Shown here: in pieces, positions 1 through 64,000 of the stretch
Layout: every line of letters starts with the position of its first letter
How positions within the stretch are numbered: the stretch's first letter is position 1
NCBI RefSeq assembly: GCF_024362405.1
Contig: NZ_CP101454.1
Location: forward strand, 1,984,001 to 2,048,000
Source of the DNA: Halorarius litoreus
GTDB lineage: Archaea; Halobacteriota; Halobacteria; Halobacteriales; Haloarculaceae
Length of the DNA: 64,000 nucleotides
Reading direction: 5' to 3'
The notes under the pieces: generated by a model
Databases searched by the model: none
What the model was told of the DNA's origin: nothing
What the model saw: the letters and a program-made list of their open reading frames with translations, nothing else
Position numbers and translations under genes: made by a program

Positions 1-1100
1 CGATCCTCGGGCTCCCGGTCGACATCGTCCTGGTCGGCGCGTTCGTCGTCCTGTTCGAGACGCTGGCGTTCTTCGGGCCGTATGCGGGGTCGCTCGGCGT
101 GCTCCAGATCGTCCTCGCGCTCCCGTTCGTGTTCTTCCTCCCTGGGTACGCGCTCCTCTCGCTTCTGTTCCCCCGGATGCGATACCCCGAGGAGACGCAG
201 TACCGCTGGCTGCTCGACGGCACCCACGGTCTCCGGTGGGGCGAGCGGGTCGTCCTCTCGTTCGGGACGAGTCTCGCGTTGCTCCCGCTGTTCGGCGTGT
301 TCCTCGCGGCGACGGGGCTTGGCTACGAGTCGACGACCGTCGTCAACAGCTTCACCGTCTTCATCCTCGCCGGGATGGTGCTCGGTGCGGTCCGTCGCCG
401 GAGCGTCCCGCGAGCCGAGCGCTACCGGGTCCCCATCCAGAACTGGCGCGAGGAGGCGGCGGAGGCGCGGGTGGCGACCGGTGCTCTCGAGGGGCTGTTG
501 AACGTCGTGCTCATCGTGGCGATCGTCGCCGCCGTCGTCGCGCTCGCACTCGCGTTCAGTGCGCCGCCTGCGGCCGAGTCGTACTCCGGGTTCACCCTCC
601 TCGCGGAGAACCCGCAGGGTGACCTCGTCGCGTCGGGCTACCCCGAGGAACTCGTCGTCGGTGAGAGCTACGAGTACGCCGTGGGTATCGAGAACTTCGA
701 GGGCGAGCGGACGCGCTACTCCGTCGTCGCCGAGCTCCAGCGGGTCCGGACCACCGAGGACGGCCTGGTGGTGGTGCAGCGCGAGCGGGTCGCGGCCTTC
801 CAGACGACGCTGCAAGACGACCAGCGCGTCACCGAACGGACCGCCGTGCGCCCCGAACTGGTGGGTGAGGACCTCCGACTGGTCTACTACCTCTACACGG
901 GTGACGCGCCGGCACAGCCGAACGACCGGACCGCCTACCGCTCGGTGTTCGTCTGGGTGACGGTGACCGAGACTGCCGCCGGGGCCACCGGTGGGGACGC
1001 GGCCGGTGCCGGTTCGCCGACCCCGACACCAACGCCGACCCCGACACCAACGCCGACCCCGACCGGGACCGAGACGCCGGTGCCGATCACGGCCGCCTGA
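1..1100 (+). CDS. DUF1616-type membrane protein, 5' end outside window
   Basis: The reading frame is open from base 3, so the start lies upstream; a GTG at 99 is only an internal candidate. Hydrophobic segments occur near the window edge, around the LPGYALLSLLFP stretch, at bases 240-400 and at bases 490-560. After these comes a soluble, extracytoplasmic-looking region (YSGFTLL..., VVGESYEYAVGIEN) typical of DUF1616 proteins of archaeal glycosylation loci. The C-terminus is a Pro-Thr repeat tail that could carry O-glycans. Function is unknown. It precedes an ATP-grasp gene on the same strand after a 70-bp gap. Family assignment rests on the LPGY motif and topology. Confidence 0.75.
   Translation, partial: ILGLPVDIVLVGAFVVLFETLAFFGPYAGSLGVLQIVLALPFVFFLPGYALLSLLFPRMRYPEETQYRWLLDGTHGLRWGERVVLSFGTSLALLPLFGVFLAATGLGYESTTVVNSFTVFILAGMVLGAVRRRSVPRAERYRVPIQNWREEAAEARVATGALEGLLNVVLIVAIVAAVVALALAFSAPPAAESYSGFTLLAENPQGDLVASGYPEELVVGESYEYAVGIENFEGERTRYSVVAELQRVRTTEDGLVVVQRERVAAFQTTLQDDQRVTERTAVRPELVGEDLRLVYYLYTGDAPAQPNDRTAYRSVFVWVTVTETAAGATGGDAAGAGSPTPTPTPTPTPTPTPTGTETPVPITAA
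1021..1062 (+). repeat. 18-bp coding minisatellite (Pro-Thr repeat)
   Basis: The unit CCCCGACACCAACGCCGA is present twice in tandem (1021-1038, 1039-1056) followed by a partial copy. It encodes the PTPTPT tail of the DUF1616 protein and probably varies in copy number between strains. Confidence 0.85.
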
Positions 1101-1170
1101 CCGGACTGTGCGACGGGCTGCTGGTATTCGGATGCTTACTATCCTACCGGTAGCCATACTATCGGAGTGA

Positions 1171-2370
1171 ATGTCCATCTACACGCCGACACGCGAGTGT
1201 GGCGCGGTGGTGGTTCCCACCGGCCACGACCCTGCGAGCTTTACGACCGTCCGGTCGCTCGGCCGGCAAGGGGTCACCACCATCGTCGGCTCCGAACACC
1301 GGACCGTGCCCGCCGCCGCCTCCCGCTACTGCGACGAGTTCGTCGACCTCCCCTCGCCGTACGAGGATCTCGTCGCGTACAAGGACGCGCTCGTCGACCT
1401 GGCGAAGCGCCCCGAGGTCCGGACCATCGTGCCCATCCGTCCCCACGACACCTACGTCCTCTCGCGGTACGCCGAGGAGTTCGCCCCGTACGTCTCGCTG
1501 CCGGTGCCCGACCCCGCGACGCTCGAACGGGTCCACGACCGGGTTCAGTTGGCCGCGGCGGCGACCGACGCGGGGGTCCCCTTCCCCGAGACCTGCACGC
1601 TCGACGAGTTCGAGCCCGACCCCGACCGTGGGAGCATCGTCAAGTCCCGGTTCAACCTCCTCGCCGACGGCTACCTCCCCGAGTACGAGCCGGGCGAGTC
1701 AGCCGTCGTGAAGACGGTCCAGCACCTCGCACCCGGTGAGTCCCCGGACCGTGACGCGCTCACTGCCGAGATGGGCCACGTCCCCATCGTCCAGTCGTTC
1801 GTCCCGACCGCGGAGAAGCTCATGTTCGCGGCGCTGTACGACCACGGACGGGCGGTGGCGACGTTCCAGCACCGACAGATACGCGGGAACTCCTACACTG
1901 GTGGCGGTGGGGTCTACCGCCAGTCGATGTTCCTGCCGGACCTCGAACGAGTGGCGCGTCGGCTGCTCGACCACCTCGAGTGGCACGGGCTCGCGTGTAT
2001 CGAGTACATCCGTGACGCCGAGACGGGCGAGTACAAACCCATCGAGATCAACCCCCGGATGTGGCAGTCCCTCCCGTCGACGGTCCAGGCGGGCGCGGAC
2101 TTCCCGTTCTACTACTGGCAGCAGGCGACCGGGCGCGCGGACGAGATCGACGCCGGCTACGAGCTCGGGCTCGGGAGCCACCAACTGTACGGCGAGCTAG
2201 ACCACCTGCTGTCGGTGCTACGAGATGACTCGCCGCTCGTCGACCGTCCGGTCTTCTCCGAACGTGCTCGCGAGGTACTGGCCTCCTGCCTCGCGGAACC
2301 GAAGTTCGACTACCTCAAGCTCGACGACCCTCGCCCGTTCCTCCGGGGGCTCAGACAAGTGTTCGGCTGA
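1171..2370 (+). CDS. ATP-grasp domain carboxylate ligase
   Basis: This 399-residue soluble protein resembles stand-alone ATP-grasp enzymes, which activate a carboxylate as acyl-phosphate and join it to an amine or thiol. Visible landmarks are an N-terminal Rossmann-like preATP-grasp domain (residues about 10-110), the central lysine-bearing nucleotide-binding part (VKTVQHL and EKLMFAALYD), and the metal-binding segment CIEYIRDAETGEYKPIEINP (about 273-292) with the characteristic E...EINPR. The substrate is not predictable. Its place beside DUF1616 and near GT2, deacetylase and a second ATP-grasp gene suggests amide-linked modification of a glycan or lipid carrier. The ATG at 1171 fits the first conserved strand. 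Confidence 0.85.
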   Translation: MSIYTPTRECGAVVVPTGHDPASFTTVRSLGRQGVTTIVGSEHRTVPAAASRYCDEFVDLPSPYEDLVAYKDALVDLAKRPEVRTIVPIRPHDTYVLSRYAEEFAPYVSLPVPDPATLERVHDRVQLAAAATDAGVPFPETCTLDEFEPDPDRGSIVKSRFNLLADGYLPEYEPGESAVVKTVQHLAPGESPDRDALTAEMGHVPIVQSFVPTAEKLMFAALYDHGRAVATFQHRQIRGNSYTGGGGVYRQSMFLPDLERVARRLLDHLEWHGLACIEYIRDAETGEYKPIEINPRMWQSLPSTVQAGADFPFYYWQQATGRADEIDAGYELGLGSHQLYGELDHLLSVLRDDSPLVDRPVFSERAREVLASCLAEPKFDYLKLDDPRPFLRGLRQVFG

Positions 2371-2752
2371 CGCCCCGAACTCTGCTTTTCGTTGTAGCGG
2401 CCCTGGTTACACTGCGGCAGACCGACCCGCTCGCTCGGCCATCTCCGGCTCGCTACTGCCGATACGTATCCCGGTCGCCGACAGGGTTCGCACGATAGCC
2501 GAGGGCGTGCGCGATCGGGCTCAACGCTCCAACAGTTTCTGGACGGGAAGTGACGAATTCGCAAGATGAAGTAGCTCGTAGCCGTAGGAATCGTACATAG
2601 CTGCGATCTGGAGGAGCGATGGCGCCCCGTTTGCCTTGCCCTCGCCTCGTCGGGGGCGGCGAGGTCGCGGAGGACGGCTTCGGTCTGTAGTCCCGGCACG
2701 TCACCGGGGTTCGGTTCCGGTCGTGTTCGTTCCGTCGTCGGTTCGTCCTCGG
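2371..2752. other. 382-bp intergenic region between convergent genes
   Basis: This lies between the 3' ends of two convergent genes. I see no ORF with haloarchaeal protein character, no tRNA-like fold and no clear hairpin terminator. Composition is slightly more AT-rich around 2500-2610. It may be a decayed gene remnant, but nothing recognisable is left. Confidence 0.5.
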
Positions 2753-4354
2753 CTACTCCATGTAGCCGAGTCCGCGGAGTCGCTCTTCGACGTCGCTGTA
2801 GTCCTCCTCGTCGGGGGCAGCGAGGCCGTCTTCCGCCTCGGCGTACTGGGCCGTGGTGACAGTGGCACGCGCCGCATCGGAGTCCGGATGCAGGATCTCG
2901 GTGAGCACTCGGCCGTCCATCGTCTCGCCGACGGGGAGGCCGAGACAGTGGAGTAGCGTCGGCGCCACGTCGACGACCGTCGCGCCGACGGGTTCGCTCC
3001 CGGCCTGGATGGGGCCGCCGCGGGCGAGGAAGATGCCCTCGCTCCGGTGGGTGGCGGCGACGCCGAGGTCGGCCGACGGGACGAACACCCGGTCCGACAG
3101 CGAGACGGCCTTCTCGTAGCCGTCGACCGTCGAGACGACGATGTCCGGCGCCTGCGGGTCGTCCGGATAGAGCTCCTCGCCGTCGTACACCTTCAACACG
3201 GCGTCGCCGGTGTCGGGGTCGACGACCTCCGCGAGCGCGCGCATCACCTCGCGTTTCACCTCGGGCAGGTCCTGCGGGTCGATGATGCCGCTGCTGAACC
3301 GGGCTCGGCTGTTGATGTACACCGCGCCCGAGCCGAGCGCGAACGCCTCGGTTCGGTCGTGGTCGATGTCGTACAGGTGGTGTTCGCCCGGGACCTGTCG
3401 GGCGACGGTATCGACCACGCTCTTCGGGAGGTACTTATCGAGCATCCGATCGGTGATGCCGACGCGCCCGAGCGCCGACTTCACGGCCGACTTGTCGACG
3501 TGCAGCCGCTGTAACAGCCCGCGGGTTCCGGTCTGTTCGCTGCGGAACTGGTGGCCCGACTCCTCGAGGATGCGGTTGAGGTAGACGTGTTTCGTGATGG
3601 GCCCGAAGCCGTGGTCCGACACCACGAACAGCAGTGCGTCGTGCTCGTCGGTGTACGCCATCACCTCGCCGAGGATGTCGTCGAGGAGCTGGTAGTGCTC
3701 GAGCCGGACCTCGTCGTCCCAGATGAGGTGCTGGAGGCGGTCGGGCGCCGTGTAGACGAAGAAGAACAGCCGCCAGTCCTCCTCGGCCATGAACCGGCGC
3801 ATCAGCTTTCGGCGGGCGTCGACGAGCGAGGTGAGTGCGGGCAGGAACTCGGCTTCGCGGCCGCGATACTCGCTCCACTGGAGGCCGATCTTGTAGTCGG
3901 GGATGGTCTCGACCAGCTCGTCGCGGAACGCCGGCGGGTGGGTGAACCGCTCGTTGATGCTCGGGCTCATCATCCCGGTGACCATCATCCCGTCGATGGC
4001 GTCGGCTGGATACGTCATCGGGACGTTTCCGACGAGCGCCGGCGTGACGACGTCCCAGAGCTCGGGCTGGTGGATGTCGTCGCTCGTAATCATCCGCTTG
4101 CTGTAGTCGCGCGAGGCGTGCTGGAAGCCGTAGATGCCGTGTTTCGCCGGCCACGTCCCGGTCGCGATGGAGGGCCACGCGAGCGGCGTCGTCGGGGGGA
4201 CGGTGCTGCGGAGCGTCCCGGCGGCCCCCTCGGCCATCAGTTCCGCGAAGTGGGGGAGGTCGCCGCTCTCGGCCCAGCGCTCGATGCTGTCCCAGGGGAT
4301 GCCGTCGAGGCCAAGGACGAACGCTCTCTCGGGGGCTGTGGTAGTTTGATCCAT
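2753..4354 (-). CDS. Type I phosphodiesterase / nucleotide pyrophosphatase family protein
   Basis: This 533-residue protein belongs to the alkaline-phosphatase superfamily. The N-terminal metal-binding motif LGLDGIPWD (Asp17), the nucleophile region PPTTPLAWPSIATG (Thr55/Thr56) and the distal metal-binding VVSDHGFGP motif are all visible, as is a late TH...EGIFLARG histidine. Members hydrolyse phosphodiesters or pyrophosphates such as nucleotide sugars or lipid-linked phosphates. No signal peptide is seen, so it is probably cytoplasmic. It lies in the glycan region, divided from the next upstream gene by 86 bp that contain a promoter-like ATAACAAA box. Release of sugar or lipid phosphate is an inference from context. 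Confidence 0.85.
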   Translation of the reverse strand: MDQTTTAPERAFVLGLDGIPWDSIERWAESGDLPHFAELMAEGAAGTLRSTVPPTTPLAWPSIATGTWPAKHGIYGFQHASRDYSKRMITSDDIHQPELWDVVTPALVGNVPMTYPADAIDGMMVTGMMSPSINERFTHPPAFRDELVETIPDYKIGLQWSEYRGREAEFLPALTSLVDARRKLMRRFMAEEDWRLFFFVYTAPDRLQHLIWDDEVRLEHYQLLDDILGEVMAYTDEHDALLFVVSDHGFGPITKHVYLNRILEESGHQFRSEQTGTRGLLQRLHVDKSAVKSALGRVGITDRMLDKYLPKSVVDTVARQVPGEHHLYDIDHDRTEAFALGSGAVYINSRARFSSGIIDPQDLPEVKREVMRALAEVVDPDTGDAVLKVYDGEELYPDDPQAPDIVVSTVDGYEKAVSLSDRVFVPSADLGVAATHRSEGIFLARGGPIQAGSEPVGATVVDVAPTLLHCLGLPVGETMDGRVLTEILHPDSDAARATVTTAQYAEAEDGLAAPDEEDYSDVEERLRGLGYME

Positions 4355-4386
4355 TCCGGTTGTGCGTCACCACACACGACCGGGGA

Positions 4387-4394
4387 TTTGTTAT
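4387..4394 (-). promoter_or_regulatory. ATAACAAA promoter-like box, copy A
   Basis: On the minus strand this reads GCATAACAAA, centred about 36 bp upstream of the phosphodiesterase start, close to the TATA position for a short-leader transcript. The same octamer recurs upstream of several genes between 4 and 19 kb. Confidence 0.5.
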
Positions 4395-4440
4395 GCAGCG
4401 TATGTCCGATGGCGAGCGAGCGGTAGGCCGTCGTTACCGC

Positions 4441-6270
4441 TCAGGCCGTCTCGCCGCGAAGCAGGTACAGGTCGAACTCACCGTTGCTGACGACGCGGTC
4501 GATGCCGGGCGTCGTCTGCATCGCCTGGAAGCCCTGCTGGCTGTAGCGGAACCCCTGGTACAGCCCGACCTCGCGCTTCCGGTCGCTCTCGGTCACGGCG
4601 ACGTACCGTGGGTCGTCGTAGACGGCCATCAGCGTCCCGTTGCTGAACGACTCCTCCGGGACGCCCGAGCGAATGCCGGGGAAGTCGTTGGCCGCCCGGA
4701 TACCGTCCGCGTAGAGCAGTGCGTGGACGTACCGCTGTGGGCCACCGCGGATGCCGGCGTACGGGATGGTCTCGTCACGGACCTCGAAGGAGGTCGCGAA
4801 ACCGTTCATCTGCGCTTCAGACACCTGTGCGGAGTCCTGATACATGTATGGCGACGGGTGAAGCGCGACCATCGTCAGCGGCGTCAACACGAGGAACAGA
4901 ACCACCACTGCGACCTGCACGACCGTGCGGGTCGACTGCCAGTCGATCTCGGTAGCGACCGTGAGCGCGGCTGCCCCGAGCACCGTCGCGACCGCCATCA
5001 GGAACCCGAAGTAGCGGAAGTGCTGGGTCGTGGCGCTCGCGAGGAAGTAGATGAGCATGACGCCGGCCACCGGCGCCATCGAGAGGCCGAAGTACTTGAC
5101 GAAGGCGTTGCGCTCGGGGAGCCGATCTTCGAACCGCCCGCTCAGGCTCAGCAGGACGAACACGCCCGCGATGGCGCCGAAGACGACCATCGCGAGGAAC
5201 AGCTTGAGGAACAGCTCCTCGAAGCTCCCGCCGAGCTGGGCGAGCGAGGTGCCGCGCCCAGTCACTTCGTCGCCGATGGCTGCCCCGCCGACGAGCCGCT
5301 CGATGAGCGAGTTCACCGTGTTCGTCGTCCGGGTACTCCGGGGTGCCCAGAACATGAACAGGCCGAGCAGGAACACGGTCTGGACGGCGAGGCTCCGCTG
5401 GCTCGCGAACGGGTGGCCATCGCGGAGCCGCCGCGCGAGGAACTGGAGGACCACGACCGTCCCGAACACCAGGATGACGTTGGCCGCCTGCTGGGGGTGC
5501 AGGAGGACGATCGCCACGGAGGCGAGTGCGAGCACTCCCCCGACGGGGATGGGCGACCGGAGGGAGCGGCCCCCCCTCGATGACGTGACGTAGCTGACCA
5601 CCAGATAGAGGATAAAGGGGAGAAACAGGATGGCCTGGCTGGTCGGGTGGGGGACCGGGTGGACGCTGACGTTGTTGATCGGCAGCAGCAACACCGCGGC
5701 GAACAGCCCGACGACGATGCCGACCGGGTTGCCGGTGATGGCCCGGACGGTCATCGGCACGAACACGAGGAACGCGAGGAAGAACGCGACGACCATCAGC
5801 ATGAACGCCCACTCGAGGCTGCCACCGCTCGCCGATTCGAGCAGGATGGCGACGAGGTGCGTCCCCGGGTGCAGCAGGTTCAGCGGCGTCTCGACGCCCG
5901 AGATGAACGCGCGGGCGAACCCGAGGTGACTCAGCGAGTCACCCCCGCCGTAGAAGTGGTACCCCCGCAGGAGCGGGAGGCCGGCGACCGCCAGTCCCGA
6001 GAGCCCCGCGAGGACGAGCGCGCCGAGGCGGAGTCGACTCGCTCCCTGCGTCGCGGCGACGACGAGCCCGACGAGGAGCGCGAGCCAGATGCTCACCCAG
6101 AACGCCGTCGGCGTGGCGCTGAGGATGGAGAGTTCGTAGCCGGTCGCCGGGTTTCGGTACGCTTCCGACACCCCGAAGAGGAACGCCAGGAACCCGACGA
6201 TGAGCACCACCTTCCCGAGCTGTCGGTTCCGGCGCTGGCGAGACGCCGGGACCGTCGATATCAGACTCAT
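4441..6270 (-). CDS. Polytopic membrane protein, GT-C/flippase-like, unknown function
   Basis: The 609-residue protein has roughly 12-14 hydrophobic helices, from VVLIVGFLAFLFGV near residue 25 to VVQVAVVVLFLVLTPLTMVAL near 450, followed by a soluble C-terminal domain of about 130 residues. An early loop has HFYGGGDSLSHLGFARAF, an acidic motif in the first large external loop similar in placement to the catalytic Asp loop of GT-C glycosyltransferases. That would suit transfer from a lipid-linked sugar, but the family is not certain. An alternative is a polysaccharide export protein. It is flanked by phosphodiesterase and HAD genes on the same strand. Confidence 0.7.
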   Translation of the reverse strand: MSLISTVPASRQRRNRQLGKVVLIVGFLAFLFGVSEAYRNPATGYELSILSATPTAFWVSIWLALLVGLVVAATQGASRLRLGALVLAGLSGLAVAGLPLLRGYHFYGGGDSLSHLGFARAFISGVETPLNLLHPGTHLVAILLESASGGSLEWAFMLMVVAFFLAFLVFVPMTVRAITGNPVGIVVGLFAAVLLLPINNVSVHPVPHPTSQAILFLPFILYLVVSYVTSSRGGRSLRSPIPVGGVLALASVAIVLLHPQQAANVILVFGTVVVLQFLARRLRDGHPFASQRSLAVQTVFLLGLFMFWAPRSTRTTNTVNSLIERLVGGAAIGDEVTGRGTSLAQLGGSFEELFLKLFLAMVVFGAIAGVFVLLSLSGRFEDRLPERNAFVKYFGLSMAPVAGVMLIYFLASATTQHFRYFGFLMAVATVLGAAALTVATEIDWQSTRTVVQVAVVVLFLVLTPLTMVALHPSPYMYQDSAQVSEAQMNGFATSFEVRDETIPYAGIRGGPQRYVHALLYADGIRAANDFPGIRSGVPEESFSNGTLMAVYDDPRYVAVTESDRKREVGLYQGFRYSQQGFQAMQTTPGIDRVVSNGEFDLYLLRGETA

Positions 6271-6297
6271 TCGTGTGGTCTACCAGCGTTCGTCGGC

Positions 6298-6305
6298 TTT
6301 GTTAT
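6298..6305 (-). promoter_or_regulatory. ATAACAAA promoter-like box, copy B
   Basis: On the minus strand this reads TCATAACAAAG and is centred about 32 bp upstream of the ATG at 6270. The gap to the HAD gene is only 42 bp, so this box would have to serve as an internal promoter of the minus-strand gene series. Confidence 0.5.
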
Positions 6306-6312
6306 GAGACTA

Positions 6313-6996
6313 CTACCCCGTCACGGGAGAGTGGTGGCGGCGGAGCAGACCCAGTAGGGCGTCGAGCCGTCGGATCTCTGCGTCCGGTGCGGCCGCCGAG
6401 TCATCGGGTTCGAGGTCGACGTACCGTCCCCGGCGCATCCGGACGGTCGCCATGCCGAGGTCGTTCGGGACGCGGAAGTCGACCCGCGGGTCGTCGCCGA
6501 CGTAGACGACGCGCTCCGGGGCGACGCCGAGCCCGTCGAGCACGCGCTCGAACGGCTCGTGCTCGTGTTTCGAACTCCCGAACGTCGGCGAGACGACCAC
6601 CGCGTCGAACACGGGGGTGAGCCCCAGCCGGTCGAGTTTCCCGTGGCCGCCGCGGCCGTCGGTGACGAGGCCGAGCGCGTAGGTGCGACCGAGCGCCGCG
6701 AGCACCGCCGGGGTCTCCGGATAGGGGTCGAGCGGCTCGGTGGCCGCGTGGTACGCGTCGACGAGGTCGGCGGCGAGCGCCGGGTCGAGGCCGTGGCGCG
6801 CGAGCAGCGTGTCGAAGGTCCCGGTCGTCACCCCCTCGTCGAAGTAGAGCGCGAACAGCTCGTCGTGCAGCGACTCGCCGGTCACCGCCTGCAGGTGATC
6901 GGCCGCCGCGGCGAGCCCCGTCCGGGCGTACGCGGCGTACGGGTAGAGCGTGTCATCGAGGTCGAAACAGATCGCCTCGATGCCCGTGCGTCTCAT
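6313..6996 (-). CDS. HAD-superfamily hydrolase
   Basis: A 227-residue HAD phosphatase. Motif I is CFDLDDTLYPY at residues 10-20 (nucleophile and acid/base Asp), motif II is around LGLVTDG, a lysine follows in SSKHEHEP, and motif III is VYVGDDPRVDF. It probably dephosphorylates a sugar phosphate or a related intermediate. The ATG at 6996 was chosen because DLDDT then falls at the usual distance from the N-terminus; it gives an ATGA overlap with the stop of the upstream ATP-grasp gene, implying translational coupling. A longer frame to 7179 would overlap that gene without adding a domain. Confidence 0.88.
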   Translation of the reverse strand: MRRTGIEAICFDLDDTLYPYAAYARTGLAAAADHLQAVTGESLHDELFALYFDEGVTTGTFDTLLARHGLDPALAADLVDAYHAATEPLDPYPETPAVLAALGRTYALGLVTDGRGGHGKLDRLGLTPVFDAVVVSPTFGSSKHEHEPFERVLDGLGVAPERVVYVGDDPRVDFRVPNDLGMATVRMRRGRYVDLEPDDSAAAPDAEIRRLDALLGLLRRHHSPVTG

Positions 6997-8120
6997 GCGA
7001 GCGACCACGGCCCCGCGGTCTCGGCGTCGACGCGGAACGTCTCGCCGTCCGGGCTGTGGAACAGTTCGTCCCAGTGGCGGACCATCCGGGTCCCCCACTG
7101 CACGTCGACGGGTGGCAGGTCCTCGCCGAGCGCGTGTTTCACGCCCAGGTACGGGAGGTTCGCGCCCGCGCCGACGCACATGATGATGGTCCCCGACACC
7201 CGGGGGTTGATCTCGATGATCCTCGGCGTCCCCTCGGCGTCGTACTTGAACTGGAGGTTGAGGTTGTACTCGACGCCGAGTGCCCGGCAGATGTCGGTGG
7301 CCTCGCGGATGAGTTCGGCGTCCTCCTCGACGGTGCCCTCGAAGGAGATACCGGCGCGCGTTCGGCTGCGCGAGCGTGGAACGACCACGTGGACGTCGTC
7401 GCCCGTCGCGAGCACGTCGACGCTGTACTCCACGCCGGGGAGGTACTCCATGACGACGAGGTCGGGGAACGGGTCGGCGCCCGCGAGCACGGGCCGGACC
7501 TCGTCGAGCGTGGTGACGGCGTTCATCGGCTTTTCGGAGAGGAGCTGGGTGAGGCGGTCGGTGCGTTCGTCGAGGACGCGGAAGCCCCGCATCCCGCTGG
7601 CGACCGGTCGCTTGAAGCAGACCGGCTCCTCGGGGTAGCCGAACGCCTCGACGGTCTCGACGAACTCGTCGATGCTCGTCACCCGCTGGAACCGCGGCGC
7701 CGACGCGAAGCCGTGGTCGGCGAGGAACTCGTAGAGCTTCCCCTTGTCGTTCGCGAGTTCGAGCGCGGTGGGGTCAGAGACCATCACCGTGGCGTCGAAG
7801 GCGGCCTTGTGCTCGGCGAGCGGCTGGAGTTCGGCGGTCGTCAGCGGGAGGATCACGTCGGGCTGGACCTCGGCCGCGATTTCGACCATCCGGTCGATGT
7901 AGCCGTCGTCGGTGCCTCGCGGGACGGTGTAGCCGCCGTCGAGGAGCGCGAAGCCGTAGGCGTCGGGGTTGACGTCCGTGCCGACGATACGGATGTCGCG
8001 TTCGCCGTTGGCCCGCAGGCTCCGGATGATGCCGGAGGCGCCGGGGGCGCCAGCGCCCGTCATCAGGACGGTTATCTGGTTGTCGTTGCCGTGTCTGTGG
8101 GTGGGTGTGGTGTGTGACAT
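6993..8120 (-). CDS. ATP-grasp / carbamoyl-phosphate-synthase-like ligase
   Basis: A 375-residue ATP-grasp protein with an N-terminal nucleotide-binding fold (TVLMTGAGAPGASGIIRSL-like segment, residues 17-36), a CPSase-L central domain with FKRPVASGMRGF (phosphate-binding loop) and the metal site LQFKYDAEGTPRIIEINPR. It resembles the carbamoyl-phosphate-synthase-like proteins found in polysaccharide loci, which are thought to ligate an amino acid or acid to a sugar; the true substrate is unknown. It begins 2 bp after the stop of the glycosyltransferase and overlaps the HAD gene by ATGA, so the four genes from 9974 to 6313 look like one operon. Confidence 0.87.
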   Translation of the reverse strand: MSHTTPTHRHGNDNQITVLMTGAGAPGASGIIRSLRANGERDIRIVGTDVNPDAYGFALLDGGYTVPRGTDDGYIDRMVEIAAEVQPDVILPLTTAELQPLAEHKAAFDATVMVSDPTALELANDKGKLYEFLADHGFASAPRFQRVTSIDEFVETVEAFGYPEEPVCFKRPVASGMRGFRVLDERTDRLTQLLSEKPMNAVTTLDEVRPVLAGADPFPDLVVMEYLPGVEYSVDVLATGDDVHVVVPRSRSRTRAGISFEGTVEEDAELIREATDICRALGVEYNLNLQFKYDAEGTPRIIEINPRVSGTIIMCVGAGANLPYLGVKHALGEDLPPVDVQWGTRMVRHWDELFHSPDGETFRVDAETAGPWSLA

Positions 8121-8122
8121 GG

Positions 8123-9202
8123 TCAGTCCTCGAGAGTGGCGGTCGTGTCGCTGTGCCTGCGCGGCTCGGTGGTCGCCTGCGAGGCGCCGTTGCCCGACGG
8201 GTCGGCGTCGGGGGTGTCGGACGCGAATTCGGCCGGCGGGACCTGCAGTTCGAGGTGTTCGTTGTCCTCGCGGTCGAGCATCGTCGCGTACAGCAGCGTC
8301 ACGAGGCTCACGAGCAGGCCCGCCAGCCAGCCCCCGTGGCCGCCGCGCTTGCGGAGGGAGGCGAGCAGGCCGAGCCCGCTGGCGCCGAACAGCCCAAGCC
8401 CGAACAGGTAGAGGGTGGCGAGCGGGTTGTAGTCGTTCAGGAGGTACTTGTGCTTGAGCCGCCAGAGGAACCCCCGGAACAGCATCACGGAGACGCGCGG
8501 GATGTACTCCGTGTAGCTGATGTGGCTCTTCCAGCCGTCGGCGTACGCGAACTCCGAGTGGCGCGGCACGTCGGCGACCCGGACGTTCGCGACGTTCAAG
8601 CGCACGAGGAGGTCGTTGCAGTAGCCGTAGTACTCGTACATCCCCTCGATGTCCGTTCGTTCGAGCGCCGCGAGCGAGATGGCCGCGTAGCCGTTCTGGG
8701 AGTCCATCGTCGTCCAGTAGCCGCTGGCGATCTTGGTGAGATACGAGAGGACGACGTTGCCCGCGAGTCGGAAGCGTGGCATCGCCGCGTACGCCTCGGG
8801 CGCGTAGAACCGGTTGCCTTTCGCGTAGTCGGCGACGCCCTCGACGATGGGGTCGAGGTAGCGGGTGAGCTCTTCGGGGTCCATCTGGGCGTCGCCGCCC
8901 AGGACGGCGGTCACGTCGAGTTGCTCGTCGCGCGCGCGGAGGTAGCCGGTCTTGATGGCGCCGCCGACGCCCCGGTTCTCGGGGTGCTGGATGGGGACGA
9001 CGAGATCATCGAACGGGCCGTCGTGGCCCTCGTTCTTCGCCTCGGCGTGGCGCTGTATCTCGGCCCAGGTGTCGTCGGTCGAGCCGTCGTCGACGACGTA
9101 CGCGCGGTCGACGAACTCCGGGAGCGTGTCGATGACGCGCCCGACGAACCCCTCCTCGTTGTACGCCGGGACGACGACGCCGACGGTCGCGCCTCTATAC
9201 AT
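8123..9202 (-). CDS. Family 2 glycosyltransferase (DPM-synthase-like)
   Basis: A 359-residue GT2 enzyme. The N-terminus has VGVVVPAYNEEGF, the nucleotide-binding VVDDGSTDDT, and GGDAQMDPEE in the place of the catalytic DXD/DGDGQ motif. Two hydrophobic helices near residues 265-310 anchor the C-terminal part, followed by a charged, Ser/Thr-rich tail. It likely transfers a sugar from a nucleotide to a polyprenyl phosphate or growing lipid-linked glycan at the cytoplasmic face. The start at 9202 is preferred over an earlier in-frame ATG because the conserved VPAYNEE then begins at residue 10; it overlaps the upstream deacetylase gene by 8 bp. Confidence 0.9.
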   Translation of the reverse strand: MYRGATVGVVVPAYNEEGFVGRVIDTLPEFVDRAYVVDDGSTDDTWAEIQRHAEAKNEGHDGPFDDLVVPIQHPENRGVGGAIKTGYLRARDEQLDVTAVLGGDAQMDPEELTRYLDPIVEGVADYAKGNRFYAPEAYAAMPRFRLAGNVVLSYLTKIASGYWTTMDSQNGYAAISLAALERTDIEGMYEYYGYCNDLLVRLNVANVRVADVPRHSEFAYADGWKSHISYTEYIPRVSVMLFRGFLWRLKHKYLLNDYNPLATLYLFGLGLFGASGLGLLASLRKRGGHGGWLAGLLVSLVTLLYATMLDREDNEHLELQVPPAEFASDTPDADPSGNGASQATTEPRRHSDTTATLED

Positions 9203-9974
9203 CGCTCTCCTCCGACACCTCGGCTGTGGTCGCGACCGCCACCGGCCCCTCGACGCAGAACTCACGGCGCGTCAGATCCCCGATGTCACGGCACGCGGCC
9301 GCGATGGCCTGTTCGATGCGGGCGGCGAACGGTGCGTCCGTCTCCCCCCACAGCCCCGGGTGCGTCAGCAGCTGGACGTGGGCGCCGAGCTCGTCGGCCA
9401 GCGGGTGCTGGTCGCGCCAGCGCTGTGAGGAGTCGGCGACGTAGTCGATCTCGCTGAAGAACTGCGGCTCGTAGGTGTGCTGCAGTCCCGGGAACTCGCG
9501 GTCGAGTACCCACGCGGGTGGAATGTGGAACGATATCGTCTCGATGGGGGCGTTGGCGACCGCGGCGAGCGCCGCCTGTTCGCGGCGGACCGCTCGCAGG
9601 AGGTCGCTGTCGCTCGGTTGTTCGTCGGCCGGCCAGTACGTGTGGGTGCTAAAGTGGACTCCCACGTCGTGGCCCAGCGCCTCGAGTTCGGCGATCTGTT
9701 CGCGCGTCTCTCGTTCGAACACGTTGTAGAGCGGCGAGGAGACGAGCAGGAAGTACGTCGACTGGACACCGAGGTCCGCCTCGATGTGCGCCATCTCGAC
9801 GGCCGCACCGACCGAGAGGTCCACGTCGTGGCGCGCCACGAGGTCACCGTCGGTCAGCCGGTCGTCGAACGAACGGAACCGGTAGCCGTCCGACTGGAGC
9901 CGCTCGAGGAACACGCGGTACCAGCGGTGTGTGTACTCGACGTCGCGGAGCGACTGGTCGGCGATTTCACCCAT
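9195..9974 (-). CDS. WbmS-like polysaccharide deacetylase family protein
   Basis: The 259-residue protein has ARHDVDLSVGAA (residues 48-59), which supplies the catalytic and metal-binding Asp of NodB-like deacetylases, then HFSTHTYW (HxxxH metal ligands) and a late SFHIPPAW motif. This pattern matches the WbmS-type proteins of lipopolysaccharide loci, where N-deacetylation of a sugar is proposed. It is the first gene of the four-gene minus-strand operon. The upstream region holds an AT-rich stretch (about 9998-10014) that could supply the promoter. Whether it acts on a nucleotide sugar or a lipid-linked glycan cannot be told. Confidence 0.82.
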   Translation of the reverse strand: MGEIADQSLRDVEYTHRWYRVFLERLQSDGYRFRSFDDRLTDGDLVARHDVDLSVGAAVEMAHIEADLGVQSTYFLLVSSPLYNVFERETREQIAELEALGHDVGVHFSTHTYWPADEQPSDSDLLRAVRREQAALAAVANAPIETISFHIPPAWVLDREFPGLQHTYEPQFFSEIDYVADSSQRWRDQHPLADELGAHVQLLTHPGLWGETDAPFAARIEQAIAAACRDIGDLTRREFCVEGPVAVATTAEVSEESDV

Positions 9975-10050
9975 TTCAGCCCGAATAGGGTCCTCAGAAC
10001 TGATTAGTAATTAATCGCCTACTCGCCGGGTACGAACGGTAGATATCCGC

Positions 10051-10650
10051 TTAATCCCCGGTTCGCTCTGGGGGCTGTCGGCGGATTCCAGCCGCAAGGA
10101 GCCGGTAGGCTCCCCGGGGACCCGGTGCGCCGTCAGCCAGCCACAACAGGCCGCCGAGCAGCGGGAACGTAAGGTAAAGCAACAGGGATGCAGGGTCCTG
10201 CGTCGCGACCTCGGCGGCGAACTCCGCGAGGTAGACGAACCCGCGCGAGATGCCGTAGTCGACGTCGTAGGGGGTGCCGGTCACGACCGGCCAGAGGGCC
10301 CGGCCGACCGCGATGTCGCTCCCGGCCCGGAGGGGGTCGATGACGTCCCCGAGGATGTGCGAGAGCTGCCCGACGACGAACGCGCTCCCGAGGTCGAGCC
10401 GGCCGTACCGGCGGGCGACGGCGAGCACGAGGACCGCGAGCGGGACGGCGACGAGCACCGAGTGGCCGAGGGCGTGGCCGGTCGGGAACACGCCGAACTC
10501 CCACGAGAGCGGTTTGTCGACGAGGTCCGGGACCTGCGTGCCGACCACCAGCAGGAGCGCTGCGCCCTCGGTGGGTCCCTCACCCCGATACACCCGCCAC
10601 AGAAGCGAGTAGAGCAGGTACCCGAACGCGAGGTGTTCCCACGGCCACAC
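10051..10650 (-). CDS. Membrane-bound YdjM-like metal-dependent hydrolase
   Basis: A 199-residue membrane protein with about four or five hydrophobic helices. It opens with WPWEHLAFGYLLYSL and continues with GTQVPDLVDKP, GHALGHSVL and LSHILGDVIDP; the spaced His/Asp residues are the putative metal ligands of the COG1988 (YdjM) family, which is related in sequence to phospholipase C-like hydrolases. Its natural substrate is unknown. It is separated from the deacetylase operon by 76 bp, and an ATAACAAA box lies 73-80 bp upstream of its ATG. A role in envelope lipid or glycan handling is contextual only. Confidence 0.83.
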   Translation of the reverse strand: MWPWEHLAFGYLLYSLLWRVYRGEGPTEGAALLLVVGTQVPDLVDKPLSWEFGVFPTGHALGHSVLVAVPLAVLVLAVARRYGRLDLGSAFVVGQLSHILGDVIDPLRAGSDIAVGRALWPVVTGTPYDVDYGISRGFVYLAEFAAEVATQDPASLLLYLTFPLLGGLLWLADGAPGPRGAYRLLAAGIRRQPPERTGD

Positions 10651-10976
10651 GCGTCAGCTCCCCCGCACGGGGTGAGCCGCGCTGTACACACTCATCTGGC
10701 TGCCGGGACTGCTGGCGTGCGTTTTGTTATTCTCCGCTTTCTTCCGTGGCCACACCCGATGGGCTGGCCGCACGGGGCCGTCGATGTCACGCGGTTCCGC
10801 GCCGGATGTGGGGCCGATTGGGAGCGACAGGTTCCGCATAACAATGCTCTCCGTAGGGAACCACGGGTCGTGAGCGTTTCGTCGCGCTCGGTGACCCGTT
10901 CCATGCACGTGCCGACCCCTGTCGACCGGAGCCGAATCAGCCACGCTAGCCGCGAGTACGTCCCACGGGGGGACAG
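10651..10976. promoter_or_regulatory. Divergent promoter region with ATAACAAA copies C and G
   Basis: This 326-bp spacer separates the YdjM-like gene (minus) from the epimerase (plus). It carries the octamer in both orientations: minus-strand GAATAACAAAA at 10723-10730 and plus-strand GCATAACAAT (one mismatch) at 10838-10845. The latter lies about 135 bp before the epimerase ATG. I see no gene in the spacer. Confidence 0.5.
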
Positions 10977-11906
10977 ATGACCGGACTCTACGGCCGCACC
11001 GTCCTCGTCACCGGCGGTGCGGGCTTCGTCGGGAGCCACCTCGTCGACGCCCTCGCCGAGGACAACAACGTCCGCATCCTGGACGACCTCTCGACCGGAC
11101 GCCGCGGCCAGGTGCCGAGCGGCGTGCGGTTCCGCGAGGCGGATATCCTCGACACGGCGGCGCTCGACGCCGCGATGGACGGCGTCGACGTGGTGTTTCA
11201 CCTCGCTGCTGCCGTCTCGGTCGCCGAGTCCATCGCCATGCCTGACCGCTATCACGCGGTGAACGCGACGGGGACCCTCGCCGTACTCGAAGCGGCCCGC
11301 AGACAGGACGCCCGGGTCGTGGTCGCTTCGAGCGCCGCCGTCTACGGCGCGCCCGAGACGGTCCCCGTCACCGAGGCCGAGCCGACCACGCCCTCGTCCC
11401 CGTACGGCGTCTCGAAGCTCGCGGCCGACCACTACGCGCGGGTGTACGCCGACACCTACGGGCTGGAGACCGTGACGCTCCGCTACTTCAACATCTACGG
11501 CCCGCGACAGCGTGCGGGTGCCGACGGGGGCGTGGTGGCGACGTTCGCCGACCGCGCGCGTCACGGCAAACCGCTGGTCATCGAGGGCGACGGCGAGCAG
11601 ACCCGCGATTTCGTCCACGTCTCCGACGTGGTGCAGGCGAACCTGCTCGCCGCCACGACGGACGCGACGGGTCGCGCCTACAACATCGGGACGGGCGAGA
11701 CGACGACCGTCGGCGAGCTCGCCGCGCTCATCAGCGACTACGCGGACCGACGGGTCGAGATTACCTACACCGACCCGCGGCCGGGCGACATCCGGCACAG
11801 CTCCGCGGACATCTCGCTGGCGCGCGACGTGCTCGGCTACGAGCCGACCGTCGCGCTCGACGAGGGGCTCGCGGCGCTGTTCGGGGCGACGGCGATGGAA
11901 CAGTAA
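10977..11906 (+). CDS. NAD-dependent nucleotide-sugar epimerase/dehydratase
   Basis: A 309-residue extended short-chain dehydrogenase. The dinucleotide-binding GGAGFVGSHL (residues 13-22), the serine of VASSAAVYG and the catalytic YGVSK motif are all intact, followed by RYFNIYGPRQ and the GDGEQTRDFVHVSDV substrate-binding region. This is the signature of UDP-glucose 4-epimerase-like enzymes, which interconvert UDP-hexoses for glycan assembly; exact specificity (GalE-like versus uronate epimerase) is open. It is transcribed alone, divergent from the membrane hydrolase gene and convergent with glmS. Confidence 0.9.
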   Translation: MTGLYGRTVLVTGGAGFVGSHLVDALAEDNNVRILDDLSTGRRGQVPSGVRFREADILDTAALDAAMDGVDVVFHLAAAVSVAESIAMPDRYHAVNATGTLAVLEAARRQDARVVVASSAAVYGAPETVPVTEAEPTTPSSPYGVSKLAADHYARVYADTYGLETVTLRYFNIYGPRQRAGADGGVVATFADRARHGKPLVIEGDGEQTRDFVHVSDVVQANLLAATTDATGRAYNIGTGETTTVGELAALISDYADRRVEITYTDPRPGDIRHSSADISLARDVLGYEPTVALDEGLAALFGATAMEQ

Positions 11907-11982
11907 CCAGGGTTGGACAGTCCCGGCTGCGACTTCTCGCTGGGAAACCGACAGAACGCAAAAAGCGACGGCGCTACTCGAA

Positions 11983-13782
<1,800 letters not shown>

Positions 13783-14246
13783 CAGCGCCCGACCTCCGTC
13801 GGGTGGGGGCGGGACCGCTGTGCTCGTCGTGGGGAGGCGAGTACCGGGCGGCCGGCACGGCGCGAGGGGCGAGACGTCGACCGGAACGGGCGACCGTCTC
13901 GGCTGAATGTGTTGGTCGGGAACATAGTGCGTGCAAACGACACCCGTCGCGGACCGCACTCCGGCGGATGCGTCGAACGGAACCCAGTTACCGATAGCCA
14001 ACCTTTGTTATGGAGTTGGTTGCCATTCGATAGTAGTGTCCTGCCCACCGTAAGCGGTCTGTACCCGAACGGGACGCGACCGCTACGCTGCGAGAACGAA
14101 ACCCGAAGACTGGAGCGTCCTCACCGGTGTGGCGGCACGCGGCGAATGCCGCATCGTGGCGCCGTCGGACAGGCGAACAGCACGCGCTATTGTGTGGTGA
14201 CGAGTCGGTGAAAAGAACGGCTGACTGTGGGTCGGACTAGTTGGGA
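13783..14246. other. Intergenic region upstream of glmS with ATAACAAA copy D
   Basis: The 464-bp stretch separates two minus-strand genes. At 14004-14011 it carries ATAACAAA on the minus strand (CCATAACAAAG) with a CACTACTATC-like AT-rich patch upstream. If used, it would give glmS a leader of about 200 nt. The extension of the glmS frame through 13783-14001 is Pro/Arg-rich and not protein-like. No small gene was identified. Confidence 0.45.
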
Positions 14247-14912
14247 CTACTCGGCGATCGCGGCCAGGCGTCCCTCGACGGCGGACGCGACCGTCGCGTC
14301 GTCGTCATCGTCGTCGTCCGGCGTTCGGGTCGTGTACGCCTGGAACAGCGCACACGCGGTCAGGAGCGTGAGCAGCACGCCGGCCGCGAGCCCCGCCGAG
14401 AGCGGCGTGACTAGGCTGCCGACGAGCAGGAGCCAGCCGACGCCGACCAGCGACAGGTAGTACATCGGCCAGCGGTTCGGCGTCGGCTCGTCCTCGTGGA
14501 GGTACTTCTCCGCGTGGACGGCCGCCGGCCCGAGCTCGATGAAGCCGCGGTCCTTGTTGAACTTCACGAACCCCATGTCGTCCATCTTCGGCAGATGGCA
14601 CTGGTAGAGTCCGACGTACACGCGCTTGCGCTCCTGTGAGGAGAGCTGGCTGATCGGCTTCTCGTTCTCCTCGGCAGCGACGAACTCCGAGAGGTCACGC
14701 AACGACACGGCGCCTTCTTGCTGTGCGAGATACCAGAGAACGTGACGACGGCGCTGGTTCTTCAGTATCTCGAAGATGTTGTCGAGCGAGACGGGGTAGT
14801 CGTCGGCATCCGGTTCTGCCGTCGCTACCTCGGACGACGCGGTCGACGACTCAGTCTGGTCGTCGCCGGTCTCCGTAAGCTCCTCGTGGGAGGAGATGGC
14901 GTCAGTCGCCAT
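14247..14912 (-). CDS. DUF7344-type winged-helix membrane protein
   Basis: A 221-residue protein. Residues 1-40 are acidic and disordered-looking; residues about 42-125 form a winged-helix domain of the haloarchaeal DUF7344 type (IFEILKNQRRRHVLWYL, SSQERKRVYVGLYQCHLPKMDD, FNKDRGFIEL). Two hydrophobic helices follow (YYLSLVGVGWLLLVGSLVT and LAAGVLLTLLTACALF), then an Asp-rich tail. A membrane-tethered DNA-binding regulator is suggested by the arrangement, but no function has been shown. Two relatives, at 17813 and 20079, lie within 6 kb. Confidence 0.82.
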   Translation of the reverse strand: MATDAISSHEELTETGDDQTESSTASSEVATAEPDADDYPVSLDNIFEILKNQRRRHVLWYLAQQEGAVSLRDLSEFVAAEENEKPISQLSSQERKRVYVGLYQCHLPKMDDMGFVKFNKDRGFIELGPAAVHAEKYLHEDEPTPNRWPMYYLSLVGVGWLLLVGSLVTPLSAGLAAGVLLTLLTACALFQAYTTRTPDDDDDDDATVASAVEGRLAAIAE

Positions 14913-15433
14913 CTACTCTCCCCCCTATTCCCCTACCTACCCCGTGGGACATGCTACCCCGCGGGACGGCCGTTGAGCGCGTCGAGATGCGCTCGTGGTT
15001 CGATTTGTTCATGGTATATCTCGTTTCTCCCCCGTCTGATTCCGTATCAATCCGGCGAGACATACATGTACTACTAACGTCTTATACTTGTTGCCCATAC
15101 CTGCTAGCGGGGAATCTCGGAGGGGAGAAGCTGTCTGCGTGCCACTCTGGTTTTGTATATTATTTTTGATGATTGGGAAATTCACGTACTTCTTCTGGTA
15201 AATGTGTCCATACTGGTGTAGTAGGTAGCAATTACGTCACCCGGATATACCCGGCGGCCAGGGCCTGGATGGTCGCGCGCCGGCTGGCCATGTGCGGCAC
15301 ACGACAGTCGGGAGCACGGCGATCTGTCGTCGGACCCGACGAGTACGCTACCGGGTTCACGGCCCACTACCTCACGGTCGGCGCGGGTCGTGGACAGCAC
15401 GAACAGGGACGGATCACCGGGGCAGCGGAGCGT
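14913..15433. other. 521-bp AT-rich intergenic region
   Basis: This is one of the most AT-rich parts of the window, notably 15010-15090 and 15150-15225 (for example GTATATTATTTTTGATG). It probably holds the promoter of the DUF7344 gene on the minus strand, and TTATACTTG near 15080 is a possible TATA box on the plus strand. Short frames in it do not look like haloarchaeal proteins. AT-richness could mark imported DNA or a regulatory region. Confidence 0.5.
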
Positions 15434-16405
15434 TCAGAGTTCGGTCGGGACCGGGCGGCCGACGCCGATGGCGTCGATGCGGCGCGCCAGCTCCAGCGCG
15501 CGGAGGCCGTCCTCGCCGGTCACCACGGGCTCCGTGCCGTCACGTACGGCCGCGACGAACGCCTTGAGCTCGTGTTTGAGCGGCTCGCCGTTCTCGACGG
15601 TCGGGCGCTCGATGACGCTCTCGTTGCGGTAGCGGACCGAGCCGTTCGTCTCGACGTACTCGGGGAACGAGTGGCGGTGAATCTCGACCGTGTGGTCGAT
15701 GTAGTCGACGTTCACCCGGCACTGTTCGGCGGTCAGCGAGAGCCGCCGGACCTTCTCCTGGGTGACCCGGCTGGCCGTGAGGTCGCCGACGACCCCGTTC
15801 TCGAAGCGGATGGTCGCGGCGATGTACTGGTTGTTGCGCGCGCCGATGGCCTGCACGTCGGCGACCGGCGAGTCGACCAGCGACAGCAGGATGTCGATGT
15901 CGTGGATCATCAGGTCGAGCGCGACGCTGTCGCCGATGTGCCGGTCGAGCGGTGGCCCCAGCCGCTGGGCCTCGATGGCGATGATGTCGAGATCGGGGAC
16001 GATGTCCGCGAGCGCGACGACCGCCGGGTTGAACCGCTCGACGTGTCCGACCTGCAGCGCCACGTCGTGTTCGCGCGCGAGGCGGATGAGCTCACGACCC
16101 TCCTCGTAGTCGGCGACGAACGGCTTCTCGATGAGCACGCTCACCCCGGCGGTGATTGCCTCCTTCGCCACCTCGTAGTGGTACGGGGTGGGGACGGCGA
16201 TGGAGACGGCGTCCACGAGCTGGAACAGGTCCTCGCGTGCGTACGCGGTGGTGTCGAACTCGTCGGCGATGTCGCTGGCGAGCTGTTCGTTCGAGTCCGC
16301 GACCCCGACGAGGTCGGCGGTCGAGAGTTCACTGTAGACGCGGACGTGGTGTCGACCCATGGAGCCGACGCCGACGACGCCCACGCGGATGGGGTTTCGT
16401 TTCAT
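15434..16405 (-). CDS. Gfo/Idh/MocA family sugar oxidoreductase
   Basis: A 323-residue NAD(P)-dependent dehydrogenase. The nucleotide-binding VGVVGVGSMGRHH is at residues 7-19, the catalytic-lysine motif is VLIEKPFVADYEEG, and the Gfo/Idh C-terminal substrate domain follows (GHVERFNPAV, DLMIHDIDILLSL). With the DegT aminotransferase encoded just upstream it most likely oxidises a nucleotide sugar (for example at C3 of UDP-GlcNAcA) so that it can be transaminated. The ATG at 16405 overlaps the aminotransferase stop as ATGA; a longer frame to 16966 is antisense-like and was rejected. Confidence 0.92.
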   Translation of the reverse strand: MKRNPIRVGVVGVGSMGRHHVRVYSELSTADLVGVADSNEQLASDIADEFDTTAYAREDLFQLVDAVSIAVPTPYHYEVAKEAITAGVSVLIEKPFVADYEEGRELIRLAREHDVALQVGHVERFNPAVVALADIVPDLDIIAIEAQRLGPPLDRHIGDSVALDLMIHDIDILLSLVDSPVADVQAIGARNNQYIAATIRFENGVVGDLTASRVTQEKVRRLSLTAEQCRVNVDYIDHTVEIHRHSFPEYVETNGSVRYRNESVIERPTVENGEPLKHELKAFVAAVRDGTEPVVTGEDGLRALELARRIDAIGVGRPVPTEL

Positions 16406-17484
16406 GACGGGATGGCGTAGAACGACCGCAACGCGGCCGTGATGGTCTCGATGTCCTCGGCGCTGACGTGCGGGTGAACCGGGAGCGACAGTACCTCCTC
16501 GGCGGCCCGGCGCGCCTCCGGCACGTCGGCATCGTAGCCGGCGTACGCGGGCTGGTCCGGGATCGTCAGCGGGTAGTACACGCCCGCGGTGACGCCGTGG
16601 TCGGCGAGGTGTGCCTGCAGCGCGTCGCGGTCGGCACACCGGACGGTGTACTGGTGGTAGACGTGGGTGTACCCCGCGGGTTCGATGGGCGTCACGACGG
16701 GCGCGTCGGCGAGCGCCTCGGTCAGCCGGGCGGCGTTGGCCCGTCGCGCGCGCGTGAACTCGGGGAGCCGCTCGAGCTGGACACGCCCGATGGCCGCAGC
16801 CATGTCGGTCAGCCGGAAGTTGTGGCCGACAGAGCCGTGTTCGTACCCCTGGGTCCGGCCGTGGTCGATGAACCGCTGGACGCGGTCGGCGACGTCCTCG
16901 TGGGGCGTGAGCACCATCCCGCCCTCCCCCGTCGTCATGTTCTTCGTGGGGTAAAACGAGAAGCACGCGGCGTCACCGAACGAGCCCACCTTCCGGCCCT
17001 CGAACTCGGCGGCGTGGGCCTGGGCGGCGTCCTCGATGAGCCACAGGTCGTACTCGTCGGCGATCTCAGCCAGCCGGCCCATGTCGGCCGGGAGGCCGAA
17101 CAGGTGGACCGCGAGGATGGCGTCGACGTCCCCCTCGCGCACGATGGCCTCGACCGCGTCGGGGTCGAGGTTGTACGTCTCGGGGTCGATGTCGGCGAAC
17201 ACGGGCTCGGCACCGACGAGCCGGACGGCGTTGGCCGTGGCGACGAACGAGAACGGCGTCGTGACCACACGGTCGCCCGGGCCGATACCCAGAGCGTGGA
17301 GTGCCGCGTGGAGTGCAGTCGTTCCGTTCGTCGTGGCGACGCCGTAGTCGGCGCCGCAGTAGGCGGCGAACTCCGACTGGAACTGCTTGACTCGCTCCCC
17401 GCACGCGAGCGACCCGGACTCCATGGCCTCGCGGACGGCCTGGATCTCGGCGTCACCCACATCGGGGTCGGCGATGGGAATCAT
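16402..17484 (-). CDS. DegT/DnrJ/EryC1/StrS-type sugar aminotransferase
   Basis: A 360-residue PLP enzyme of fold type I that transaminates keto-sugars attached to nucleotides. It begins MIPIADPDVGDAEIQAVREA; the PLP lysine lies in FYPTKNMTTGEGGM (about residue 186), preceded by EDAAQAHAAEFEGRKVG with the conserved Asp and Gln. The C-terminal part contains VYHQYTVR and GVYYPLTIP. Together with the overlapping oxidoreductase it forms an amino-sugar module. The 328-bp upstream region contains an ATAACAAA box 122-129 bp before the start. Confidence 0.93.
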   Translation of the reverse strand: MIPIADPDVGDAEIQAVREAMESGSLACGERVKQFQSEFAAYCGADYGVATTNGTTALHAALHALGIGPGDRVVTTPFSFVATANAVRLVGAEPVFADIDPETYNLDPDAVEAIVREGDVDAILAVHLFGLPADMGRLAEIADEYDLWLIEDAAQAHAAEFEGRKVGSFGDAACFSFYPTKNMTTGEGGMVLTPHEDVADRVQRFIDHGRTQGYEHGSVGHNFRLTDMAAAIGRVQLERLPEFTRARRANAARLTEALADAPVVTPIEPAGYTHVYHQYTVRCADRDALQAHLADHGVTAGVYYPLTIPDQPAYAGYDADVPEARRAAEEVLSLPVHPHVSAEDIETITAALRSFYAIPS

Positions 17485-17812
17485 CGCCCGCCCCGAGCGG
17501 GTGCCCCCAGAGCGTGTGTCGCGGCGAGAACGCCGCCAGAATCCCCGTTGTTCACTGTCTGCCTGGTGCTGTATCGCATCGGGCTAGAGGTAAGCCCTTC
17601 CGCGCTTTGTTATGCAGTTCTTGCTCGCGGTATAGGACTGCTACGCCTACCAAAACCTTGCGACCGGGGGTCCGGCGGCTATTCTCGCCTTATCTTGTGA
17701 GAAAATCACATAGGGTGAGTGTAACAAAGACGAAAACCGAGGAAGGGCGTACAGTGAGATACTGCGGCCGTACAGCACGGAGAGATGCCCCGGACACAGC
17801 CCAAGCTAACTG
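17485..17812. promoter_or_regulatory. Divergent promoter region with ATAACAAA copy E
   Basis: The spacer lies between the aminotransferase (minus) and a DUF7344 gene (plus). Minus-strand GCATAACAAAG is at 17606-17613, with CCTATACC about 20 bp further upstream as a conventional TATA-like box. AT-rich DNA at 17680-17750 could hold the promoter of the plus-strand gene. No gene is seen inside. Confidence 0.5.
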
Positions 17813-18361
17813 ATGGCCGCCTCAAAAGACCGACTATCCCAGGACCTAATATTCGACATCCTCAGCAGCCCACGGCGTCGATACATGATCTACTATCTGC
17901 GCACGCACGGGGGTAAGGCCGAGGTGACTGACCTCGCCAAGCACGTCGCTGCGTGGGAGTACGATATCGACCCAGAGGAGCTCGATGACCAGCAACAGAA
18001 ACGCGTGTACGTCTCACTGTATCAGACGCACGTCCCCAAACTCGCCGACATCGGCATCGTGAACTACGACTCCGAGACCCGCATGGTCGAACTGACCGAC
18101 AGGGCGACCGAGGTCGAGGAGTTCGTCAATCCCGCCGCCGGCGACGAGCGCCAGTGGCAGTGGTACTACCTCGGCCTCTCGGTGCTGAGCTTCACCGCAC
18201 TCGCCCTGGCGGCGTTCGACCTGCCGCCGCTCGGCGGGGTTTCGGATATCGCCGTCGGTATCGCCGTCGGCATCGCGTTCGCCGCGCTCGCGGTCACCCA
18301 CTACGTGATGTGGGGTCGCGAGCGCCGTGAACTCCCCGAGGAGCTACGGTCGCGCGAGTGA
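17813..18361 (+). CDS. DUF7344-type winged-helix membrane protein
   Basis: A 182-residue protein with a DUF7344-like winged-helix domain at about residues 8-105 (LIFDILSSPRRRYMIYYL, QQKRVYVSLYQTHVPKLADI, NYDSETRMVELTD). Two hydrophobic helices follow: WYYLGLSVLSFTALALAAF and ISDIAVGIAVGIAFAALAV-like. It ends with an Arg/Glu-rich tail. It resembles the 14247-14912 protein in domain order but lacks its acidic N-terminal extension. It may control the neighbouring glycan genes, though this is inferred only from position. Confidence 0.82.
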   Translation: MAASKDRLSQDLIFDILSSPRRRYMIYYLRTHGGKAEVTDLAKHVAAWEYDIDPEELDDQQQKRVYVSLYQTHVPKLADIGIVNYDSETRMVELTDRATEVEEFVNPAAGDERQWQWYYLGLSVLSFTALALAAFDLPPLGGVSDIAVGIAVGIAFAALAVTHYVMWGRERRELPEELRSRE

Positions 18362-18690
18362 ATCGACCCTTCTGAGCGACGCAAGGCACCCAGCGACGCG
18401 GTGCGTGTCGTCGCGAACTCACCAACACACCAGGAGCGACAGCACCAGGCAACCGTGGAGTCCGACCGTCGACTCGGAACGCGTCGCGCCGTCGAACCGT
18501 CCGCTCCTGACGGTCGAGCCGTTCGGACGAGTGGTTCCCGCTCGCCACACGGGCCGTTCGCTGTTTGCGTCCGCCGCTGCTCGAGGCGCGTGTCGACCCT
18601 GCTGTCCATGGTAGTTGGGTGTGGACAGCGACGGCGCGGGGGCTGCGGGCCGTGTGGATCTCCGCGAGGATGTGGAACGACCGCGAAAAC
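18362..18690. other. 329-bp intergenic region, nothing recognised
   Basis: This stretch separates two convergent genes. I found no coherent ORF, no RNA-like fold and no promoter signal. Confidence 0.5.
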
Positions 18691-18873
18691 TCAGGACCGG
18701 GGGCCGGAGCCGTGCCCGTCGAACAGGTTCGAGAACGTGTTGCACTCCGGGCAGTAGTGGACGACGTCGTCGTTGTCGCCGAACACGCGGCTGAACTGTC
18801 TCGACACGAAGCTGTTGCAGTTCTGGCACCGGCGCTGTGACGTGGGTGCTGGTGACGGGACTGGTTCTGGCAT
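18691..18873 (-). CDS. Small zinc-finger protein (DUF7563-like)
   Basis: A 60-residue protein with two Cys pairs, CQNC and CPEC, about 24 residues apart, the layout of a zinc-ribbon miniprotein. Haloarchaea encode many such proteins; DUF7563 members share the NCNSFVSRQFSRVFGDN stretch. The role is unknown, though some zinc-ribbon miniproteins affect biofilm and motility in Haloferax. The start at 18873 lies 25-32 bp from an ATAACAAA box, matching a leaderless transcript. Confidence 0.82.
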   Translation of the reverse strand: MPEPVPSPAPTSQRRCQNCNSFVSRQFSRVFGDNDDVVHYCPECNTFSNLFDGHGSGPRS

Positions 18874-18897
18874 AGTCGCCAGTCCGAGCCGTGTGGG

Positions 18898-18905
18898 TTT
18901 GTTAT
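18898..18905 (-). promoter_or_regulatory. ATAACAAA promoter-like box, copy F
   Basis: Minus-strand ATATAACAAACC, centred about 29 bp upstream of the zinc-finger ATG, is at the TATA position of a leaderless mRNA. It is the best-placed member of the motif set. Confidence 0.55.
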
Positions 18906-19122
18906 ATTGTCACTACGGCTGTCAGTACCGAACCTACCCCCGTACAGCCGTTCCTGTCATAGATAAGCTGACCCTACATTGAAGTAGGCAGCGAACGGTG
19001 AGAAAACGACCGTATGAAGCGACGAAACGGCTTTACGCGGCAGTGAACACTCAACAAGGCGTATGAGGTCGCACACAACCGCGCGCGGCGCACCGCCGGA
19101 GAGGCGGTGACCCGCTGGACCC

Positions 19123-19398
19123 ATGACCGACCAGTGGGACGATATCAGCTTCGTCATCAGTTCGAAGTACCGCGTCGCCGTGCTCAAGCAACTGGCTGCG
19201 GGCCCCGCGACGCCGTCGAAGATCGCCGACGACACGGAGTTCACCATCAGCCACGTCTCGCGGGCGCTCCGCGGGCTCCGTAGCAACGGGCTCGCCGAGC
19301 TGCTCGTCTCGGAGGACCGCAAGAAGGGCCGCGTCTACGGACTGACCGAGCGCGGCGAGCAGATCTGGTCGCGCATCGAGGCCGAGAACCTCATCTGA
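19123..19398 (+). CDS. Winged helix-turn-helix transcriptional regulator
   Basis: A 91-residue one-domain winged-helix protein (MarR/ArsR-like fold). The recognition helix lies in DTEFTISHVSRALRGLRSNG and the wing in VSEDRKKGRVYGLTERGEQIW. It has no Cys-rich metal site or ligand domain, so the signal is unknown. It opens with MTDQWDDISFVISSKYRVAVLKQL cut by the usual first helix. No neighbour is close enough for an operon. It is a typical haloarchaeal stand-alone HTH. Confidence 0.87.
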   Translation: MTDQWDDISFVISSKYRVAVLKQLAAGPATPSKIADDTEFTISHVSRALRGLRSNGLAELLVSEDRKKGRVYGLTERGEQIWSRIEAENLI

Positions 19399-19720
19399 CC
19401 GCGCGCACCGATCACGAGACGGAGACACGGCACGGACCCGACCACGCGACGCGCCGACGCCATCGAGCCTCACCGTAGATGGCCCATTGCGCGTGCGCAC
19501 GCGGTGACTGCCGTCGTCCCCTACGTATCGTGCCGCCGATCAGTGCGTATCATCGCTCCACGGACCCGGTCGCGCCGCCGATACCGTAGCCCCGAGCTGT
19601 CTCCTGTGCTTCGACCGCTCTCCTGAAAAAATCCCGATGTCGTCGAAGTAGTGGTCCTACTCCCTGATTCTTCGTCTTCTATCCCCCGTTGCGTCCCCTA
19701 CTACTCTGCGGCGAGTCGAG
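19399..19720. other. 322-bp intergenic region, nothing recognised
   Basis: No protein-like frame was found between the winged-helix gene and the small minus-strand ORF. GCGCGTGCGCACGCG near 19490 is a short palindrome. TGAAAAAATCC near 19625 is an A-rich patch. Confidence 0.45.
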
Positions 19721-19858
19721 CTACTCCGCGTCTTCCTCTGCGTCTTGCGGGACCAGCATGTCCGGACTGCGCCGGTGGACTGGTGTTCGTGCAAACGCGG
19801 CGATGCGGGCCCTATCGCTCTCTGATAGTCGCGATTCCATCACGACGAGCATAGCCAT
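19721..19858 (-). CDS. Putative 45-residue small protein
   Basis: A short frame on the minus strand begins MAMLVVMESRLSESDRARIA and ends MLVPQDAEEDAE before TAG at 19721. Its composition (Asp/Glu/Arg-rich helix SESDRARIAAFARTP, then VHRRSPDMLVP and an acidic tail) looks like a genuine haloarchaeal small protein, unlike other frames in this spacer. ATG codons at 19858 and 19852 are both possible. There is no known domain and function is unknown. The AT-rich DNA just upstream could contain its promoter. Confidence 0.5.
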   Translation of the reverse strand: MAMLVVMESRLSESDRARIAAFARTPVHRRSPDMLVPQDAEEDAE

Positions 19859-20078
19859 CTTACTGGTAAAACAATTGAGCGCCTACGCCGCTGACAGCAG
19901 GCAGCTACCGTCCGGCACCAACATCGTTCAATCGGATTTGTGACCAGCTCAGTGACGTGTTGGGCCACCACCAGTTCGGTCGACGGTACTGCTGTAACCG
20001 TCCGAATTCGGGAGTAACTCGCGCTTACTCGCCTGAAAGGTCGTACGAGGTTATACGGTAGGATCCGTAACTGCGCCC

Positions 20079-20429
20079 ATGGGCCACCCGGAACAGCGGT
20101 CCCTCATCCGGCGTCTGTTCGAGGCATCGGACGGCGCGATGGAGGGCCTGCTCTGTGCGGTCTCGCCCGGTCGTCGGCGCCGGTTGCTCCGCGTGTTGGC
20201 CGACGAGCGCCACACGCTCACGGCAGCCACGCGAGCACTGCTCACGGAGCGCGGTGAGCCGATGACTGCCGACTCGGTGGCGTTCCAGCAGCTCTATCTC
20301 GAACTCTATCACACGGACCTGCCGGCGCTCCGGGCGGCCGGACTGGTGCGCTACGACGAGACGACGGGCGAACTCGGCCTCACCGACGACGGGCGGTACG
20401 TCGTCTCGCTGCTCCCCGAGCGCGGGTGA
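20079..20429 (+). CDS. DUF7344-like winged-helix protein, no membrane segment
   Basis: A 116-residue soluble relative of the DUF7344 proteins: the domain starts at GLLCAVSPGRRRRLLRVL (residues about 23-40) and keeps the QQLYLELYHTDLPALRAAGL core and the YDETTGELGLTDDGRYV wing. It lacks the two transmembrane helices of its neighbours at 14247 and 17813. GTTATACGG at 20050-20058 is about 25 bp before the ATG, so the transcript is probably leaderless. Target genes are unknown. Confidence 0.78.
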   Translation: MGHPEQRSLIRRLFEASDGAMEGLLCAVSPGRRRRLLRVLADERHTLTAATRALLTERGEPMTADSVAFQQLYLELYHTDLPALRAAGLVRYDETTGELGLTDDGRYVVSLLPERG

Positions 20430-20433
20430 CGCG

Positions 20434-20847
20434 TCAGGGGGTGTGGACGGCGCGGTCGCTGGTGTCGACGATGGCGCGCGTGGTCGACCCGATGTACCGC
20501 TGGCGGTTCTTCGACTCGTAGCCGAGTACGATGAGGTCGGCGTCGATCTCGGCGGCGTACGTCAGTATCTCCTCGTGCGGGACCCCGTGGACACAGCGCG
20601 TCGTCACCGGCACACCGGACGAGGCTGCACGGTCCGCGAACGTCTCGAGCAGTCGGTGCCCTTCGTCTTCCGCTTCGTCGACGACGAGCTCCGCCGTCGA
20701 GAGCGCCGGCTCCCCGAAGCTTCGGGTGTCGACGACGTGGAGCGCGTACACCTCGGCGGCCTCGTCGTCGGCCACGTCGAGTGCGTGTTCGATGGCCCGC
20801 TCGGCCCCGGGACTGTCGTCGATGGCGATGAGAATTCGCTCGTACAT
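20434..20847 (-). CDS. Universal stress protein (UspA family)
   Basis: A 137-residue UspA-fold protein. It opens MYERILIAIDDSPGAERAIE and has the strands ALHVVDTRSF and DADLIVLGYES; the ATP-binding G-2X-G-9X-G(S/T) motif is degenerate (GYESKNRQRYIGSTTRAIV), so nucleotide binding is uncertain. The Met at 20847 is preferred over one six codons upstream because TTTAAG at about 20873-20880 gives a leaderless start there. It is convergent with the DUF7344-like gene, with a 4-bp gap. Confidence 0.92.
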   Translation of the reverse strand: MYERILIAIDDSPGAERAIEHALDVADDEAAEVYALHVVDTRSFGEPALSTAELVVDEAEDEGHRLLETFADRAASSGVPVTTRCVHGVPHEEILTYAAEIDADLIVLGYESKNRQRYIGSTTRAIVDTSDRAVHTP

Positions 20848-21069
20848 CGTGCTGTACGGAGCCACAGCGGCGAGCTTAAACCCTGCCGAGCGTTCGGCCG
20901 GGCTTGGAGTCGCTTACTCGCAGCCGGCCGGTGATAACGCCGTGTTACTCGACCGCCTGGGGCGACCTGCGGTTGCGAGATACCCCCTCGTTTCCGCTGA
21001 AATCCGGCCGAATGCGGCCCGGTCGCTCCTCGTGTGTTCAGTTTCACTCCGGTCGGGTCACTGGCCGCG

Positions 21070-21309
21070 TCACCAGTCGCTGCCGGCGTCGATGGGGCCG
21101 TCGTGGTCGAGCAGGGTCGCCTCCTCGGGGTCGAGTCGGCTCTCCGAGTGCTGGTCGAGGAAGTAGAGGTAGTCGCCGTCGAGGATCTCCAGCCGGTCGG
21201 CGTGCTTCCGTTCGACGTGGCGCCGGAACTGTTCGATGGTGGCGTCCCCCCGCTCGGATTCGGGGAACGTCGCTGCACACTCGACGCACTCGAACACCCG
21301 TGGGTCCAT
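21070..21309 (-). CDS. Small C2H2-like zinc-finger protein
   Basis: A 79-residue protein that opens MDPRVFECVECAATFPES; CVEC (Cys8 and Cys11) with HVERKH about 18 residues later makes a CxxC...HxxxxH zinc-finger pattern. The remainder (EILDGDYLYFLDQHSES) is acidic. It may bind DNA or protein; nothing more is known. The start at 21309 places the finger at the N-terminus, whereas the upstream codons to 21366 are not conserved-looking. Confidence 0.72.
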   Translation of the reverse strand: MDPRVFECVECAATFPESERGDATIEQFRRHVERKHADRLEILDGDYLYFLDQHSESRLDPEEATLLDHDGPIDAGSDW

Positions 21310-21352
21310 ACCCCCCCGTAGGACGCCGAGGACCAAGCCTACTTCGGCGCGG

Positions 21353-21904
21353 TCAGACCACGCCACAGCTCGTGGTGCTGACCGCGACGCCGGCCGGTTC
21401 GGTCGTGTCGACGACGGCCCGAACCCCGAAACACTCGATCTCCTCGAAGCCGTCGTGGCGGTCCAGCAGGTCGACCCACCACGCGTCGTCGTTCGCCCGG
21501 TCGGCGGCGCCCAGGTCGATGGTCGCCCACGTCTCCCGACCGACGAGCCGAACGCGCACGTCGAAGTCCCCCGGGTTCTCCCACCCGGAGGCGAGTCGCG
21601 CTCGCCCCGCCCGCCCCATCCCCGTCGCGACGCCGCCGTCGCCCGTCGGCGTCGGATAGTCGCCCGCAGGGACGGTCAGCGTCTCGGCGGTCACGCGCGT
21701 CGGCTCCCCGCCGACGGGGTCGCGGAACACCTGCACCGCCACCTCGTGTGCCTCGAAGCCGGCATTGTCGACTGCGACACCCCCGAGGTCGTGTGCCGGT
21801 CCGACGACCGGTGCCCCCGTGAGCAGCGACCAGGCACCGAGGAACAGCAGGCTCACCACGACGCTCGCAGCGACCCACCGCGGCGAGGTGCGTCCCGGCC
21901 ACAT
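21353..21904 (-). CDS. Membrane-anchored hypothetical protein
   Basis: A 183-residue protein with one N-terminal hydrophobic helix (WVAASVVVSLLFLGAWSLL, residues 10-28) followed by a beta-rich, probably extracytoplasmic domain (VAVDNAGFEAHEVAVQVFRD, WENPGDFDVRVRLVG). Two C-terminal cysteines (IECFG and TTSCGVV) could form a disulfide. No family recognised. Its ATG overlaps the stop of the DHH nuclease gene by one base (TGATG), so it is the second gene of that operon. Confidence 0.68.
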   Translation of the reverse strand: MWPGRTSPRWVAASVVVSLLFLGAWSLLTGAPVVGPAHDLGGVAVDNAGFEAHEVAVQVFRDPVGGEPTRVTAETLTVPAGDYPTPTGDGGVATGMGRAGRARLASGWENPGDFDVRVRLVGRETWATIDLGAADRANDDAWWVDLLDRHDGFEEIECFGVRAVVDTTEPAGVAVSTTSCGVV

Positions 21905-23322
21905 CAGCCCAACTGCTCGCCCACGATGCGGTTCGCGTGCTCGACGAACTCCGCCTCCGTGCCAGCCGGAATCGTCGCCCCCGCCGCCACGTCGTGGCCG
22001 CCCCCGCCCCCGCCGACGGCCGCACTCGCCTCGCCCATCACGGCCGAGAGGTCGAGCCCCTGGCTGACGAGACTCCCCGTCCCGCGCGAGGAGACCTTGG
22101 TCTCTTCGTCGCTCTCCTTCGCGAACGCGACGATGGGTTTTCCGCGGTCGACGCCCGACGCCCCCATCGACATCCCGGCGATGATGCCGACGATTGTCTC
22201 CTTGATCTCGTCGCCCGCGTCGAACCACTGGAGGTGCTCCTCCTGCGTGACGCCGTTGCGCTTCACCCACTGCAGCCCCTCCGAGAGGTTCCGTCGGTGT
22301 TCCCGGAGCAGGCGACGTGCGGTTTCGAGTCCCGCCTCGCGGTCGCCGAGACACACGGCGAGCCCCACGTCGGCCCGCTCGTAGCGGGCCGTCGCGTTGA
22401 GGAGGGTGGAGAACTCCGAGGCGTCCCGGAGTTCGGTCCCTTCGGGTTCGGCGAGGAGAGTGTAGGTCGTCCCGACGAGCCGGTCGATCTTTCTGGCGGG
22501 GACGCCGCGCTTGACGGCGTGGCGAACCAGTCCGCTCGCGACGGTCTGGCGCTCCTCGTCCGAGAGGTCGACCCACCGCTTCCACTCGCCGTCTCCATCG
22601 CGCACGTCGATGCCGAGGTCGTCGAGGAAGGAGATCGCGCCCGACTGGGAGTTCGAGATGCCCGGCACGAACACGTCGGTCGCGTATTCGAGTAATTTGG
22701 GGAGTGGACGGGTCTGTTTCCCGTAGACGGCGAGGTCTTTCGCCTCCTGGAGGACGCCCGCTTCGACGCCCTCCTCGACGAGCGCCGCGTTCGCGCCGTG
22801 GAGTTCGCCGCTCGAATCCTGCATGTCTCCGACCGCCCCCACGACGGCGGTGGCGGCGAGGTCCGTGTTCGCCTCGCCGCCGAGCGCGCGAGCGAGGACG
22901 TACGCCGCGCCCGCACCCGACAGCTCCTTCGCGCCGTTGATGCCGAACAGCAGGGGGTTGAGGTGGAACTCGGTGTCGGCGTCTTCGGCGGGCTGGTGGT
23001 GGTCGGCGACGATGGGGGTGAAGTCACCTGCCTGCTCGTGGTCGGCGATGTCGTCGAGCTGGCCCGAGCCGAAGTCAGTGAACAGGACGGTGTCGTACTC
23101 GCGGGCGGCGATGCCGGCGATGGCCTCGCTGTCTAGCTGTTTCTCGAACACCTGTTCGTACGGGATGCCCGCGCGTTCGAGTGCGGCACCGGCGACGGCG
23201 GCGCTCGTGAGGCCGTCGGCGTCGATGTGGGAGGCGACGAGCACGCGGTCGGCCTCGCGCAAGCGGTCGGCGCAGGCGGCCGCGCGGTCGGCCATCTCGG
23301 GGACGGGGCCGGCAGCAGTCAT
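21904..23322 (-). CDS. DHH-family phosphoesterase, RecJ-like single-strand exonuclease
   Basis: A 472-residue archaeal RecJ/GAN-type protein. The DHH domain holds ASHIDADGLTSAA (motif I), VLFTDFGSGQ (motif II) and VADHHQP (the DHH triad); the C-terminal DHHA1 domain ends with a glycine run and HDVAAGATIP. Such enzymes degrade single-stranded nucleic acid with Mn2+, and in archaea associate with the CMG replicase. The Met at 23322 is chosen because TTTAAA at 23348-23353 lies about 26 bp upstream. It is divergent from the phosphate permease. Confidence 0.9.
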   Translation of the reverse strand: MTAAGPVPEMADRAAACADRLREADRVLVASHIDADGLTSAAVAGAALERAGIPYEQVFEKQLDSEAIAGIAAREYDTVLFTDFGSGQLDDIADHEQAGDFTPIVADHHQPAEDADTEFHLNPLLFGINGAKELSGAGAAYVLARALGGEANTDLAATAVVGAVGDMQDSSGELHGANAALVEEGVEAGVLQEAKDLAVYGKQTRPLPKLLEYATDVFVPGISNSQSGAISFLDDLGIDVRDGDGEWKRWVDLSDEERQTVASGLVRHAVKRGVPARKIDRLVGTTYTLLAEPEGTELRDASEFSTLLNATARYERADVGLAVCLGDREAGLETARRLLREHRRNLSEGLQWVKRNGVTQEEHLQWFDAGDEIKETIVGIIAGMSMGASGVDRGKPIVAFAKESDEETKVSSRGTGSLVSQGLDLSAVMGEASAAVGGGGGGHDVAAGATIPAGTEAEFVEHANRIVGEQLG

Positions 23323-23346
23323 AGGGGGACGTAGCGCGGTTCCGGA

Positions 23347-23391
23347 TTTAAAGTTCGGGACCGCGCCGACGCGCCACTCACCGGATATAAA
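23347..23391. promoter_or_regulatory. Back-to-back TATA boxes for recJ-like and phosphate permease genes
   Basis: GGATTTAAAGTT at about 23345-23356 reads as a TATA box on the minus strand, 26 bp from the nuclease ATG. GATATAAACGG near 23384-23394 sits about 27 bp before the permease ATG on the plus strand. Both spacings predict leaderless mRNAs. Confidence 0.65.
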
Positions 23392-23415
23392 CGGCGCCAC
23401 GACGAACGACTGCCA

Positions 23416-24627
23416 ATGGTCGCCACCGGGACGCTAGTCACGCTGCTCATCGCAGGTGTCGCCTCGCTGTTCATGGCGTGGGCCATCGGGGCTGGCTCCT
23501 CGGGGTCGACCCCGTTCGCTCCCGCCGTCGGGGCGAACGCCATCAGCGTCATGCGTGCCGGCTTCGTCGTCGGCATTCTCGGCCTGCTGGGCGCGTTCCT
23601 CCAGGGGGCGAACGTGACGGAGGCGGTCGGGACGGAGCTCCTGATCGGCGCGCCGCTCACCCCGACGGCAGCCATCGTCGGCCTGCTCACCGCGGCGGTG
23701 CTCGTCGCCATCGGCGTGTTCGCCGGCTACCCCATCGCCACCGCGTTCACCGTCACCGGGGCAGTCGTGGGTGCGGGGCTCGCGCTCGGCCGCGGCCCCG
23801 CGATTCCGAAGTACCAGGAGATCGGGTTGCTCTGGGTACTCGTCCCGTTCGTCGGCGGCGGCATCGCCTACGCCACCGCGAAACTCCTGCGCGACGAGCG
23901 CGTCTCCGAGGCCGTGGCGGTGCCCGTGCTCGCGGGGCTCGTCGGCGTCGTCCTCGCGAACATCGAGTTCGTCCTCCTCGGCGAGCCCGGTGAGGCGCTC
24001 GGGCTGGCCGCCGCCGCCGCACGGGTGATACTGGAGGGGACGACTGTCGTCACGCCCCGGTTCCTGGTCGCGCTCAAGCTCGCGCTCACCCTCGTGTTCG
24101 CGCTCTGGGTGATGGCGATGCTCCGCTGGGACATCACGAACGACCCCGAGGCCGGCCAGCGCCACTTCCTGCTGGCGCTCGGCGGGCTGGTCGCGTTCTC
24201 CGCGGGCGGCTCGCAGGTCGGCCTCGCGCTCGGCCCCCTCCTGCCGCTGCTCGGTCCCGACACGGTGTCGGTGCCACTCCCCGCCCTGCTGTTCGTCGGT
24301 GGGCTCGGGCTGCTCGTGGGCTCGTGGACTGGGGCGCCGCGGATGATAAAGGCGCTCGCCCAGGACTACTCGAGTCTGGGGCCGCGACGCTCAATCGCGG
24401 CGCTCATCCCCTCGTTCGCCATCGCGCAGACGGCCGTGTTCGTGGGCGTACCCGTCTCGTTCAACGAGATCATCGTCTCGGCCATCATCGGCTCCGGCTA
24501 CGCGGCCGGCGGCTCGGGCGTCTCGGTGACGAAGATGGGCTACACCGTGCTGGCGTGGATCGGCTCGCTCGTGCTGGCGTTCGCCGTCTCGTACGGGCTG
24601 TTCCTCGCGGTCGACGGCCTGCTCTAG
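23416..24627 (+). CDS. PiT-family inorganic phosphate transporter
   Basis: A 403-residue permease with about ten hydrophobic helices in two repeated halves. The first half has GANAISVMRAGFVVGILG and the second VSFNEIIVSAIIGSGYAAGG, both matching the PD001131-type duplicated motifs of PiT phosphate:cation symporters. It would import phosphate using the sodium or proton gradient. It is preceded by a leaderless-type TATA box and ends with a 4-bp tail-to-tail overlap with the convergent CorC/HlyC-like gene. Confidence 0.9.
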   Translation: MVATGTLVTLLIAGVASLFMAWAIGAGSSGSTPFAPAVGANAISVMRAGFVVGILGLLGAFLQGANVTEAVGTELLIGAPLTPTAAIVGLLTAAVLVAIGVFAGYPIATAFTVTGAVVGAGLALGRGPAIPKYQEIGLLWVLVPFVGGGIAYATAKLLRDERVSEAVAVPVLAGLVGVVLANIEFVLLGEPGEALGLAAAAARVILEGTTVVTPRFLVALKLALTLVFALWVMAMLRWDITNDPEAGQRHFLLALGGLVAFSAGGSQVGLALGPLLPLLGPDTVSVPLPALLFVGGLGLLVGSWTGAPRMIKALAQDYSSLGPRRSIAALIPSFAIAQTAVFVGVPVSFNEIIVSAIIGSGYAAGGSGVSVTKMGYTVLAWIGSLVLAFAVSYGLFLAVDGLL

Positions 24628-25979
24628 GCCTCGGGCTCCTCGACGGTCTCGCCCTCCGGGGGCGCGACGCGGGTGACCCGGGCCTTCATGATGCGCGTGT
24701 TCTCCACGTCCTCGACGCGGATCTCGACGCCGTCGAAGGTGATGAGCTCACCCTCCTCGACGAGCCGGCCGGCACGGTTGAAGATGAAGCCGGCGATGGT
24801 CTCGAACTCCTCGCCCTCGGGGAGGTCGATCTCGAGCTGTTCGTTCACGTCCTCGATGTTCACCTCGCCGCGGACGATGGCGGTGTCCTCGTCGACGAAC
24901 TCGATGGGTTCCTCTTCCTCACCCTCCAGGATCTCGCCAACGATCTCCTCGGTGAGGTCCTCCATCGTGACGAGCCCCTCGGTCGTCCCGAACTCGTCGA
25001 TGACGATGACGAGGTGCATCCGGTTCGAGCGCATCTCGGCCAGCAGTTCGTCGACGTTCTTCGACTCGGGGACGTGGAGCGTCGGCTGGATGAGGTCCGC
25101 GAGCTCGAGGTCCTCGCTCTCGCCGTAGTTCAAGTCCCGGACGAGGTCGCGGATGTGGACGACGCCCGTGATGTTGTCGAGGCTCCCCTCGTAGACAGGC
25201 AGTCGGGCGTGGCCCGACTGGATGCAGGTCTCGATGGCCTCCTCGATAGAGGCGTCACGAGGAATGGCGTCCATGTCGAGCCGCGGCGTCATCACCTCCT
25301 TCGCGATGGTGTTGTTGAAGCGGAAAATCCGCTGGAACATCTCGCGTTCGTCCTCCTCGATGACGCCCTCGCGTTCCCCGGTCTCGATGATGTCACGGAT
25401 CTCGTCGCGGGTGACGTAGGAGGTCTCGATGGCGGAGCGCCCGCCGGTCACCTTGTTCACGACGCGCGTCAGGTAGTCGAACAGGACGATGAGCGGCAGG
25501 AGGATGTACTCCGCGAGCTTCAGCGGTCGGGAGACGCGCAGCGCCCACGCCTCGGTGTTCTCGACGGCGTAGCTCTTCGGGGCCGACTCCCCGAACAGCA
25601 GGACGAGCGCGGTGATGCCGAACGTCGCGGCGACCACGGCCTGCCCCTGTGAGAGGAAGATGGCGAACAGCCCCGTCGCGATGGACGACATGGCGATGTT
25701 GGCGATGTTGTTACCGACGAGGATGGTCACCAGGAGCCGGTGGGGGTCGTCACGGAGCTCCTTGAGCGTCTTCGCCCCTCTCTTTCCGCTCTCGGACAGT
25801 GACTCGACCCGGTGGCTCGCCAGCGAGAACATGGCGATCTCGGACGAGGAGAAGAACGCCGACAGCATGATGAGCAGCACGATCGCGATCGTGCCGAGTG
25901 TGACGATGACCCCTTGACTGATGAACACGCCGAACAGGTTCACCTGGAGGGTCGTGACAGACGACGATACCAAGCCCAT
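24624..25979 (-). CDS. CNNM/CorC/HlyC-family membrane protein with CBS domains
   Basis: A 451-residue protein. Residues 1-195 hold the DUF21 membrane domain with about four helices (VIVTLGTIAIVLLIMLSAFFS, FAIFLSQGQAVVAATFGITA); two CBS domains lie at about 215-335 (VMTPRLDMDAIPRDASIEEA and LIQPTLHVPESKNVDELL); a CorC_HlyC domain closes the protein. The family is linked to Mg2+ or other cation efflux, with adenosine nucleotides sensed by CBS. The gene stands alone and its stop overlaps the phosphate permease by 4 bp. Confidence 0.92.
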   Translation of the reverse strand: MGLVSSSVTTLQVNLFGVFISQGVIVTLGTIAIVLLIMLSAFFSSSEIAMFSLASHRVESLSESGKRGAKTLKELRDDPHRLLVTILVGNNIANIAMSSIATGLFAIFLSQGQAVVAATFGITALVLLFGESAPKSYAVENTEAWALRVSRPLKLAEYILLPLIVLFDYLTRVVNKVTGGRSAIETSYVTRDEIRDIIETGEREGVIEEDEREMFQRIFRFNNTIAKEVMTPRLDMDAIPRDASIEEAIETCIQSGHARLPVYEGSLDNITGVVHIRDLVRDLNYGESEDLELADLIQPTLHVPESKNVDELLAEMRSNRMHLVIVIDEFGTTEGLVTMEDLTEEIVGEILEGEEEEPIEFVDEDTAIVRGEVNIEDVNEQLEIDLPEGEEFETIAGFIFNRAGRLVEEGELITFDGVEIRVEDVENTRIMKARVTRVAPPEGETVEEPEA

Positions 25980-26141
25980 TTTCAGACTGCCTTTTGTAGC
26001 CCCGGAGACGGATTAAGACTTGTCATAGTCTCTCCACGCTGTGACGGCCGCGACCCGCAACGCTGCGGTCCGCGAAGCGGTCGTGTACCGTGGGCTTCCG
26101 CGGGCGACACCCTTAGGAACCGAACGGCCGTAGCCGGCGGC

Positions 26142-26420
26142 ATGACAGACGACCCGGAGATCACCCTGTACCGACTGCAGGGCTGTCCGTTCTGCGAGCG
26201 CGTCGTCCGCGTCCTGCAGGACAACGACGTGCCGTACCGCTCCCGATTCGTGGAGGCGCGTCACTCCCGACGCGACGCCGTGAAACGACTCACCGGCGCC
26301 CGGACGGTCCCCGCGCTGATCGACGAGCGTACGGGCGTCACGATGTCCGAGAGTGCGAACATCGTCGACTACGTCGAGTCGACGTACGGGCAGCGGGAAC
26401 AGGAGGTCGTGAGCGAATGA
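26142..26420 (+). CDS. Glutaredoxin-like / GST N-terminal domain protein
   Basis: A 92-residue thioredoxin-fold protein. CPFC (Cys15, Cys18) is the redox motif and TVPALID supplies the cis-proline; the ending SANIVDYVESTYG is typical of GST N-terminal domains. It should reduce disulfides using a low-molecular-weight thiol such as gamma-glutamylcysteine, which haloarchaea use instead of glutathione. The ATG at 26142 fits the domain, and its stop overlaps the next gene as ATGA, so it is coupled to a cysteine-free redoxin. Confidence 0.9.
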   Translation: MTDDPEITLYRLQGCPFCERVVRVLQDNDVPYRSRFVEARHSRRDAVKRLTGARTVPALIDERTGVTMSESANIVDYVESTYGQREQEVVSE

Positions 26421-26938
26421 ATCTCGGGTTCGACGTCGTCGAGTTCGAGGCGGGCGACCACGTAGAGGCCGGCGACGAGGCACCCGACTTCACCCGGCCG
26501 CTCGTGAACGACGAGTTCTGGGAGGACGTCTCGCTCTCCGAGCTCACCGACGACGCGCCGGTCGTCCTCGTGTTCCACCCGATGGACGGCGACTTCCCGG
26601 CGACGTACATCTGGCAGGAGATCCGCGACGCGGGCTGGGTCGACGACTGGGACGCACACGTCGTCGGGCTCTCCATCTCCACGCCGTACGAACACAAGGA
26701 GTTCCTCCGCGAGTGGCGCGACTTCGAGCAGTTCCAGCTGTTCTCGGACCCCTCGAACGAGGTCGCAGAGGCGTACGGCATCGTCCACGACCTCGACGGG
26801 ATGGCCGGCATCGCCGAACCGAAGCCCGCGGTGTTCGTCATCGACCAGGAGCGGACCGTCCAGTGGGCGTGGGTCGCCGACACGTGGCCGGCGTTCCCGC
26901 CGTACTCGGACGTCGAGGACGCCGTCGCGAACCTCTGA
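26417..26938 (+). CDS. Peroxiredoxin-fold (AhpC/TSA) protein lacking cysteine
   Basis: A 173-residue redoxin-domain protein with APDFTRPLVNDEFW, VVLVFHPMDGDFPATYIW and KPAVFVIDQERTVQWAW, which track the AhpC/TSA fold. The peroxidatic Cys is expected after VFHPMDGDF; here the segment reads DFPATYIW, and there is no cysteine in the whole protein. It therefore cannot act by the normal peroxiredoxin chemistry and may be a binding partner or a divergent enzyme. It is translationally coupled to the glutaredoxin-like gene and 3 bp from sua5. Confidence 0.85.
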   Translation: MNLGFDVVEFEAGDHVEAGDEAPDFTRPLVNDEFWEDVSLSELTDDAPVVLVFHPMDGDFPATYIWQEIRDAGWVDDWDAHVVGLSISTPYEHKEFLREWRDFEQFQLFSDPSNEVAEAYGIVHDLDGMAGIAEPKPAVFVIDQERTVQWAWVADTWPAFPPYSDVEDAVANL

Positions 26939-26941
26939 GGC

Positions 26942-27553
26942 ATGTCGAGCGGCGAGGACACACTGGCCGACGCGCTCGACGAGGCGGCCGCCGCGATTCG
27001 TGACGGCGACCTCGTGGTCTACCCGACCGAGACGGTGTACGGGCTCGGCGCGGCCGCGCTCGACGCCGACGCCGTGACGCGAGTGTTCGACGCCAAGCGG
27101 CGCGACCGCTCGAAGCCTGTCTCGCTCGCGGTTCCCTCGGTCGAAGCCGCGGGCGAGGTCACGCGCCCCACCGAGCGCGAACGGGCCTTCATGCGCGAGT
27201 TCCTCCCCGGTCCCGTGACGGTGGTCGTCGAGCGTGGGCCCGACGTACCTGACGTACTCACCGCCGGCGGTGACCGCGTCGGGGTCCGCGTCCCGGACCA
27301 CGACGTCGCGCTCGCGCTGCTGGAACGGGTCGCACCGGTCACCGCGACGAGCGCGAACGTGTCGGGGCGAGCGAGCACCCGCCGACTCGCGGACCTCGAC
27401 CCCGAGATTCGGGAGGCTGCAGCGGTCGTCGTCGACGGCGGAGAGACGCCCGGCGGCGGGTCGACGGTCGTGGACGTCTCTGCGGGGGAGATTCACCGCC
27501 GCGGGCCGCTCGCCGACGCCATCGAGTCGTGGCTAGAGGAGCGACCGGAGTGA
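26942..27553 (+). CDS. sua5: L-threonylcarbamoyladenylate synthase (Sua5/YciO/YrdC family)
   Basis: A 203-residue YrdC-domain enzyme that makes threonylcarbamoyl-AMP from threonine, bicarbonate and ATP for the t6A37 modification of ANN-decoding tRNAs. Landmarks are YPTETVYGLGAAA (residues 27-39), KRRDRSKPVSLAV (nucleotide-binding Lys/Arg) and TATSANVSGR near 140. It lacks the extra Sua5 C-terminal domain, so it is YrdC-length. It is third in an operon-like row and overlaps the convergent Cas4-like gene by 21 bp. Confidence 0.92.
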   Translation: MSSGEDTLADALDEAAAAIRDGDLVVYPTETVYGLGAAALDADAVTRVFDAKRRDRSKPVSLAVPSVEAAGEVTRPTERERAFMREFLPGPVTVVVERGPDVPDVLTAGGDRVGVRVPDHDVALALLERVAPVTATSANVSGRASTRRLADLDPEIREAAAVVVDGGETPGGGSTVVDVSAGEIHRRGPLADAIESWLEERPE

Positions 27554-28180
27554 GCGGGTCGTCACGCCACACTGCTCGCGGTACTCACAGGGGTCACAGC
27601 GGGCATCGTCCGACAGCCGCGCAGGCGGCCCGTCGATGGCCTCGGCGCGGGTGACGGCCTCGCGGTAGATGGCCTTTCGTCTCGTGGACAGCGGGAGTTT
27701 ACGGACGACGCCGTACGCCGGGTACTCGACGTAGGCGTGGCCCACTTCGACTGCTTCCTCCCACGAGAGCGCCTTCGCCGCGGCGACCGCCCGGGCGGTC
27801 TGTGGCCGCCACGCACCCTCGTCGGGCGGTTCGCCGGCGGAGACGATGGACACCGAGAGCGGGTCGTCGAGCACCTTGTGCGCGATGCCCCGTGCCTCTC
27901 TCCCCTCCAAGAGGACGTTCGTCCGGGAGGGCTCGCACAGGTCGTCCCACGCGCGGAGGCGCTCGCGGGCACACGCGAGGTTCGTCCGGTACTGCGTGGG
28001 CGTGACGGCGATGGGTTCGGCCGTGAGGTCGGTGTTTGATGCGGCGAGCTCGGGGTAGCGGAACGCGAGCGCCCGCCGTTCTTGAACCGTCTCGGGGACC
28101 GTGTGGTCGCCGTCTCGAAGCCGATAGTAGAGCTTTCGCGGGCAGTACGCCGCGGTGGCGAGGTCGCTGAACGCGTGCAT
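27533..28180 (-). CDS. Cas4-like protein with degenerate nuclease motifs
   Basis: A 215-residue protein with Cas4/RecB architecture: AAYCPRKLYYR near the N-terminus and CDPCEYREQC near the C-terminus give four cysteines suited to a 4Fe-4S cluster. In active Cas4 the middle reads like GVVDEV...EYK; here it is GIAHKVLDDPLSVSIVSAG, so the metal-binding Asp and the ExK pair are absent by eye. A Gln after them (RPQTARAV) survives. No CRISPR array or other cas gene is visible, so a role in CRISPR adaptation is unlikely. It may bind DNA or be an iron-sulfur scaffold. Confidence 0.78.
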   Translation of the reverse strand: MHAFSDLATAAYCPRKLYYRLRDGDHTVPETVQERRALAFRYPELAASNTDLTAEPIAVTPTQYRTNLACARERLRAWDDLCEPSRTNVLLEGREARGIAHKVLDDPLSVSIVSAGEPPDEGAWRPQTARAVAAAKALSWEEAVEVGHAYVEYPAYGVVRKLPLSTRRKAIYREAVTRAEAIDGPPARLSDDARCDPCEYREQCGVTTRSLRSLL

Positions 28181-28219
28181 CGGGGCGTCTGCCGCGGGTT
28201 CGTATTTGAACGTTCGGCC

Positions 28220-28792
28220 TCAGTAGTAGCTCGCGGTGGGCGTAGGGGTGGACGTGCCCGACGGCTCGATTGCGGTTCCATCGGGAGTGACGAGCCACCA
28301 GACGTCGCCGACGCCCTGGCCGTTCGTGTCGCCCGGCTCCTCGTCGGAGGCGAAGTAGTAGAGCGGCCAGCCGGCCGCCGCCACCTGCAGTTCGCCTGAA
28401 TCGCGCTCGAACGTCGAGAGCTCGGCGGTGACGCCGTCGCCCGCCGTCGGGGACTCGGTCACCGTCAGTGGCGGCCACGCGTCGGCACACTCGCCGCTGC
28501 AGACGCTCGACCCCTCGCCCTGCGTGTCGCGGGTGAACAGGTACAGCGACAGCCCGGCGTCGTCGACGAGAATGTCGCCGTACTCAGGATGTGTAGCCAC
28601 CTGCACCGTCGCCGCCGCCATCGGCGTCGGTGTCTCGGTCGACTCGGGCGTCGGTTCCGGCGTGGCGGTCGGTTCCGGGGTCGGCTCGGCCGTCGGGGAG
28701 TCGGTGGGCTGGACGCCCGGCCCGCCCGTACAGCCCGCGAGGCCGACGCTCACCGCCACCGCCCCGAGGAACGTCCGTCGTGAAGGATCCAT
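28220..28792 (-). CDS. Tat-exported lipoprotein with YxFxxD repeats
   Basis: A 190-residue secreted protein. The N-terminus MDPSRRTFLGAVAVSVGLAG carries a twin-arginine motif and a lipobox ending in AGC, so it is probably Tat-exported and lipid-anchored. A Thr/Pro-rich linker follows, then two COG4315 repeats, LYLFTRDTQGEGSSVCSGEC and WPLYYFASDEEPGD. The motif family (Yx(FWY)xxD) has unknown function. The start at 28792 fits the signal peptide. Its upstream region carries a 14-bp operator-like repeat shared with the 4-TM gene. Confidence 0.87.
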   Translation of the reverse strand: MDPSRRTFLGAVAVSVGLAGCTGGPGVQPTDSPTAEPTPEPTATPEPTPESTETPTPMAAATVQVATHPEYGDILVDDAGLSLYLFTRDTQGEGSSVCSGECADAWPPLTVTESPTAGDGVTAELSTFERDSGELQVAAAGWPLYYFASDEEPGDTNGQGVGDVWWLVTPDGTAIEPSGTSTPTPTASYY

Positions 28793-28838
28793 GCTGGTCG
28801 GAGGGACGACTAGTGGCTTGAGCGTTTTCCGGAGTCTC

Positions 28839-28852
28839 TCCAAAATTCGTCC
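28839..28852 (-). promoter_or_regulatory. 14-bp operator-like repeat, copy 1
   Basis: Minus-strand GGACGAATTTTGGA, 47-60 bp upstream of the lipoprotein start. An identical copy lies at 29211-29224, upstream of the neighbouring 4-TM gene. A binding site of the adjacent winged-helix regulator is a reasonable reading. Confidence 0.6.
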
Positions 28853-28870
28853 TATCTCGTCCGCCCTCGA

Positions 28871-29173
28871 CTACCGCCACGTGATGTACGAGAGGAACGC
28901 GAGCGCGACGAGTTCGAGCCCACACAGCAGCGTCATCCCGACCTGCACCTCGACGGCCGTCTCGGTGAACCAGCCGATGAACGCCGGGTGGACGAGATAG
29001 AAGTAGAGCCACAGGACGTTCTCGACGAACAGGAACGCGGCGAAGACGAGCAGGCCGAGCGTGTGCTGGGCGCCGTGCTGGCGGTAGCCGCGGAGCCAGA
29101 CACTCCCCAGCCCCACCAGCAGCAGCACGTTCACGGCCGCGGCGGCGCGCGCCGCGTCGAGCCACACACTCAT
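28871..29173 (-). CDS. Four-helix small membrane protein, unknown function
   Basis: A 100-residue protein with about three or four hydrophobic helices (AAAAVNVLLLVGLGSVWLRG, HTLGLLVFAAFLFVENVLW, GMTLLCGLELVALAFLSYI). It belongs by context to the small membrane proteins often found beside a winged-helix gene in haloarchaea (possibly DUF7521). The ATG at 29173 has CCTATACG about 28 bp upstream and an operator-like 14-mer directly above that, suggesting a leaderless and regulated transcript. Confidence 0.75.
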   Translation of the reverse strand: MSVWLDAARAAAAVNVLLLVGLGSVWLRGYRQHGAQHTLGLLVFAAFLFVENVLWLYFYLVHPAFIGWFTETAVEVQVGMTLLCGLELVALAFLSYITWR

Positions 29174-29210
29174 CGTTCCCTCCCTTGGCAGTTCGCCCGT
29201 ATAGGTCGTT

Positions 29211-29224
29211 TCCAAAATTCGTCC
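29211..29224 (-). promoter_or_regulatory. 14-bp operator-like repeat, copy 2
   Basis: Identical to the copy at 28839-28852. Here it lies 38-51 bp upstream of the 4-TM gene start and immediately upstream of a CCTATACG TATA-like box, the position where archaeal regulators commonly act. It is also just after the stop of the winged-helix gene. Confidence 0.6.
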
Positions 29225-29228
29225 GAAC

Positions 29229-29534
29229 TCATTGCTCCTCTTCCTCCTCCGCTTCCTCCGGGTCCACGGTTGCGAGTATCTCCTCGACCGTCGCCCAGTT
29301 CGTCTTCACCTGGTCGGTGAACAGGTAGACGGCGCCGTAGTCGTCGCCCGCTCGCCGGACGACGTTGTTCTCCAGCAGCACGTCGAGGTGGTGCCGGATG
29401 GTCGTGTAGTCGTACCCCAGTGCCTCTGCGAGCTGGTTGGCGTTCCGTGGCCGCTCGTCGAGCGCCCGGAGGATGCGGACCCGTGTGGGCCCGCCCCGGG
29501 AACTCGCCAGCACGTACCAGAGAACGCCCTCCAT
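29229..29534 (-). CDS. Winged helix-turn-helix regulator
   Basis: A 101-residue winged-helix protein: ASSRGGPTRVRILRALDERP is followed by NANQLAEALGYDYTTIRHHLDVLLE (HTH, residues about 32-56) and the wing RRAGDDYGAVYLF. The tail is Glu-rich. It is an ArsR/MarR-like DNA binder with no visible ligand site. It is first in the minus-strand trio with the 4-TM and lipoprotein genes, both of which bear the shared 14-bp element, so it is the leading candidate for their regulator. Confidence 0.87.
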   Translation of the reverse strand: MEGVLWYVLASSRGGPTRVRILRALDERPRNANQLAEALGYDYTTIRHHLDVLLENNVVRRAGDDYGAVYLFTDQVKTNWATVEEILATVDPEEAEEEEEQ

Positions 29535-29580
29535 CTACCCACTCCTGTTCGGGAGAGGACAATAAAGCCGCGGGCGTCGG

Positions 29581-30501
29581 TCAGTCGCCGGCTGCCGAGC
29601 CGTCGGGGTCGTGCGACTGCGGGCGCCCCACCTGGATGCGGAGGTCGTGCGGGTGGTCGCCCGACAGCCACTCGAACACCAGCTCCTTCGCGCGTACTGC
29701 GGTCCGGACGCCGTCGTGGTCGGTCGTGAGCGCGACGTTCGTCGCCCCGTCGAGTGCTGGACTGTCGGGACAGCCCCAGAACAGCGGGTCCTCCGTCCCG
29801 CGAATCGTGTAGTAGTCGACCTCACCCGGCGTCTCCTCGCGGTTCAGGCGGGCGAGTGGGTGGTCGTCGTCCCTGTCGTAATCGGCCCGCAGGAAGTTCG
29901 TCATCTTGTACGTCCCCCCGCGGAGGCCGGCGCGGTCGGCCCACCGACACAGCTCCGTCCCGTGATTCGCGCCTGCGAGCCCGACGAACGTCTCGACGCG
30001 GTCGTAGCGGTCGTACTCCGCGAGCCACCACCGGAGGCCAGTCACGCCGAGGCTGTGCCCGACGACCGACACCTGCTCGGCGTCCGTGTGATCGAGGACG
30101 CGGCAGACGAAGTCGTCGAGCGTCGCCGCCATCTCCCGGTGGCTCGGGCTGCCGTCGCGGAAGTTGACCGCCCACAGTTCGTCGCCGCGGTAGCCGCGCT
30201 GGAGGAAGAACTCGGCGTGGCCCGCCCAGTCGCAGGCGTCGCGCTGGTTCCCGTGGACGAACACGACGGGCGTCCGCTCTGCTCCCGGTTCGGTCCCGTG
30301 GTGGGCGTGCCCGCCCCAGCCACCGTACAGCTGCCCGGTGTTCCACGGGAGTCGGTCGCCGTCCGCCCGGTCGTGGTCGCAGGCGACGGCACACCCCCCG
30401 TTCCGCTCGGCCTGTCGAAGGCCACGGAGGTTCGACCGGAGCGCCCGAGAGAACGGCCAGCCGCGAGGTGATGTACCGAGTGACACGGTACCGCGATACA
30501 C
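29581..30501 (-). CDS. Alpha/beta-hydrolase (lipase/esterase)
   Basis: A protein of about 300 residues with an alpha/beta-hydrolase fold. VVFVHGNQRDACDW is the oxyanion-hole HG motif, VVGHSLGVTG bears the nucleophile Ser in GxSxG, and DGVRTAV near the end has the likely late Asp/His region (TTDHDGVRT). It is probably a lipase or esterase; no signal peptide is clear. The start is uncertain: GTG at 30501 opens the frame, but GTTTATAC at about 30511-30518 points to a leaderless start near a GTG at 30486. Conserved fold begins well inside. Confidence 0.78.
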   Translation of the reverse strand: MYRGTVSLGTSPRGWPFSRALRSNLRGLRQAERNGGCAVACDHDRADGDRLPWNTGQLYGGWGGHAHHGTEPGAERTPVVFVHGNQRDACDWAGHAEFFLQRGYRGDELWAVNFRDGSPSHREMAATLDDFVCRVLDHTDAEQVSVVGHSLGVTGLRWWLAEYDRYDRVETFVGLAGANHGTELCRWADRAGLRGGTYKMTNFLRADYDRDDDHPLARLNREETPGEVDYYTIRGTEDPLFWGCPDSPALDGATNVALTTDHDGVRTAVRAKELVFEWLSGDHPHDLRIQVGRPQSHDPDGSAAGD

Positions 30502-30630
30502 ACATATGTAGTATAAACCTACCCGATGACTCCGCCGCTGTTCCCGTTCTATCGGGTGGTGTTGCCGGTACTCGTGGCGCTCTCGACTGGGAGAACGCGA
30601 ACCGAGCAGAAAACGAGCGAACCGAGGCGC

Positions 30631-32838
30631 TCAGTCGTCGGCGGGCGCGGCGCCGGTGTCGGCGCTCGCGTCGGCCGTGATGCCGCCGTTCGATTCGAGG
30701 GCTTCGACGATGAGTTCGGCGATGTCGACGATCTCGATGTCGTCCTCGAAACCGCCGGTCTTGCGGCCGTCCTCGTACATCGTCATGCACATCGGACAGG
30801 CGACGACGAACTTCTCGACCGCGTGGCCGGCTTCGGTGTCTTCGAGCGCCTCGCGCAGCCGTTCCTCCGAGGGCTTGGACTCTTCGTCGAGTTCCATCCA
30901 GAGGCCACCGCCACCGCCACCACAGCAGAACGAGTTGGCGCGGTTGCGCGGCATCTCGTGGAGGTCACAGCCCGTCGCGCGCACGAGTTCACGCGGCGCC
31001 TCGTACTCGTCGTTGTACCGGCCCAGATGGCAGGGGTCGTGGTAGGTGACGGTGTAGTCGAGCTCCGTCCCCGAGAGGCCGAGTTTGTTCTGCGTGACGA
31101 GTTCCTCGACGGCCTGCGTCCAGTGGAGCACGTCGATCTCTCCATCCTGGTTCCACGCCTCCTCGATTTCGAACGGCATCATCGGGTCGTCGGCGAACTC
31201 CTCGAAGTCGACCTCCGGATACTCGTTCTTGAACGTGTTGTACGAGTGCGGGTCCGTACACACGATCTTGTCGAACTCGCAGTCGTTGAACGACTCGACG
31301 TGGTGGCCCGCGAGTTCGACGTAGAGGAACTCCTCGCCGACGCGGCGGATGTCGTTACCGTCGTACTTCTCGTCGTCGAAGAGGATGCCGAAGCTGACGT
31401 CGGCGTGCTGGAAGATCTTCGCGAGCGAGCGGGCGACCTTCTTGTTCCGGTCGTCGTAGCTCGGGTAGTCGCCGACGTACCAGAGATAGTCGACTTCCTC
31501 CTCGCGGGCGTCCGTGATGTCGAAGTCGAGCTCGTCGGCCCAGTTCGCACGCTTGCGCTGCGGGTCGCCGAAGGTGTTGCCCTTCTGCATCAGGTTCTGG
31601 AACACCTCCTGTACGCTCGGTTGCAGATCGCCCTGGTCGGTGAGCTGGCGGTTCATCCGCGTGAAGCTCTTCAGGTGCTCGATCTCGACCGGGCAGGCGT
31701 CCATGCAGGCCATACACGCCATACAGGACTCCATCGTCTCCGCGGCGATGACGGAGTCGCCACCGTCGGCGATGATCTCCCTTTTCTCGCCGCCGGCGTC
31801 GACGGACTCGCGGTAGCTCTTCAGGTCGAGGATGACGTCACGCGGGTCGAGGTTTCGACCGGAGGCGTTCGCCGGGCAGACCGACGAACAACGGCCACAC
31901 TTGGTGCAGGCGTCCTGGTCGAGCATCTCCTTCCACGAGAAGGAGTCGATGGTCTCGGCTCCCGTATCCGCATCGAGCGCGGCCGGCACACCGGGGAGGC
32001 GCTTGCCGGCTTTCTCGTCGCGGGTGACGATGTTCGCGAAGCTCGAAATCATGTGGAACGGCTTCGCGAAGGGGATGGCGGCGATGAAGACGAACGCGAG
32101 CAGCGCGTGGCTCCACCACGCCAGCGGGTAGACGGCCGTCGCCGCGGACTCGGAGACGCCCGCGACCATGAGGACGTCGGCGACGAACCAGCCGACGAAC
32201 GAGACGCTCTCGAACGCGGGGAAGCCGGTCCCGAGGATGCGCAGCCCCTCGACGAGGTAGCCACCCACACCCAGGAAGAACAGCGCCCAGACGAGGAACG
32301 CGTCCTCCCAGTTCGTGTGCTTGCCGTGGAGGCGGTCGTTGCGGGTGACGTAGCGCCGCCAGATGGCGATGCCCAGCCCGATGACGAACAGGAAGCCGAG
32401 CGCGTCCATCACCAGCGAGTACGACAGGTAGAAGTCGCCGACGAAGAACGACTGGCGGTCGCCGGTCAACAGCATCGTCGCGTTCCGGAACAGGTCGATG
32501 TCGATGGCGATGATGGTCGTCCCGATGAGGAGCGTGAAGAAGCCCCACATGATGAACGCGTGCATCACCCCACCGACGAGGTCGCGGTTGAACTGTTTCT
32601 CGTTCGATGCGACGATCTTTGCGGCCTCCATCACCCGACTCGGGAGGTCGTCGAGGCGGTCGAACCAGTCCTCGTCGCCCTCGGTGTAGCGTGCGAATCG
32701 GCTGTACACGCCGTAGCCGAAGACGATGATGGTCACGGCAGCGAGGTAGTAGAACGCGACCTCGCCGGTCGGCGTGATCTGCCAGAACGTCTCACGCGTG
32801 ATGGTTTCGCCCGCTTGTAGGGGCGGCGTCACAGGCAT
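30631..32838 (-). CDS. Membrane-anchored HdrD-like iron-sulfur oxidoreductase
   Basis: A 735-residue fusion of a membrane cytochrome-like domain and an HdrD/GlpC-like domain. About six hydrophobic helices fill residues 25-280, with several His residues. Two ferredoxin motifs follow (CTKCGRCSSVCP and CMACMACMDACP), then a cysteine-rich CCG region (CHLGRY, SFCCGGGGGG, ACPMC). The architecture resembles HdrDE or electron-transfer reductases that pass electrons from a soluble donor to the quinone pool. The partner donor is not visible here. The start at 32838 excludes an unlikely N-terminal extension antisense to the next gene. Confidence 0.85.
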   Translation of the reverse strand: MPVTPPLQAGETITRETFWQITPTGEVAFYYLAAVTIIVFGYGVYSRFARYTEGDEDWFDRLDDLPSRVMEAAKIVASNEKQFNRDLVGGVMHAFIMWGFFTLLIGTTIIAIDIDLFRNATMLLTGDRQSFFVGDFYLSYSLVMDALGFLFVIGLGIAIWRRYVTRNDRLHGKHTNWEDAFLVWALFFLGVGGYLVEGLRILGTGFPAFESVSFVGWFVADVLMVAGVSESAATAVYPLAWWSHALLAFVFIAAIPFAKPFHMISSFANIVTRDEKAGKRLPGVPAALDADTGAETIDSFSWKEMLDQDACTKCGRCSSVCPANASGRNLDPRDVILDLKSYRESVDAGGEKREIIADGGDSVIAAETMESCMACMACMDACPVEIEHLKSFTRMNRQLTDQGDLQPSVQEVFQNLMQKGNTFGDPQRKRANWADELDFDITDAREEEVDYLWYVGDYPSYDDRNKKVARSLAKIFQHADVSFGILFDDEKYDGNDIRRVGEEFLYVELAGHHVESFNDCEFDKIVCTDPHSYNTFKNEYPEVDFEEFADDPMMPFEIEEAWNQDGEIDVLHWTQAVEELVTQNKLGLSGTELDYTVTYHDPCHLGRYNDEYEAPRELVRATGCDLHEMPRNRANSFCCGGGGGGLWMELDEESKPSEERLREALEDTEAGHAVEKFVVACPMCMTMYEDGRKTGGFEDDIEIVDIAELIVEALESNGGITADASADTGAAPADD

Positions 32839-32942
32839 ACGCACGTGACGGGACGACACGCGCTTAAATCTTCTCACCCGCGTACGCAAACCTTGCGCCC
32901 TGTGGCGGTATTCGCCCGAAAATCCGTGTTTTGCCGGGTCGT

Positions 32943-33647
32943 TTAAATTAGGGCCACGACTACCAGCGCGACGCCGAGGACGAGACCGGCGCTGTCGACC
33001 CGCGTGAATCGCAACTCGGGGAGCGTCGGGTTCCACGCGAGACACCGCGCCTGGAGCGCGAGCGAGAAGGTGTCCGCCCGCGAGAACGCCCGGTTCAGGC
33101 CCGAAATCGCCACGCGCTGCATCCGGTCGTGGAGCGGGCGCTCGTCGCCGAGGCGCGCGGCCGACGCGCGACGCACGCGCCGGAGGTCGTCACGGAGCAC
33201 GGGGAGGAAGCGGAACACGAAGCCCACGCCGAGTCCGAGGAACTGCCCCGGGTTCCCCGGGACCGTACGCTGGACCGCCGCGCGCGACTCCCGCGCGCTC
33301 GTGGTGTGGACGTAGAACGCGCTCACGACGAGCACTAAGAGGACGCGATAGGACGCGAGAGCCGTGTCGACGATGGGCGCGAACCGGAGCCACGGCGGGC
33401 CGAGCGTCATCCCCGCGACGAGCGGTGCGGCGACGAGAATCGGCAGCGCGTAGCGGTAGCCGTACGCCACGGTCCACGGGCGGAGCCCCGCGCTCCACAG
33501 CAGCGCGGCGACCACCGCGGTGAGCGCCGCCAGCCCCTCGGGGGTGGTGTGCGCGAACGCCGCCGCGACGAACGCTGCCTGCACGAACAGTTTGGTGCGC
33601 GGGTCGAGCCGGTGGGCGAGTGTCTCGCCCGGGGTGTAGCTCAACAC
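32943..33647 (-). CDS. ECF transporter transmembrane protein (EcfT/BioN)
   Basis: A 234-residue membrane protein of the energy-coupling factor T family. It starts MLSYTPGETLAHRLDPRTKL, has about five helices in the N-terminal half, and shows the coupling motifs FRADTFSLALQARC-like (here SRADTFSLALQARC) and LRRVRRASAARLG, corresponding to the two Ala-Arg-Gly helices that dock on the ATPases. With the ATPase and BioY upstream it completes a biotin ECF importer. It overlaps the ATPase gene by 7 bp. Confidence 0.9.
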   Translation of the reverse strand: MLSYTPGETLAHRLDPRTKLFVQAAFVAAAFAHTTPEGLAALTAVVAALLWSAGLRPWTVAYGYRYALPILVAAPLVAGMTLGPPWLRFAPIVDTALASYRVLLVLVVSAFYVHTTSARESRAAVQRTVPGNPGQFLGLGVGFVFRFLPVLRDDLRRVRRASAARLGDERPLHDRMQRVAISGLNRAFSRADTFSLALQARCLAWNPTLPELRFTRVDSAGLVLGVALVVVALI

Positions 33648-34339
33648 GGGCGGACGCCGAACTCGTCGAGCCGCTCGGCGGCGGTTTCGGGGGGTGCATC
33701 GAGCGCCACCTGCCCCTCGTTCATGACCACGACCCGGTCCGCGACCGAGAGGTGGTCCCGGAGGTCGTGGGTGACGACGACGATGCCCGTTCCCGACTCC
33801 GAGAGCGCGGTCAGCCGCGCCATCACCGACTGACGGGCGGGCCAGTCGAGCCCCGCGAACGGCTCGTCGAGGACCAGGTGGCCCGGCTCCATCGCGAGCG
33901 CGCCGGCGATGGCGACCCGTGCCTGCTCGCCCCCCGAGAGCTGGTCGATGCGTTCGTCGCCACGACCAGCGAGGTTCACCGCGTCGAGCGCCGCGTCGAC
34001 GCGGGCGTCGATCTCCTCGCGAGCGAGCCCGAGGTTCTCCGGGCCGAACGCCACGTCGCCTCGAATCGTGGCGGCGACGAAGCCGTCACGGGGGTCCTGA
34101 AACACCATGCCCACGGCGCTCCGGGCGGCCACGAGGTCCTCCTGTACGGGCGTCCCGTCCACGAGCACTTCGCCCTCGTCGGGGTCCAGCAGGCCGTTGA
34201 AGTGGCGGACGAGCGTGGTCTTGCCGGCGCCGTTCGGCCCGGCGAGGACCACGTACTCGTCGTCCGCGATGGTGAGCGAGACCCCGTCTACGGCGACCGT
34301 GTCGCCCCGGTGGTGGACGAGGGCTCGCGTCTCGATCAT
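33641..34339 (-). CDS. ECF transporter ATP-binding protein (BioM/EcfA-like)
   Basis: A 232-residue ABC ATPase that powers the ECF importer. Walker A is GPNGAGKTTLVR (about residues 34-45), the signature is LSGGEQARVAIAGAL, and Walker B is HLVLDEPFAGLD, followed by the switch His in VVTHDL. Only one ATPase gene is present, so it should act as a homodimer. Its start overlaps the bioY stop as ATGA, and its end overlaps ecfT, so the three genes are translationally coupled. Confidence 0.94.
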   Translation of the reverse strand: MIETRALVHHRGDTVAVDGVSLTIADDEYVVLAGPNGAGKTTLVRHFNGLLDPDEGEVLVDGTPVQEDLVAARSAVGMVFQDPRDGFVAATIRGDVAFGPENLGLAREEIDARVDAALDAVNLAGRGDERIDQLSGGEQARVAIAGALAMEPGHLVLDEPFAGLDWPARQSVMARLTALSESGTGIVVVTHDLRDHLSVADRVVVMNEGQVALDAPPETAAERLDEFGVRPC

Positions 34340-34929
34340 TCAGCCGTGATGGCGTCCGAGCGGACGATACCGAGCGCGGCGGCCATCTTCACCGCCTCCG
34401 CCGGGAGGAACACGAGCGCGCCGGAGACGATTGCACGGGTGAGCGTCCAGTCGGGCGAGCCACCCAGCACGTAGTAGAGCCCGGCGACGCCGAGCGCGTA
34501 GATGACGACGGTCCCGACGACCATCCCCCCGAGGAGTCGGGGGAGCCCGGCCTCGCGGTACGAGCCGAGTTCGAGGCCGCCGTGGACGACGGCACCGATG
34601 GCGAAGGCTGCGATGGGGTACGAGACGAGGTAGCCCCCGGTCGCGCCGAACAGCGTGCCGAGCCCCGCCGACCCGCCGGCGAACACCGGCGCGCCGAGGA
34701 TGCCCGCGAGCAGGTACAGCAGCATCGCCGCCCCACCCCACAGCGGGCCGAGCATGATGCCCGCGAGGAACACGCCGAGCACCTGCAGCGTCACCGGCGC
34801 GGGCGACAGCGGGAACGGGAACGAGACGAACGCGAACGCACCCATTAGTGCCGCGAAGACGGCGGTTCGCGCGAGGTTCCCGGCCACCTCGTCGCCGACG
34901 AGGTCGACGTTGCCGGTCTCCGTGCTCAT
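34336..34929 (-). CDS. bioY: Biotin transporter S component
   Basis: A 197-residue BioY, the substrate-binding membrane subunit of ECF biotin importers. It has about six helices, with FAALMGAFAFVSFPFPLSPAPVTLQVLGVFLAGIMLGP split across the first two and LAGILGAPVFAGGSAGLG after, the hallmark BioY region. The ATG at 34929 excludes a short unlikely extension. It is the first gene of the bioY-ATPase-ecfT operon. A BirA-type inverted repeat lies about 45-75 bp upstream. Confidence 0.94.
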   Translation of the reverse strand: MSTETGNVDLVGDEVAGNLARTAVFAALMGAFAFVSFPFPLSPAPVTLQVLGVFLAGIMLGPLWGGAAMLLYLLAGILGAPVFAGGSAGLGTLFGATGGYLVSYPIAAFAIGAVVHGGLELGSYREAGLPRLLGGMVVGTVVIYALGVAGLYYVLGGSPDWTLTRAIVSGALVFLPAEAVKMAAALGIVRSDAITAE

Positions 34930-34973
34930 CGTCCTGCCTCCGGACACGTGCTGTGTCGCATACTCCACCGTAC

Positions 34974-35005
34974 TCGTAAACCGACTTTGCAGTATCGGTT
35001 GACGT
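34974..35005. promoter_or_regulatory. BirA-type biotin operator
   Basis: TCGTAAACC (34974-34982) and GGTTGACGT (34997-35005) are separated by exactly 14 bp. This matches the published bacterial and archaeal BirA signal TTGTAAACC-N14/15-GGTTTACAA at 8 of 9 and 6 of 9 positions. It precedes bioY and would let the biotin ligase/repressor switch the importer off when biotin is abundant. Confidence 0.72.
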
Positions 35006-35020
35006 AGGTGTGCCCGGCAG

Positions 35021-35029
35021 TTATAAATA
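35021..35029 (+). promoter_or_regulatory. TATA box of the Cmi4-like gene
   Basis: TTATAAATA is an almost ideal archaeal TATA box. The expected start point about 25 bp downstream gives a very short leader before the ATG at 35057. Confidence 0.7.
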
Positions 35030-35056
35030 CGGAACGTGTGTGATTAGAGAGTCACG

Positions 35057-35656
35057 ATGGACGAGAAGACCCGCGAACTCCGTGACATCTTCATGGACGT
35101 CACGGACGAGGCGACCGTGACCGAGCGGCAGGAGGCGGCGCGAGGCTCGCTGACCGGCGAGACTCGCGATGTCGAGAGCCGGCTTCGAGAGGTGGTCGCC
35201 GACATGCGCGAGGCCGTGGGGTTCGACACGGGGCTCGACGACGCGGCGCTCGTCCGTGTCGTCCGCGGCTTCTACGAGGGCGAGAGCGACGCGGCCATCG
35301 CCGAGGCGCTGGACGTCGCCCGGACGACGGTGTTCCGCGCCCGCATGGACCTCCATCTCTTCCGCGACCGCGACACCGACGCCCCCTTCGACCTCGGCCG
35401 ACTCCGCGAGGGGCTCGCAGCCGAGCAGTCGACCGACGAGCTGGCCGCCGAACTGGATGTCTCGGCGTCGACGGTCCGCCGCTACGCTCGCGTCGTCGAG
35501 ACACAGGATGCCGCCCGGCGCGTCTCGAATCGGTATCGGTCGGCGTTCGACGAGGTGTTCACCGAGTCCGACCTCTCCGGGAACCTGACCGGCGACGCGA
35601 AACGCGATGGACTGGACGACGCGCTCGACGGCATGGAGAGCAACGTCTCGTTTTAG
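35057..35656 (+). CDS. Conditioned-medium-induced protein 4-like DNA-binding protein
   Basis: A 199-residue soluble, acidic protein. Two helix-turn-helix-like segments are visible: GESDAAIAEALDVARTTVFR (about residues 75-94) and STDELAAELDVSASTVRRYARVV (about 125-147). Annotation databases use the label conditioned medium-induced protein 4 for haloarchaeal proteins of this type, which hints at a density-dependent role; I give this label from memory of the N-terminus and it is unproven. It has a strong TATA box and stands divergent from bioY. Confidence 0.7.
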   Translation: MDEKTRELRDIFMDVTDEATVTERQEAARGSLTGETRDVESRLREVVADMREAVGFDTGLDDAALVRVVRGFYEGESDAAIAEALDVARTTVFRARMDLHLFRDRDTDAPFDLGRLREGLAAEQSTDELAAELDVSASTVRRYARVVETQDAARRVSNRYRSAFDEVFTESDLSGNLTGDAKRDGLDDALDGMESNVSF

Positions 35657-35814
35657 ACCTCGGCGTCCACACTGCCACTGCTCGCCTCTCGAACCCACGC
35701 CATAGGTTCAAGTACGGAAACGCGGCCACACCTCGCGTGACGTAGTCGCCGTCTCGGGTGGAACTCGGACGTTGCGCGGCCCACCCATCCGAGCGTCGCG
35801 CCCAGGGCCGCCTG

Positions 35815-36324
35815 TCAATCTAGCCGTTTCCGGTAGAGCCGCAGGGTCAGGCGCTCTCCGGCGAACGTCACGTCGGCGTCGCGTTCGTGGACGAACCCGT
35901 TCGCCTCGTAGAACCGCTGGGCTGCGGTCTGGGCGGGCGTCGTGTCGAGCACGAGCGTGCGGAACCCTGCCTCGCGAGCTCGGTCTTCGAGTTCGTCGTA
36001 GACCCGCTTGCCGAACCCTCGCCGCTGATGGTCGGGGGCGACACGCATCCGCTTGAGTTCGGCGGTCGCGTCGGGGAGGTCCTCGAACAGCGGCTCGGTA
36101 CCACCGTCGAGCGGTCGGTACGCACCCATGGCGACGAGGTCGCTGTCGACGGCTCCCACGAGAAACTCGCCGTCCGAGAGATACATCTCCTCGACGGCAT
36201 CGAGGTCGGCGTCGTCGACACCCTCGGTGAACGTGCCGGCATCACGCATCGCCGCCGCGTGGAGTCGCTTCACGGCCGACGCGTCCTCGGGTCGGTAGCG
36301 ACGGACGACCAGCTCGTCGCTCAC
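35815..36324 (-). CDS. GNAT-family N-acetyltransferase
   Basis: A 169-residue acetyltransferase. The acetyl-CoA site is RMRVAPDHQRRGFGKRVY (residues about 94-111, Q/RxxGxG/A type), followed by LVLDTTPAQTAAQRFYEANGF, the typical motif B. The substrate is unknown. The start is a GTG at 36324, which overlaps the stop of the gamma-glutamylcyclotransferase gene as GTGA, so the two genes form an operon. A long upstream frame to 36759 only runs antisense and was discarded. Confidence 0.88.
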   Translation of the reverse strand: MSDELVVRRYRPEDASAVKRLHAAAMRDAGTFTEGVDDADLDAVEEMYLSDGEFLVGAVDSDLVAMGAYRPLDGGTEPLFEDLPDATAELKRMRVAPDHQRRGFGKRVYDELEDRAREAGFRTLVLDTTPAQTAAQRFYEANGFVHERDADVTFAGERLTLRLYRKRLD

Positions 36325-36710
36325 CGTTCGACCCGAAGCACCACGTCTGCGCTGTCGATGTACCTCGTCACGCGTTCCGTGAGCGAGCCGTCGCCCGGCC
36401 ACGCGACCGACTCCTCGCTGTGCAGACGCTCGGGGTCCCCGACGTACACCTCGGCCGAGCCCCCAGCGTCGGTCGGCACCGTCACCCGGACGTACAGTCC
36501 GTCGTCCACGCCCTCGTACCGGTCGAGTGCGTCCATCTGCTCGGTCGAGAGCAGCTGTCCCTCGACTTCGCCGCACGGTGCGAGCGTCGGGTAGTCGCCC
36601 TCGACCGCGTGGAGGCCGTCGAGCGTGGCGTCCGCGCCGAACGTCGCGTCCGGAACGACGGCGAGCGCCTGGTGCGGGTCGAGCAGCGTGCCGTAGACGA
36701 ACACGTCCAT
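36321..36710 (-). CDS. Gamma-glutamylcyclotransferase family protein
   Basis: A 129-residue GGCT-fold (AIG2-like) protein opening MDVFVYGTLLDPHQAL, the YGTL motif that binds the glutamyl group. A likely catalytic Glu is in DRYEGVDDGLYVR. Because haloarchaea use gamma-glutamylcysteine as their thiol, breakdown of gamma-glutamyl amines is plausible, but many family members have unknown substrates. It is the first gene of a two-gene operon with the GNAT enzyme. Confidence 0.88.
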   Translation of the reverse strand: MDVFVYGTLLDPHQALAVVPDATFGADATLDGLHAVEGDYPTLAPCGEVEGQLLSTEQMDALDRYEGVDDGLYVRVTVPTDAGGSAEVYVGDPERLHSEESVAWPGDGSLTERVTRYIDSADVVLRVER

Positions 36711-36783
36711 ATCTGCCCCTCGTGCGCGGGGACCAAAGTTCCGGCTCCGACAGACTCAACGACGGCTCGCCCGACCCACGCGT

Positions 36784-38154
36784 ATGGACCTCGGCCGGCT
36801 CCGCACCGTGTGGACGCGCGTCTTCGCGCTCGCGTGGCCGGTCATGGCCGAACAGACGTTTCGCACCGCGATGCGGACGACCGACGTGCTCGTCACGGCG
36901 CTGTTTTCACCTGCCGCCGTGGTTGCCATCGGCCTCGCGGACCTCTATGGCCGGTTTCCCCTGCGTATCGGGCTCGGCCTCGGTGGCGGCGCCATCGCGC
37001 TCTCCTCGCAGGACACCGGCGCGGCGAGCGTCCAGAACCGCGACGAGGCCGTCACGCAGGCGCTGCTCGTCGGGTTCCTGCTCGGGCTGCCGTTCGTCGT
37101 CGTCGGGCTCCTGTTCGGCCAACCGCTCATCGCGGTGTTCGGGGCGAGCTCCGAGGTGGTCGCGCTCGGCGCGACCTACCTCGCCATCGTGTTCGCCACC
37201 GCGCCGTTTCGCCTCGTGGCACTCGTTGCCGCTCGTTCGCTGCAGGGCACCGGCGACACGCGAACCCCGATGTACGTCAACGTGCTCGCGAACTCGCTGA
37301 ACATCACGGGCAGCGTCGTCCTCGGGCTGGGACTGTTCGGCGCGCCCCGGCTCGAAATCGTCGGCGTCGGGCTCGCGACCGCGACCGCGAACGTCGTCAC
37401 GGCAACGCTCCTGGTCGCAGCCATCGCCTCCCCACAGACTGCGGCGTCGTTCACCCGTCCCCGGAAGCTCGTCATCGTCCGGCAGCTCCTCACGGTCAGC
37501 GCCCCCCGAATGGCCGAGGGGTTCGCGGCGGAGCTCGCGGAGTTCCCGTTCAACGCCCTCCTGCTCGGGTTCCCGAGCGGCGAAGCCGTCAACGCCGGTT
37601 TCCAGATCGGACGCCGCATCTACCAGCAGGTCACTGGCCCGCTCTCGCGCGGCTACAACGTCGCCGCTTCCGTGCTCGTCGGCCAGTCGCTCGGTGCGGG
37701 CGAGCCCGCCGAGGCCCGCTACGACGGGCGTGCGGTCGCCGCGCTCGGCGTCCTCACGGTGGGGACCATCGGCCTCCTGCTCGTGGTCGTCGCGCCGTGG
37801 GGTGTCCGGCTGTTCACCGACGACCCGGAGACGATTCGCTACGCGACGGCGTTCACCCGGGTCTACGGCCTCGCCGGCGGGGCGCTCGTCGCGTTCTCGG
37901 CTCTGTCGGGGGGATTACAGGGGGCGAGCGAGACGCGCATCCCCTTCGCCGCGCGGACGACCGGGATGTTCGGCCTGTTTCTCGGGCTGTCGTGGCTCCT
38001 GGGCGAGACGCTGGGCTATGGGCCGGTCGGTGCGTACGTCGGCGTCGTCGCGGCGTACGTGTGGATGGCACTCGTCGTCGCGTGGGGGTTCGATCGGTCC
38101 GACTGGGCGAGTCGCGCCGCGGAGTTGATGGCAGAACGAGGGAGCGCGGGGTAG
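36784..38154 (+). CDS. MATE-family multidrug/metabolite exporter
   Basis: A 456-residue transporter with twelve predicted helices in two halves. The N-terminal half has LAWPVMAEQTFRTAMRTTD and later RIGLGLGGGAIALSSQD; the second half has APRMAEGFAAELAEFPFN and a Gly-rich SLGAGEPAEARYDGRAVA. This is the MATE family, exporting cationic compounds by exchange with Na+ or H+. It is the only gene of its transcript and is 6 bp from the citrate synthase stop, with which it converges. Confidence 0.92.
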   Translation: MDLGRLRTVWTRVFALAWPVMAEQTFRTAMRTTDVLVTALFSPAAVVAIGLADLYGRFPLRIGLGLGGGAIALSSQDTGAASVQNRDEAVTQALLVGFLLGLPFVVVGLLFGQPLIAVFGASSEVVALGATYLAIVFATAPFRLVALVAARSLQGTGDTRTPMYVNVLANSLNITGSVVLGLGLFGAPRLEIVGVGLATATANVVTATLLVAAIASPQTAASFTRPRKLVIVRQLLTVSAPRMAEGFAAELAEFPFNALLLGFPSGEAVNAGFQIGRRIYQQVTGPLSRGYNVAASVLVGQSLGAGEPAEARYDGRAVAALGVLTVGTIGLLLVVVAPWGVRLFTDDPETIRYATAFTRVYGLAGGALVAFSALSGGLQGASETRIPFAARTTGMFGLFLGLSWLLGETLGYGPVGAYVGVVAAYVWMALVVAWGFDRSDWASRAAELMAERGSAG

Positions 38155-38160
38155 GGGGAG

Positions 38161-39318
38161 TTACCGCTGGTCGAGTTCCGGGAACTCGAGGTCCATCTCG
38201 CCCGTGTACCGGGCACGCGGGCGGATGAGCCGGTTGTCCTCCTGGTACTCGAGCGTGTGGCCGATCCAGCCACCCACACGGGACATCGCGAAGATGGGGG
38301 TGAACATGTCGACCGGAATCCCGAGCTGGTAGTAGACCGTCCCGGAGTAGAAGTCGACGTTCGGGGCGATACCCTTCTCGACGAGCCCCTGGTCGGCGAA
38401 GAACTGCTCGATGGCGTCGGCCATGTCGTACCACTTCGCGTCGCCGGAGGTCTGGCCGAGCTCCTCGGACTTCTTCTCCAGGATCTTCGCGCGGGGGTCC
38501 TTCACGTTGTAGACGCGGTGGCCCATCCCGGGGACCCGCCAGTTCTCGCGCTCCTCGCGGGCACGCTTGACGTACTCGACGGGGTCCTCGCCGCTCTCGT
38601 CGATCTCCATCAGGAGTTCCATCACGTCCTGGTTCGCTCCACCGTGGAGCGGCCCGGAGAGCGCGCCGATCCCCCCCGTGACGGAGGAGTAGAGGTCCGC
38701 GAGCGTCGAGCCGATGACCATCGCGGTGAACGTCGAGGCGTTCAGCCCGTGGTCGGCGTGGAGCGTCAGCGCCATGTCGAACGTCTCCTCAGCGACCTCG
38801 TCCGGCTCCTCCCCGGTGAGCATGTAGAGGAAGTTGCCGGCGTGGCTCAGGTCGTCGCGCGGTTCGAGTGGCTCCTCGCCCTGCCGGACGCGGTCGAACG
38901 CCGCGAGCACGGTCGGGATCTTCGCCGTGACGCGGCGGCCCATCCGGCGGGCGGCGTCGAGGTCACCCCCTTCGGCCTCACCAGCCTCGTCGTCCTCAGC
39001 GGAGAGGTAGGAGGTGAGGGTGCGGAGCGCCGCCATCGGTTCCTCGTCGGCCTCGGCCAGCGCCGTCACCGTCTCGAGGACAGCGTCGTCGACCGGACGG
39101 TCGGCCACGAGCGACTCGTTGAATGCTTCGAGTTCGGCCTCTGTGGGGAGCTCCCCGTTCCAGAGGAGGTAGACGACTTCCTCGAAGGTCGCGTGTGCGG
39201 CGAGGTCGTCGATGTCGTAGCCCCGGTAGATGAGTCGACCAGCATCCCCGTCGATATAGCTGAGCGACGACTCGGCGACCAACACGCCCTCGAGCCCCTT
39301 TTTGAGTTCGTCGGACAT
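38161..39318 (-). CDS. citZ: Citrate synthase
   Basis: A 385-residue type-II-fold citrate synthase that condenses acetyl-CoA and oxaloacetate in the TCA cycle. Catalytic histidines lie in GPLHGGANQDVM and GMGHRVYNVKDP, and the catalytic Asp is in the C-terminal PNVDFYSGTVYYQLG region; the HADHGLNASTF motif is intact. The start MSDELKKGLEGV at 39318 matches the family; a longer frame to 39420 is unsupported. Some annotations name such proteins 2-methylcitrate synthase, which cannot be ruled out. Confidence 0.95.
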   Translation of the reverse strand: MSDELKKGLEGVLVAESSLSYIDGDAGRLIYRGYDIDDLAAHATFEEVVYLLWNGELPTEAELEAFNESLVADRPVDDAVLETVTALAEADEEPMAALRTLTSYLSAEDDEAGEAEGGDLDAARRMGRRVTAKIPTVLAAFDRVRQGEEPLEPRDDLSHAGNFLYMLTGEEPDEVAEETFDMALTLHADHGLNASTFTAMVIGSTLADLYSSVTGGIGALSGPLHGGANQDVMELLMEIDESGEDPVEYVKRAREERENWRVPGMGHRVYNVKDPRAKILEKKSEELGQTSGDAKWYDMADAIEQFFADQGLVEKGIAPNVDFYSGTVYYQLGIPVDMFTPIFAMSRVGGWIGHTLEYQEDNRLIRPRARYTGEMDLEFPELDQR

Positions 39319-39548
39319 ATCGTGAGATTCCGACCGTCCGGGGAAAAGCATTATCGTATCGTCGCCAAATGCCGCAAAACCTTCTGATTGGGCGTTTCGA
39401 GCGCTGTATCGGTTGCTCATCTTTTTTCAACGACGTTCCCGACTGTACGTTCGTCACATGGTGACGTCCCACACGTCTCGCCCCGGTGGCGCTGGCTGCG
39501 TGGCTCTGGCCGCGTAGGTTTTTAGCCCCGGCCGCGGAAGGCGAGGGT

Positions 39549-40781
39549 ATGTCACGGGAGGTCGGGTACGAGCCGGTGAGCGTCAAGGCGGTGCTCGCGG
39601 AGATGAAAGACACCGCCGAGTTGCTCATCGACCTCTCGTACTCGGCGGTCCTCCTCCGGTCGGACCAGGTGGCCGAGGAGGTGCTCGAACTCGAAGAGCG
39701 GATGGACGTCCTCCAGTTGCGCGCACGGATGGGGCTGCTGATGGCCGCGCGCAACCCCGAGGACGCCGAGGCGCTCGCGCCCGTCCTCGGGATCGTCGGC
39801 GCCGCCGAGAAGATTTCCGATGCAGCGGGCGACATCGCGAAGGTCGTGTTGGAGGACATCGGCCTCCCCGATGCGATGCGCGCGGCGCTCCCGGAGTCGA
39901 TGGAGACGCTCGTCCGCGCCGGCATCGACTCGGAGTCGTCGATGGCGGGCCGGACGCTCGGCGACCTCCACCTCGAAACTGAGACTGGCGTTCGCGTCAT
40001 CGCGATTCGCCGGCAGGGCGACTGGCTGCTCAATCCCGAGTTCGACACCGTTCTGCATGCCGGGGACGTGACGCTCCTTCGGGGCCCGGAGGAGGGTATC
40101 GCCGAAGTGTACGAAGACCTCACGGGCGCGAGCTACGAGCCGCCCGAACCGCCCGCCGAGAGCACTGCGGACCTCGAGCGCGCGATGGACTCCATCGTCC
40201 TGATGAAGGACATCTCCGAACTCGCGGTCGACCTCGCCTATGGGGCAGTGCTGTTCGACTCCGACGGCCTCGCCGAGGAGGTGTTCGAACTCGAAGCCGA
40301 GGTCGACGCGCTGCAGGGCCGGTTCGAGGCGTGGACGCTCCGGGCGGCCGCCGTGGTCGACGACCCCGTCTCGCTCCGCGGACTGATGCATCTCGCGGCA
40401 GCCACCGAGGTCATCTCCGACGCCGCGCTCGAAATCTCCGAGGGCGTCCTCCGCGGGCTCGGCACCCACCCCGTCATCCAGGAGGCCGTGCTGGAGTCGG
40501 ACGAGGTCATCGTCCGCTTACCCGTCGCGCCGGGGTCGGCCCTCGACGGCGTGACGCTCGGCGACGTCGCCGTCAAGACCGAGACCGGCATGCGCGTCAT
40601 CGCGGTCCGACGCGGTCAGGGGCGGTCGGCCTCCGGTGGCGCGAACGACTGGGTCGTCTCGCCCGGCCCGGACACGGCGCTCCACGGTGACGACATCATC
40701 ATCGCGAAAGGCACGCGCGCGGGCGCCGAGCGGGTCGCAGAGATGGCTGGCTCCAGCGACGTGCTCGACGACGTGTTCTGA
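39549..40781 (+). CDS. Duplicated PhoU-TrkA_C regulatory protein (potassium channel family)
   Basis: A 410-residue soluble protein made of two similar halves. Each contains a PhoU-like helical bundle (residues about 10-110 and 215-320; ELLIDLSYSAVLL and ELAVDLAYGAVLF are the paired starts) followed by a TrkA_C domain (MAGRTLGDLHLETETGVRVI and LDGVTLGDVAVKTETGMRVI). TrkA_C domains bind ligands such as c-di-AMP in K+ transport systems. With no membrane part, it is likely a regulator of potassium flux, essential in halophiles. The ATG at 39549 is the domain-consistent start. Confidence 0.87.
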   Translation: MSREVGYEPVSVKAVLAEMKDTAELLIDLSYSAVLLRSDQVAEEVLELEERMDVLQLRARMGLLMAARNPEDAEALAPVLGIVGAAEKISDAAGDIAKVVLEDIGLPDAMRAALPESMETLVRAGIDSESSMAGRTLGDLHLETETGVRVIAIRRQGDWLLNPEFDTVLHAGDVTLLRGPEEGIAEVYEDLTGASYEPPEPPAESTADLERAMDSIVLMKDISELAVDLAYGAVLFDSDGLAEEVFELEAEVDALQGRFEAWTLRAAAVVDDPVSLRGLMHLAAATEVISDAALEISEGVLRGLGTHPVIQEAVLESDEVIVRLPVAPGSALDGVTLGDVAVKTETGMRVIAVRRGQGRSASGGANDWVVSPGPDTALHGDDIIIAKGTRAGAERVAEMAGSSDVLDDVF

Positions 40782-40807
40782 AGCGACGTCGGTTCCCGGC
40801 GCTCGAC

Positions 40808-41068
40808 TCAGAGTTCGCGCGACAGCCGATAGGCGCTCGCGACCGTCAACAGCAGCGTGACGAGCAGCCCGATTCCCACCGCGAGGACGAACCCGAGGCC
40901 GACGTACGCGACCGGCGAGTACTGACCCTGCGGCCCAGTGACCGCGCCGTAGACGAAGAACAGCGCGACGGCGATGCCCAGCGCGAACCCCACTTTCGCG
41001 TTCCGGGGGACGCGCAGCGCGCCCACGAAGTTGGCCGTCCCGGGACGCTCGGGCGGTTCCTGTGACAC
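40808..41068 (-). CDS. Small membrane protein, two helices
   Basis: An 86-residue protein with two hydrophobic helices (VGFALGIAVALFFVYGAVTG and VGLGFVLAVGIGLLVTLLLTVA). The N-terminus VSQEPPERPGTANF uses a GTG start at 41068. The pattern is of a conserved haloarchaeal protein of unknown function. A frame extending to 41302 enters the nested palindrome region and is not credible. It is 27 bp from the convergent PhoU-TrkA_C gene. Confidence 0.68.
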   Translation of the reverse strand: MSQEPPERPGTANFVGALRVPRNAKVGFALGIAVALFFVYGAVTGPQGQYSPVAYVGLGFVLAVGIGLLVTLLLTVASAYRLSREL

Positions 41069-41162
41069 GACGTGTGGTTGGGCACGGGTGGGCAAAGCGG
41101 TTGGGAAATCGGCTAGGATGTTGTTTCTGACGTGGTTCCGTCCGGGATAGAACAGATGTAAC

Positions 41163-41463
41163 CACCTCGAAAGCCCCGACGTGCTGGGCTCGGTACGGCG
41201 ACTGCGCTCCTCGGGACTCACTCGCTGTCGCTCGCTCGCCACCTGCGGTGCTTGTTCGTCCGCGCCGTCGCCCACCGCGCCGCCCCTTTCAGTCCCGCCC
41301 ACAACGCTCGGCCGGCCAGTCGTCGCGGGTGGGACTGAAAGGGGTCGGCCTCTACGCGAACCCCGGCGATGTAAGCACCGCAGGGGCCACGCGAGCGGAC
41401 GCGAGCGTGGCCCGAGGAGCGCAGCGAGCCGCGGGAGCGTAGAGGCCGGGGGCTTTCGAGGTG
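41163..41463. repeat. 301-bp nested palindrome (fold-back element)
   Basis: Four inverted-repeat pairs are nested one within another: 41163-41177/41449-41463 (CACCTCGAAAGCCCC and its complement, 15 bp), 41204-41215/41411-41422 (GCGCTCCTCGGG, 12 bp), 41242-41253/41373-41384 (CCTGCGGTGCTT, 12 bp) and 41283-41296/41331-41344 (CCCCTTTCAGTCCC, 14 bp). Two further pairs, 41347-41357/41437-41447 and 41384-41392/41405-41413, could form competing local stems. It lies between divergently transcribed genes and has no ORF. It may be a MITE-like fold-back element or a structured RNA. Confidence 0.75.
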
Positions 41464-41549
41464 TTGTTCCCTAGTTTTCACTCCTCGCATCACATATCGT
41501 TCCTACCTAGAACCACAAAACGTACCACGCGGCACTCCTCTGAGGAGGT

Positions 41550-42938
41550 ATGGAGCAGTCTCGCCGCACCCTCGTCCGGGGTGCGACCGCCCTCCTCGTC
41601 GTCGCCCTCCTCGTTCCCGCCGGGGTGTCGGCGGTGACGTACGACCCGACCGACTTCAAAGCCGGTACCATCGAAGAGCCCGCCAACGGCAGCACCGTCG
41701 TCGGCATCCAGGGGTTCCACTTCCAGGGGCAGGGCGCGAAGAAGAAACCCGCCCGCCTCGCCTCCATCAGTGGCGACGGCGACCTGAACTGGCAGTTCGA
41801 CGGCTCGACCGTGGGCGCCCGCTGGTTCTACGACGTCGACCCGCTCGACAACGGCAACCTCCTCGTCGTCTCGACCAACCCGCAGGGAACGCTCGTCTAC
41901 GAACTCGACCCCGAGACGCGCGAGCCCGTTTGGACCGAGGAGTTCGACATCCACGACACCCACGACGTCGACAAACTCCCGAACGGCGACCTCGTGGTCG
42001 CCAACATGCGCGCGTGGGACGAGGACGCCGAGGTGAGCCGCGACCGCGTGTTCGTCTACAACCGCTCGACCGACCAGATAACGTGGGAGTGGACGTTCCA
42101 CGAGCACTACCCGAACGCCACGGATGGGGGGTTCAACAGCGACTGGACGCACGTCAACGACGTCGACGTCATCGGCGAGGACCGCCTGCTGGTGTCACCG
42201 CGAAACTTCGACCAGGCCATCGTCATCAACCGCACCACGAAGGAGATCGAGATGCGGCTCGGCAGCGACGACAACCACTCGGTGCTCGACGAGCAGCACA
42301 ACCCCGACTGGCTCGTCAGCGAGGAGGGCAACCCCACCATCCTCGTCGCCGACTCGGAGAACGACCGCATCGTCGAGTACGAGCGCCGGTGCGGCGAGCG
42401 CGACCCGATGGAGGCACCCGAGTCGGCCTGTTCGTGGCACCTAACGTGGGAAATCGGAGAGGGGCAGTTCAACTGGCCGCGAGACGCCGACCGCCTCCCC
42501 AACGGTAACACGCTCATCACCGACTCGCTGAACCACCGGGTCGTCGAGGTGACACCCGAGGGCGAGATCGTCTGGGAGTACTACGCGACGTGGGGCCCGT
42601 ACGACGCCGAGCGCGTCTCGATGGGCGGCTCGTCGAAGGGGCCGACCATCGCCGACATGGACAAGGAGGGGAGCTACGACGTGACCGGCAGCGCGAACGA
42701 CCCGCCGGTCGCGAGCGAGGCCGAAGGCGGGCCGGGTGCGGCGCTCGCGAGCCTCGGGTTCCCCGACCTTGCGAAGACGTGGTCGCACGTCACGCCCTGG
42801 GCCAAGCCCATCTGGATGGGCGGCTGGGCGTTCGTCACCACCATCCTCGCGGGGCTGGTGCTCGTCGGCTGGGGCGTGGGAGAGCTCGCGGTCAACAGAG
42901 ACAGACTCAAGCGCCGGGTCGCGGATCTCGCGCGCTGA
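41550..42938 (+). CDS. Arylsulfotransferase (ASST) family protein
   Basis: A 462-residue exported enzyme. An N-terminal hydrophobic segment (ALLVVALLVPAGVSAV, residues 11-27) and a C-terminal helix (MGGWAFVTTILAGLVLVGWG, about 428-447) bracket a beta-propeller domain. Repeated DVDPLDNGNLLVVS, HDVDKLPNGDLVVANM and WPRDADRLPNGNTLITDS motifs mark the propeller blades of ASST-type arylsulfate sulfotransferases, which move sulfate between phenolic donors and acceptors. The substrate here is unknown. It probably faces outward, anchored at both ends. Confidence 0.88.
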   Translation: MEQSRRTLVRGATALLVVALLVPAGVSAVTYDPTDFKAGTIEEPANGSTVVGIQGFHFQGQGAKKKPARLASISGDGDLNWQFDGSTVGARWFYDVDPLDNGNLLVVSTNPQGTLVYELDPETREPVWTEEFDIHDTHDVDKLPNGDLVVANMRAWDEDAEVSRDRVFVYNRSTDQITWEWTFHEHYPNATDGGFNSDWTHVNDVDVIGEDRLLVSPRNFDQAIVINRTTKEIEMRLGSDDNHSVLDEQHNPDWLVSEEGNPTILVADSENDRIVEYERRCGERDPMEAPESACSWHLTWEIGEGQFNWPRDADRLPNGNTLITDSLNHRVVEVTPEGEIVWEYYATWGPYDAERVSMGGSSKGPTIADMDKEGSYDVTGSANDPPVASEAEGGPGAALASLGFPDLAKTWSHVTPWAKPIWMGGWAFVTTILAGLVLVGWGVGELAVNRDRLKRRVADLAR

Positions 42939-43898
42939 CTACGCTGGCTCCTGGTAGTCGACGCGGTCCTGAATCAGGTCGCGCAGGTCGTCGGCGTCCT
43001 CGACGTTCTCCAGCTCCTCGCGCTCGATGAGCGCGGTGCCGTCGACGCTCTCGCGGGTGGCCTTGTCGACGACGTACACCGACGTCGTCCGGGTCACTTC
43101 ACCTACCGAGGACATGATGCGCGCCCGCTTCTCTGCCGTTCGGGTGAACTCGGAGTGGCCGGTGAGCATCGAGTTGCTGGCGTCCTCGCTGACGGCCTTG
43201 AACGGCGCGCGCTGGGTCGGGTGGACCGTGTAGCCGACGCGCGTCAACACCGTGACGATGGGTTGGTCCGTCGGGTCCGGCTCGGGGTCCTTGGGCTCTG
43301 GCTCGCCGTCGTGGACGTCCTCGGCGCCGTCGAGCACCTCGACGGGCGAGGAGAGCCCCTGGCCGAACAGCTCTTCGAGCTGAGCGGCAACCTCGACGCT
43401 CGCGTTCATGCCGTCCTCGTACTTCGAGACCGTTCGACGAGACACACCGAGTTCCTGTGCGAGCTTGCCGAGCGACCACTCACGCTGCTTGCGGGCGTCG
43501 GCGAGCACGTCACCGTCGATGTTGACGTACAGGCCGCCGGGCGCCGCGTAGATGAGCGGCGGGACGCCCTCGACGAACAGGTCGACGGCGGTGTCCGGCG
43601 CGAACACCGGGACGCCGTGGCGGAAGTAGACGACCCCCGGCTTGAGGTCCTCGTCGCGGGTCCGCAGTCCGAGGACGAGCGGGGTCGCGCCGAGATAGGT
43701 GCCGAGCCGACGCATCTCGGCGCCGGTCGCGGCGTCGAAGGCGTCGATGTTCGCGAGCACCTTCACGAGGAGGACGTCCTCGCCGCGCCGGGCGGCGAGG
43801 TCGAAACTCTTGGGCCGGACGGCACAGCGGTCGCTGACGGCGAACCCTGCGTCCTGCAGCATCGCGGTGATGTTTCCGACCAGCGCCTCCCGAGACAT
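42939..43898 (-). CDS. Putative HTH-type transcriptional regulator (MF_00584 family)
   Basis: A 319-residue archaeal protein with an N-terminal domain ([20 protein letters not shown]..., about residues 2-125) resembling a restriction-enzyme-like fold, a Cro/C1-type HTH at about 135-190 ([20 protein letters not shown]), and a C-terminal domain with [17 protein letters not shown]. It matches the conserved archaeal putative HTH-type regulatory family. Targets are unknown. The ATG at 43898 is family-like; the longer frame to 43988 is not needed. Confidence 0.88.
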
Positions 43899-44063
43899 AG
43901 CCGAACATAAGCGAGTACTCACGTATATGCGTTGTGGGCCGCCGAATGATTGCCGTGTGGCGATTGTGCGGTCCTGTCGGCGGTACACTCAAATAGGAGC
44001 GGTCGGCCGCGGTCGAAACGCGCATTTCCCGCACCCGCGTAACCCGCCCGTGACCCGCAAGCC

Positions 44064-45344
44064 ATGACGCTCGTCGGCCTCGACGACACCGACTCCCGGC
44101 ACCAGGGAATGTGTACGACGTACGCCGCGGCGCTCGTCGCCGAGCGACTGCGCCGGGAGGCGACGGTGTCGCGGCTCCTCCTCGTCCGGCTCAACCCCGC
44201 GGTGCCGTACAAGACCCGCGGGAACGCCGCGCTCGCGGTCCACACCGACGCCGACCCCGACCACGCGTTCGCGGTCGCTCGCGAGGTCGTCGCGGGCGAG
44301 GCGATGGCCGGCGACGACCGGACGAACCCGGGGCTCGTCGTCGCATCCGGGTCACCCGACGACGTGCCCGACGGGGTCGCAGACTGGCACGACCGCGCGC
44401 TCCGTGAACTGCTCGACCCTGCCGAGGCCCGAACGCTCGCCGCGGACGCGGGCTACCGGATCGAGGGCTGGAAAACTGGACAAGGAATCGTCGGCGCGCT
44501 CGCCGCCGTCGGGGCGTGGCGTGCCTGGGCCCGAAGCGACGCCACGCCGACGTACGAGACCATCTCGTATCGGGTGCGTGACCGTTGGGGAACCGACCGC
44601 GACGTGGACCGCCGGAGCGTGTTTGCGGCGGCCGACAGGTGGTATCCGGTGGTCTGGGACACCGTCGACCACGTCGAGCGGGAGACGGTCTGCGTTCCAC
44701 ACACGCCGGGGCCCGTCCTTCACGGGATTCGCGGCGACGAGGCCGACGCGACCCGCGGCTGTGCTGCGGCCATCGAGAGCGAGACGGTCGAGCGCCGCGA
44801 GACCTTCGTGACGAATCAGGGGACCGACGCCCACCTCGCCACCGGCACCGTTTCGGGTGCAGCGGAGGGCCACGGCTACTGGCTCGACGGGGTCGTTTCG
44901 ACTGCACCCGAGACGCGACGCGGCGGCCACGTCTTCTTCGAGCTTCGGGATGAGGCCGAAACGCTCGACTGCGCCGCGTTCGCGCCGACCGGGCGGTTCC
45001 GCGACCGTGTGCGTGCTCTCCGGGTGGGTGACCGCCTGACCGTCTGCGGCGAGGTCTCGCAGGGAACCGTGAAACTGGAGAAGTTCGCGGTCCGCGAGCT
45101 CATCCGGACCGAGCGTGTCACGCCGACGTGTCCCGACTGCGGGCGAAAGATGGAGTCCGCCGGCCGCGACCAGGGCTATCGATGCCGCGGCGACTGCGGG
45201 ACGACTGCCCCAGGGAAGGTCGACCGCGACCTCGACCGTGCGCTCGAACGCGGCTGGTACGAGGTCCCCCCGACCGCACGCCGGCACGTCGCCAAACCCC
45301 TCGTTCGTGGGGGGTTCGACGCGCCCACGCACCCCGAACGCTAG
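44064..45344 (+). CDS. tiaS: tRNA(Ile2) 2-agmatinylcytidine synthetase
   Basis: TiaS, 426 residues, attaches agmatine to C34 of tRNA-Ile2 so that it reads AUA, an archaea-specific modification. The N-terminus VGLDDTDSRHQGMCTTYAA has the DDTD nucleotide-binding motif; a DUF1743 kinase-like region and an OB-fold follow (GHVFFELRDEAETLDCAAF), and a zinc ribbon with CPDCGRKM and CRGDCG lies near 350-380. Length and order match the family. It overlaps the threonine synthase-like gene tail to tail by 4 bp. Confidence 0.95.
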   Translation: MTLVGLDDTDSRHQGMCTTYAAALVAERLRREATVSRLLLVRLNPAVPYKTRGNAALAVHTDADPDHAFAVAREVVAGEAMAGDDRTNPGLVVASGSPDDVPDGVADWHDRALRELLDPAEARTLAADAGYRIEGWKTGQGIVGALAAVGAWRAWARSDATPTYETISYRVRDRWGTDRDVDRRSVFAAADRWYPVVWDTVDHVERETVCVPHTPGPVLHGIRGDEADATRGCAAAIESETVERRETFVTNQGTDAHLATGTVSGAAEGHGYWLDGVVSTAPETRRGGHVFFELRDEAETLDCAAFAPTGRFRDRVRALRVGDRLTVCGEVSQGTVKLEKFAVRELIRTERVTPTCPDCGRKMESAGRDQGYRCRGDCGTTAPGKVDRDLDRALERGWYEVPPTARRHVAKPLVRGGFDAPTHPER

Positions 45345-46402
45345 GTCTTCAGTCCCGAGCCCGTGAGCGGGACGACCACGTCGGCGTCGGCGTCGAGGAC
45401 GCCCCGTTCCCGATAGGCGTCCAGCGCCGCGGGTGCGACCGCACAGGTCGGCTCGGTGTAGAACCCACCTCGGTGCAAGCGGCCGAGCGCCTCCTCGACC
45501 GCTTCGGCGTCGAGTGCGATGGCGTCGCCCCCCGTGGCGTCGATGGCGCCGAGAAGTTGCTGTTTGCGGGCGGGTTGGCGAATCTGGATGCCGTCGGCCG
45601 CGTCGTTGTCGCCGGCCGCGGCCTCGGGGCCGTGCAGTTCCTCGACGATGGGCGCGTAGCCCGCCGCCTGCGCACCCAGCAACCGGGGCATCGCGTCGGT
45701 CCAGCCCGCCTCTTTCAGCGCGCTGAACCCCCGATACGCACCCAGAAACAGCGTGCCGTGGCCGAGGGGTGTGACGACCGCGTCGGGCACCGACCAGTCG
45801 CGCTGGGCGGCGACCTCCATCGCGAACGTCGCAGTCCCGGCGAAGAAGGCGGGGTTCCACGCGTGGGAGGCGTACCACCCGTCCCCCGCCTCGACCGCGT
45901 CGATACAGGCGTCGGTCACCGCCTGTCGTGAGCCTTCGACGCGGACGACCTCGGCGCCCGAGCGCTCGATGGCCCGCAGTTTCGAGTCCTTGACCGACGC
46001 GGGGACGTAGATGCTGGCGTCGATGCCAGCACGGGCCGCGTAGGTGGCGATGGCTGCACCGGCGTTCCCCGAGGAGTCTTCGACCACGTGCTCGACGCCG
46101 AGCCCGGCGGCACGCGAGAGCGTCGTCGTCGCGCCGCGGTCCTTGAAACTCCCCGACGGGAACACGTACTCCAGTTTGAACTGGCAGTCCCAGTCGGGAG
46201 CGGCGACGAGCGGCGAGAACCCCTCCCCGAGGCTCACTTCGCGGTCTACGGGGAGGAAGTCGTCGAACGCCCAGAGGCCGTCGCGGGCGTCGACGTCGGG
46301 TGGGCCGGCAGGGCGTGGCGGCTCGGCGAAGTCGAGCGGTCCGCCGCAGGAACAGCGCCAGCGGTCCGCGTACTCGCGACCGCAGACGGAGCAGACGAGC
46401 AT
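45341..46402 (-). CDS. Threonine synthase-like PLP enzyme with N-terminal zinc ribbon
   Basis: A 353-residue fold-type II PLP enzyme. It begins MLVCSVCGREYADRWRCSC, a four-Cys zinc ribbon found in archaeal threonine synthases. The PLP lysine is in GSFKDRGATTT (about residue 88), followed by EDSSGNAGAAIATYAARAG and a late PLTGSG phosphate-binding motif. It would convert O-phosphohomoserine to threonine, but similar paralogs may act on other substrates. There is a 41-bp gap to the NUDIX-like gene upstream. Confidence 0.9.
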   Translation of the reverse strand: MLVCSVCGREYADRWRCSCGGPLDFAEPPRPAGPPDVDARDGLWAFDDFLPVDREVSLGEGFSPLVAAPDWDCQFKLEYVFPSGSFKDRGATTTLSRAAGLGVEHVVEDSSGNAGAAIATYAARAGIDASIYVPASVKDSKLRAIERSGAEVVRVEGSRQAVTDACIDAVEAGDGWYASHAWNPAFFAGTATFAMEVAAQRDWSVPDAVVTPLGHGTLFLGAYRGFSALKEAGWTDAMPRLLGAQAAGYAPIVEELHGPEAAAGDNDAADGIQIRQPARKQQLLGAIDATGGDAIALDAEAVEEALGRLHRGGFYTEPTCAVAPAALDAYRERGVLDADADVVVPLTGSGLKT

Positions 46403-46443
46403 GGCGGCTGGTCGCGGCGTGCCGCCATGTCGGTGTCGGTCGC

Positions 46444-46986
46444 CTACCGGAACAGCGCGGCGTCGTCGCGGACGACGCCTTCCACATCCGACGGGAGGGC
46501 GTCGACCCAGTCGACCTCCGCGGTGCCGTCACAGCCGACGGTCGGCTCAGCGGCGACGGGGTCGCCCGTCACCGGCTCGGCTCGCACGACGACGTGATGG
46601 ACGGTGACCCGTCCGTCTCCGCCGTCTTCGTGGTAGTCGATGCGGCGGACACGCTCGACCGTCTCGAGGTCGCTGGTCCAGCCGGTGAGTCCATCGACGA
46701 CCTCGTGGGCGCGGTCGGCCCAGTCGCCGTCGCGAACGGACACGGCCGGGAGCGTCCAGCCGTGGGTGCCGTCGTCCATCAGCAGGAGCGCGCCAGCCTC
46801 GTTCGTGAGGCCCACGACGACCCAGCCGTCCACCGCCGTGAGCTCCGCACGGAGGTCGTCGAAGTCGTCGGCGTCTATCTCCTTGGTCTGGGTCTCGGTG
46901 TCGACTGCGGGGTCGTCGAAGAGCGTTTCGGGGTCGGCGGGAATCTCTCTCGTCGGTGCGTCGGGATGGGCGGGTTCGTTGGACAT
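46444..46986 (-). CDS. NUDIX-like protein with degenerate Nudix box
   Basis: A 180-residue protein. Residues 1-45 are acidic (DFDDLRAELTAVDGWVVVGL marks the domain start). The rest is NUDIX-like, with GWTLPAVSVRDGDWADRAHE where the Nudix box GX5EX7REUXEEXGU should lie. The catalytic Glu residues REUXEE are largely missing, so hydrolysis of a nucleoside diphosphate is doubtful. The start at 46986 is chosen over one seven codons earlier on general length grounds; either is possible. Confidence 0.72.
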   Translation of the reverse strand: MSNEPAHPDAPTREIPADPETLFDDPAVDTETQTKEIDADDFDDLRAELTAVDGWVVVGLTNEAGALLLMDDGTHGWTLPAVSVRDGDWADRAHEVVDGLTGWTSDLETVERVRRIDYHEDGGDGRVTVHHVVVRAEPVTGDPVAAEPTVGCDGTAEVDWVDALPSDVEGVVRDDAALFR

Positions 46987-47345
46987 GGGTGCGTGTTCGA
47001 GATACATCGGTCGGAGGGAGTGCGTCAGCGGGAGGTGTCGCTACGTGGGGGAACTTGCCTGTCTCGGCGGCGCCCACGTTCGGCCTCGCGAGCGCCGTAG
47101 CTACCCGTTCTGGAAACTGATAGAAAAAGCCGACGATTTTATTTCGTCTATTTTCTCTTGTATAATAATTTGTCCGGCGGGGATAAAAGCGTTCGGGTGG
47201 GGCGGCTCGAATTGGGGGCTCGACGACCGGTGTGCCCCACCTGACCGTTCCGATGTCGTGCCGCGAGCGACCGACGGGAGCGAGCGGTAGCGTCCGCGGA
47301 CTGACGCGGCCGACCGGAGGGAGGCCGCGGCAGGAGCTGGTGCTA
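46987..47345. other. Intergenic region with AT-rich patch
   Basis: The gap contains an AT-rich segment at about 47120-47180 (TTTTATTTCG, TTGTATAATAATTTG) that could be a promoter on either strand. CCGCGAGCGACCG plus GGGAGCGAGCGG lies at 47261-47287; a near-identical block is found at 61352-61378, in each case just upstream (on the plus strand) of a three-stem repeat. No coding frame was seen. Confidence 0.5.
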
Positions 47346-47468
47346 TTTTTCCGCAAGTATTTGCCGTTATCGGACCGCGGCGCGGTCCGATAGCCCGTCG
47401 GATTCCAGCGGAATCCGACGACGGGGGGCTGAGCGCGCCTCCGGCGCGCGAAGCCCCTCGCGGAAAAA
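47346..47468. repeat. Three-stem dispersed repeat, copy 1
   Basis: The element is bounded by inverted 9-mers TTTTTCCGC (47346-47354) and GCGGAAAAA (47460-47468). Inside are stem A (TATCGGACCGC 47368-47378 with 47382-47392), stem B (CGTCGGATTCC 47396-47406 with 47410-47420) and a GC-rich stem C (about 47422-47458). It begins 5 bp after the stop of the desuccinylase-like gene on the minus strand. A homologous copy is at 61406-61518. Confidence 0.8.
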
Positions 47469-47473
47469 GTTCG

Positions 47474-48430
47474 TTAGTAGCGATCGATGTCTGTCCCGAC
47501 CGAGCAGACGTACTCGCCGGTCGCCACCTGCGGCAATCGCCGAGTGCGCCAGAACACGCCGTTCGAGTCGGCGGTGACTTCGGCTTTCACGTCGCCGAAG
47601 GTGCTCCGCACCTCGAACAGGGTGTCGCCCCGCTCGACCTCCTCGCCGAGGTCCTTCTGGAAGACGGCGAGCCCGCCGGCGGGCGAGCCGTACTGTTCGA
47701 AGCTGGTGGCACGAACCTGGGTCTCGGGCTCCACCGCACCGTCGAGGAAGCCGTAGTGGGTGAGGACGTTCATGATGCCCTGGACGCCCAGCCGAATCGA
47801 CTCTTCGTCCCAGCCGACGGCGCCGCCGAGTTCGGGGTCGACCGTGGGAATGCCCTCATCGGGGGCTGCGCGGGCGAGCTGGCCGTCCGGGCCTTTCTGA
47901 TCGAGGATGTAGCCGCAGCCGAACACCTTCGCGAGTTCGAGACACTCGCGGTGGAGCCGGTGACGGTGGCCACAGCGGACGCGCGTCTCGTTTATCATCC
48001 GGCTCGTCGACCCCTGGTGGAGGTCGAGCACGAAGTCGGCGCGGGTCGCCGCGTCGAACGTGGCCGCGGCGATGCGTTCGCTCGCAGTGCCGTTCTCGTC
48101 GCCGGGGTACGCCCGGTTGAGTTTCGTGTCGTCGATGGGGTTGCGGTGCTCCGCAACCTGATAGCCGTACCAGTTGACGATGCCGACCACGAGAATCGTC
48201 CCCGAGAGCTCCGCAGGGTCGATACGTGGGACGAACCGCTGGACGACGCCGAGTCCGTTGAGTTCGTCGCCGTCAGAGACCGCCTGCACGTAGAGGGTCT
48301 TCCCGTCCTCGGTGCCGTTGATGACGCAGACGGGGAGAGAGACCTCGGAGCCGTCGCGGGCCTCGCCGACCGGCAGCCGACCCACGGCTCGCTCGCCGGG
48401 GGCCGCACTCGCCGTTCCGAGGGTTGTCAT
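47474..48430 (-). CDS. Succinylglutamate desuccinylase/aspartoacylase family protein
   Basis: A 318-residue zinc-carboxypeptidase-like protein of the AstE/AspA family. Landmarks are NWYGYQVAEHRNPIDDTKLNRA (split by the substrate loop), DFVLDLHQGS with the zinc-binding His, and a C-terminal beta-domain (VERGDTLFEVRSTFGDV). The usual first zinc motif HGDE reads SDGDELNG, so the His is replaced by Asp. The substrate (an N-acyl amino acid) is not known. The gene ends at 47474, immediately followed by a three-stem repeat that may form the transcript 3' end. Confidence 0.85.
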   Translation of the reverse strand: MTTLGTASAAPGERAVGRLPVGEARDGSEVSLPVCVINGTEDGKTLYVQAVSDGDELNGLGVVQRFVPRIDPAELSGTILVVGIVNWYGYQVAEHRNPIDDTKLNRAYPGDENGTASERIAAATFDAATRADFVLDLHQGSTSRMINETRVRCGHRHRLHRECLELAKVFGCGYILDQKGPDGQLARAAPDEGIPTVDPELGGAVGWDEESIRLGVQGIMNVLTHYGFLDGAVEPETQVRATSFEQYGSPAGGLAVFQKDLGEEVERGDTLFEVRSTFGDVKAEVTADSNGVFWRTRRLPQVATGEYVCSVGTDIDRY

Positions 48431-48512
48431 TACTCCAACGGAGCAACCCACGCGCTTTAAGCTACTGATACCTGCTGAGATTTCCGGCGGTGCCGGCTAG
48501 CGGTTTCCCCCG

Positions 48513-49964
48513 CTAGCTGGCGACACCAGCCAGGACGCCACCCGTCCGCACGAAGAAGTAGAAGACGAACAGCACCGCGAGCACCCACTGCCCCGCGGAG
48601 ACCTCGTCGTACTCACCGAGCGCCGCCTTCACGATGGGGTACGAGATGATACCGGCCGCGATCCCGTACGCGATGGAGAACGTGAACGGCATCACGAGGA
48701 TGGTGAGGCCCGCCGGGACCGCGAACGCGAGGTTGTCCCACGCGATCTCGGCGACGTTCGTGAGCATGATGAGCCCCACGACGACGAGCACGAGGTGGGA
48801 GGCGTACGTCGGCACCGCCGCCGCCAGTGGCACGACGGCCAGCGACAGCAGGAAGAAGACGCCGATGACGAGCGCCGTCATCCCGGTGCGACCGCCCTCC
48901 TCGACGCCGGTCGCCGACTCGATGTACGTCGTGACGGTCGAGGTGCCGAGCATTCCTCCCACAGTGGTCCCGATTGCGTCGGCCATCAGCGGCTTGTCCA
49001 TGTCCGGGAGGTTACCGTCCTCGTCGAGGAAGCCCGCGATCTGCGAGACGCCCGTGAGCGTCCCGGCCGTGTCGAAGAAGTCCACGAAGAAGAACGTGAA
49101 CACGATGAGCGCGAAGCTGAAGGGCTCGACCTGCTGGAGCCCCTCGATGAACGCGCCCGCGAGCGGCGCGATGTTGTAGCTCGTCGCGTCGTAGGTGATG
49201 GGGACGTTCGGTGCGATAACGACGCTCGACTTGATGGACGCGCCGGCCTGGTTTGCGGCCTCGACCGCCGGCTGGCCAGAGAAGCCCAGCGCGCTCGCGG
49301 CGTAGCCTGCAATCGAGGTGAGGATGACCCCGATGATGATCGCCCCACGGGTCCCACGGGCGTAGAGCGCCAGCGTGACGAACAGCCCGACCACCGAGAG
49401 GATGGCGATGGGGTCGCTCGCGAACACCGGGCTGAACGTGATGAACGTCGCGGGGTCGCCCGCGACGACGCGCATCTCTTCGAGCCCGATGATGGCGAGG
49501 AACAGCCCGATACCCGCCCCGACCGAGAGCTTGACGGGTTCGGGGAACAGCCGGATGATGGCCTCCCGCGCCCCGACGGCGGTGAGGAGGATGAAGATGA
49601 TCCCCTCGACGACGACGGCGGCGAGCGCCGTCTGCCACGGGATGCCGAGTCCCAGGACGACCGTGAACGCGAAGAACGCGTTCAGGCCGAGCCCGGGTGC
49701 CTGTCCGAACGGTCTGTTGGCGTAGAGCGCCATCACGAGCGTCGCGACCGCCGCGGCGATGAGCGTGACGACCGCGATCATCTGGAACGTGCGCGCGTCC
49801 GAGACGCCCTCTATCTGGATCGCTGCGGACAGGATGGCCGGGTTCACCACGACGATGTAGCTCATCGTCAGGAACGTCGTGATGCCCGCGATTACTTCCG
49901 TCCGCAGGTCGGTATCGTGTGCGTCGAAGCCGAAGAAGTCGGCCAGCGTATCAGTAACTGCCAT
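48513..49964 (-). CDS. NCS2/AzgA-type nucleobase permease
   Basis: A 483-residue permease with about 12-14 helices. It begins MAVTDTLADFFGFDAHDTDL and has EVIAGITTFLTMSYIVVVNP, AzgA-like; GLNAFFAFTVV follows, then SVGAGIGLFLAIIGLEEMRV and FFVDFFDTAGTLTGV. The AzgA branch imports adenine, hypoxanthine or guanine with protons. The neighbour upstream on the same strand, with a phosphoribosyltransferase domain, supports a purine salvage role. A palindrome lies 60-75 bp upstream of the start, next to AT-rich DNA. Confidence 0.93.
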   Translation of the reverse strand: MAVTDTLADFFGFDAHDTDLRTEVIAGITTFLTMSYIVVVNPAILSAAIQIEGVSDARTFQMIAVVTLIAAAVATLVMALYANRPFGQAPGLGLNAFFAFTVVLGLGIPWQTALAAVVVEGIIFILLTAVGAREAIIRLFPEPVKLSVGAGIGLFLAIIGLEEMRVVAGDPATFITFSPVFASDPIAILSVVGLFVTLALYARGTRGAIIIGVILTSIAGYAASALGFSGQPAVEAANQAGASIKSSVVIAPNVPITYDATSYNIAPLAGAFIEGLQQVEPFSFALIVFTFFFVDFFDTAGTLTGVSQIAGFLDEDGNLPDMDKPLMADAIGTTVGGMLGTSTVTTYIESATGVEEGGRTGMTALVIGVFFLLSLAVVPLAAAVPTYASHLVLVVVGLIMLTNVAEIAWDNLAFAVPAGLTILVMPFTFSIAYGIAAGIISYPIVKAALGEYDEVSAGQWVLAVLFVFYFFVRTGGVLAGVAS

Positions 49965-50023
49965 GTTGCACGTCTGAGCACACCGAAGAGTCGAAAGTTA
50001 AGTATTTTCCTCTCATTAAACGG

Positions 50024-50039
50024 TGTTCGTACACGAACA
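50024..50039. promoter_or_regulatory. Palindromic operator candidate upstream of purine permease
   Basis: TGTTCGT-AC-ACGAACA has 7-bp arms and a 2-bp spacer, 60-75 bp upstream of the permease start. On the minus strand GGAAAATACTTAAC (about 49997-50010) follows as the likely TATA region. The site is well placed for control by the HTH-PRTase encoded next to it. Confidence 0.6.
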
Positions 50040-50069
50040 TGTACAAATCCAGTGCCGAGTAGGCCGAGC

Positions 50070-50783
50070 TTACTCGAGTCTCGTCAGCGCACCGACAGGC
50101 GCGTCGACGCGCTGTTCGGCCCGGCGCATCCCCTCGTCGCCGACGCCGATGAGCGCGAACACGCCGCCGACCTCCGCACCGGCGCGCTCGGCGATGTCCA
50201 AGAGGAGTTCCTGCGTCTCGCCCGAGCGGATGAGGTCGTCGACCACCAGGACGGTGTCACCGGTGTCGATGGCCCGCGCGGGGAGGTAGTAGGTGAGTTC
50301 GATGCCCGATTCGAGCCGCTGGCGTGACTCGATGAACTCCTCGACGGCCGTCTCCTTCGACTTCTTGGCGTAGGCGACCGTCGCCCCGAAGTGGCTCGCC
50401 ATCGCCGCCGCGAGCGTGATGCCGTCGGTCGCTGCCGTCAACACGACGTCGGGGCGCTCGAACGCGAACGCCTCGGCGGCGACGGGCGCCACGAGGTCCA
50501 GGAGTGCCTGGTCGAACACGACCTGCGAGTTGTCGACGTAGCCGTCGCGGTCGAGCTGGATGCGTGCGGCGAGCTCCTCGGCGAGCATCTCGCGGCCCAC
50601 CCCGCCGACCACGTCCTTCGCGCGCTCGACGCCGGGGAGGACGTGCCCGTTCACGTAGCGGTTCAGGTCCCCCGCGGGGAGGCCGGTCTCGGCGGCGAGT
50701 TCGTCGTAGGTCCGCGTCTCCTTCAGCGTCCGCAGGACGTCGACCGCCTGCAGCTGGAGGGCGGCCTTCTCCGCTCTGTTCAT
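50070..50783 (-). CDS. HTH-phosphoribosyltransferase regulator
   Basis: A 237-residue two-domain protein. Residues 1-60 carry a helix-turn-helix (TYDELAAETGLPAGDLNRYVN); the rest is a type I phosphoribosyltransferase fold whose PRPP loop is VLVVDDLIRSGETQ. Such fusions (for example GfcR of haloarchaea, PurR of bacteria) use the PRTase fold to sense a nucleotide or PRPP. The gene is 105 bp from the NCS2 permease and 80 bp from pyrE, so regulation of nucleobase uptake is likely. Start codons at 50789 and 50783 are both possible. Confidence 0.85.
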   Translation of the reverse strand: MNRAEKAALQLQAVDVLRTLKETRTYDELAAETGLPAGDLNRYVNGHVLPGVERAKDVVGGVGREMLAEELAARIQLDRDGYVDNSQVVFDQALLDLVAPVAAEAFAFERPDVVLTAATDGITLAAAMASHFGATVAYAKKSKETAVEEFIESRQRLESGIELTYYLPARAIDTGDTVLVVDDLIRSGETQELLLDIAERAGAEVGGVFALIGVGDEGMRRAEQRVDAPVGALTRLE

Positions 50784-50863
50784 ATCCACAGTTGCGTAGG
50801 TGTGCGACTATGGGGGTTTCGGTCCGCCACGCACAGCAAGTAATCACGAGCGTGGATACTCCG

Positions 50864-51385
50864 TCAGCGGTCGGCCAGCAGCTCGGAGGCCGTCAGCAAC
50901 GACTCGAGCTCCACGTCGATGTCGGCGAGGTTCTCGCGGCCACCCTCCTCGCGGTCGACGACGACGAGCACCCGGTTCACGACTACGCCCGCCTCCCGGA
51001 GCGCCTCGACCGCGTCGACGGCGGACTGCCCGGTCGTCGCGATGTCCTCTAAGACGACGACCTCTTCGCCCTGCTCGAACTGCCCCTCGATGCGCTTGGC
51101 CGTGCCGTACTCCTTCGCCTTCTTCCGGACGATGACGTACGGGTTGCCCGTGGCGACGCTCGTCGCCGCGACGAGCGGCACCGCACCGAGCGCGACGCCT
51201 GCGAGCTTGGTGTCACCGACGCGCTCGGCGAAGGCATCGGCGATGAGTTCCAGACAGCGCGGGTTCGTCTCGAACAGGTACTTGTCGACGTAGTACTCGG
51301 AGGTGCCGCCGTGCGAGAGCTCGAACTCCCCGAACTTGACGGCGTCCGCGTCTTTGAGAGCCGCGATGAGTTCCGCGTCGGTCAT
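50864..51385 (-). CDS. pyrE: Orotate phosphoribosyltransferase
   Basis: A 173-residue PyrE that makes OMP from orotate and PRPP in pyrimidine synthesis. The order [26 protein letters not shown]-like (here [14 protein letters not shown]), [10 protein letters not shown] and the PRPP loop [14 protein letters not shown] is complete. The Lys residues of RKKAKEYG serve the OPRT reaction. The ATG at 51385 matches the family; frames running beyond it are spurious. It is the functional-type PyrE rather than the HTH-bearing neighbour. Confidence 0.94.
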
Positions 51386-51590
51386 GCGCGAGGCTCCGCG
51401 AGCGCCGATGTTAAACGGCCCGGTGCGCGTCGGCCACCCGTCCGCGCGGCGAGACTTGCCACTGGTGTCCGAGTGTTTTGTTCCACCTCTCGAAAACGTA
51501 CGTTCGGTCGCAGTTGTCGTTTTCCCCTCCGAATTGTTCCGTCCAGACGAGAGCAGTGTTCGACAACGATAGATTCCGGAGTGGTACGGC

Positions 51591-52455
51591 ATGAGCGAGT
51601 GGGTGCCGACGACCTGCGTGCGGTGTGCAGTCGGCTGTGGCCACCTCCAGCGTGGCGTCGAAGAGGGGTACGGGCTGGCCGCCGTTCGCGGGGACGCGAC
51701 CCACCCGACGAACAACGGACTCGCGTGCCAGCGGGGCATCAACGAGACCTCGGACCCCGACGGCGAGTGGCTGACGCGCCCTCTGGTCAGGCGTGACGGC
51801 GACCTCCACCCGACGACGTGGGACGTGGCGCTCGACGTGGTCGAGACGGCGCTCCGGGACTCGCTCGCCGAGACCCGCGATTTGGTCGCGGTGCTCGGGA
51901 GCGGCCAGCAGACGAACGAGGCCGCCTACCTCCTCGGGAAACTCGCCCGCGGCGGCTTCGGAACGCGCCACTACGACGCCAACACGACGCTCTGTATGGC
52001 GAGCGCCGTCACCGCCTACTACGACGCGTTCGGGAGCGACGCGCCGCCGCCGACGTACGACGACATCCCCGAAGCCGAGAGCCACGTCATCTGGGGGGCG
52101 AACCCGTCGGCCGCTCACCCGGTGATGTACCGCTGGATCACCCAGAGCGCCCTCGAGGGGACGTTCATCGTCGTCGACCCGGTGGCGACCGACACGGCGC
52201 TCGACGCGGACCGCCACGTCGCGCCCACACCCGGAACGGACCTCCAGCTCGCCCGGGCGGTGCTCGCCCGGTGCGTCGAGACCGACGGCATCGACCGCGA
52301 GTTCGTGAAGGCACACACCACGGGGTTCGACGACCTCGTCGCCGACCTTCCGGACCCCGAGGCCGCCGCCGACGAAGCCGGCGTCTCGATGGCGGACGTG
52401 GACGCGCTCGCCGCGGCGCTCGACGACCCAACCCTGCTGTACTGCTCCAGTTCCG
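51591..52455 (+). pseudogene. nasA-like molybdopterin oxidoreductase, N-terminal fragment
   Basis: About 285 residues match the N-terminus of assimilatory nitrate reductase or formate dehydrogenase: the 4Fe-4S motif [12 protein letters not shown] with CQRG, then [29 protein letters not shown] and WGANPSAAHPVM. Family members usually run to about 650-750 residues; here identity stops near TLLYCSS (about 52440-52460) and the frame ends at 52511 in sequence antisense to an Lrp gene. The C-terminal cofactor domains are gone, so nitrate reduction is not possible. It stands in a nitrogen-control region. Confidence 0.82.
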
Positions 52456-52462
52456 TCGCCGA

Positions 52463-52792
52463 GCCGAAGGTCCCGACCGCAAGGAGGGTCCACTTGCCGG
52501 TCACCTCGTAGACGGTCCGGAACCGCTCGGCGTCGCGGAGGCGGTCGGCAACCGCGTCGACGGCGTCGTCGCGCATCTGGAGGCGAAACACCGCCGTCGT
52601 CCCGTAGCCCGCCCGCTCGTAGTCGACGACCGCGGTGTAGCCCTCGACGACGCCTCGCTCCTCCATCGCCTTGAGTCGGTTGCGGACGGTCGTCCCCGGG
52701 ATGCCGGTGGCGTCGGCGATCTCCAGCAGCTCGGCGCGGGCGTCCGACTGGAGCGCCGCGACGATGCGCGCGTCGGTGTCGTCGACGGTCAC
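52463..52792 (-). pseudogene. Lrp/AsnC regulator, N-terminal fragment
   Basis: The first 110 residues are a good Lrp/AsnC protein: TDARIVAALQSDARAELLEI, the HTH TGIPGTTVRNRLKAMEERG and a RAM-domain start ending KWTLLAVGTFG. After this the frame continues to 52115 with low-complexity Ser/Ala/Arg sequence that is simply the complement of the nasA fragment. About 40-50 residues of RAM domain are missing, so ligand sensing and oligomerisation should be lost, although DNA binding might survive. Its promoter carries the shared 46-bp nitrogen element. Confidence 0.82.
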
Positions 52793-52933
52793 GCGCGCTC
52801 ACCCGGACGGGTGTCCGGTTCGAACCTCGAACGCACTACGAACGTACTCCGATTCACGTGCGAGCGTGATGAGGTTCCAATATATGGGTCTGTCGTTAAA
52901 ATTATCGAGTATATGGTCTCTTGTGATGACGTC

Positions 52934-52979
52934 CGTCCAGAATTACCCACGGTATTACGGATATAAGGTCGTTCTTCGT
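52934..52979 (-). promoter_or_regulatory. 46-bp nitrogen-gene upstream element, copy 1
   Basis: The right-hand 27 bp (52953-52979: TATTACGGATATAAGG then TCGTTCTTCGT, plus strand) are identical in all three copies. It ends 142 bp from the lrp fragment start, and 46-48 bp above a likely TATA sequence (CCAATATATGGG, 52877-52888). It also has an 11-bp inverted repeat arm CGTCCAGAATT with AATTCTGGACG at 53006-53016. Confidence 0.8.
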
Positions 52980-53130
52980 GGCGAAACCCCGCGAATACTC
53001 GCCTGAATTCTGGACGCTCGTCAACCGCCGTTCGCGGGAGATCCGGGGGCGAACGCTCGCGCGCGGACTCGGGAGCGAGGGCTGTCGCTCGCGAGCGTGA
53101 GGTCGAACGAGAAGAGGCGGGGTGGCTAGT

Positions 53131-54834
53131 TCAGACCGCTTCGGGACCGGTCTTCCCCGTCCGAATCTGGTGTGCCTCCTCGACGGGGAGGATGAACACC
53201 TTCCCGTCGCCCGGTTCGCCCGTGGTTCCGGAGTCGCGGATGGCCTGTGCGACCTCCTCGGCCGGCACGTCGGCGACGACACACTCGATCTTCACCTTCT
53301 GGTGGAGGTCGACCGTGTACTCCTCGCCGCGCCACTGGCCCTTCTTCGCGGGCTGTGAGCCGCGTCCGGAGACGTTCGTGACGGTGAGCGAGGGCGCGCC
53401 GATTTCGGCGAGTCCACGCTTCACGTCGGAGAGCTTGTCCGGGCGGATGTACGCCATGACGAGCTTGATGCCGCCGTCGTTCGGGCGGCCGCCGTCGGTG
53501 CGGATGATGCCACCGTCGGCGGCGGTGTCGCGACCGCCGAACTCGGGGTAGGTGTCGACGCCGTGTTCCGAGACGTCGAGGCCCTCGCGCTCGTGGTCAG
53601 GCGAGACACGCGCCTCACCCATCGCCCGGAGCAGGCCGAAGACGGCGGCCGTGGCGGCGACCGTCCAGACGGTGATGAGGACAACGAGTGCGACCTGGCC
53701 GACGAGCGCGTCGGTGAAGAACGCGACGTCGAAGCCGCTCGCCCACGTCGGGACGGCGACGAACGGGTACAGCAGCGCGCCGAGCAGGCCCGCCGAGCCG
53801 TGAACCGGGAACACCGCACAGACGTCGTCGATCTTCAGCCGCTTCTCGACGAACTCGAAGACGATGGGGAGCTGGGCCCCGGCGATGAGGCCGACGGCGA
53901 GCGCACCCACCCACAGGATGTCGTCGGTGATCGAGGTGATACCGACGAGGCCGGCGAGCATCCCGTTGGCGACGTACAGCGTGTCGACCTTGCCGGTCTT
54001 CAGCATCGCCATTCCACCTGCCCCGATGGCCCCGGCGGCCATCCCGAGCGTCGTGGTCAGGGCGACGCGGCCGACGTAGTCGAACGCGCCGAGTGCGAGC
54101 ACGCCCTCGGCGGCCTCGCCGGAACTGAATACGGACGCGGCGGTGCCGACGTTGAAGCCGTACCAGCCGAACGCGAGGATGAGCGTCCCCAGGACGGCGA
54201 AGGTCAGCGAGTGGCCGGGGATGACGTTGACGCTCCCGTCCTCGTTGTAACGGTCGAGCCGGGGGCCGATGATCCACGCCGCGGTGAGGCCGGCGACGCC
54301 GCCCATGCCGTGGACGATGACGCCGCCCGCGAAGTCGTGGAAGCCGATGACCGACAGGATGCCGCCGGCCCACGTGAACCCGACGACGACCGGGTAGATG
54401 ACCGCCGCGAGCAGGATGGTGTACGTCACGTACGCGCGGAGCTTCGCGCGCCCCGCCACGGCGCCGGAGACGATGGTCGCCGCCGTCATGGCGAACACCG
54501 CGCCGAACAGCCAGCTGACCCAGCCGCCCGAGTCGGACGACCAGGTGGCGACGATGTCCGAGAGCGCGTACGAGCCGCCACTCGTCAGACCACCGACGAC
54601 GGTCGAGACGCCTGCCCCCACGAGGAAGAACGCGATGACGCCGATACTCCACGTCAGCATGTTCTTCGTGAGCTGGTTCGCGACGTTCTTCGAGCGCACC
54701 TGCCCCGCCTCCAGCATGGCGAAGCCGGCGTGCATGAAGAAGATGAGGAAGGTGACGGTCAACACCCACAGCAGGTTGACCCCTTCCGCGAGCGTCGCGA
54801 TGTCGACGCCCGACTGCAGGACGATACCGTTCAT
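53131..54834 (-). CDS. amt: Ammonium transporter fused to P-II protein (Amt-GlnK)
   Basis: A 567-residue in-frame fusion. Residues 1-415 form an Amt channel with 11 helices, including the [16 protein letters not shown] and [12 protein letters not shown] motifs with pore His residues. A linker (about 415-455, [15 protein letters not shown] and Gly/Asp-rich) joins a complete GlnK-type P-II domain, [20 protein letters not shown] to the end, with T-loop Tyr in [11 protein letters not shown] normally blocks Amt when glutamine/ATP status signals nitrogen sufficiency; here it is tethered. The position equivalent to Tyr46 of the T-loop is Trp (GQWRG). Paralogous amt and glnK are separate at 55.5-57.3 kb. 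Confidence 0.95.
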
Positions 54835-54975
54835 TCGCTATCACGTGGACGAGTGTCCACCTTCGAGACGATTTCTGCAATGATGTTGCGCTGCGTCACG
54901 GGAGAGCGTGACGTAACTCCTATACATAAGTATTTGCTTGAAAAACGTGCTTTTTCGCATTATATTAGGGACGGC

Positions 54976-55021
54976 CGTCCAAAATAGGGTACGATATTAC
55001 GGATATAAGGTCGTTCTTCGT
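54976..55021 (-). promoter_or_regulatory. 46-bp nitrogen-gene upstream element, copy 2
   Basis: Its 27-bp core is 54995-55021 and it ends 142 bp upstream of the Amt-GlnK start, the same distance as copy 1. A possible TATA sequence (TATACATAAG, 54921-54930) lies 46 bp further toward the gene. Confidence 0.85.
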
Positions 55022-55120
55022 CAGGTAATTCGGCGAATGTTCGCCGCGAAGCTGTACGACCGTCCAGCGTGGAACGCCGAAACATTCGGGATTCGGTCGG
55101 TGCGCGCGTGGTGCGCGCGC

Positions 55121-55546
55121 CTACAGCAGGTCGCGCTGGTCCCCCTCGACGACCGTCCGGAGCGCGTCGTTCGCGCCGACGCGGTGGACGCGGTCGTCGG
55201 TCGCCAGCCGCGCGAGGAACGCCTCGCGGGCCGTGCCGGTGGTGAACCGACAGACGGCAAGCAGGTTCTCGCTCCCGGTCAGTTCGAACACCGAGAGCGC
55301 CCCGGCGTCGCGGAGCCACGCGGCGACCGCCGGGACGTCCGGGCGTGACACCGCCAGCCGGACCAGCACCGTCCGCGCGTCGAGCGCGTCGTGGTCGACG
55401 AGCGGTGCGTACCCCCTGATGCGGCCGTCGGCTTCGAGTGCATCCAGTCGCCTCCCGAGTGTCGCGGCGAGTGAGCGCCGCCCGACAGGCTCGTCGTGGC
55501 CCCCGACCGAGGAATCCGCTCCCCGCCCGTCGGGCCGTCCGGACAC
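55121..55546 (-). CDS. Lrp/AsnC-type regulator with shortened HTH
   Basis: A 141-residue protein. Its C-terminal two-thirds is a normal RAM domain (RIRGYAPLVDHDALDARTVL, VFELTGSENLLAVCRF, DRVHRVGANDALRTVV). The N-terminal HTH is short: the recognition-helix-like AATLGRRLDALEADGR is kept, but the typical first helix DxxDRxIL is replaced by Gly/Ser-rich residues. It starts with GTG at 55546, 2 bp after the glnK stop, so it is the third gene of an amt-glnK-lrp operon. DNA binding may be altered; it could act as a partner of another Lrp. Confidence 0.8.
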   Translation of the reverse strand: MSGRPDGRGADSSVGGHDEPVGRRSLAATLGRRLDALEADGRIRGYAPLVDHDALDARTVLVRLAVSRPDVPAVAAWLRDAGALSVFELTGSENLLAVCRFTTGTAREAFLARLATDDRVHRVGANDALRTVVEGDQRDLL

Positions 55547-55548
55547 GC

Positions 55549-55896
55549 TCAGACGGCCTCGAGACCGGTCTTGCCGGTGCGGATCTGGTAGGCCGAGTCG
55601 ACGGGGAGGATGAACACCTTCCCGTCGCCCGGCTCACCGGTCTTCGCCGCCTCGCAGATGGCCTCGGCGACGTCGCTCCCCTCGATGTCCGCGACGACGC
55701 ACTCGACTTTCACCTTCTGGTGGAGGTCGACGGTGTACTCCTCGCCGCGGTACTGGCTCGTTTTCGCGGGCTGCGACCCACGACCGGAGACGTTCGTGAC
55801 GGTGAGCGAGGGTGCGCCGACCTCGGCGAGCCCACGCTTCACGTCCGCTAGTTTGTCCGGGCGGATGTACGCGATGACCATCTCGATGTCGCTCAT
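55549..55896 (-). CDS. glnK: Nitrogen regulatory protein P-II (GlnK)
   Basis: A 115-residue GlnK that senses ATP/ADP and 2-oxoglutarate and gates the ammonium channel. [18 protein letters not shown] begins the fold; the T-loop contains [21 protein letters not shown] (two Tyr, positions like 46 and 51) and the C-terminus has [19 protein letters not shown] with basic ATP-binding residues. The ATGA overlap with the amt stop shows close coupling. It is followed 2 bp later by an Lrp-type gene. Confidence 0.95.
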
Positions 55897-57275
55897 TCGG
55901 CGTCACCCCCCTCGGACGCGGTGTTGCCACCGTCGGTGCGAACTTCGTAGCCGCCGTCGGCGACCGCCGGGCGGTCGCTCCCGCTGTCGGCGGTGAACTC
56001 GGGGTAGGCGGACATGCCGTGTTCGCCCTGGTCGAGGCCGAGTTCCTCCTCCTCGGCGCTGACACGCAGGCCGATGGTCGCCTTGATGAGACCCATGACG
56101 AGCATCGTCGTCAGCACGGTCCACGTCCCGATGAGCAGGCCGCCGACGACCTGCATGATGAGCTGGTTCATCGAGAAGCCGGCCACGTCGAAGAACGGGA
56201 TGAGCATCGTGCCGATGAACCCCGCGGAGCCGTGGACGGCGAACACGCCACAGACGTCGTCGATCTTCAGGTTGTCGACGACCCAGCGGTAGACGAGCGG
56301 CGTCTGGACGCCGCCGATGATGCCGATGACGAGCGCGCCGGGCCACGAGACGTGGATACACGCGCCCGTGATGGCGACGAGGCCCGCGAGCAGGCCGTTC
56401 GCGCCGAACAGCGGGTCCGGTTTGCCCTCCCAGATGGTCGTGACCGCCGTGGAGGCGACCATGCCGGCGCCCATCGCCAGCGTGGTGTTGAGCGCGACGC
56501 GGCCGAGCGCAGCGCCGTTGAACCCACCGTCACCGGTGAGGACGGTCGCCTGCGTGCCGACGTTGAAGCCGTACCAGCCGAAGGCGAGGATGAGCGTCCC
56601 GATGACCGCGAACAGGACGCTGTGCCCCGGAATCGGCTTGGCGTTGCCGTTTTCATCGAAGCGGCCCTTTCGCGCGCCGACCATGTACGCCGCCGTGAGG
56701 CCGGCGATACCGCCCATCGCGTGGACGACGGTCGCGCCGGCGAAGTCCTTGTAGCCGACGCCGAGCGCCTCACCGAGATAGCCGGTCGAGGAGAGCAGTC
56801 CCGTGCCGCCCCACGTCGACCCGGCGACGACCGGGTAGAGCACGGCGACGAGGGCGAACGCGTAGATGACGTACGACGAGAACTTGATGCGCTCGGCGAC
56901 GGCCCCCGAGACGATGGTCGCCGCCGTCATGGCGAACACCGCACCGAACAGCCAGCCGATCCACGCGGTCGGGTCGTTGATGTACGCGAACGCCCCCGAG
57001 ATGGAGAGTTCGACGCTCGGCGAACCGAGCATCCCCGCGATGGCGGAGACGCCCGCCCCGACGAGGAAGAACACCAGTACCCCCATCGACCAGTCGACCA
57101 TGTTCTTCATCACGACGTTGCCCGCGTTCTTCGCGCGGACCTGTCCAGCCTCCAGCAGCGCGAAGCCCGGCTGCATGAAGAAGATGAGGAACGTCACGAC
57201 CAGCACCCACACCGCGTTGATGCTGTCCGCGATGGCCGTGATGTCACCCTGTAGCGGCAGGAACTCCATCATCAT
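55893..57275 (-). CDS. amt: Ammonium transporter (Amt)
   Basis: A 460-residue Amt with 11 helices that conducts NH3/NH4+. [23 protein letters not shown] is interrupted only by the first helices; [17 protein letters not shown] and [12 protein letters not shown] carry the pore His residues, and the C-terminal tail ([15 protein letters not shown]) is the P-II interaction tail. [11 protein letters not shown] at 57275 is taken as the start, excluding a basic extension to 57362. First gene of an amt-glnK-lrp operon, with the 46-bp element about 151 bp upstream. Confidence 0.94.
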
Positions 57276-57425
57276 TCGATACCTCCGAGCGATTCGAACC
57301 AAATGTCCACGTTTTCGCTTTCGTAATCCATATTCGTACTCTCGTGTGCAGTCGATGCTCACGGAGTTCCACTATATAATGCTTCGGTTGCATGTTTCAA
57401 AATTTCCTGCGTATATTACGAACAA

Positions 57426-57471
57426 CGTCCAAAATACCACACGATATTACGGATATAAGGTCGTTCTTCGT
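57426..57471 (-). promoter_or_regulatory. 46-bp nitrogen-gene upstream element, copy 3
   Basis: Its 27-bp core is 57445-57471. Plus-strand left part CGTCCAAAATA is shared with copy 2. It ends 151 bp from the amt start and 46 bp from TATATA at 57373-57379, the likely TATA box of the amt-glnK-lrp operon. Confidence 0.85.
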
Positions 57472-57650
57472 CGGAAAACTGGCCGCTCGTCGGTCGGGGA
57501 ACTGGACGGTCGTGAACCGGCGAACGAACCGAACGGTCGGAGGGTCCCGTGTGCGCGCGCCGTTCGTCTACTCTTTCGCGATTCGAGTCCGATATCGTCC
57601 AGTTGTTCGCACGTCTCCGTGACGCTGTAGAGCTGTGGGGCGGCGTCCCG

Positions 57651-57716
57651 TCAGAGACGACTCGCGATGTCCGCGAACTCGTTCGCGGGCCAGCGAACCG
57701 TCACAGACGGTTCGCT
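57651..57716 (-). repeat. Duplicated hemB 3' end with hairpin
   Basis: The last hemB codons encode FAEDIANRL-stop. About 50 bp downstream in another frame the sequence encodes EFADIASRL-stop, so the gene tail seems copied in degraded form. AGCGAACCGTC (57692-57702) pairs with GACGGTTCGCT (57706-57716) as an 11-bp hairpin across the hemB stop. Confidence 0.55.
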
Positions 57717-58681
57717 ATGTCCTCGGCGAAGTAGGTGATGATGAGGTCGGCGCCCGCGCGCTTGATACTCAGGAGCGACTCGTACGCCACGGCTTCGAGG
57801 TCGAGCCACCCCTTCTCGGCGGCAGCGTGGAGCATCGCGTACTCCCCGGAGACGTTGTAGGCGGCGATCGGGCGGTCGGTGTTCGCGCGCACGTCGCTCA
57901 CCACGTCGAGGTACGGGAGCGCCGGTTTCACCATCAGCACGTCCGCGCCCTGTTCGACGTCGAGCCGTACTTCGCGTTTCGCTTCGCGGCGATTGGCGGG
58001 GTCCATCTGGTAGTGGCGGCGGTCGCCGAACGCGGGGGCGCCGTCGGCGGCGTCGCGGAACGGCCCGTAGAACGCCGAGGCGTACTTCGCGGCGTACGCC
58101 ATGATGGGAACGCCGTCGAAGCCCACCGTGTCGAGCCCCGCCCGGATGGCGCCGACCTGGCCGTCCATCATCCCCGAGGGCGCGATCATGTCCGCACCGG
58201 CCTCGGCCTGTGAGACGGCTGTCTTCGCGTACAGGTCCAGCGTCTCGTCGTTGCGCACGGTGAGGTGGGGGTCGTCGCTGGCGTCGGCCTCGAGAACCCC
58301 ACAGTGGCCGTGGTCGGTGTACTCACAGAGACACAGGTCGGCGATGACGTAGGCGTCCGTCTCGGCTTTGATGCGCCGGGTCGCCCGCTGGACGACGCCG
58401 TCGTCGGCGTACGCCCGCGAGCCCTCGGGGTCCTTCGACGCGGGGATGCCGAACAGGATGACGGCCTCGACGCCGGTCTCCTGTATCTCGCGCACGCGCG
58501 AGACGGCCTCGTCGACGGGCACCCGCTCGTGGCCCGGCATCGACTCGATGGGCACCCGTTCGTTGGTCGTCGCGTCGACGAACACCGGGGCGATGAGGTC
58601 CGACGCCGACAGCGACGTTTCGCGCACCAGCTCACGGACGCCGTCGGTTCGGAGGCGTCGTGGTCGCTCGGTGAACTCCAT
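57701..58681 (-). CDS. hemB: Delta-aminolevulinic acid dehydratase (porphobilinogen synthase)
   Basis: HemB, 326 residues, condenses two ALA molecules to porphobilinogen for heme and cobamide synthesis. The zinc cysteines lie in [14 protein letters not shown], and the two Schiff-base lysines in [15 protein letters not shown] and [11 protein letters not shown] (last third). The ATG at 58681 gives [14 protein letters not shown], the standard start. HemL begins at 63.7 kb on the other strand, so heme genes are near but not adjacent. Its 3' end shows a short duplication. Confidence 0.95.
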
Positions 58682-58768
58682 AGGCGAGGTTGTGAGGGCA
58701 GGGCCTAAACCACATCGCTCAGCGGCGGTCAAAAGGGATTTACCGGCGTGCGGGATAGCGGGAGGTAG

Positions 58769-59323
58769 ATGTTGGCGCCCCTGCAGAGCGGCTCCGTCCC
58801 CCCCATCGTCGAGAACGCGCTCCGCGAGGCGATGCCTGTCGTCCGGAACATCCTCGACTCGGAGTACGCCTTCCTCATCCTACTCGGCGTGTTCGTCCTC
58901 GAAGGGGCGATGCTGATGTACTTCATGCCGAGCGAGGGCATCGTCCCGGCGGCCATCATCCTCATCGGTGGCTCGGTGGCCGAGAACGCGCTCATCATCG
59001 GCATCGCCGTCGCCGGCGCGACGGTCGGGCAGTTCGCGCTGTTCTCGCTCGCCAAACGGGGCGGCCGCGAGTACCTCCTCGAGAAGCGGTGGTTCCGCAT
59101 CTCCGAGGAGAAACTCGACCGGTTCGACGGCTGGTTCGACCGCTGGGGCCCGCTCGTCGTCCCCGTCTCGAACTCGCTGCTGTTCACCCGCGGGATGCTC
59201 ACCGTCCCCGCCGGGTTCGCCGAGATGGACGACCGCGAGTTCGTCGTCCTCTCGGCGCTCGGGACGCTCTCGTTCGAACTCATCCTCGCGGCCATCACCC
59301 TCGGCGTGCTGGGGATGCTGTGA
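58769..59323 (+). CDS. DedA/VTT-domain membrane protein
   Basis: A 184-residue membrane protein of the DedA (SNARE-associated/VTT) family. Helices include [23 protein letters not shown], split by the re-entrant F/Y..PSE motif, [18 protein letters not shown] and a last helix ending the protein. The DedA motif RW...[18 protein letters not shown] (split here by the loop) is intact. The family moves lipid or undecaprenyl-type carriers across membranes and affects envelope integrity. It is divergent from hemB with an 87-bp spacer. Confidence 0.88.
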
Positions 59324-59395
59324 GCCACTTGTCACCACGTGAACGTTTCTCAGTTTCACGGAACCGATAAGGGCCCCCACGCGCTCGGTTCTGCC

Positions 59396-59956
59396 ATGCC
59401 CGGTCCCGAATTCCTTCGTGGCGACGCGGTCTCCCTCCACCCCGTCGAGGAGGACGACCTCCCGTTCCTTCAGCGACATCGCAACGACCCTGCCATCCGG
59501 TCGGGGATGACGACCGCGACGCCACAGAACGGCTACGAGGCGGAGCAGGCACACGAACGCCACAGCGGTGACGACTCCGGCGTCGGCCTGCTCATCGTTC
59601 CGCGCGAGCAGAGTTCGGCGGACGACGCGGCGCCCGACCCCGTCGGCAACGTCGTCTGCTTCGGCATCGACGAGACGCACGGCACCGGCGAGCTCGCCTG
59701 CTGGATCACGCCCGACGAGCAGGGAAACGGCTACGGGAAGGCCGGCACCGAACGCATGCTCGACCACGTCTTCGACGACCGCCGGCTCCACAAGGTCGTC
59801 GCCCGCGCGCTCGTCGGCAACACCCCGTCGCGTGCCACGCTCGAGTCCATCGGCTTCGTCGAGGAGGGCGTCCAGCGCGACGAGAAGTACGTGAACGGCG
59901 AGTTCCGCGACGTCGTGCGCTACTCCATGCTCGCCCGTGAGTGGGGTGACGACTGA
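59396..59956 (+). CDS. GNAT-family acetyltransferase, tandem copy 1
   Basis: A 186-residue acetyltransferase of the RimJ/RimL type. The acetyl-CoA loop is DEQGNGYGKAGTERML (about residues 106-121) and motif B is NTPSRATLESIGFVEEGVQ. It opens MPGPEFLRGDAVSLHPVEED, and its two downstream neighbours begin in the same way. Substrate is unknown (candidates are N-terminal Ala/Ser of proteins or small amines). Its stop overlaps the next start as TGATG. Confidence 0.9.
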   Translation: MPGPEFLRGDAVSLHPVEEDDLPFLQRHRNDPAIRSGMTTATPQNGYEAEQAHERHSGDDSGVGLLIVPREQSSADDAAPDPVGNVVCFGIDETHGTGELACWITPDEQGNGYGKAGTERMLDHVFDDRRLHKVVARALVGNTPSRATLESIGFVEEGVQRDEKYVNGEFRDVVRYSMLAREWGDD

Positions 59957-60498
59957 TGCCGGGGCCCGCCTTCCGGCACGGCGCGTCGGTCGCACTCTGT
60001 CCCGTCGAGGAGGAGGACCTGGCGTTCTGCAAACGGCTCCGCAACGACCCCGACACCCGCTGGGAACAGTTCGCGGCCACGCCGACGAACGACCAGTCCA
60101 TCGAGGAGTGGTTCGAGGAGCTGTCGAAGCCCGACACCGAGGCCGCATCCTTCCTCGTCGTCCCCGACGAGAGCGACGAGCCGGTCGGCTACGTCGAGCT
60201 CTCGGGGGTCGAACGCCCCGCCAGTCACGCGACGGTCGACTACTGCATCGCGCCGGACGAGCAGGGCAACGGCTACGCGGTCGCGGCGCTCGACCTGCTC
60301 GTCGACTACGCCATCGCGGAGCGTCGGCTCCACCGGGTGCGGACGACCGCGCTGGCCGACGACAGCGAGGCTCACGAGGCGCTCGAAGTCGTCGGCTTCG
60401 TCGAGGAGGAGACACGCCGCGAGGAGCGGTACGTCGACGGTGCGCACCGGGACGTGGTGAGCTACGCCGTCCTCGAACCCGAGTGGGGTGACGCCTGA
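59956..60498 (+). CDS. GNAT-family acetyltransferase, tandem copy 2
   Basis: A 180-residue paralog of the flanking genes. MPGPAFRHGASVALCPVEEE begins it; the acetyl-CoA loop is PDEQGNGYAVAALDLL and motif B is SEAHEALEVVGFVEEE. It is linked by one-base stop/start overlaps at both ends, so the three enzymes should be made in fixed ratio. Different sequences in the substrate-facing middle part suggest that each copy has a separate target. Confidence 0.9.
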   Translation: MPGPAFRHGASVALCPVEEEDLAFCKRLRNDPDTRWEQFAATPTNDQSIEEWFEELSKPDTEAASFLVVPDESDEPVGYVELSGVERPASHATVDYCIAPDEQGNGYAVAALDLLVDYAIAERRLHRVRTTALADDSEAHEALEVVGFVEEETRREERYVDGAHRDVVSYAVLEPEWGDA

Positions 60499-61070
60499 TG
60501 CCGGGGCCGCTGTTCCGGCAGACCGAGGACGGCGCGGTGTCGCTGCGGCCCCGCGAGCGCGAGGACAACGAGTTCTACCACCGGAACGTCAACGACCCCG
60601 ACGTGCGGCGACTGCTGCGGAACACACAGCCGAAGAACCTGAAAGCCATCGACGACGAGTTCGAGAAGTACTCGGGCAACGACGGCGAGAACGAGGGGTA
60701 CGGCTTCGTCATCTGCGCGGAGCAGATGAACGACGAGCCCACGCCCGTCGGCTCCATCGGCATCTGGAACGTCGACCACGTCAACGCCAGCGCGTGGATG
60801 GGGGCGTGGATCGACCCCGAGTTCCACGGCGAGGAGTTCGCACCCCGGGGCGCGGCGCTGGTCGTCGAGTTCGGGTTCGCCGAGTTGAACCTCAACCGCG
60901 TCCAGACCGCGGTGTTCGAGCCGAACCGGCCCTCCCAGCGCGTGATGGAGAAGCTCGGCTTCGAGCGCGAGGGCGTCCAGCGACAGGCACAGCACATCGA
61001 CGGCGAGTTCTACGACAGCTACCTCTACGGGATGCTCCGCGAGGAGTGGGACGGCGAGGAGTGGCTGTAG
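60498..61070 (+). CDS. GNAT-family acetyltransferase, tandem copy 3
   Basis: A 190-residue third paralog. MPGPLFRQTEDGAVSLRPRE begins it. The acetyl-CoA loop is degenerate: WIDPEFHGEEFAPRGAALVV occupies the place of the QGxGxA-type loop, whereas motif B (PNRPSQRVMEKLGFEREG) is conserved. Weaker CoA binding or loss of activity is possible. It closes the three-gene operon; downstream lie 455 bp without genes that end in a three-stem repeat. Confidence 0.88.
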   Translation: MPGPLFRQTEDGAVSLRPREREDNEFYHRNVNDPDVRRLLRNTQPKNLKAIDDEFEKYSGNDGENEGYGFVICAEQMNDEPTPVGSIGIWNVDHVNASAWMGAWIDPEFHGEEFAPRGAALVVEFGFAELNLNRVQTAVFEPNRPSQRVMEKLGFEREGVQRQAQHIDGEFYDSYLYGMLREEWDGEEWL

Positions 61071-61175
61071 GGGCTGACAGGCGGCCCGCGAACTGACGCG
61101 AGCAGGTGGGCCGCACACCCTCCAAGTTCTGCCCGCGACGACGCCTACGTCACGCGGGGTGTGGTCGCGTTCTGG

Positions 61176-61224
61176 TATTTAAATCTGAGGCGCGCGCTGG
61201 TCGCGCTTTCTTGCGCGACCAGCG
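61176..61224 (+). other. TATA-like box followed by 12-bp hairpin
   Basis: GGTATTTAAATCTG at 61174-61187 contains a strong TATA-like palindrome. About 20 bp on, CGCTGGTCGCGC (61195-61206) and GCGCGACCAGCG (61213-61224) form a perfect 12-bp stem with a TTTCTT loop. No ORF follows before TTTTT at 61406, so a short non-coding transcript is possible. The rest of 61071-61405 has no gene. Confidence 0.45.
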
Positions 61225-61405
61225 AGGGACCGGAGGCCCCTCGGGCCGCTCGCGCGGCGCAACTGCGCGAGGACAGCGGCGCGCGAGGGACGACTGAGCG
61301 AGCGGCGCGAGCGAAGGAGTCGGTTGGGGAGGTGTGTGGCTATGGGAGCATCCGCGAGCGACCGAAGGGAGTGAGCGGTTCACGGCGCGGCCCCGCCGCG
61401 CCCTA

Positions 61406-61518
61406 TTTTTCCGCAAGTTTTTGCCCGTCATCAGACCGCTCCGCGGTCTGATGGCCCGTCGGATTCCAGCGGAATCCGACGACGGGGGGTCGAGCGCAGC
61501 GAGACCCCCGCAGAAAAA
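61406..61518. repeat. Three-stem dispersed repeat, copy 2
   Basis: Homologous to 47346-47468. Ends are TTTTTCCGC (61406-61414) and GCAGAAAAA (61510-61518, one mismatch). Stem A is CATCAGACCGC pairing with GCGGTCTGATG; it differs from copy 1 at two pairs, both compensated on the other arm. Stem B is identical to copy 1. It ends 8 bp after the carS stop on the minus strand. Confidence 0.8.
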
Positions 61519-61525
61519 GTGCGTT

Positions 61526-62068
61526 CTAGTAGGGCTCTTCCTTCAGCCCGAGCACGTACGCGCCGGCGTTCGTCGTGAGGTGCAGAAGCGGCGTCGCCAC
61601 GAGCACCACGACCACCCGCGGGAGGGTGAACACCTCGAAGACCCACGCCGGTGCGACGAGCGTCGCGAGCAGCAGGGCGACGACGACGAAGTCGAGCTGG
61701 TCGAGCACCGGGAACGCCGCGCCCCGTTTGCGCCCCGTTCGGCGCTTGAGGAACGACGCGAGGATGTCACCGAGCATCGCGCCGAAGGCGAGCGCCACCG
61801 CGACCGCGAGCGGGAACACCGGGAGGCCGAAGCCGACGAGCGCGACGAGCGTCGGCTGGACGGCGTTGAGTGCGAGCGCGAGCGCGACGCCGACGACCGT
61901 GCCGATGGCGGTACCCCGCCACGTCTTCCCGTCGCCGAGCAGTCGTCGCCCACGCCACGTCCGGCCGCCGTCGATAGGGGCGCCACCGCCCAGGAGCACG
62001 GCGGCGTTGTTCGGGACGTACGCCGGGAGCATCGCCCACAGCGCGACCACGACCGTCTCGACGACCAT
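61526..62068 (-). CDS. carS: CDP-archaeol synthase
   Basis: CarS, 180 residues, an integral membrane CDP-2,3-bis(geranylgeranyl)-glycerol synthase that charges the archaeal lipid precursor with CTP. The metal- and CTP-binding parts are [20 protein letters not shown] and [14 protein letters not shown], followed by [16 protein letters not shown] and FPVLDQLDF. About five helices are present. [17 protein letters not shown] at 62068 is the start; frames to 62260 are antisense to proline dehydrogenase. A three-stem repeat lies 8 bp after its stop. Confidence 0.94.
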
Positions 62069-62156
62069 ACGTGCTCCTCGCACCCTGTGATAAAAACGGA
62101 CGGGATTCCGCCCGGATGCGAAAAGCATCATAAGCCGCCCAGCGGTAGTTGCGTGC

Positions 62157-62990
62157 ATGATTCCCCCCATCGCGAACAACTTCGTCGCCGGCGAGGACGC
62201 GCCGGCGGCGCTCAACCACGCGCGTGCACTCAACGCGGACGGGGTCGGGGCCATCCTCAACCTCCTCGGCGAGCACTACGACGAGCGGACGGAAGCAGTC
62301 GCCGACGCTGCCGCCTACTGTGGGCTCGTCGACGACATCGCGGGGACCGACCTCGACGCCTGTATCTCGGTCAAACCGAGTCAGATCGGCCTCGACGTGA
62401 GCGAATCGGTGTACCGCGAGAACCTCGCGGACATCGTCGACCGTGCGCGCGAGCGTGACGTGTTCGTCTGGATGGACATGGAGGGCCACACGACGACCGA
62501 CACGACGCTCGATGCCTTCGAGGCCGAGGTGACCGACTATCCGAAGATGGGGCTGTGTGTCCAGTCGAACCTCAAGCGTACCCGCGAGGACCTCGAACGG
62601 CTGGTCGACCTCCCGGGGACGGTGCGACTGGTGAAGGGGGCGTACACCCCACCGAAGGAGCTCGCCTACCGCGAGAAGAGCGAGGTGAACCGGCGGTATC
62701 GGGCCGACCTCGAGTACCTGTTCGAACACGCCGACCACGTCGCCGTCGGGAGCCACGACCCGGAGATGATCTCGCACGCGCTCGACCTCCACGACGGGTT
62801 CGGCACCGACTTCGAGATTCAGATGCTGATGGGCGTCCGCGAGACGGCGCAGTTCGCGCTCGCCGACGCCGGCTACGAGGTGAACCAGTACGTTCCCTAC
62901 GGTGGCAAGTGGCTCCAGTACTTCTACCGGCGCGTGCGCGAGCGCAAGGAGAACGCCCTGTTCGCGCTGCGGGCGGTGGTGGGGAACTGA
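62157..62990 (+). CDS. Proline dehydrogenase (FAD)
   Basis: A 277-residue PRODH barrel that oxidises proline to pyrroline-5-carboxylate. [17 protein letters not shown] has the catalytic/FAD Lys region, [13 protein letters not shown] and FEIQMLMGV complete the site, and the C-terminus has the signature [17 protein letters not shown]. The length suits the monofunctional form; a separate P5C dehydrogenase gene is not in the window. It is divergent from carS with an 88-bp spacer. Confidence 0.93.
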
Positions 62991-63626
62991 TCAGTCGTCG
63001 TCGTCGGTCGCGACGACGCTGTCGCCCTCCTCGGTGATGTTGATGGGAATCGACTGGTCGCGCGACTCGCCGAACCCCGCCGAGAGGATACGGGTGAGCG
63101 CGTCCTCGACGGTCTCGTCGGTCTTCTCGTAGTTGCCGGGATCGACCTCGATGACGAATCCGGTGGTGATGTTCGGAGCCGTGGGAAGAAACAGCACGTC
63201 GCGGCCGTCTTTCGTCGACTTCCCGGTTTTGAACGCGGTCATGCGCATCCCGTTCCAGGTTTCGAGTTTGACGGGCGCTTGGAGGTCTTCGGTTCCAGAA
63301 AGCGCGGTTTCAGCCGCCATCTTGGAGGCGTTGTAAACGATACGGAGGCCGGGAAGGTGGTTGAACAGGTCGTCGAGCGTCCGTTCGACGATGTCACCGA
63401 CGGTCGTCCGCATCAGGTAGCCCACCGACAGCACGAGGAGGACGAAGATGACCATCGTCACGAGGACGATGACGGGCTGTGGGGTGTCCTGTGGGAACAC
63501 CTGCGCGAGGACGCCGATGCTCAGGATAGCCGTGTAGACGTACGCGACGACGAACGCGACGACCAGAATCGGACCGAGGACTATGAGCCCGCTGGCGAAG
63601 TCACGTTTCCACGAGGACGGCAGCAT
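62991..63626 (-). CDS. DUF502 membrane protein
   Basis: A 211-residue protein with two N-terminal helices ([23 protein letters not shown] and [20 protein letters not shown]) and a long C-terminal domain ([40 protein letters not shown]). This is DUF502, whose role is not known. The C-terminus is acidic. Its stop touches the proline dehydrogenase stop, 1 bp apart, on the opposite strand. Confidence 0.88.
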
Positions 63627-63745
63627 CTATCCGAATATTACCCTCGCGCGTTATCAGCCCTTCGGGGTGCAACGCCGGTAGCGGCCACACGGCCGGTCAC
63701 CCGAAACAAGAAAGGACTAACCCGGCGCCGGTCGAACCGCCGCCC

Positions 63746-64000
63746 ATGACTCACGAGCGTACGCGCGAGCTCTACGACCGCGCGCTGTCGGTCCTCCCGG
63801 GCGGGGTCAACAGCGCGGTCCGCGCCGCGCCGCAACCCTACCCGCTGTTCGTCGAGAAGGGCATCGGCGGCCACGTCGTCGACGCCGATGGCACCCGCTA
63901 CGTCGACTGGATACAGGGGCTCGGCCCCCTGCTGCTGGGCCACGACCTGCCCGAGTCCGTGACGGCGGCCATCCAGCGACGGACGGCGGAGGGCCCGCTG
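63746..64000 (+). CDS. hemL: Glutamate-1-semialdehyde 2,1-aminomutase, 3' end outside window
   Basis: The first 85 residues of HemL, which converts glutamate-1-semialdehyde to 5-aminolevulinate, the substrate of HemB. It opens with [20 protein letters not shown], then [15 protein letters not shown] and [18 protein letters not shown], standard for the family. The PLP lysine lies beyond the window. It starts 120 bp from the DUF502 start on the other strand. Confidence 0.93.

Follow-up and report, generated by a model that had tools for sequence, protein, structure and literature searches.

The question raised by this locus is what kind of sequence occupies positions 41163-41463 of the window (the whole stretch of 64,000 nucleotides from Halorarius litoreus that was analysed). 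The initial annotation had described a nested palindrome of 301 bp and had suggested a fold-back MITE, a structured RNA, or a site controlling the flanking genes, named there as those of a 2-TM protein and an arylsulfotransferase (both putative). As DNA, the segment folds beyond its dinucleotide shuffles (z −8.9, 0 of 100 shuffles as good), and as RNA the two strands reached z values of −10.2 and −13.2 against dinucleotide shuffles (0 of 100 as good in each case). Positions 41163-41177 and 41449-41463 form a perfect 15-bp inverted-repeat pair. Positions 41202-41253 and 41373-41424 form a 52-nt pair, which is 81% complementary with perfect runs inside, and the central pair, 41283-41313 and 41314-41344, is 81% complementary, too. 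The three-hairpin unit of this copy, from GAAAGCC to GGCTTTC, measures 289 bp.

The boundaries were determined by comparison with the sister genome G001, which lacks the element at this locus. The flanks are 43 bp apart there versus 437 bp in the window, and the homology ends at CTAG on either side (alignment read by eye). A second locus of the same H. litoreus genome, L006, also has a clean empty site in G001, likewise ending at CTAG. Thus, the inverted repeats reported initially are real and fold far beyond shuffled sequence, but the unit is 398 bp long, from CTAG to CTAG, and not 301 bp. CTAG is scarce in the window, with 22 occurrences observed and 190 expected from base composition. The check for a target-site duplication at the two empty sites revealed CTAG on both sides of the insertions, yet no CTAG in the empty sites. 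For two further copies of this genome (L002 and L013), no clean empty site was obtained in G001, because the flanks are 8.5-11 kb apart and inverted there; both copies are located at rearrangement points relative to G001, which may be chance. The inverted repeats start approximately 45-60 bp inward of the CTAG and not at the ends of the unit, and three hairpins lie between the two repeats. On either side, CTAG is thus followed inward by an outer arm (about 50 bp for the first one) and then by the 15-bp repeat (CACCTCGAAAGCCCC on the left). The parts of the window copy, none of which is assigned to a strand, are the following:

41113-41510: entire unit, CTAG to CTAG, 398 bp; homology to the G001 empty site ends at both CTAGs, and the same was found at L006
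41113-41116: CTAG, left boundary, from the comparison with the G001 empty site
41117-41162: left outer arm, unpaired and triplet-phased, from the phase statistics of ends; its own left CTAG is in register
41163-41177: left terminal inverted repeat CACCTCGAAAGCCCC, 5' side of the closing stem, 100% complementary to 41449-41463
41178-41282: side arm A with the boxes CTGCGCTCCTCG and CCTGCGGTGCTT, from pairing and from within-arm stems in 92 copies
41283-41344: central hairpin CCCCTTTCAGTCCC / GGGACTGAAAGGGG, from pairing; conserved across Halobacteria
41345-41448: side arm B, the inverse of the boxes of arm A, from pairing and from within-arm stems in 92 copies
41449-41463: right terminal inverted repeat GGGGCTTTCGAGGTG, 3' side of the closing stem, from pairing
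41464-41506: right outer arm, triplet-phased, with an extra in-register CTAG at 41471-41474
41507-41510: CTAG, right boundary, from the comparison with the G001 empty site

The boundary CTAG coincides with an apparent TAG stop codon of the neighbouring gene in two cases from Haloarcula, on the right of L307 and on the left of L311.

The window locus belongs to a family of non-coding DNA elements that is dispersed in haloarchaea and has apparently not been described before. In its own genome, 43 alignments at E 0.01 or better were assigned to about 20 places, of which 11 are strong matches (E below 1e-18). Among the other copies, the best full-length one is 77% identical, and strong partial copies reach 84%. 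Two own-genome loci (L021 and L024) represent a divergent subfamily with the core CCCTTCCAGTCCACCAGG in place of CCCTTTCAGTCCCACCC. Among related genomes, 36 of 58 matched at E 1e-5. An exact pattern of the central hairpin was found in at least 114 stretches, and 80 titles among the matches listed were all haloarchaea or Halobacteria-like archaea. With a slightly looser exact core pattern, 63 of 391 Halobacteria genomes matched, while the reversed control pattern yielded no match among the matches listed, and the exact-core copy number ranged from 0 to 27 within one genus. A phylum-wide draw gave 7 matches to the exact core in 294 genomes, all of them Halobacteria, and none in the 241 genomes of other classes; because the pattern is strict, a non-match means absence of the exact core only. 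Plasmid records with the element numbered 12 and 28 for two queries, nearly all matches being unannotated, and no match was detected in the phage records searched. The homologues sought in haloarchaeal genomes were therefore found and their pairing is conserved, so that the lack of conserved pairing between related copies, named initially as a reason to abandon the palindrome, did not occur. A full-text literature search, with most subscription papers outside its coverage, retrieved no description of the element. The parts covered of PMC3119063, which describe PATEs, MITEs, and SMRs of Haloquadratum, include no element built in this way, those of PMC2841640 contain no such repeat, and those of PMC12306157 deal with short REPs.

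The genomic context was evaluated for 69 of the 96 copies with two ends, the rest being without a flank or a called neighbour. The neighbouring genes were divergent in 23, tandem in 37, and convergent in 9 cases, while 188 comparison gaps of at least 80 bp in the same loci comprised 56 divergent, 100 tandem, and 32 convergent ones. Because the orientations resemble those of other gaps of this length, a terminator or promoter device is unlikely as a general role, and the control of flanking genes proposed at the outset is not supported as a role of the family. That the element is a promoter or terminator device for its two flanking genes is extremely improbable. It does lie between two genes, at a median distance of about 100 bp or less over the copies, but the same element is found beside unrelated genes and the match in neighbour orientation argues against this role as well.

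For the folding of the family, 134 cores from 207 loci were available, 96 of them with both ends. Stem pairing was calculated with the outermost 18 nt per arm, using 92 full copies of 215-370 bp without masked bases. The stems within the arms had mean energies of −27.3 and −26.5 kcal/mol, compared with −12.3 and −13.3 kcal/mol for pairing between the arms and −13.5 and −15.2 kcal/mol when the arms were shuffled between copies. Separate folding of the two side arms was more favourable than their joint folding in 69 of the 92 copies. The window copy is among the 23 exceptions (−131 kcal/mol with the arms paired together, −115 kcal/mol otherwise), since its two arms also pair well with each other. 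Because the stems pair within each arm in the 92 full copies, the predicted fold of the family is a closing stem with three hairpins (a cloverleaf) and not one nested hairpin; the label "nested palindrome" suits the window copy better than the family. The closing stem is anchored by GAAAGCC. Left and right bases agree at −4, −2, and −1 from this motif in 87%, 93%, and 92% of 91 copies (40%, 33%, and 48% in the shuffled control), a covariation which indicates that the stem is maintained by paired changes. The pairing ends at about −5.

Both orientations of the cloverleaf were encountered at single loci, in different species. At L307 in Haloarcula, it lies one way in G119 and G185 and the opposite way in G150, G095, G196, G026, and G236; the flanks and outer arms are unchanged across the inversion, and in G150 the switch falls within the inverted repeats. 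At L311, one orientation is shared by G185 and G150 and the opposite one by G006 and G141. Each of the two loci was searched in 32 genomes, and orientation was examined in a part of them: for L307, 15 genomes gave 16 rows (G150 twice), 8 oriented, 5 with no or a weak core, and 3 without a flank; for L311, 4 of 16 genomes were oriented, and in the other 12 the reference core was matched weakly or not at all. An invertible segment, that is, one locus with both orientations between fixed flanks, was hence observed at two Haloarcula loci. These genome comparisons show a CTAG-bounded, strand-symmetric unit, cloverleaf-capable by prediction, that is inverted in place at some sites and is present in some relatives but missing from others. 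Ordinary recombination at the 14-bp repeats could bring about the inversion, in which case no dedicated enzyme would be needed.

Whether the folding is maintained at the DNA or the RNA level was assessed from the mismatches in 121 copies (the 92 mentioned above plus another 29 of a second set). In the stems sampled, there were 5017 Watson-Crick pairs, 127 G-T, 106 A-C, and 131 other mismatches. The per-copy asymmetry between G-T and A-C was at the null (117 versus 120, sd 8.6, p 0.69), and a strand-specific wobble excess of G-U over A-C, as sought in these 121 copies, was absent. Since G-T and A-C are equally common, and a functional RNA strand should favour G-U, the constraint looks as if it acts on DNA. 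A multicopy element acting as a structured non-coding RNA or as an RNA regulator, in line with the second of the initial suggestions, would account for the very strong folding on both strands and for the compensatory stems. It is nevertheless quite improbable: the mismatches are symmetric without any per-copy asymmetry, the element is kept in both orientations at one site, and no Rfam family was matched at the gathering threshold, the only hits being chance matches to microRNAs far below it.

The outer arms display a three-base register. Read inward to GAAAGCC, they are poor in C at −14, −17, −20, and onward to about −50; in 216 ends, C made up approximately 10% at every third position versus approximately 26% in the other two phases, and phase 0 had the fewest C in about 146 of the ends. 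The rhythm was shared by the ends of both sides and by the eight most frequent terminal types, was gone beyond −56, and also stopped outside the CTAG of the element. An independent set of 37 cores with 66 ends (three duplicates dropped) gave 10% C versus 32% and 27%. The CTAGs of the arms were in register in 56 of 66 cases in the first set and in 24 of 32 in the independent one; the combined 80 of 98 correspond to a p-value of about 1e-22 if the ends are independent, which they are not fully, because Haloarcula dominates several sets. In the own genome, 21 of 22 element CTAGs were in register, some of these ends overlapping the 216. CTAG is enriched near the element (66 in 79 near positions versus 20 in 310 far), but this alone is weaker evidence than apparent, since in a Haloferax the motif often precedes transcription starts (PMC11001535, in the parts covered). 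A general property of intergenic CTAG was rejected, as 58 control CTAGs distant from elements showed no rhythm.

A coding origin of the rhythm was rejected as well. In-frame stops occurred at about the random rate, the rhythm did not depend on whether the neighbouring gene points at the element or in the opposite direction, and it was kept in 60 ends with in-frame stops (C 8.8%). One orthologue pair, compared by eye, differed only at the two free positions of the triplet. The translated ends shared no common ORF start or frame. Pairing of the outer arms with each other was likewise rejected, since the left-right identity in phase 0 was 0.327 versus 0.312 when shuffled; phase 1 gave 0.262 versus 0.263, and phase 2 a small excess (0.300 versus 0.269, sd 0.012).

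Extra tandem ends within 120 nt were spaced by 45 nt (four loci), 48, 51, 54, and 63 nt, so that 8 of 8 spacings are multiples of three; the four loci with 45 nt may share ancestry. Next to one intact element at L055:1480-1700, five tandem end units are spaced by exactly 45 nt. Recurrent words of the outer arms are TGTTCAGA, GAGTAG, TTGGA, and ACTGC (e.g., at L043, L047, and L048), ACTGC being in register in 30 of 40 cases. We tentatively suggest that a protein filament or stepping enzyme docked on the DNA cloverleaf might count triplets along the non-coding arm to the CTAG; arm length would then change only by threes, and every third base would be held as "not C". If true, such counting would represent a new class of DNA elements with a codon-like register in DNA that is unrelated to translation.

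Among the three initial ideas, the fold-back MITE is the nearest. The element is short (398 bp), without a protein-coding gene (the outer arms are non-coding), dispersed, supplied with inverted repeats, variable in presence at its sites, absent in G001, and edged by CTAG. It departs from ordinary MITEs in its phased outer arms, its three-hairpin fold, and its inversion in place, and the inverted repeats lie 45-60 bp inside and not at the very ends. An ordinary MITE moved by a known haloarchaeal CTAG-targeting insertion sequence, with outer arms that are drifted internal sequence, would explain the inverted repeats, the CTAG at both edges of the two empty sites, and the dispersed non-coding copies, plasmids included; CTAG is also a known target of some IS elements (PMC6471742, in the parts covered). 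We consider this origin rather unlikely, because drift would not preserve a register with 10% C at every third place, the inner position of the repeats does not fit, and no parent transposon was seen in the collected loci. PATEs, according to the parts covered of PMC3119063, are similar in their near-terminal palindromes, heterogeneous outside sequence (20-50 bp), short conserved terminal oligonucleotide, and internal deletion forms, but by definition they have no terminal inverted repeats, and they are related to IS605-type ends. In contrast, the element is dyad-symmetric with inverted repeats, a perfect 15-bp pair in the window copy, and a central cloverleaf.

REPs are short single hairpins, with a palindrome of tens of bases in many copies. 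Parvovirus inverted terminal repeats (flip/flop) consist of a closing stem with side hairpins, and their inner part occurs in both orientations. Helitron termini have a CTAG-type end with a hairpin nearby. The element shares intergenic palindromes in many copies with REP, BIME, and REPIN sequences and their TnpA-REP (PMC8266576 and PMC3116915, in the parts covered), but with about 400 bp, three hairpins, CTAG ends, and phased arms, the window copy is not a single short palindrome. Unlike Helitrons (see PMC4067079 and PMC4778049), the element is archaeal, its two ends are alike, and no RepHel gene was seen. It resembles the parvovirus repeats in its architecture and in the two orientations of its inner part, but it is chromosomal, internal, and dispersed. 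In contrast to those repeats, we know of no replication protein for it.

With a probability of roughly one half, we prefer to read the family as a non-autonomous DNA element, found in Halobacteria, that functions in the form of folded DNA. In supercoiled or single-stranded DNA, the part enclosed by the inverted repeats would extrude as a cloverleaf, and a putative nuclease or recombinase supplied in trans would recognize the closing stem and could rejoin the cloverleaf in either direction. A protein with three-nucleotide steps, for which a RadA-like filament is one candidate and only a guess, may sit on each outer arm between stem and CTAG, and the CTAG would be the junction of the unit with the chromosome. 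Neither an autonomous relative nor a transposase gene was seen inside any copy. If this reading is correct, haloarchaeal chromosomes contain a common non-coding repeat that has so far escaped description and that combines a natural DNA cloverleaf inverting in place with a triplet register outside any reading frame. It would also supply a concrete context for CTAG. This motif is scarce, is methylated, and often lies ahead of transcription starts (PMC6471742 and PMC11001535, in the parts covered); haloarchaea avoid it even though a conserved orphan enzyme of theirs methylates it (PMC6471742, in the parts covered).

Copies within one genome are about 70-84% identical, which points to no recent burst and leaves the present mobility of the element in doubt. 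With the best other own-genome copy only 77% identical over its full length, copies today probably persist, flip, and decay in place for the most part. Orthologous-site copies are conserved across Haloarcula species with repeated partial deletions. At L174, aligned in 15 genomes, full copies occur in two, without inversion between them, and many others are partial or missing. These orthologous copies, together with a structure kept while the sequence diverges and the low identity among the copies of one genome, are compatible with a chromosomal site for structure or recombination (a cruciform, nucleoid, or repair site) that was once mobile and became domesticated for the benefit of the host. 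Such a role is unlikely, since many complete genomes are without the core by the exact pattern and since copies at several loci are free to decay. Small hairpin modules come and go at the arm tips, often as two hairpins linked by TGATGA (L310 compared with L311; also L063, L036, and L315), and such modules are present in G150 at a site where G185 has none. In one copy (L080:5639-5963), the central hairpin is interrupted by another inverted-repeat insertion (TAGTGATTATTG ... CAATAATCACTA).

Follow-up and report, generated by a model that had tools for sequence, protein, structure and literature searches.

Genomic context of the repeated upstream element

The window, i.e. the whole stretch of 64,000 nucleotides analysed in the 4.17-Mb genome of Halorarius litoreus, is haloarchaeal, with a G+C content of 68%, and carries three copies of a shared 46-bp element (52934-52979, 54976-55021 and 57426-57471) upstream of genes that are all encoded on the minus strand. 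Indeed, (i) copy 1 precedes an lrp fragment (52440..52792), (ii) copy 2 precedes a gene coding for an Amt-PII (GlnK) fusion (53131..54834; PF00909, PF00543), and (iii) copy 3 precedes an amt-glnK-lrp gene run composed of amt (55893..57275; PF00909), glnK (PII) (55549..55896; PF00543) and a degenerate Lrp-like gene without any Pfam match (55121..55546). The fusion gene unites the Amt and PII domains in one protein of 567 aa, and many haloarchaea likewise contain long open frames of the amt-PII type. The lrp fragment retains an AsnC-type HTH and is closest to the amt-linked Lrps of another genus (51-56%); it resembles Lrp only up to about residue 117 and has lost the ligand-binding domain. It meets, tail to tail, a nasA gene of the plus strand (51591-52511) that is likewise truncated, its match to the haloarchaeal NasA model (673 positions) ending at position 282. 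A deletion joining the 3' ends of nasA and lrp, with loss of the nitrate reductase, is probable as the simplest reading of these sequences, the alternative being an assembly error at this junction.

A 27-mer, TATTACGGATATAAGGTCGTTCTTCGT (ACGAAGAACGACCTTATATCCGTAATA in the sense of the target genes), was recovered by pattern search as exact matches at 52953-52979, 54995-55021 and 57445-57471, which confirms the observation of the initial annotation. These are the only three exact sites of the genome, all of them inside the window, and no other site was found at up to three mismatches; shuffled versions of the window gave 0.03 matches to the 16-mer at the same tolerance. The distances to the start codons (142, 142 and 151 bp) and to the TATA boxes (about 47 bp) were likewise verified on the sequence. 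Two statements of the same annotation had to be corrected. The copies were thought to share no identity beyond the 46 bp, which is wrong, as they also have in common, all in fixed register, two dyads (-52 and +33), a half box (-10) and a TATA box (+85/86). Moreover, the ACGA...TCGT ends of the element are not the conserved dyad, the recurrent one being TGGACGnnCGTCCA.

Architecture of the putative promoter module

The shared 46-bp element is thus the middle of a larger module, far more widespread than the initial annotation indicated. With offset 0 placed at the A of ACGACC (window positions 52972, 55014 and 57464), this module extends over about 210 bp. Boxes of the TGGACGnnCGTCCA type lie at -52 and +33, and half of such a box at -10; the core at 0 reads ACnACCTTATATCnnTAATATC, the TATA box follows at +85/86, and the leader contains a further dyad near +155. 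The core (0 to +23) lies on the minus strand, as do all features listed here, at 52949..52972 in copy 1, 54991..55014 in copy 2 and 57441..57464 in copy 3, and scores 76.2, 92.4 and 84.7 bits, respectively, with the order-wide PWM. Box A (-52) is present as TTGACGAGCGTCCA (53011..53024), TGGACGGTCGTACA (55053..55066) and TTCACGACCGTCCA (57503..57516), and box C (+33) as TGGACGGACGTCAT (52926..52939), TGGACGGCCGTCCC (54968..54981) and TGGACGTTGTTCGT (57418..57431), the right half of the latter being degenerate. A TATA-like box in the CATATATTG region (52880..52888, about +85) is found in copy 1, and TATA boxes are found in copy 2 (ACTTATGTA, 54922..54930, about +85) and in the CATTATATA region of copy 3 (57372..57380, about +86). 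Box D (+155), located within the leader, reads CGGACACCCGTCCG in copy 1 (52804..52817) and TGGACACTCGTCCA in copy 2 (54846..54859). The -52 and +33 dyads of the window copies score 8-11 out of 12, and the +155 dyads of copies 1 and 2 score 9 and 11; the expectation from shuffled sequences is 0.1-0.2 sites scoring at least 9 per region.

Each of the three copies has a short ORF (22, 22 and 19 aa) whose end overlaps the start codon of the target gene. These putative leader ORFs are located at 52789..52857 in copy 1 (VNRSTFVVRSRFEPDTRPGERA followed by a stop, overlapping the lrp start), at 54831..54899 in copy 2 (overlapping the amt start) and at 57272..57331 in copy 3 (overlapping the amt start and containing a degenerate box D); the 22-aa ORF is shared, together with the +155 dyad, by copies 1 and 2. 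Similar overlapping leader ORFs are present in Natrialbaceae. The residues DTRP, common to the copies, are due to the +155 dyad and therefore give no evidence of coding constraint. A search against Rfam for a known structured RNA or riboswitch returned nothing near the gathering score.

The architecture was then described on a set of 129 non-redundant regions, which represent nine families and were aligned on their core. In this set, the dyad TGGACGnnCGTCCA peaks at -52/-51, at -10 (as a half), at +33 and at +155/156, most regions have a TATA box at +85 to +87 with a conserved CGTGA about 28 bp further on, and the spacing of the module differs by only 1-2 bp across the nine families. Of these peaks, those at -52 and +155 were not covered by the scoring matrix, and they recur separately in Haloferacaceae and Natrialbaceae. 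An alignment of related regions shows the core and its flanking boxes standing out column by column against weakly conserved surroundings, and across Haloarculaceae the core is kept before amt while the flanks vary. In another reading, the three window copies would stem from a single upstream region that was recently multiplied when amt was duplicated, and would be devoid of regulatory meaning. In favour of this, a stretch of 4.6 kb holds all three, next to amt or lrp genes, and copies 1 and 2 have similar leaders. However, identity between the boxes drops to 22-47%, i.e. to background, while the boxes themselves persist, and boxes at the same fixed spacing are kept order-wide, in nine families and before non-homologous genes; this explanation is consequently very improbable and was rejected.

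The nas promoters retain the +33 box and the spacing of the TATA box, these two positions having belonged to the matrix and so not constituting an independent result, and the -52 and +155 dyads are not enriched. Upstream of one nasA gene (L266) and one narK gene (L294), variants of the module were observed whose core carries its left half in inverted form (ATATAAGG) at an unchanged position. The dyad TGGACGnnCGTCCA alone was also considered as a marker of the regulon: the genome contains 56 sites at up to one mismatch versus 18 for the reversed pattern, which is suggestive, but this marker was set aside because the CG-rich words of the dyad are common in coding DNA.

The CCTTATA of the core could itself be a distal BRE/TATA, in which case amt would be served by a tandem pair of promoters separated by about 80 bp, with the dyad at +33 as an operator over the upstream start. 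Indeed, +33 is about where such a start would fall, and in some lineages the core resembles the true TATA box (in Natrialbaceae, AACCCTTATAT at the promoter and ACCCTTATA in the core). Nevertheless, conservation extends far beyond a BRE/TATA, the inverted half-cores before nasA and narK should not be tolerated by a directional TATA box, and the expected position of the start, about 28 bp downstream of the +85 TATA box, is occupied by the conserved CGTGA, so that a distal promoter appears unlikely.

Distribution and target genes

Within the same family, 76 of the 146 genomes contain a 20-bp core pattern at up to three mismatches, versus only a handful for the reversed control. In nearly all hits examined, amt (for copy 1, the lrp fragment) starts about 180-270 bp downstream, the exceptions being three narK-like sites and three chance-like hits. 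A first model, built on sequence only (59 positions, E <= 0.05), detected the module in 114 of 243 Halobacteriales genomes, and a broader model (106 positions) in 195 of the 243, as well as in 29 of 30 chosen genomes with one to four sites each. The gene amt is present in 216 of the 243 genomes, and the module was absent from all 20 listed Halobacteriales genomes that lack amt. In a sample of 148 genomes of the phylum, all 19 positives belonged to Halobacteriales and none was found outside this order.

All fetched matches of the first model at E < 0.006 lie before amt, narK, nasA or nirA or, in one family, in the leader of hemL, and the four matches without an assigned target all have E >= 0.006. 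Among 19 further sites obtained with the broader model, 18 precede amt, nasA, narK, nirA or hemL, the remaining one being a weak site (E 0.005); with both models, every fetched match at E < 0.004 precedes one of these genes (hemL in one family). The further targets predicted by the initial annotation were therefore found in part by these whole-genome searches, i.e. the nas and other amt sites, while glnA was never a target.

Furthermore, an independent set of 80 loci (1.64 Mb, both strands), picked by NasA protein similarity alone, was searched with a matrix trained on the module set, which consists nearly entirely of amt promoters with few nas/narK promoters, at a cut-off of 18 bits. The 77 matches above this cut-off are distributed before nirA (35), nasA (27), narK (12) and amt (2), with one elsewhere; 76 of them are on the sense strand before one of these four genes, at 176-251 bp in all but one case, and the reversed-sequence control gave a single match. 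About half of the 80 loci had no match above 18 bits. The element thus precedes functionally related genes both across whole genomes and at nitrogen loci chosen independently of it. The lack of a match at about half of the nasA loci and the target of copy 1, lrp, which is not an assimilation gene, count against reading the module as a promoter of nitrogen acquisition.

In several families (L109-L188), the order hemB - module - amt(-PII) - hemL is conserved, linking tetrapyrrole genes to ammonium uptake. In one genus (g44 of family f12; L156, L159, L166, L172, L175, L179 and L187), the module lies between hemB and hemL without amt; in these loci, a possible ORF of 71-73 aa starts about 31 bp below the TATA box; then, ahead of hemL, come a GGAGGTGAT sequence and repeats of the word GGACTGTGCTCA.

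Candidate regulators and comparison with known elements

The regulator was initially and tentatively suggested to be the Lrp encoded by the third gene; an amt-linked Lrp would then regulate its own synthesis. The amt-glnK-lrp order is recurrent in Haloarculaceae, which is consistent with such a role. However, among the families examined an amt-linked lrp was found in Haloarculaceae alone, and not beside amt in the others, although the module is order-wide; linkage to lrp thus does not accompany the module wherever it occurs. In addition, both Lrps of the window are degraded, the lrp of copy 1 having lost its ligand-binding domain and the gene at 55121-55546 matching no Pfam family. The suggestion is not supported, and autoregulation by the amt-linked Lrp is improbable. 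A search for a common transcription factor encoded nearby led to this same Haloarculaceae-restricted Lrp. An intact Lrp gene, divergent from glnA, is present in the genome of the window, and its product is homologous to the glnA-linked Lrp. In Haloferax mediterranei, a pull-down with the nasABC promoter recovered the Lrp whose gene adjoins glnA (PMC8143581), and lrp expression was unchanged with the nitrogen source (PMC8229911). The window's own Lrp genes are poor candidates, and the glnA-adjacent Lrp is a better one, though as a lead only.

Several known elements were compared with the module. The NrpR regulon of methanogenic archaea is likewise governed by an archaeal cis element over nitrogen genes such as glnK-amt, but its operator (GGAA-N6-TTCC) differs in sequence and does not occur within one mismatch in any of the three promoters; the master regulators NrpR/NrpA have been reported as not conserved in haloarchaea (PMC6801745). 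Another proposed haloarchaeal nitrogen element, the AT-rich AAAGACTAART, comes from a prediction on nitrogen-shift genes in Haloferax volcanii; the input of this prediction included the upstream regions of amt1 and amt2, and the motif has 492 upstream matches genome-wide (PMC6801745). Its sequence also differs from that of the module, and it was not found in the three promoters at up to two mismatches. Region 2 of the H. mediterranei nasABC promoter resembles the module in being an upstream site needed for the activity of a nitrate-assimilation promoter, on which an Lrp/AsnC protein was pulled down; this site is published only as TAGAT and is not placed relative to the module (PMC8143581). Upstream of nasA in Haloferax marinum (L263, about 9730-9830), tandem CTAGAT/CTAGAC repeats are present without the module, and perhaps represent a different control of nitrate assimilation. 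Finally, archaeal Lrp/AsnC operators such as that of CsmR (TATCA-N4-TGATA; PMC13286277) are also short dyads upstream of BRE/TATA, for which positive regulation was inferred from position, whereas the module differs in sequence and combines several dyads with a non-palindromic core in a fixed array.

Proposed function

The proposal that the element is an operator of a nitrogen regulator is strongly supported by its order-wide position before amt, nasA, narK and nirA, and essentially nothing else. On these genomic grounds, the module is very probably the nitrogen-scarcity promoter through which haloarchaea acquire inorganic nitrogen in the form of ammonium, nitrate and nitrite. More precisely, the element would be the central part of a conserved Halobacteriales module that switches on amt-glnK, nasA, narK and nirA when combined nitrogen is scarce, a reading to which a probability of about three in four can be given.

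In the proposed mechanism, one regulator or a pair of regulators would bind the -10/core/+33 part, with the TATA box about 40-95 bp further downstream; at low cellular nitrogen the bound regulator would recruit or stabilise TFB/TBP at the +85 TATA box. The fixed spacing suggests that the protein, once bound, has to occupy a given face of the helix. This regulator would most likely be a DNA-binding protein common to the order; among the named candidates for it, the glnA-adjacent Lrp/AsnC protein is the best. The dyads at -52 and +155, which characterise amt but not nas promoters, may add cooperative binding or an ammonium-dependent shut-off at the most tightly controlled gene.

Activation is favoured because of the position upstream of the TATA box, the fixed spacing and the induction of the target genes under nitrogen limitation. 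Published expression data fit with it. Indeed, amt-glnK expression increases under nitrogen limitation without an NtrC/sigma-54 system, "suggesting a novel mechanism" (PMC3831643), and once 5 bp of the nasABC promoter had been changed in H. mediterranei, practically no activity could be detected on nitrate, which was interpreted as the loss of an activator site (PMC8143581). The +155 dyad, downstream of the TATA box, could equally serve repression, and the whole module could be the operator of a nitrogen-sufficiency repressor that occupies the -52, +33 and +155 dyads and blocks the promoter by looping. In amt promoters these three dyads do straddle the TATA box, and NrpR of methanogens acts as a nitrogen repressor. 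On the other hand, none of the dyads overlaps the TATA box or the start, nas promoters show no enrichment of the -52 and +155 dyads, and the nasABC mutation, at a site not placed relative to the module, abolished activity instead of raising it (PMC8143581). Repression is thus a rather unlikely alternative to activation, though less so than a distal promoter in the core.

A broader reading, a little short of even odds, is that the module would be the site of an order-wide nucleoprotein promoter complex for inorganic nitrogen, in which a new haloarchaeal regulator, other than NrpR or NtrC, would act on a rigid array of boxes of about 210 bp, from -52 to the leader. The spacing of these boxes would then have stayed fixed, give or take 1-2 bp, from the last ancestor shared by most Halobacteriales onwards. 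No published description of the module was found in the open-access literature, and subscription papers could hold one.

In haloarchaea, amt-glnK and nas respond to nitrogen while neither NtrC/sigma-54 nor NrpR is present (PMC3831643, PMC6801745, PMC8143581), and no common operator has been reported in searchable papers. The module is a candidate for this missing cis element of nitrogen-uptake control and supplies a list of targets in about 200 genomes, with exact positions for mutation or for use as bait. It also represents a rare archaeal example of a promoter array of about 210 bp held in register throughout an order.

Follow-up and report, generated by a model that had tools for sequence, protein, structure and literature searches.

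P-II proteins are diffusible hubs, and the locus described here raises the question of what such a protein does when it forms one polypeptide with an ammonium channel. The window, the whole 64,000-nucleotide stretch of the Halorarius litoreus genome that was analysed, contains a frame in which an Amt domain and a P-II (GlnK) domain are joined, and close to it a pair of separate amt and glnK genes. We asked whether the joined frame is a genuine gene, how widespread it is and how its two parts might work together.

The Amt-PII fusion is a genuine gene

The fusion gene and its parts are located as follows.

53131..54834, minus strand: Amt-PII fusion gene, 567 aa (one open frame, two Pfam domains in one protein)
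53548..54771, minus strand: Amt domain, residues 22-429 (Pfam, residue equivalents, model and fold matches)
53464..53544, minus strand: linker, 27 aa, without a start codon, predicted mostly disordered
53134..53466, minus strand: P-II domain, residues 457-567 (Pfam, sequence and fold match to Haloferax mediterranei GlnK2)
53329..53334, minus strand: equivalents of T-loop Trp46-Arg47, W501 and R502 (alignment of haloarchaeal P-II)

Among the open reading frames of the window, 53131-54834 (minus strand) is a single uninterrupted ATG-to-stop frame of 567 aa. Its product matched PF00909 at residues 22-429 (309 bits, profile positions 1-399 of 399) and PF00543 at residues 457-561 (84 bits, profile positions 2-102 of 102). 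These were its sole Pfam matches, and no kinase or cyclase output domain was detected in the protein. The NCBIfam model TIGR00836 scored 325 bits, slightly below its cut-off of 343, and no model devoted to an Amt-PII fusion was found in NCBIfam. Thus, the in-frame Amt-GlnK fusion proposed in the initial annotation was confirmed, with a complete Amt and a complete P-II domain in one frame, as was the Gly/Asp-rich character of the linker joining the Amt C-terminus to the full P-II domain (12 of 27 residues are Gly or Asp). A frameshift or stop in the linker, or a separate start codon for the P-II part, had been named as findings that would speak against a fusion. The linker contains no frameshift or stop, and the frame is preserved in homologues; nor does it contain an ATG, GTG or TTG codon.

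We considered whether the fusion could be a frameshift, stop loss or assembly error confined to one genome. The same architecture was found in dozens of named genomes from many genera and in the nearest genome. Moreover, comparison with the nearest relatives gave dN of about 0.06-0.13 and dS of about 0.45-0.59 in both domains, and dN/dS was about 0.1-0.2 in Amt and P-II alike against close relatives. Since dN lies far below dS in both, neither domain is decaying. Shared architecture and purifying selection together rule out an artefact, to which we give practically no credence; the fusion is genuine.

The fusion is the norm among Halobacteria

To survey the class, PF00543 and PF00909 were searched separately in 106 near-complete, evenly drawn Halobacteria genomes, and P-II and Amt matches with identical open-frame lengths were counted as fused. 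Both families were present in the same 97 genomes and absent from the same 9. The genetic linkage expected of an AmtB-GlnK pair is seen here as fusion and as joint presence or absence in 106 of 106 genomes. The fusion occurred in 60 of the 97 P-II-bearing genomes and was the sole P-II and the sole Amt in 57 of these 60; only three, H. litoreus among them, carried another P-II in addition. The fusion had been taken for an unusual offshoot. On these counts the fusion is the class norm, and it is the combination of a fusion with an unfused operon that is rare. A class-wide search and inspection of named genomes revealed the same architecture in Haloglomus, Halobaculum, Haladaptatus, Natrinema, Haloterrigena, Halorubrum, Natronomonas, Halorussus and Natronococcus, among others. 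Outside Halobacteria, all P-II frames among the matches listed in a phylum-wide sample were at most 172 aa long.

Some fusions are preceded or followed by an extra free P-II gene (L117, L016/L123, L024, L130), and one genome (G068) carries one fusion, two further P-II genes and a single Amt.

The neighbouring amt-glnK pair belongs to a different Amt clade

The second locus of the window consists of two genes.

55549..55896, minus strand: free glnK, 115 aa, with Tyr46 in the T-loop (open reading frame, Pfam)
55893..57362, minus strand: free amt, clade A (ATGA overlap with glnK, tree placement)

The two are separate genes with an ATGA overlap, as originally described, and the free amt likely starts at the ATG at 57275 rather than at the GTG at 57362. 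The distance of 2 kb given for this locus is only approximate: the fusion is 0.7 kb away from glnK and 1.1-2.5 kb away from amt. PF00543 has two matches in the genome in all, in the fusion and in the free GlnK. A small ORF without a Pfam match (55121-55546, minus strand) separates free glnK from the fusion. The homologous stretch of the nearest genome is 70% identical and itself matches the lrp-like protein at 40%; the ORF is conserved in position and is possibly a regulator lacking the HTH.

A tree of the Amt domains was divided into two strongly supported clades (100/100 in the careful tree). Clade A, which contains the free amt of the window, comprises 27 rows, none of them fused, whereas clade B comprises 110 rows, of which 88 are fused, 20 have glnK as the next gene and two are of uncertain state. 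The loci had been described as paralogous, and ancient paralogues they are; the free pair is not a simple counterpart of the fusion, as no fusion was found in its deeply separate Amt clade. Grouping all fused Amts in a single clade was rejected (AU test, p = 7e-8), and changes between the fused and the split state must therefore have occurred repeatedly. Under equal-cost parsimony on vertical descent, a fused ancestor of clade B requires 11 steps within the clade plus one earlier gain and a split ancestor 13. By this small margin, parsimony favours an ancestor of clade B that was probably fused. A tree of the P-II domain had too few columns to separate its branches.

In Haloferax, Halogeometricum and one further genome (L149), the split comes down to one in-frame stop, after which glnK starts. 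In the Haloferax genomes sampled, amt of clade B sits directly upstream of glnK in the same frame, with one stop codon between them. Split GlnKs of clade B often start with MSD..LPNDGGIK, which matches the end of the fused linker. RTDGG is also found in Amt tails of clade A and PNDGG in some of its GlnKs, so the linker motifs were dropped as a guide to the direction of change.

Linker and predicted structure

Counted from the conserved HG(V/T)-x-TYP motif, the linker of 114 fused frames (window included) measured 26-67 residues with a median of 34, and was always in frame. Its length varies through repeats of an (I/L)R(T/A/S)DGG-like unit, reaching 67 residues (L015, L029, L061, L102, L139). 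A scan for promoters and terminators around the linker returned nothing, a result of little weight in an archaeon as the patterns were of bacterial type only.

Conceivably, the P-II part is set free by proteolysis of the linker or by an internal start, and the fusion merely fixes the stoichiometry of synthesis. The predicted disorder of the linker fits such a release, as does a report, in a reference cited in PMC8395244, that H. mediterranei GlnK also acts on glutamine synthetase, which would need a mobile P-II. However, start codons (ATG, GTG, TTG) are missing not only from the linker of the window but also, in 79 of 106 fusions, from the final 26 codons of the linker, and the first internal ATG lies inside strand beta1 of P-II, where a start would truncate the domain. 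The frame has also been preserved despite many in-frame indels in the linker. We therefore hold release of the P-II part to be unlikely.

An AlphaFold2 monomer model, built from 50 sequences (window and homologues), reached a mean pLDDT of 79.7, with mostly 60-98 in the Amt domain and below 50 at residues 420-449. In this model the Amt core is well predicted, the linker disordered and the P-II domain folded with an uncertain T-loop. The Amt part has the long helices expected of the Amt fold and matches AmtB; Foldseek placed it with Ks-Amt5 (6eu6), Sd-Amt1 (8qj3/8qj4), Archaeoglobus fulgidus Amt-1 (2b2f) and the AmtB of the AmtB-GlnK complex (2nuu). For the P-II part it returned H. mediterranei GlnK2 (4ozn), in agreement with the ferredoxin-like P-II fold, and the closest solved P-II by sequence is the same protein (4ozj, 205 bits).

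In P-II proteins, strand beta1 runs parallel to beta2, and the T-loop stands at the end of beta2 (PMC6243067). As beta1 runs the same way as beta2, the P-II N-terminus lies on the face opposite the T-loops, and a tether attached there must go round the P-II body. The lower bound of 26 linker residues would permit such a path.

Conserved residues of the Amt and P-II parts

The equivalents of AmtB F107, W148, D160, H168, F215 and H318 are kept in essentially all 88 fused rows, the window protein included, and the Amt C-terminal region of 17 residues is retained in the fusion. On the P-II side, R9, Q39, R47, K58, G87, D88, K90, F92 and R103 are invariant among 102 fused sequences, R47 throughout the haloarchaeal P-II set.

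These residues bear on another explanation, namely that the protein is a sensor rather than a gate: the Amt part, when ammonium passes through it or occupies it, would signal to the P-II part, and the latter would act on a different protein. Two known proteins would be the precedent, Ks-Amt5 (an Amt-histidine kinase, 6EU6) and Sd-Amt1 (an Amt-diguanylate cyclase, 8QJ3/8QJ4). Like the fusion, both carry a C-terminal cytoplasmic signalling domain on an Amt, and they are the nearest neighbours of its Amt part by fold. Unlike the fusion, they have an output enzyme in place of a P-II plug and are described as receptors. In the fusion, every conduction residue is intact, P-II lacks an enzymatic output, and conservation extends to R47 and the Amt C-terminal region, both of which plugging requires; in 57 genomes, moreover, the fusion is the only ammonium channel. 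A sensor role thus appears distinctly unlikely.

One ligand position deviates. Other archaeal GlnKs use R101 as a nucleotide ligand (PMC8395244); here Gln replaces it in 102 of 102 fused and in 66 of the 68 free haloarchaeal sequences. The fusion therefore lacks this nucleotide contact, a class-wide variation shared by H. mediterranei GlnK2, whose structure was determined with ATP (4ozn). Because of this replacement, the ligand response may differ from that of textbook P-II. The short P-II frames among the matches listed outside Halobacteria and the loss of R101 could also be read to mean that the tether is mainly a high-salt adaptation, holding together a salt-weakened complex in which P-II stays mostly docked and its ligand switch is reduced. 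Yet many haloarchaea live with separate pairs, clade B has changed repeatedly between the fused and the split state, and the 2-oxoglutarate residues R9, Q39 and K58 are invariant, which leaves this explanation with very little probability.

The T-loop sequence is KGQWRGEEY in the fusion, whereas the free GlnK of the same genome has TSQYRGEEY. The initial annotation had noted this Trp in place of Tyr at position 46 and proposed an altered nucleotide response of the fusion. The residues are as stated, although the direction is reversed: Trp46 occurs in 102 of 102 fused and 64 of 68 free haloarchaeal P-II sequences and is the norm, Tyr the exception. A change specific to the fusion is thereby ruled out, and a fusion-specific nucleotide response based on Trp46 finds no support. 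The first reading was hence corrected on two points, the rarity of the fusion and the meaning of Trp46. The free GlnK of the window is itself one of the four free sequences with Tyr46. Methanosarcina mazei GlnK, which binds glutamine synthetase, carries Ile-Tyr here, and GlnK2, which does not bind it, carries Gln-Trp (PMC10651883); the Gln-Trp of haloarchaea is like that of GlnK2. Comparison of these residues gives only a hint that haloarchaeal P-II might not bind glutamine synthetase, because H. mediterranei GlnKs are reported, in a reference cited in PMC8395244, to interact with it.

A tethered gate as the proposed mode of action

In systems of separate proteins, the T-loops of GlnK plug Amt, and 2-oxoglutarate with ATP releases GlnK (PMC3198391, PMC8395244, PMC10710835); in H. 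mediterranei, association of GlnK with AmtB follows ammonium shock (PMC3831643). Since both domains are complete and under purifying selection, and the channel and T-loop residues as well as the Amt C-terminal region are kept, we propose, with a probability of roughly 70%, that the fusion acts as a tethered AmtB-GlnK gate with a fixed 1:1 trimer stoichiometry. The plugging, the ligand switch and the trimer geometry are transferred from E. coli, A. fulgidus and H. mediterranei, where the two proteins are separate. Three chains would form the Amt trimer, and their C-terminal P-II domains would assemble below it into a single P-II trimer. Under nitrogen shortage, Mg-ATP and 2-oxoglutarate would keep the T-loops off the pores and ammonium would pass; a rise in ammonium and a drop in 2-oxoglutarate would let the T-loops with Arg47 enter the three pores and shut the channel. 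Tethering may make closing faster. It would also make closing independent of the amount of free GlnK, as an attached plug cannot diffuse away, and that the gate would always be local to its channel seems a reasonable reading. In H. litoreus, the second Amt/GlnK system could form mixed trimers or cross-dock with the fusion; H. mediterranei AmtB1 bound both GlnKs (PMC3831643).

The fusion combines two ordinary domain families and is a variant of a known regulatory pair rather than a system of a new kind. It shares its families, the Amt C-terminal region, Arg47 and the adjacency of the genes with E. coli AmtB-GlnK (2NUU, 2NS1) and with the A. fulgidus and H. mediterranei Amt-GlnK pairs. In contrast to the fusion, these pairs are separate polypeptides, and their GlnK binds and departs as a soluble trimer. 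H. mediterranei GlnK2 (4OZJ/4OZL/4OZN) has Trp46, Gln101 and an N-terminal LPNDGGIK resembling the end of the fusion linker, but is a free protein. The lactose transporter LacS likewise carries a normally soluble regulator, an EIIA-Glc-like domain, in covalent linkage (PMC10710835), although it belongs to unrelated families and its control is based on phosphorylation. A search of the open-access literature found no paper on an Amt-PII fusion.

The domain itself is a P-II; what sets it apart is its mode of action, being no soluble, diffusible trimer but covalently held on a membrane channel unless cleaved. In most fusion-bearing haloarchaea, no P-II would remain for soluble targets. We lean slightly towards the broader view that in most haloarchaea the sole P-II is covalently part of the sole ammonium channel, that P-II signalling there is a self-contained membrane gate without a soluble pool or a role at glutamine synthetase and other usual targets, and that the fused state is probably ancestral to one of the two Amt clades and was split again several times. 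The striking part is the distribution: in much of a class, P-II has become a component of a single channel. An archaeal class whose commonest P-II resides within the channel that it presumably gates, and lacks a free copy, would be a case of a hub narrowed to one dedicated partner. Fusion-only haloarchaea raise the question of how glutamine synthetase is controlled, and the fusion, as a natural assembly of AmtB and GlnK in fixed stoichiometry, lends itself to cryo-EM and transport work.

A conserved upstream element and neighbouring genes

A short element occurs three times in the window.

54994..55020, minus strand: 27-bp conserved element upstream of the fusion, with further copies at 57444-57470 and 52952-52978

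On the plus strand the element reads ATATTACGGATATAAGGTCGTTCTTCG, and one copy each precedes the lrp-like gene, the fusion and the amt-glnK pair. The genome contains no further match to its 25-bp core when up to three mismatches are tolerated. Exact copies in other genomes (L095, L138, L143) also lie upstream of fusions, apparently about 60-70 bp before a TATA-like box. The element is a candidate nitrogen-regulon site.

Further along, 51591-52511 (plus strand) encodes a truncated N-terminus of a molybdopterin oxidoreductase, nitrate reductase- or formate dehydrogenase-like, and lies tail to tail with an Lrp/AsnC gene (52115-52792, minus strand), the two frames overlapping. At this junction, it looks like a deletion took the C-termini of both.
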